Below, in pieces: positions 1 to 12,497 of a stretch of 12,497 bases of DNA. A model generated the notes under the pieces. It did not search any database, was not told the origin of the DNA, and was given only the letters and a program-made list of their open reading frames with translations. Each line of letters opens with the position of its first letter. The stretch's first letter is position 1. Origin of the DNA: Desulfobacteraceae bacterium UBA2230 (GTDB lineage: Bacteria; Desulfobacterota; Desulfobacteria; Desulfobacterales; Desulfosarcinaceae); NCBI GenBank assembly GCA_002348005.1, contig DDYQ01000035.1, positions 1 to 12,497 on the forward strand. Direction: 5' to 3'. The translations under genes were made by a program, and so were the position numbers.

Positions 1-125
1 GCGTTCAGGCCGATCTCGGCTACCAGATGGGGCGCCAGAACGGCATTGACGACCCGGAAGGCATACGACAGGAAGTATCCCAGGGCGAAAGGCAGAATGA
101 TATGCAGGCGCTTGGCCATTTTCAT
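1..125 (-). CDS. MFS transporter, N-terminal fragment (continues off left edge)
   Basis: The reverse strand from 125 downward encodes MKMAKRLHIILPFALGYFLS and then a continuous hydrophobic stretch ending in APHLVAEIGLN at the window edge. A short basic start, a first membrane helix with GYFLSYAFRVVNAVLAP, and a following VAEIGL are typical of the first transmembrane segment of major facilitator superfamily carriers. Only 41 complete codons are visible, so the substrate cannot be inferred. The start at 125-123 is preferred because GGAG lies about 11 bases upstream; an alternative ATG two codons later (119-117) is possible. It is divergently oriented from the SDR gene, with 250 bp between them. 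The family call rests on a short N-terminus and is moderate. Confidence 0.6.
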   Translation of the reverse strand, partial: MKMAKRLHIILPFALGYFLSYAFRVVNAVLAPHLVAEIGLN

Positions 126-375
126 TGCACCAGGAGCTCCAACTCAAAAGCGTTCCAAGGCTGCGGCAACCGCCCCCATTGCATTTCGCTTTCTAAAAGT
201 CAAAAGCAAACACGTACCCAGAATGATCGCCCCATCGATTGAGCCCCTGCCCGGCTTGTTCCCCGTTTTCGAAACCCCCGGGGCGATCGACCCAACGCCG
301 ATTTGTGATTAGTGTAGGATAGAAACAGGCGCGCCGGGCCTATGGAGGGTGGCGGCCATTACACAGGGGGGTACA
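126..375. promoter_or_regulatory. Divergent intergenic region between MFS fragment and SDR
   Basis: This 250-bp gap must hold the 5' control signals of both flanking genes, because they are transcribed away from each other. On the plus strand, TAGGAT at 315-320 resembles a -10 box, but no good -35 lies 16-18 bases upstream. On the minus strand, TTGACT occurs in an AT-richer patch around 195-215, with no convincing -10 at normal spacing. The clear signal is the ribosome binding site AGGGGG at 365-370 ahead of the SDR start. No gene is seen here. Confidence 0.35.
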
Positions 376-1149
376 ATGAAAGCATCCGCTTTGAAGGACA
401 AGATTGCGCTGGTCACCGGCGGCAACCGTGGTTTGGGAAAAGATGCCGCTCTGCGGCTGGCTGAATACGGTGCGGATATCATTCTGACCTACCGCACACA
501 TATGGACGAGGCCCTGGTGGCCATCAGCGAAATTCAGGAGAAGAACCGCAGGGCGGCCGTCCTCGAGCTCGACTTCATGCAGATCGAACGTCTGGATGAG
601 TTTGTCGGCAAGGTTCGAAGCCTGCTGCGGGAACGCTGGGGCGTCGAAAAACTTGATTTTCTCATCAACAATGCCGGTTTTGGGGGTTTTACACCGATCG
701 GGGACACCGCCGAAGATGTATTCGACGGTCTCTACCTGGTGCATTTCAAGGGAGTCTACTTCCTTACGGAAAAGATGCTGCCGCTGATTGCCGATCACGG
801 ACGGATCATAAACATTTCGTCTGGGTTGACCCGCTTTGCCGCCCCGGGTCTGGGCGCCTATGCTGCCATGAAAGGCGCAATCGAAGTGTTTACCCGGTAT
901 CTGGCCAAGGAATTGGGGGCCAGGGGAATTACGGCGAATTCGCTTGCACCCGGTGCCATCGACAATGATTTCAATAAAGATACCTTTGAGGCCCATCCGG
1001 AATTAAGAGAACAGATTGCCGCCCAGACCGTACTGGGAAGGGTCGGGGTATCCGAAGATATCGGAGGCGTTGTCGCCTTCTTGTGTTCCGAGGATGCCCG
1101 CTGGATCAATGCGCAACGCATCGAGGCCTCGGGCGGCGCGTATGTATGA
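376..1149 (+). CDS. Short-chain dehydrogenase/reductase (SDR) family oxidoreductase
   Basis: Encodes 257 residues, the usual length of a classical SDR, an NAD(P)H-dependent cytosolic oxidoreductase. Visible motifs are the Rossmann glycine motif TGGNRGLG (14-21), the NNAG motif (98-101), the catalytic Ser in NISSG (Ser149) and the YxxxK pair YAAMK (Tyr162, Lys166). The APGAI segment (191-195) and the C-terminal WINAQRIEASGG (243-254) complete the fold. The fourth tetrad position, usually Asn in a VNLKG-like motif, reads VHFKG here (His123). The substrate cannot be told from sequence. The start at 376 is chosen over an upstream ATG at 349 because AGGGGG sits 5 bases before it and homology begins there. 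It converges on the decarboxylase gene with 128 bp between stops and has no same-strand partner in the window. Confidence 0.93.
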   Translation: MKASALKDKIALVTGGNRGLGKDAALRLAEYGADIILTYRTHMDEALVAISEIQEKNRRAAVLELDFMQIERLDEFVGKVRSLLRERWGVEKLDFLINNAGFGGFTPIGDTAEDVFDGLYLVHFKGVYFLTEKMLPLIADHGRIINISSGLTRFAAPGLGAYAAMKGAIEVFTRYLAKELGARGITANSLAPGAIDNDFNKDTFEAHPELREQIAAQTVLGRVGVSEDIGGVVAFLCSEDARWINAQRIEASGGAYV

Positions 1150-1151
1150 TC

Positions 1152-1230
1152 CCGGCCAAAGCGTCGGCCGGAGTAAGGGAAATGGGGGAGCGATACAAGT
1201 GAATGCCCTGCACGCAGGCATGCAGTGGGC
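1152..1230 (+). terminator. Hairpin-rich convergent gap after SDR, possible terminator
   Basis: Between the convergent stops of the SDR and the decarboxylase there are two hairpins. The first pairs CCGGCC (1152-1157) with GGCCGG (1166-1171) around an 8-base loop. The second pairs GCCCTGCA (1205-1212) with TGCA and GGGC (1221-1230), with a two-base bulge. Neither is followed directly by a run of T; the nearest is TGTTTTA around 1258-1263. Termination here is plausible from position, but these are not textbook intrinsic terminators. Confidence 0.25.
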
Positions 1231-1277
1231 GCGCCGAGCTGATGCGCCGCTGGCCCTGTTTTAAACCAGCAATCGAA

Positions 1278-2687
1278 CTAACGCGCCCGGCGCAGAGCTG
1301 TCACCAGGGTTTTGACATCCTCCAGGGTCGTCTGCGGGCTCATCAGCGTCATGCGTAAATACCGGCGGCCCTGAAACATCGTCGTCGAAAGATGGAATTC
1401 GCCCGTGCCGATGAGGAGGTCCCGATACGCCAGTTGATCCTGGTCCGAGCCGGGGACGCGGAAGCACACGATGTTCGATTGGGGCTTCACCGGGCATTCC
1501 AGATCGGGCTGGCTGCGCAAATAGGCATAGGCTTCGGCCGCCAGATCGTACTGGCGCTCGATGTATGCGGCCAGGCCGCTCTCCCCGAGCGCGGCGACGA
1601 CGAAAAAAAGCTTCAGACCCAGTCCGGATTTGGTGCATTCCACCGTTCGGTGGATGAAATCGACCCCCGGCTGGTTCTTGGCGTGGAACAGGTAACTGGC
1701 CTCCTGTTCAAAGGCCCGGTCCAGATGACGGTGATCCCTGACCAGAACCGCCGTGCACAGCGGGGGCGTGCGCATGAGTTTGTGGGCATCCCAGATCACC
1801 GAATCCGCCATTTCGATGCCGTCGAGCAGGTGTCGGTATCGGACCGAAAGCAGGGCCGAGGCGCCGTGGGCGCCGTCTACATGAAACCAGATGTTCGCGC
1901 GGCGGCAGAACTCACCAATCTCCTTTAGGGGATCGTAGATGCCCACCGGCGTGCTGCAGGCATTCGCCACCAGCGCCACGGCACGTTTGCCGTCGTCGCC
2001 GAGGCGTTTGTAAGCCGCAGGCAGGCGATCCGGGATCACCGCCCCGTTTTGATCCACTTCCAGCTGATAAACGGCTTTGCGCCCCAGACCCATGATGCCG
2101 GCCGCGCGCGCGATCGAATAATGGCATTCGGCAGGCGCCAGCAGCGCGAGATCCGATGGCATGCCGTTTTGCCATACGTCCGGCGCTATGCGCGTGCGCG
2201 CGGCGACAAGGGCGGTCAGATTCGCAAGCGAACCGCCGTTGACCAGCACCCCCCCGCCCCAAACAGAGGAAGGATGATCCGGAGCGTCCACCGGCGCCGC
2301 GTCGAATCCGGCGTGGATGAGCAGCCAATTGACCATGAAAAATTCGATGGCTGCGGCCGCAGGCCCCATTTCATAAATAGCCATCGGATTGTTGGTGAAG
2401 GCATCGAGCAGCGCGGCCAAAGAACCCGCCGGGTGCACCACTGCCACTTGATGCGCCATGTAATTGGGATGATCGAGCCGGGTCGTGTAGTTCAGGTAGG
2501 AGGTGAGAAACCGGGCGAGGATGTCGCCCTGCAAACCGCCTTCACGCACGCGTTCGGCCAGCTTCAGATCCTCAATGATTTTGGCTATACCCTCTTGCCG
2601 GACAACGGGCGTCCGGCGGTTCTGGCCGGCACTTCGGTACGCATCCAGAATCGAACCAAGCTGGTGGAGATCCTGCAGGAACGACAT
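1278..2687 (-). CDS. Group II pyridoxal-phosphate-dependent amino acid decarboxylase
   Basis: A 469-residue cytosolic PLP enzyme of the group II decarboxylase fold (the family of glutamate, 2,4-diaminobutyrate and aromatic amino acid decarboxylases). Landmarks are NPMAIYEMGPAAAAIE (100-115), the GGSLANLTAL phosphate-binding segment (151-160), ECHYS with the ring-stacking His189, STP (245-247), HVDGAHG with Asp271 facing the pyridine nitrogen, and WDAHKLMRTPPLCTAV with Schiff-base Lys303. The WDAHK-(L/M)-(M/L)-RT-x-x-LC-AV pattern is closest in my memory to diaminobutyrate decarboxylase-like enzymes, but I would not assign a substrate. The start at 2687 is supported by AGAGG about 7 bases upstream and by the family N-terminus; the frame stays open upstream into the acetyltransferase gene. 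It is the second gene of a probable unit with the GNAT gene, 89 bp upstream. Confidence 0.92.
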   Translation of the reverse strand: MSFLQDLHQLGSILDAYRSAGQNRRTPVVRQEGIAKIIEDLKLAERVREGGLQGDILARFLTSYLNYTTRLDHPNYMAHQVAVVHPAGSLAALLDAFTNNPMAIYEMGPAAAAIEFFMVNWLLIHAGFDAAPVDAPDHPSSVWGGGVLVNGGSLANLTALVAARTRIAPDVWQNGMPSDLALLAPAECHYSIARAAGIMGLGRKAVYQLEVDQNGAVIPDRLPAAYKRLGDDGKRAVALVANACSTPVGIYDPLKEIGEFCRRANIWFHVDGAHGASALLSVRYRHLLDGIEMADSVIWDAHKLMRTPPLCTAVLVRDHRHLDRAFEQEASYLFHAKNQPGVDFIHRTVECTKSGLGLKLFFVVAALGESGLAAYIERQYDLAAEAYAYLRSQPDLECPVKPQSNIVCFRVPGSDQDQLAYRDLLIGTGEFHLSTTMFQGRRYLRMTLMSPQTTLEDVKTLVTALRRAR

Positions 2688-2776
2688 AGAAGGCCTCTTT
2701 GAGTTTTTTTGCTGCAGGATACCACAGGTCGCAGCATCCTGCCAATCGCAGCATCGGCGAAAGCCGCCCACACGGT
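2688..2776 (-). repeat. Structured spacer with inverted and direct repeats
   Basis: The 89 bp between the acetyltransferase stop and the decarboxylase start hold a perfect 7-bp inverted repeat, GCAGGAT (2714-2720) and ATCCTGC (2736-2742), with a 15-base loop. They also hold a 10-bp direct repeat, TCGCAGCATC, at 2729-2738 and 2746-2755. In the direction of transcription the hairpin is followed by an A-run (the T-run at 2704-2710 on the plus strand), not a U-run, so it does not look like a terminator. It could be a processing, stability or regulatory element in the transcript, or a binding site. Function is unproven. Confidence 0.4.
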
Positions 2777-3433
2777 TCAGCTGCACGCCGCCCCGCTCCG
2801 ACTGCCGAAGCCGGCCAGCTCCAGGGGAAGCCAATCCGAAGCGCTGGGATCGAGGACGATCTCAACCTCCACCATGCTGGAGTGGCATGTTTCCATGCGG
2901 GAATATTCGAGGCGTTTCAGGATGCGCAGCATCTTGCGGTTATCCTTGTGGACATAGGTGTGCAGTACGGCCACTCTTTTTTTTCGTGCCAGTCGGCAGA
3001 GTTGCTCGAAGAGCCTTCGGCCGAGCCCCCGGCCGTGGAAGCGGTCCTCGATGACGATGGCCGGCTCCGCCGTGGGCGTTAAACGGTCCTTTTCCATGAC
3101 CAGATAGGCCAGGCCGGCCACAATTGGATTGCGTCCCGTGGTGGTGGCCACCAGCGCCAGGCCTGCCTGCCCGCCCAGCCGGCATATGCTCTCCATATCC
3201 GCTCGGTTCGGCGTGTAAGGGCGCAGGTAGCGGAAAAACAAGCTCGTCCGTGAAAGCCGTCCGTGCATGGCCAGCACGGCGTCGATGTCCGTGTGCCGTG
3301 CGGGCCGCAGGCGCATGGGCGTGCCGTCGTCGAGTCGGATGCGCGTTTTACCGCGCACGCCGGGAAGCTCAAAACCGGCCGTTTTGAATTGTTTTGCGAT
3401 GTTGCGGCCATATATTTCGATTGTTGCGATCAT
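2777..3433 (-). CDS. GNAT family N-acetyltransferase
   Basis: Encodes 218 residues with a GNAT acyl-CoA fold, predicted to move an acetyl group from acetyl-CoA to an amine or a lysine. The core begins near residue 40 (PMRLRPARHTDIDAVLAMH). Motif A is IVIEDRFHGRGLGRRLFEQL (126-145), with the pyrophosphate-binding HGRGLG loop at 133-138. Motif B follows as VHKDNRKMLRILKRLEYSR (161-179). The FFRYLRPYTPNRADME segment (66-81) resembles the GNAT domains of PatZ/Pat-type protein acetyltransferases, though here the domain stands alone. The start at 3433 has a strong GGAGGTGG site a few bases upstream. It lies first in a minus-strand pair with the PLP decarboxylase and diverges from the SARP-hydrolase gene. 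Acetylation of the decarboxylase or of its amine product is possible but is only inference. Confidence 0.85.
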   Translation of the reverse strand: MIATIEIYGRNIAKQFKTAGFELPGVRGKTRIRLDDGTPMRLRPARHTDIDAVLAMHGRLSRTSLFFRYLRPYTPNRADMESICRLGGQAGLALVATTTGRNPIVAGLAYLVMEKDRLTPTAEPAIVIEDRFHGRGLGRRLFEQLCRLARKKRVAVLHTYVHKDNRKMLRILKRLEYSRMETCHSSMVEVEIVLDPSASDWLPLELAGFGSRSGAACS

Positions 3434-3615
3434 CGGACCACCTCCAGGTGAAAGAGGGCTGTAGGTAAGCGCATGTACCGTCCAGCCTTTGACGCCACGT
3501 TACGAAGTGAACGTCCCCGGATCGTCCCCGCCTGCGTCGCCGCGGGCGTCGCTTGTCCACAAAAAATGTTGAAAAGTCATTTTTTTGGAGCGACGGCGCG
3601 GGAAAGGAGGAGCGC
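3434..3615. promoter_or_regulatory. Divergent control region between acetyltransferase and SARP-hydrolase
   Basis: These 182 bp must carry promoters for both flanking genes. The minus-strand ribosome site lies at its left edge, and AAAGGAGG (3603-3610) at its right edge serves the regulator. A 5-bp dyad ACGTT (3497-3501) / AACGT (3510-3514) with an 8-base centre sits in the middle. An AT-rich patch near 3558-3588 contains TTGTCC and TTGAAA, but I find no convincing paired -10. SARP-type regulators usually bind direct repeats near the -35 region; no clear heptamer direct repeat is visible by eye. Confidence 0.35.
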
Positions 3616-5241
3616 ATGCCGCGCATGAAGCTGTTTCTGTTGGGACCACCGCACCTGGAGATCGACGGCCGTCCGCAGGCGATCTCCCTTCGGAAGGCAA
3701 TGGCGCTGCTGGTCTACCTGGCGGTCACCCGTCGGGCATATTCCCGGGACGAACTGGCCACCCTTTTCTGGCCCGAATGCGATCAGGCCACTGGACGGGC
3801 CGATCTGCGCCGTACCATGTACAAGCTAAAAGGCATCATAGGGGAAGGTTTTCTTCAGGCTGGTGGAGATCAGATTGCATTGTCCGGAGGGCAGCAGATC
3901 TGGCTCGATGTTCAGGCCTTTGAAGAAAAGGTCCGGGCCTGTCCACTTAACGTTCAGACGACAGCCCGCTTTGTGGATTGCGATGTGCTGCTGACCGAAG
4001 CCGTCGAGTTCTATACTGGTGATTTTATGGCTGGTTTTACACTGCCGGACTGCCCCGCCTTCGACGAGTGGCAGTTTTTCCAGCAGGAATCGCTGCGACA
4101 GGATCTGATCAGGGTGCTCGATGCGATTACGGCCAGTGCCGCGCAGGACGGGCGCTGGCAGCAGGCGTTGTACGCGGCCCGGCGCCGAGTGGCCCTGGAC
4201 GGCCTTAACGAATCGGCCCAGCGGCAATTGATGGAACTTTATTTTCAGAGCGGACAGAAAGCCGCGGCATTGCGCCAGTATGGGGAATGCGTCCGGGTGC
4301 TGCAGGCGGAGCTGGGCGCAACCCCCCAATCGGAGACCCGTGCGCTCCATGATCGCCTGTTGGCCAGCCACCCGCCCGAGCGGGCGCCGCAACGGCCGGC
4401 GCCTCCGCGCACCGACTACGTGCAAAGCGGCGCAGTTTACATCGCGCACCAGGTCATGGGCCGCGGCGTGCCGGACATTATCCTGGTCCCCGGCTTTGTC
4501 TCACACCTGGAGCATATCTGGAAAGAACCTCATCTGACCGGCTTTTTAAATGGACTGGCTTCCATGGGCCGCCTTATCCTTTTCGACAAACGCGGCATAG
4601 GGCTTTCAGACCGTTTGGGGTATGCACCCGGACTGGAGCAGACCTGCCAGGACATTGAGGCCGTGATGACGGCGGTCAAATCCAGAAGGGCGATACTGCT
4701 GGGCGTCTCGGAAGGCGGCCCCGCCAGCATGCTGTTCGCCGGAAGTCATCCGCAACGCGTTCAGGGGCTCATTCTCTATGGCACCTTGGCCAAAGGCACC
4801 CGCAGCAGCGACTATCCATTTGCACTGCGTCCCGATCAATACGACCGCTGGCAGGAGGAGATGCTGCGCGCCTGGGGCCGTCCGGTAGGCATCGAGGCCT
4901 TCGCTCCCAGCCGCTGCAATGACCCGGCGCTGCGCAGTTGGTGGGCCGAACTGTTGCGCCTTGCAGCCAGCCCGGGCAGCATGCGCCTGGTGCTTGAAGT
5001 GTTGCGCAATATCGACGTGCGAGCGCTCCTGCCGCACATTCGGGTGCCGGTGCTGGTCCTGCACCGCCGCGACGATTTGGCCATTCGCGTCGCGGCGGGA
5101 CGCTTCCTGGCCGGCCGGATTCCGGGAGCGCGGTATGTCGAGCTTGCGGGATCTGACCACTGGTGGTGGGTCGGGGACACATGGGCGATTCTGGACGAAA
5201 TCCAGAAATTCATCCGGACAGTGCCGACCAGCCCGGCCTGA
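3616..5241 (+). CDS. SARP/BTAD-type transcriptional regulator fused to an alpha/beta hydrolase
   Basis: A 541-residue two-part protein. Residues 4-100 form an OmpR-like winged helix of the SARP type (MKLFLLGPPHLEIDGRP, then RDELATLFWP and RADLRRTMYKLK). Residues about 101-250 form the BTAD helical-repeat domain (FYTGDFMAGF, then NESAQRQLMELYFQSGQKAA and YGECVRVLQAELG). After a Pro-rich linker (252-266) comes a full alpha/beta hydrolase (about 270-535). It has VPGFVSHLEHIWKE, DKRGIGLSDR, the nucleophile elbow GVSEGG (Ser365), an acid at Asp486/487 and His515 in GSDHWWWVGD, so the triad appears intact. These hydrolase motifs match those I know from hydrolase domains attached to some adenylate/guanylate cyclases. 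Start 3616 is chosen over 3553 because AAAGGAGG lies 5 bases upstream and family homology starts there. It probably acts as a DNA-binding regulator with a ligand-sensing or catalytic domain; the target is unknown, but the divergent acetyltransferase-decarboxylase unit is the obvious candidate. Confidence 0.88.
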   Translation: MPRMKLFLLGPPHLEIDGRPQAISLRKAMALLVYLAVTRRAYSRDELATLFWPECDQATGRADLRRTMYKLKGIIGEGFLQAGGDQIALSGGQQIWLDVQAFEEKVRACPLNVQTTARFVDCDVLLTEAVEFYTGDFMAGFTLPDCPAFDEWQFFQQESLRQDLIRVLDAITASAAQDGRWQQALYAARRRVALDGLNESAQRQLMELYFQSGQKAAALRQYGECVRVLQAELGATPQSETRALHDRLLASHPPERAPQRPAPPRTDYVQSGAVYIAHQVMGRGVPDIILVPGFVSHLEHIWKEPHLTGFLNGLASMGRLILFDKRGIGLSDRLGYAPGLEQTCQDIEAVMTAVKSRRAILLGVSEGGPASMLFAGSHPQRVQGLILYGTLAKGTRSSDYPFALRPDQYDRWQEEMLRAWGRPVGIEAFAPSRCNDPALRSWWAELLRLAASPGSMRLVLEVLRNIDVRALLPHIRVPVLVLHRRDDLAIRVAAGRFLAGRIPGARYVELAGSDHWWWVGDTWAILDEIQKFIRTVPTSPA

Positions 5242-5251
5242 AGTGGTGGAA

Positions 5252-6562
5252 TCAAGTGGGGTGCGGGTCGGCGTCAGGCAACTGACGACAGTGCGTTTCG
5301 CGGGTAAAAAAAAGCAGTAGAAGGGCAAGCGCGGCCCAGCCGATCAGCAGACTGAAACCGGCGCGGTAGGCTGCAGGGCTGTATACGCGCGCACCTGCGG
5401 AGAGGGTGCCCGTCCAGTGCCGGTCAAGCACCCATCCCACCGCCGGCTGAAGCAGCATCGGTCCAATATTGGCGCCCATGTTGACCACGCCTGAAACGGT
5501 ACCGGCCAGCTCGGCTGGAACGGACTCCTTGGCAAAGGCGAAGCCGATGATCATGACGCCGGAGCTGAAGCCGGTGAGCAGCAACAGGGCAATCAGAGCC
5601 GCCAGAGGGAGCCGGGGCACCAGCAGCACGCCGCACCAACCGAGAAGGGCCAGCATGGCACCAAGGATAAACAGGGGTTTGCGACGTCCCAAACGGTCTG
5701 AAAGCCAGCCGAAAAAAGGGCCGCCGACAGCCCACGCCACCAACAGGGCCGAGGTGATAGTGGCCGCCCGGGCCGTTGGCAAACCCTGGTGGGTGTTGAG
5801 AAAGGGCACGCCCCACAGGCCGGCGAAAGTCAGCACGCATCCCAATATGCCCCCCGAGGTGCCGCACAGCAGCAAAGTGTTGCGGTACCTGAACACCTGT
5901 CCGATACCATGGAGAATTCCGGAACGCATCGCCTGCGCCTTGTACGTCGGGGGGCTGTATAGATCCGCGTAGCCCTTTTCATGCGGATAATCGCGCACAA
6001 GGTGCCAGATGGCAAACCCGATCACCAGCGTAGTCAGTGCCGCCAGCAGCATGACGCTGCGCCAGCTGAAATGGTTAACCAACAGGCGCAGCGGCGGGCC
6101 GGCACACACTGCGCCGATGATTCCGCACAAAAGCGCCACGCCCGAAACCATGGCGTACAAACGTGGAGCAAACCAATGGGTGGCTATTTTGAGCAATCCC
6201 ACAAAGGCCACCGCTACGGAGCCGCCGATCAGCAGACGGCCCGCGTTGGCCCACAGAATGTCCGGCGCCAGGGCGAAGAGTACCGAGCCGCCGCCGGCCA
6301 CCAGCGCTCCCGCACCGAGCAGGCGTCTCGGCCCCCAGCGGTCGGCGAGAATGCCGGTGGGAATCTGCATGGCCACATAGCTGTAAAAGTAAAAGGCCGA
6401 CAGTTGGCCAAGCCCCGTCGCACCGACGCCGAAATCGCGCATCAGTTCGGCCGTGAGCACGGCCGGAGCCACGCGTTGAAAAAAGCCGAACAGGTAGAGC
6501 AGGGCTCCCAGCCCCCAGATCATCCATGCGACTCCAAGCGGCGGCGGTGCGGCAGAAGGCAT
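5252..6562 (-). CDS. MFS transporter, 12 transmembrane segments
   Basis: Encodes 436 residues of mostly hydrophobic sequence, the usual size for a 12-helix major facilitator carrier in the inner membrane. The first helix carries GFFQRVAPAVLTAEL (26-40). The loop 2-3 signature is GILADRWGPRR (70-80), and its repeat in the second half is GWLSDRLGRRK (285-295), marking the two six-helix bundles. A charged central loop (RDYPHEKGYADLYSPPTYKA, 190-209) separates them. The second half has GTVSGVVNMGANIGP (354-368), a pattern common in organic-anion/metabolite:proton symporters, but the substrate is not determined. The start at 6562 follows a weak GGGAAG site. A sigma70-like promoter lies about 45-75 bp upstream. 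Its stop is 10 bp from the stop of the convergent SARP-hydrolase gene. Confidence 0.92.
   Translation of the reverse strand: MPSAAPPPLGVAWMIWGLGALLYLFGFFQRVAPAVLTAELMRDFGVGATGLGQLSAFYFYSYVAMQIPTGILADRWGPRRLLGAGALVAGGGSVLFALAPDILWANAGRLLIGGSVAVAFVGLLKIATHWFAPRLYAMVSGVALLCGIIGAVCAGPPLRLLVNHFSWRSVMLLAALTTLVIGFAIWHLVRDYPHEKGYADLYSPPTYKAQAMRSGILHGIGQVFRYRNTLLLCGTSGGILGCVLTFAGLWGVPFLNTHQGLPTARAATITSALLVAWAVGGPFFGWLSDRLGRRKPLFILGAMLALLGWCGVLLVPRLPLAALIALLLLTGFSSGVMIIGFAFAKESVPAELAGTVSGVVNMGANIGPMLLQPAVGWVLDRHWTGTLSAGARVYSPAAYRAGFSLLIGWAALALLLLFFTRETHCRQLPDADPHPT
5272..5287 (+). other. Hairpin with GCAA tetraloop just past the convergent stops
   Basis: CGTCAG (5272-5277) and CTGACG (5282-5287) pair perfectly around a GCAA loop, a stable GNRA tetraloop form, 31 bases after the regulator's stop. 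It lies within the 3' coding end of the convergent MFS gene and lacks a T-run on the plus strand. It may help to end or protect the plus-strand transcript, but it could be chance. Confidence 0.25.
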
Positions 6563-6606
6563 GCGCTTCCCATGCAGGTGTGAGGTGACCTTGTCAAACC
6601 GGGAGC

Positions 6607-6636
6607 ACTATAGGGCGGCGGATCCGCACCTGTCAA
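6607..6636 (-). promoter_or_regulatory. Sigma70-type promoter of the MFS gene with palindrome in spacer
   Basis: On the minus strand, a perfect -35 TTGACA (6636-6631) is followed after 18 bp by TATAGT (6612-6607), five of six matches to the -10 consensus. Transcription would start near 6600, giving a leader of about 37 bases before the MFS start at 6562. The spacer contains the perfect 10-bp palindrome GCGGATCCGC (6618-6627). A repressor bound there would block polymerase, so this is a candidate operator. The promoter begins only 31 bp downstream of the stop of the coiled-coil gene, so the MFS gene can be expressed independently of the upstream unit. Confidence 0.6.
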
Positions 6637-6667
6637 TCCCGGCCGGACCGGTTGCAGGGCAGGGCGG

Positions 6668-9600
6668 TCATTGATTGATCGGCTGATACTCAACGCGGGT
6701 ATACTTCGGCTGCTGCGCATCCTCCTTTGTCTGTTTGCCTTTAACGGGGGGAACTTCACTTTTTGGAGCCGATCGGAGCCGTGCGATTTGTTCGCCGTAC
6801 TTCTTCTCCAAAGACTTGAGAGCCAGCTGGTGTTCTTTTTGCGCTGCAGCCAAAAGCTGTTCCATCTGTTTTTGAGCCGTTTCAAGAACTGATTTCTTCT
6901 CCAGCTCTGCACGCTTAAGGGATTCAAGTTCCTCTTGTTTCGCCAGTCTGGCCTGTTTGACGGCTTCTTCGCTTTGAACCTGCAGCCGGGCGATTTTGTT
7001 CTCGAACTCCTGACGCATCTGCTGAAGTGCTTTTTGCGCTTCCTCGGTCGCTTTTCGCTTTATGGCCGCAATTTCATCCTTTTTTACGGATTGAAGCTGT
7101 TCAATCTGTTCGCAGAATTTCTTTTCAAGTGAAGCAAGCGTACGCTGATGGTTCTGTTCAGCCTTATTGATTTTGTCCTCCAACTGTTTCTGCACCGATG
7201 TGATTGCCGTCTGTTTGTCCAGCTCAGCCTGCTGTATGGCGGTTGCGTGCACACTTTTCAGCTGAGCGAGTTGGCTCTCGAATTGCTGATACGCTTGCTG
7301 GTGCGTCTGCTGGGAGATCTCGGCCACCTTCCGATGAAGCGCATCGACCTCGGTCTTCTTATCAGACTGCAGCCGTGCGATCTGCTCGCTATATGTTGTA
7401 TCAAGCAGCTTAATGGCGTTGCGGTGGTCTGCCGCGGCCTGGGCGATCTTTTCCTCCGCCCGCCGGCGAGTGTTCTCGATTTCGGCCTGCTTGCTCCGGG
7501 CAGCCTGCTTCAATGCCTCAACCTGCTGGCCCTGCATTTGCTCAATCCTGGATTCTAATTCCGCGCGTTCCTGCTGCACAGCCTGTCTGGTCTCCTCGCT
7601 CGCCCTGAGTTTGAAGGCTTCAAGTTCGGCTTTTTTATCCGCCTGGAGACGAGCGATCTGTTCGCTGTGCCGGTTTTTCAGATCCTCGAGCGTGCTCTGG
7701 TGGGCGCGCTCGGCCCGGTTCAGTTTGTCCTCCGTTTGTTTTAGAAACAATTCGATTTCGGCCTGTTTGCCCTGTTCCGTCAGCTTATCCCGTTTAGCCT
7801 GCTTCAAGTCTTCGGCGTGCTGGTCCTGCAGCCGGGCGATTCTGGACGCAAGTTCTGCACGGTGTTGCTCCCGGGCCTGCTTTATCTCCTCGGCCGCCTG
7901 GCGTTTAAGCGCCGCGATTTCAGTATTCTGGTCGGACTGGAGCCGCGCAATTTGTTCGGCGTGGCGGTTCTGCAGGTCGTCGAGGGCATGCTGGCGGTCG
8001 TGTTCGGCTTGAATTCGTTTTTGCTCCGCCTGTTTTCGGAACGTTTCGAATTCCGCCTCCTTTTCCAGTTGCGCCTGCTTTGAGGTTTCAACCTGCTCCT
8101 GCAACCGGGCGATTCTGGACGCCAGTTCCGCGCCGTTTTGCTCCCGGGCCTGCTTTATCTCCTCGGCCGCCTGGTGTTTAAGCGCCGCGATTTCAGTATT
8201 CTGATCGGACTGGAGCCGTGCGATCTGTTCGGCGTGGCGGTTCTGCAGGTCGTCGAGGGCGCGCTGGCGGGCGTGCTCCACCTGTTTCCGGAATGCTTCA
8301 ACTTCCGCCTGCTTTTGCAGCTGCGCCTGTTCTAAGGCTTCGGCGTGCTGCTCCTGCAGCCGGGCGATTCTGGACGCCAGTTCCGCGCTGTTTTGCTCCC
8401 GGGCCTGCTTCATCTCCTCGGCCGCCTGGTGTTTAAGCGCCGCGATTTCAGTATTCTGGTCGGACTGGAGCCGTGCGATCTGTTCGGCGTGGCGGTTCTG
8501 CAGGTCTTCGAGGGCGTGCTGGTGGTCGTGCTCGGCCTGGATCCGTTTTTGCTCCGCCTGTTCCCGGAACGTTTCGAATTCCGTCTGCTTTTCCAGTTGC
8601 GCCTGCTTTATAGCTTCGGCGTGCTGGTCCTGCAGCCGAGTGATACTGGATGCAAGCTCCGCACGGTTCTGCTCCAGGACCCGCTGGGTCTCCTCGACCG
8701 CCTTCCGGTTAACGGCCACAATTTCGGCGATATTTTCGGACCGCAGACGTACGACCTGTTCGGCGTGTCGGTCTTGAAGGTCATCGAGGGCGCGCTGGTG
8801 GTCGTGCTCGGCCCGGATCCGTTTTTGCTCCGCCTGTTCCCGGAACGCTTCGAACTCCGCTTGTTTTTCCAGTTGCGCCTGCTTTAGGGCCTGGGCATGC
8901 TGGTCCCGCAGTCGGGCAATTTCAGATTCAAATTCCTGGCGTGCTCGCTGAAGCGATTGCTGTTCCAGGCTCAGCATCTCTGCGACGCGCTCAGCTTCCT
9001 GGCTGGAATTCTTCTCCAGAAGATCATAACGCTTTTGCAGCTCGGCGATCTTCTGCTGATGCTCATGAACAACCTCTTCGTTCTGTTTTTGAGCCTGGCT
9101 CAATTTCCTTCTGAGACCTGACAGCTGATCAGTATAATCTCTGATTCTGCCGTTGGCGGCGACAATTTCATGATTGCTGTCGCAAAGCTTTTCAGTGATG
9201 CGGCTTATCTCCAGGTCTTTTTGGAGTATGATTTCCCGAAGCTTGATAAAGTCCTTGGAAAAAGGCGAGGACCTGGCATCGCGAAGCGCCTCATCCAACT
9301 GATGACGCAATTTAAAAATATCGGCCTGTTGTTCAGCAAGACGGTGCTCCAGGCCGGAGTTGGCGTTCGCAGAATGCCATACCGGCCTGTGGGTCGTCTC
9401 ATTTGACGCGCCCGTACTGGAAAGAATCTCACCACGACTGAGTGTCTGCTCCGAAGCATCACGGCTGGGGGCTTCGACAGCGGACGCCTCCGAGTTGGCT
9501 GAGTCTGAGGTTTCGGACGAATCGGCAGAACGCAGCTTCGGCGGATCCGAACCGTCGCTCTGTGAAGTTCTTAGGCTGAGGCTCTCGCGGGGCTGGGCGG

Positions 9601-9997
9601 GCAGTGGTCTGATGCGTGGCCCCAGGCCTATCGCCTCATCGAGCGTCCGCAGGAGATCGTCTCCGGTTAAAGCTCTTTTATCGAGGTAAAGGTCCGCATG
9701 CAGGCGTGACTTCCCATGTAAATTGAAATCATGCGGTGAAGGTGTGGCGGAGGTGAGAATGATAAACCCCTTTTTCCCCACCGCCATTCTGGCTTTGTTG
9801 CACAGTGTAAAACCGGCCGCGTCCGGCAGGTCCGCAGAGATAAATATTACTTCAGGATCGAGTATCTTTAGCGTTTGTAGTGTATCGGGTTCTGACACGG
9901 CCGGGCGAATATCAAATTCGTGCACACCCAGTGAGCTTTGAAGGAGGGCAAGAAAATTCTTGTCATCATCGAAAACTAATACGCGCCGTGTGGCCAT
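6668..9997 (-). CDS. Pseudo-receiver protein with long repetitive coiled coil (FrzS/AglZ-like architecture)
   Basis: A 1109-residue soluble protein with no signal peptide or membrane helix. Residues 5-122 form a CheY-like receiver: VLVFDDD supplies the acidic pocket (Asp10-12), FIILTSA keeps the conserved Thr82, and YLDK keeps Lys107. However, the phospho-acceptor position, four residues before the LP of SADLPDAAG, is Ser54 rather than Asp, so phosphorylation is not expected. Residues about 135-205 are a Ser-rich disordered linker. From about 215 to 1085 the protein is heptad-patterned coiled coil rich in Gln, Glu, Ala, Lys and Arg, with eight tandem repeats of about 92 residues from 355. The tail (1080-1109) is Pro/Lys-rich. 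Myxococcus FrzS and AglZ, polarity/gliding proteins, share this non-canonical-receiver-plus-coiled-coil plan; orthology is not shown. The start at 9997 has AGGAGT 5 bases upstream. It ends a three-gene minus-strand run, 40 bp after the preceding gene. Confidence 0.85.
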   Translation of the reverse strand: MATRRVLVFDDDKNFLALLQSSLGVHEFDIRPAVSEPDTLQTLKILDPEVIFISADLPDAAGFTLCNKARMAVGKKGFIILTSATPSPHDFNLHGKSRLHADLYLDKRALTGDDLLRTLDEAIGLGPRIRPLPAQPRESLSLRTSQSDGSDPPKLRSADSSETSDSANSEASAVEAPSRDASEQTLSRGEILSSTGASNETTHRPVWHSANANSGLEHRLAEQQADIFKLRHQLDEALRDARSSPFSKDFIKLREIILQKDLEISRITEKLCDSNHEIVAANGRIRDYTDQLSGLRRKLSQAQKQNEEVVHEHQQKIAELQKRYDLLEKNSSQEAERVAEMLSLEQQSLQRARQEFESEIARLRDQHAQALKQAQLEKQAEFEAFREQAEQKRIRAEHDHQRALDDLQDRHAEQVVRLRSENIAEIVAVNRKAVEETQRVLEQNRAELASSITRLQDQHAEAIKQAQLEKQTEFETFREQAEQKRIQAEHDHQHALEDLQNRHAEQIARLQSDQNTEIAALKHQAAEEMKQAREQNSAELASRIARLQEQHAEALEQAQLQKQAEVEAFRKQVEHARQRALDDLQNRHAEQIARLQSDQNTEIAALKHQAAEEIKQAREQNGAELASRIARLQEQVETSKQAQLEKEAEFETFRKQAEQKRIQAEHDRQHALDDLQNRHAEQIARLQSDQNTEIAALKRQAAEEIKQAREQHRAELASRIARLQDQHAEDLKQAKRDKLTEQGKQAEIELFLKQTEDKLNRAERAHQSTLEDLKNRHSEQIARLQADKKAELEAFKLRASEETRQAVQQERAELESRIEQMQGQQVEALKQAARSKQAEIENTRRRAEEKIAQAAADHRNAIKLLDTTYSEQIARLQSDKKTEVDALHRKVAEISQQTHQQAYQQFESQLAQLKSVHATAIQQAELDKQTAITSVQKQLEDKINKAEQNHQRTLASLEKKFCEQIEQLQSVKKDEIAAIKRKATEEAQKALQQMRQEFENKIARLQVQSEEAVKQARLAKQEELESLKRAELEKKSVLETAQKQMEQLLAAAQKEHQLALKSLEKKYGEQIARLRSAPKSEVPPVKGKQTKEDAQQPKYTRVEYQPINQ
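6671..8935 (-). repeat. Eight tandem ~92-codon coiled-coil repeats within the pseudo-receiver gene
   Basis: Aligning the translation on (R/Q)-(A/Q)-E-(L/F)-x-S-x-(I/L)-x-x-(L/M)-(Q/R) gives eight units. They begin at residues 355, 447, 539, 624, 715, 813, 905 and 997, at genomic 8935, 8659, 8383, 8128, 7855, 7561, 7285 and 7009 reading leftward. Lengths are 92, 92, 85, 91, 98, 92 and 92 residues, with the last running into the tail. Each unit has (N/D)RHAEQIARLQS-like and AEE-KQAREQ-like segments. Units 2-4 are nearly identical in DNA: GCCGCGATTTCAGTATTCTG recurs at 7911, 8184 and 8439. Units 5-8 are more diverged. Unit 3 lacks exactly seven residues, one heptad, relative to unit 2. Confidence 0.88.
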
Positions 9998-10037
9998 TGA
10001 TCACTCCTGTCGGAACCTAGCCCGGATTAGTTTTTCT

Positions 10038-10784
10038 TCAACAATGCGCGACCGCTTTTTTTTGTTTCTTTTCAGGAGGGTTGCCACGCATGTTCTCAGT
10101 ATTCATTCGCTGTGGCTTTCTCGGCGAAATTTCCAGGCGGTCGTCCATCGTCACCAGCAGCACCGCCGGAATGACGTCTTCCATCTGCTTTCGTTTGTCG
10201 AAAAAAGCATTTCGAATGGCCGTGGCATGGATAGCGACTTCTTCCTGGTCGGTGTTACCCTGGCCTTCCAGGACGGACAAATTATCCAGAATTTCCAAAA
10301 TGACCCTGTTCAGAGGATCATCCTGGCCGTTTTCTTTTTTCAGATGCTTGCCGAGTACATTCAGATCCGCGATGCTGAGCGGGTAAATGCGGTACCCGTC
10401 TTTGGGTGAGCTGTAAACAGATTGAAGGACCCCCAGGATGACGGAAAGATTCTTGGAATAGATGCCCCCCTTGTGCCATTTGGTCATCATGGCGAAAATC
10501 CGGTTGACGATGAATTTATTGGGTTGAACGGGCGACAGCATCAGAAAGGGATCCCGATCGCCGATCAGCGCATCGATCACCCAGTGGTTTTCGATTTCCA
10601 GCATTTTCAGGAAAACAGGATAGTTTTCCGGCGTAATGCCGATGCTGCTGAGAAACTTGGCATAAGTGACCGCCGCCTCAACCGATTCCGTCGTCCGGCA
10701 CGCAAATATCCCCTGCAGCAGGCTCGTTTCGATCTCGATGATCCGGGAATCGTCCCATTGCTCTTCATAATCCGCTAGTGTCAT
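10038..10784 (-). CDS. Uncharacterised protein, second of two tandem paralogues
   Basis: I do not recognise this 248-residue family. The protein is soluble, with no signal peptide, membrane helix or nucleotide-binding loop visible. It aligns without gaps to its upstream neighbour over about 200 residues, roughly 60% identical by hand count over the first 170. Shared blocks are ENYPVFLKMLEIENHW (53-68), LIGDRDPF (73-80), TKWHKGGIY (101-109), VILGVLQ (115-121), YSSPKDGY (124-131), LSIAD (136-140) and GQDDP (153-157). It differs in its C-terminal tail, which is extended, basic and ends EKKQKKAVAHC. The start at 10784 is preferred over 10802 because GAGGAGG lies between the two and serves the downstream ATG. 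It is 40 bp upstream of the pseudo-receiver gene and 64 bp downstream of its paralogue, so the three are probably co-transcribed. Confidence 0.8.
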   Translation of the reverse strand: MTLADYEEQWDDSRIIEIETSLLQGIFACRTTESVEAAVTYAKFLSSIGITPENYPVFLKMLEIENHWVIDALIGDRDPFLMLSPVQPNKFIVNRIFAMMTKWHKGGIYSKNLSVILGVLQSVYSSPKDGYRIYPLSIADLNVLGKHLKKENGQDDPLNRVILEILDNLSVLEGQGNTDQEEVAIHATAIRNAFFDKRKQMEDVIPAVLLVTMDDRLEISPRKPQRMNTENMRGNPPEKKQKKAVAHC

Positions 10785-10848
10785 ACCGCCTCCTCGACGC
10801 AATCAATATGGCTGTGTTAACAGTAGTAGTCGAACACCACCCTGGACG

Positions 10849-11535
10849 TCAGTCCGCAAAAAGTTCAACCGGCGGTGTTTCCTGGTCAAGGTAATTGCCC
10901 CTGACCATCAGAACCTGGGGGATGCAGTCTTCCAGTATCTTTGTATTGTCGAAGAAGTTCCCCCTTATCTTCATGGCCTGGCGGGCGACGCCTTCCATCG
11001 ATTCGTCCCACTGCAATCCTTCCAGCAATCCGATTTTTTCGAGAATGTCCAGTATGCATCTGTTCTGTGGATCATCCTGGCCTTTTTCCTGCTCGAGGTG
11101 CTTGCCAAGATTGTCAACATCCGCGATGCTCAACTGGTAGATTTTGTATCCGTCCTTGGGTGAACTGTAAGCGTTCTGGAGGACGCCCAGGACGATGGCG
11201 CGTGTCTTCGGGTAGATTCCACCCGCTCGCCACTTGGTCAGCAATTTAAAAGATTTTGAAACCGTGTAACGATTGGGCGGGATTGTGGAGAGAAGCAAAA
11301 ACGGGTCCCGGTCTCCTATCAGTTCATCCAGCACCCAGTGGTTTTCGATTTCCAGCATTTTGAGAAAAAGCGGATAGTTCTCTGAAGTTAAGCCCGACAT
11401 CCGCAGAAAGCGCGCATAACTTACAGCCGCCTCGACAGCCTCGGGGGTTCGGGCAGCCATCAACTGTTGGAGAATCCTATTCTCCACGATCAGAATGTTG
11501 TCCCTCGTCCAGACCTCATCTTTCTTATTTACCAT
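10849..11535 (-). CDS. Uncharacterised protein, first of two tandem paralogues
   Basis: A 228-residue soluble protein of a family I do not recognise. An amphipathic N-terminal part (ILIVENRILQQLMAARTPEA, 14-33) leads into the block shared with its neighbour: ENYPLFLKMLEIENHW (52-67), LIGDRDPF (72-79), TKWRAGGIY (100-108), VLGVLQ (115-120), YSSPKDGY (123-130), LSIADV (135-140) and GQDDPQNR (152-159). Several blocks are charged and near-invariant between the copies, suggesting a binding surface. A weaker match near the end (LEDCIPQVLMV, 201-211) aligns with EDVIPAVLLV in the paralogue. The tail is short and acidic, unlike the basic tail of the paralogue. A good purine-rich site (AGAGGAAAGG) precedes the start at 11535. 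It is the first gene of the three-gene run leading to the pseudo-receiver protein and has a repeat-containing upstream region. Confidence 0.8.
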   Translation of the reverse strand: MVNKKDEVWTRDNILIVENRILQQLMAARTPEAVEAAVSYARFLRMSGLTSENYPLFLKMLEIENHWVLDELIGDRDPFLLLSTIPPNRYTVSKSFKLLTKWRAGGIYPKTRAIVLGVLQNAYSSPKDGYKIYQLSIADVDNLGKHLEQEKGQDDPQNRCILDILEKIGLLEGLQWDESMEGVARQAMKIRGNFFDNTKILEDCIPQVLMVRGNYLDQETPPVELFAD

Positions 11536-11934
11536 GGCCCTTTCCTCTCAATTGAAATTTAGTTTCAGGGTTACTGCAGCGTAATCGTAATATAGGCCGC
11601 AAAAACGGTAAGTTGTCACCAGGGGCCGATTGCAGCACGTTTACGTTGTCACCATTCATCGGCCATTTTGGAAGAAACTTAAATTTTTTCAAGGTGAGTT
11701 GGCCGGCAGCGCGGTCAGGTCAGGGAATCGCACGCGGGCATTTCAGACAGTGTGAGTTTTAGCGGTCCTGGATTGGAAGCGGGATAGTTCACGATCAGCG
11801 GCGAGCCGGCGGGAAGTTGAAGTGATTCCGTAAGGGGTCTGTGAACGGTACGGCCGCCGAGTCGGCGTTTGTTCTGTCGTCCAGCAGACCCTCTACGGGC
11901 TTCTCGTGATTCCGAGCAGGCCTGCCGGGTTTCT
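11536..11934. promoter_or_regulatory. 399-bp intergenic region with candidate promoter and repeats
   Basis: No supported gene lies here. The part nearest the paralogue gene (11580-11700) is relatively AT-rich and must hold the promoter of the three-gene run. On the minus strand GTGACA (11619-11614) and TATATT (11594-11589) form a possible promoter, with a long 19-bp spacer. A 16-bp AT-rich imperfect palindrome, CTTAAATTTTTTCAAG, lies at 11678-11693. The right half (11700-11934), downstream of the lyase gene, is G+C-richer and shows no clear intrinsic terminator; the palindrome GCAGGCCTGC near 11916-11925 has no T-run. Confidence 0.4.
11612..11654 (-). repeat. Two 10-bp direct repeats 33 bp apart upstream of the three-gene run
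   Basis: GTTGTCACCA occurs at 11612-11621 and again at 11645-11654 (TGGTGACAAC on the transcribed side). The 33-bp centre-to-centre spacing is close to three helical turns, so both would face the same side of DNA. The proximal copy overlaps the possible -35 GTGACA. A 7-bp inverted pair, GGCCGAT (11624-11630) and ATCGGCC (11658-11664), interleaves with them. This is a candidate activator or repressor site; no regulator is identified. Confidence 0.45.
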
Positions 11935-12497
11935 CTATACCAGGCCCAGGTGCTGCGCCTGCGCATAAAGCTGTCGGGCCAGCCGCACCGTGGCCTGGTC
12001 CACCATGCGTCCCTCCACGGCCACGGCGCCGCGCCCCTGGTTCTGGGCGGATTCGACGGTCTGAATCACCTTCAGTGCGCGTTGGATATCTTCGGGGGAA
12101 GGCGAGAAGGTCTGATTGAGCATGTCGATCTGATCGGGATGGATTGCCCATTTGCCGTCGCAACCCAGGGCGGCGGCCATGGCCGCCGAATGCCGGAGGC
12201 CGGTCGGGTCTTTAAAATTACCGTAAGGCGCGTCGATGGCCATGAGTCCCTTGGCTTTTGCCGCCATAATGATACGGCTGACGGCGAAATGCCAGCGATG
12301 GCCCGGATAGAGTGCTTCCTCCCCTTCACCGTGTCCGGAGATCGATGCCAGGCGCGCACCCACCGAGGCGGAATAGTCGGCAATGCCGAACACCAGCGTC
12401 CGGATGCGTTCACTGGCCTCGGTAATGGCGAGCACTTGGGCCAGTCCGACGGCAGTTTCGATGGAAACCTCGATGCCGATGGGCCGGGAGAGCGCCA
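11935..12497 (-). CDS. HpcH/HpaI aldolase/citrate lyase family enzyme, malyl-CoA lyase-like, C-terminal part (continues off right edge)
   Basis: The last 186 codons of a CitE/malyl-CoA lyase-type enzyme, a Mg-dependent TIM-barrel that cleaves or forms C-C bonds of acyl-CoA hydroxyacids. Visible landmarks are IGIEVSIETAVGLAQ, whose Glu in IET is a Mg ligand in this family, and LVFGIADYSAS, whose Asp is the second metal ligand. Then come the insert-like YPGHRWHFAVSRIIMAA, IDAPYGNFKDPTGLRHSA, and GKWAIHPDQIDMLNQTFSPS, the CoA-side C-terminal motif. The frame is open to the right edge, so the true start is outside. Malyl-CoA, methylmalyl-CoA or citramalyl-CoA are the likely substrate types, but this cannot be settled from the fragment. 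It is upstream of and on the same strand as the three-gene run, but a 399-bp gap argues for a separate transcript. Confidence 0.88.
   Translation of the reverse strand, partial: ALSRPIGIEVSIETAVGLAQVLAITEASERIRTLVFGIADYSASVGARLASISGHGEGEEALYPGHRWHFAVSRIIMAAKAKGLMAIDAPYGNFKDPTGLRHSAAMAAALGCDGKWAIHPDQIDMLNQTFSPSPEDIQRALKVIQTVESAQNQGRGAVAVEGRMVDQATVRLARQLYAQAQHLGLV

Follow-up and report, generated by a model that had tools for sequence, protein, structure and literature searches.

Two tandem paralogous genes, A and B, and an adjoining gene, R, make up a three-gene module in the window (the whole analysed stretch of 12,497 nucleotides from a Desulfobacteraceae bacterium). The module is real, with A-B as its core, and the paired proteins probably serve as repeat adaptors on lineage-specific signalling, here on a FrzS-type scaffold. 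The three genes are conserved, A-B and R are linked and co-occur in other genomes, and R bears a FrzS-type signature.

Layout of the module

The first-pass annotation described three minus-strand genes separated by 64 and 40 bp. All three open reading frames were found: gene A (10849..11535, minus strand, 228 aa), the upstream paralogue, which belongs to the A clade and is predicted to be all-alpha and armadillo-like; gene B (10038..10802, minus strand, 254 aa from a TTG codon, with an ATG at 10784), the downstream paralogue of the B clade, which has a short basic C-terminal tail; and gene R (6668..9997, minus strand, 1109 aa), which encodes a FrzS-like pseudo-receiver and a long coil. The R-B gap is 40 bp, and the earlier 64-bp gap between A and B corresponds to a B start at the ATG. 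The paralogy of A and B is evident from their 58% identity across 206 aa (E 2e-88). Chance open reading frames are ruled out, because A, B and R are conserved in other genomes. The remaining genes of the window (an SDR, a PLP decarboxylase, a GNAT protein, a BTAD-hydrolase, an MFS protein and an HpcH/HpaI lyase, according to Pfam) look unrelated to A-B-R. The BTAD-hydrolase (3553-5241, plus strand) is a single protein of 562 aa, in which a BTAD transcriptional-activator domain is fused to an alpha/beta hydrolase (Pfam).

The A/B family and its distribution

In searches of Pfam, PHROGs and PADLOC, neither A nor B gave a match at E<=1; the sole NCBIfam row for the pair is a non-significant 12-bit cyaB match to A. 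The view that these paralogues form an unrecognised family is therefore upheld across the four libraries, and no well-known family with an unrelated role emerged as their identity. At E<=0.001, 1600 homologues of A were found among proteins clustered at 90% identity; of the 120 listed, all named ones are called “hypothetical protein”, and one 90% relative is labelled Desulfobacteraceae. Phage and plasmid records yielded no family member by tblastn, and our literature searches retrieved no paper that could be tied to A-B. The structure model of A is all-helical and armadillo-like, although weakly supported. Its Foldseek comparison with known structures returned no significant match, and the identity to armadillo/HEAT proteins such as the FH3 region of formin mDia1 and importin-alpha is ~10%. 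On this model, A and B are predicted to be protein-gripping helical repeats, while Pfam recognises no repeat family in either protein at E<=1. An SgmX-like TPR partner of FrzS was considered as the identity of A or B and rejected, as the same search revealed no TPR motifs.

Relatives were collected by one scan of genome contigs with two exact peptide patterns, which gave 19 loci in 18 genomes. These belong to Desulfobacterota, Spirochaetota and Acidobacteriota (with a Vicinamibacteria bin among the last); of two more bins, one bears the label “Proteobacteria” and the other (L013) has no label but is spirochaete-type by its neighbouring genes. Thirteen of the 18 genomes contain two family members side by side and no others; G014 and G015 have the A-B pair (cut in G014) plus one fragment each, and in G016, G017 and G018 the lone family match reaches the contig end. 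Wherever both genes are present (16/16 loci, window included), A lies directly upstream of B on the same strand. The family is rare and patchy. It was detected in 1 of 395 sampled Desulfobacterota and 1 of 396 Acidobacteriota, in each case the centre genome, with one more match in each sample (E 0.006 and E 0.003, respectively), and in 11 of 296 Spirochaetota, centre genome counted. Within single taxonomic families, it occurs in 1 of 6 genomes for that of G009 and in 3 of 4 for that of G005. In addition, two very distant short family members were noticed (L076:8858-9424 and L077:8185-8754), in spirochaete genomes that both hold other members.

Maximum-likelihood analysis of 65 family members places A and B in two separate, old clades. 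Either inner clade comprises 14 rows and has a support of 100/98; the program flagged long branches among the other paralogues. Each clade contains Spirochaetota, Acidobacteriota and Desulfobacterota groups. The A and B of the window join the Desulfobacterota in their respective clades (support 88/66 and 90/74), and the wider joins with a second group of spirochaetes are supported at 99/95 in the A clade and 85/85 in the B clade. Over 49 genome pairs, the mean identity between groups is 71.4% for A, 70.2% for B and 71.5% for the RecA core; over 17 pairs within groups, the values are 84.8, 83.2 and 86.4%, respectively. This comparison covers 12 of the 18 genomes, with G001, G008, G014, G016, G017 and G018 omitted since RecA or A is missing or cut; G011, the source of L013, was counted as a spirochaete on account of its A, B and neighbouring genes. 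A RecA-like rate and trees that follow the phyla accord better with ancient inheritance and many losses, or with ancient transfers, than with a recent sweep. The pair is thus nameless in four family libraries and evolves as slowly as RecA, yet occurs in few genomes.

The R protein and its linkage to A-B

The first-pass annotation had described R as a giant non-canonical receiver with a repetitive coiled coil, and each element of that description was borne out. The N-terminal domain (9607..9997, minus strand, aa 1-130) scores 26.4 bits against Pfam Response_reg, below the cut-off of 30.2. The phospho-acceptor position is occupied by Ser in the window protein and by Ser or Ala in all seven aligned R proteins, and among distinct R-like receivers from the loci that were fetched, 11/11 have the Asp replaced in the same manner. 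The best PDB match of the receiver-family profile is FrzS (2gkg, E 1.6e-15); as yycF follows closely at 4.4e-15, this ranking is weak by itself. The window receiver alone also has FrzS as its best PDB match (E 7e-5). Residues H94 and Y104 of R align with FrzS His92 and Tyr102, assuming an inferred three-residue offset in the 2gkg chain numbering that fits both residues, and both are invariant in 7/7 R proteins.

The specificity of these residues was assessed in a control set of 36 receiver rows (31 distinct) from the fetched loci, from which rows spanning <90 of the 130 positions were dropped uncounted and further genome-wide R matches that lacked a fetched locus were left out. His occupies the H94 position in 11/11 distinct Asp-less receivers versus 2/20 distinct Asp-bearing ones (gap in 3/20), while Tyr at the Y104 position is found in all control receivers, including 20/20 Asp-bearing ones, and is hence non-discriminating. 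The likeness of R to FrzS, proposed earlier from the domain plan, is accordingly upheld by the PDB profile match and the His/Tyr residues as well.

The receiver is followed by a linker (9212..9286, minus strand, aa 238-262) with an SPFS motif at aa 244-247 that is present in 7/7 aligned R proteins. The extended SSPFS-xDF-LRE hinge between receiver and coil was identified in eight A-B genomes and in the window, and is a candidate docking motif. Weaker FrzS-like receivers of other genomes carry the His/Tyr signature in 8/9 rows and the SPFS linker in none of the nine; R therefore represents a new subgroup within the FrzS-type proteins. With residues 1-290 of R as the query, only three proteins were recovered at E<=0.001.

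The coil (6743..9211, minus strand) displays a hydrophobic periodicity of 3.66 residues, with a power of 5.56, where shuffled sequences have a 95th percentile of 1.24. Judged by the same measure, all nine R proteins have a coil, with peaks above the shuffles at 3.50-3.68 residues (3.63-3.68 in seven, 3.50 in L001 and 3.54 in L142), a spacing nearer hendecad than heptad. The window coil also contains a 92-aa internal repeat, visible as 26% self-identity at lag 92 versus a mean of ~10% over lags; it is encoded by a 276-bp tandem repeat of 2.3 copies (8274..8911, minus strand) detected by TRF.

Of the nine non-spirochaete loci that could be assessed (the window among them, but not the truncated L017 and L019), seven have R beside A-B, so the three genes are by no means rarely adjacent elsewhere. 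The distance between R and B is 40 bp in the window and 0.2-1.1 kb in the other six, with R on the same strand in L004, L005, L014 and L015 and on the opposite strand in L001 and L007. R is not near A-B in L003 or in L002, where 0.46 kb upstream of the A frame and 9 kb downstream of B are visible. Genome-wide, the best R match is the A-B neighbour itself in six genomes (G001, G003, G004, G006, G009 and G010). In G012 the R copies lie elsewhere (E 2.6e-59 and 5.8e-56, and a further partial copy), and the R of G002 is weaker (E 2.6e-25) but carries the SPFS linker. Among 297 Acidobacteriota and 297 Desulfobacterota, scored on the best seven candidates per genome, R at E<1e-50 was confined to the centre genomes G001 and G009, both with A-B, and a further three and four genomes gave weaker matches (E 9e-27 to 1e-18). 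One A record (P0034) and one R record (P0183) each give 88633 bases as the length of the longest contig and are perhaps from the same contig.

The spirochaetes differ in this respect: R occurs in none of the nine spirochaete-type loci of the contig scan, some of which are cut, and neither their genomes nor G017 and G018 gave an R match better than ~1e-14. The proposed gene link between the paralogues and the coiled coil thus stands for most assessable non-spirochaete loci and fails in spirochaetes, which have A-B without R. It might be argued that R merely hitchhikes next to A-B and is functionally unconnected with the pair, as its separation from the pair in L002 and L003 and the probable separate transcription units in relatives would suggest. 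We regard this as very improbable, given the genome-wide co-occurrence of R and A-B, including both phylum samples, and an adjacency retained in both orientations and in different phyla.

The trio could instead be a FrzS/SgmX-like polarity module in which A-B stands in for SgmX and which positions a gliding machine or type IV pili. The FrzS-type signature of R is consistent with this, as is the presence of a roadblock gene (PF03259) in 8/8 R-bearing versus 0/8 spirochaete-type genomes. However, roadblock presence follows phylum and is confounded as evidence of polarity; of the 10/18 genomes with such a gene, G017 and G018 are without detected R. In the eight R-bearing genomes the roadblock genes lie on other contigs than A-B, except in G009, where 325 kb intervene, and a link to MglB-type genes, part of the check set out earlier, could not be substantiated at the locus: no roadblock/MglB-type gene is near A-B in 8/8 R-bearing genomes. 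As spirochaetes, moreover, retain A-B without R, we consider the polarity module unlikely. Since A-B without R stands beside partner-switching or kinase/phosphatase genes in spirochaetes, a polarity role is one reading only.

Signalling neighbourhoods, mechanism and known systems

In spirochaete group 1, the gene order is HATPase_c_2 protein, small basic protein, A, B, an unknown 358-aa protein, STAS, alpha/beta hydrolase and STAS (L006 8774-14069). The cluster is complete in L006, L008, L009, L010 and L013 and partial in L011, L012, L016 and L018, with domains scanned in L006 and assigned by similarity in the others (including the first hydrolase and STAS genes of L013). A SpoIIE gene lies ~3.5 kb upstream of the A-B cluster in L006, together with a ParA/MinD-type ATPase; the latter, of a family found in five loci, and a 148-aa unknown protein occupy L006:7529-8730. 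The 358-aa protein seems to have arisen by internal duplication; no known fold was matched by its model.

Spirochaete group 2 comprises the ten non-centre genomes with the A/B family in the Spirochaetota sample, eight of which contain adjacent A and B genes as well as two or three extra members. Seven loci encode a PPP-type metallophosphatase (domain scanned in L069) and its neighbour F6, an unknown 300-aa protein. Kinase-like proteins appear in four, above the Pfam cut-off in L073 and L075 and weak or assigned by similarity in L069 and L070. Tandem arrays of family paralogues were observed in L069, L070, L071, L072, L075, L079 and L080, accompanied in L069-L075 by the phosphatase family and F6, and three related ~600-aa proteins with no significant Pfam match lie beside such arrays (L069:11433-13277, L071:12873-14708 and L072:6627-8402). 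Outside the spirochaetes, A-B is followed by a TPR-Hanks kinase in L003, a GGDEF protein is encoded upstream of A in L001, and in L007 an FHA-GAF-SpoIIE phosphatase (14922-16598) shares the strand of R and lies ~100 bp away from it. Varied signalling genes therefore recur by A-B and point to regulated assembly, although this is raw proximity and such genes are common in these genomes.

These neighbours also raise the possibility that A-B serves as a general effector of Ser/Thr phospho-signalling (the substrate of a partner-switching or kinase/phosphatase system), R being one lineage's replacement input and nothing about the system polar or cytoskeletal. The HATPase_c_2, STAS and SpoIIE genes of group 1, the phosphatases and kinase-like proteins of group 2, and the kinase and phosphatase of L003 and L007 would all agree with such a role. 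Yet neither the window nor the scanned neighbours of L004, L005, L014 and L015 include a recognised kinase, phosphatase or STAS gene beside A-B, and the argument is one of gene proximity in raw counts, with no phosphosite known; we find it rather doubtful.

We propose instead that a linked armadillo-like A-B pair is the core of a cytoplasmic signalling scaffold, coupled to R in Desulfobacterota and Acidobacteriota and to other inputs in spirochaetes, a proposal whose chances we judge to be even. The small adaptors A and B, helical repeats according to the model, would form the scaffold core, and R its scaffold and input in the two phyla. Having no phospho-acceptor, the pseudo-receiver probably switches in a FrzS-like manner through the His/Tyr pair on its output face, while the long coil would multimerise and set the position of the complex within the cell. 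A and B may bind R, possibly at the SSPFS-xDF-LRE hinge, and pass its state to a client; by analogy, the pseudo-receiver could bind A-B as FrzS binds SgmX. In spirochaetes the same core would be wired to a HATPase kinase/STAS/SpoIIE phosphatase system, or to a Ser/Thr kinase together with a PPP phosphatase. With three naturally occurring wirings of the core, its function becomes directly testable by comparison. More tentatively, and on balance improbably, A-B may be an undescribed heteromeric armadillo-like switch, conserved like RecA, that receives phylum-specific inputs (FrzS-type scaffold, partner-switching, Hanks kinase with PPP phosphatase) and on which R docks through its SSPFS hinge. 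If so, it would be a bacterial counterpart of the eukaryotic armadillo signalling hubs.

Among known systems, partner-switching (SpoIIAB/RsbW kinase, STAS, SpoIIE) shares its gene types with the surroundings of A-B in spirochaete group 1 and differs from the window, where Pfam recognised no HATPase kinase, STAS or SpoIIE gene; literature searches found nothing tying A-B to such systems. AglZ of Myxococcus xanthus combines a receiver-like domain with a very long coiled coil. Its likeness to R is one of domain plan, set by that description, and no glt or agl genes were recognised in the window by Pfam.

The closest comparison is with FrzS of M. xanthus. The FrzS coil comprises 258 residues and both His92 and Tyr102 are needed for motility and leading-pole localisation (PMC1974792); the pseudo-receiver binds the TPR protein SgmX, whereas the coil suffices for polar localisation (PMC11580455, PMC12632262); and the control of FrzS-type pseudo-receivers is termed a mystery (PMC12632262). 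A-B is, in this regard, a candidate partner family for such pseudo-receivers outside Myxococcus. R differs from FrzS in its longer coil with the 92-aa repeat, in its extra SSPFS-type linker (FrzS being compared over the receiver only) and in its place beside A-B, which show no TPR, whereas FrzS recruits the TPR protein SgmX. Like FrzS, R has a receiver fold devoid of the phospho-Asp, the equivalents of His92 and Tyr102, and an N-terminal receiver joined to a C-terminal coil.
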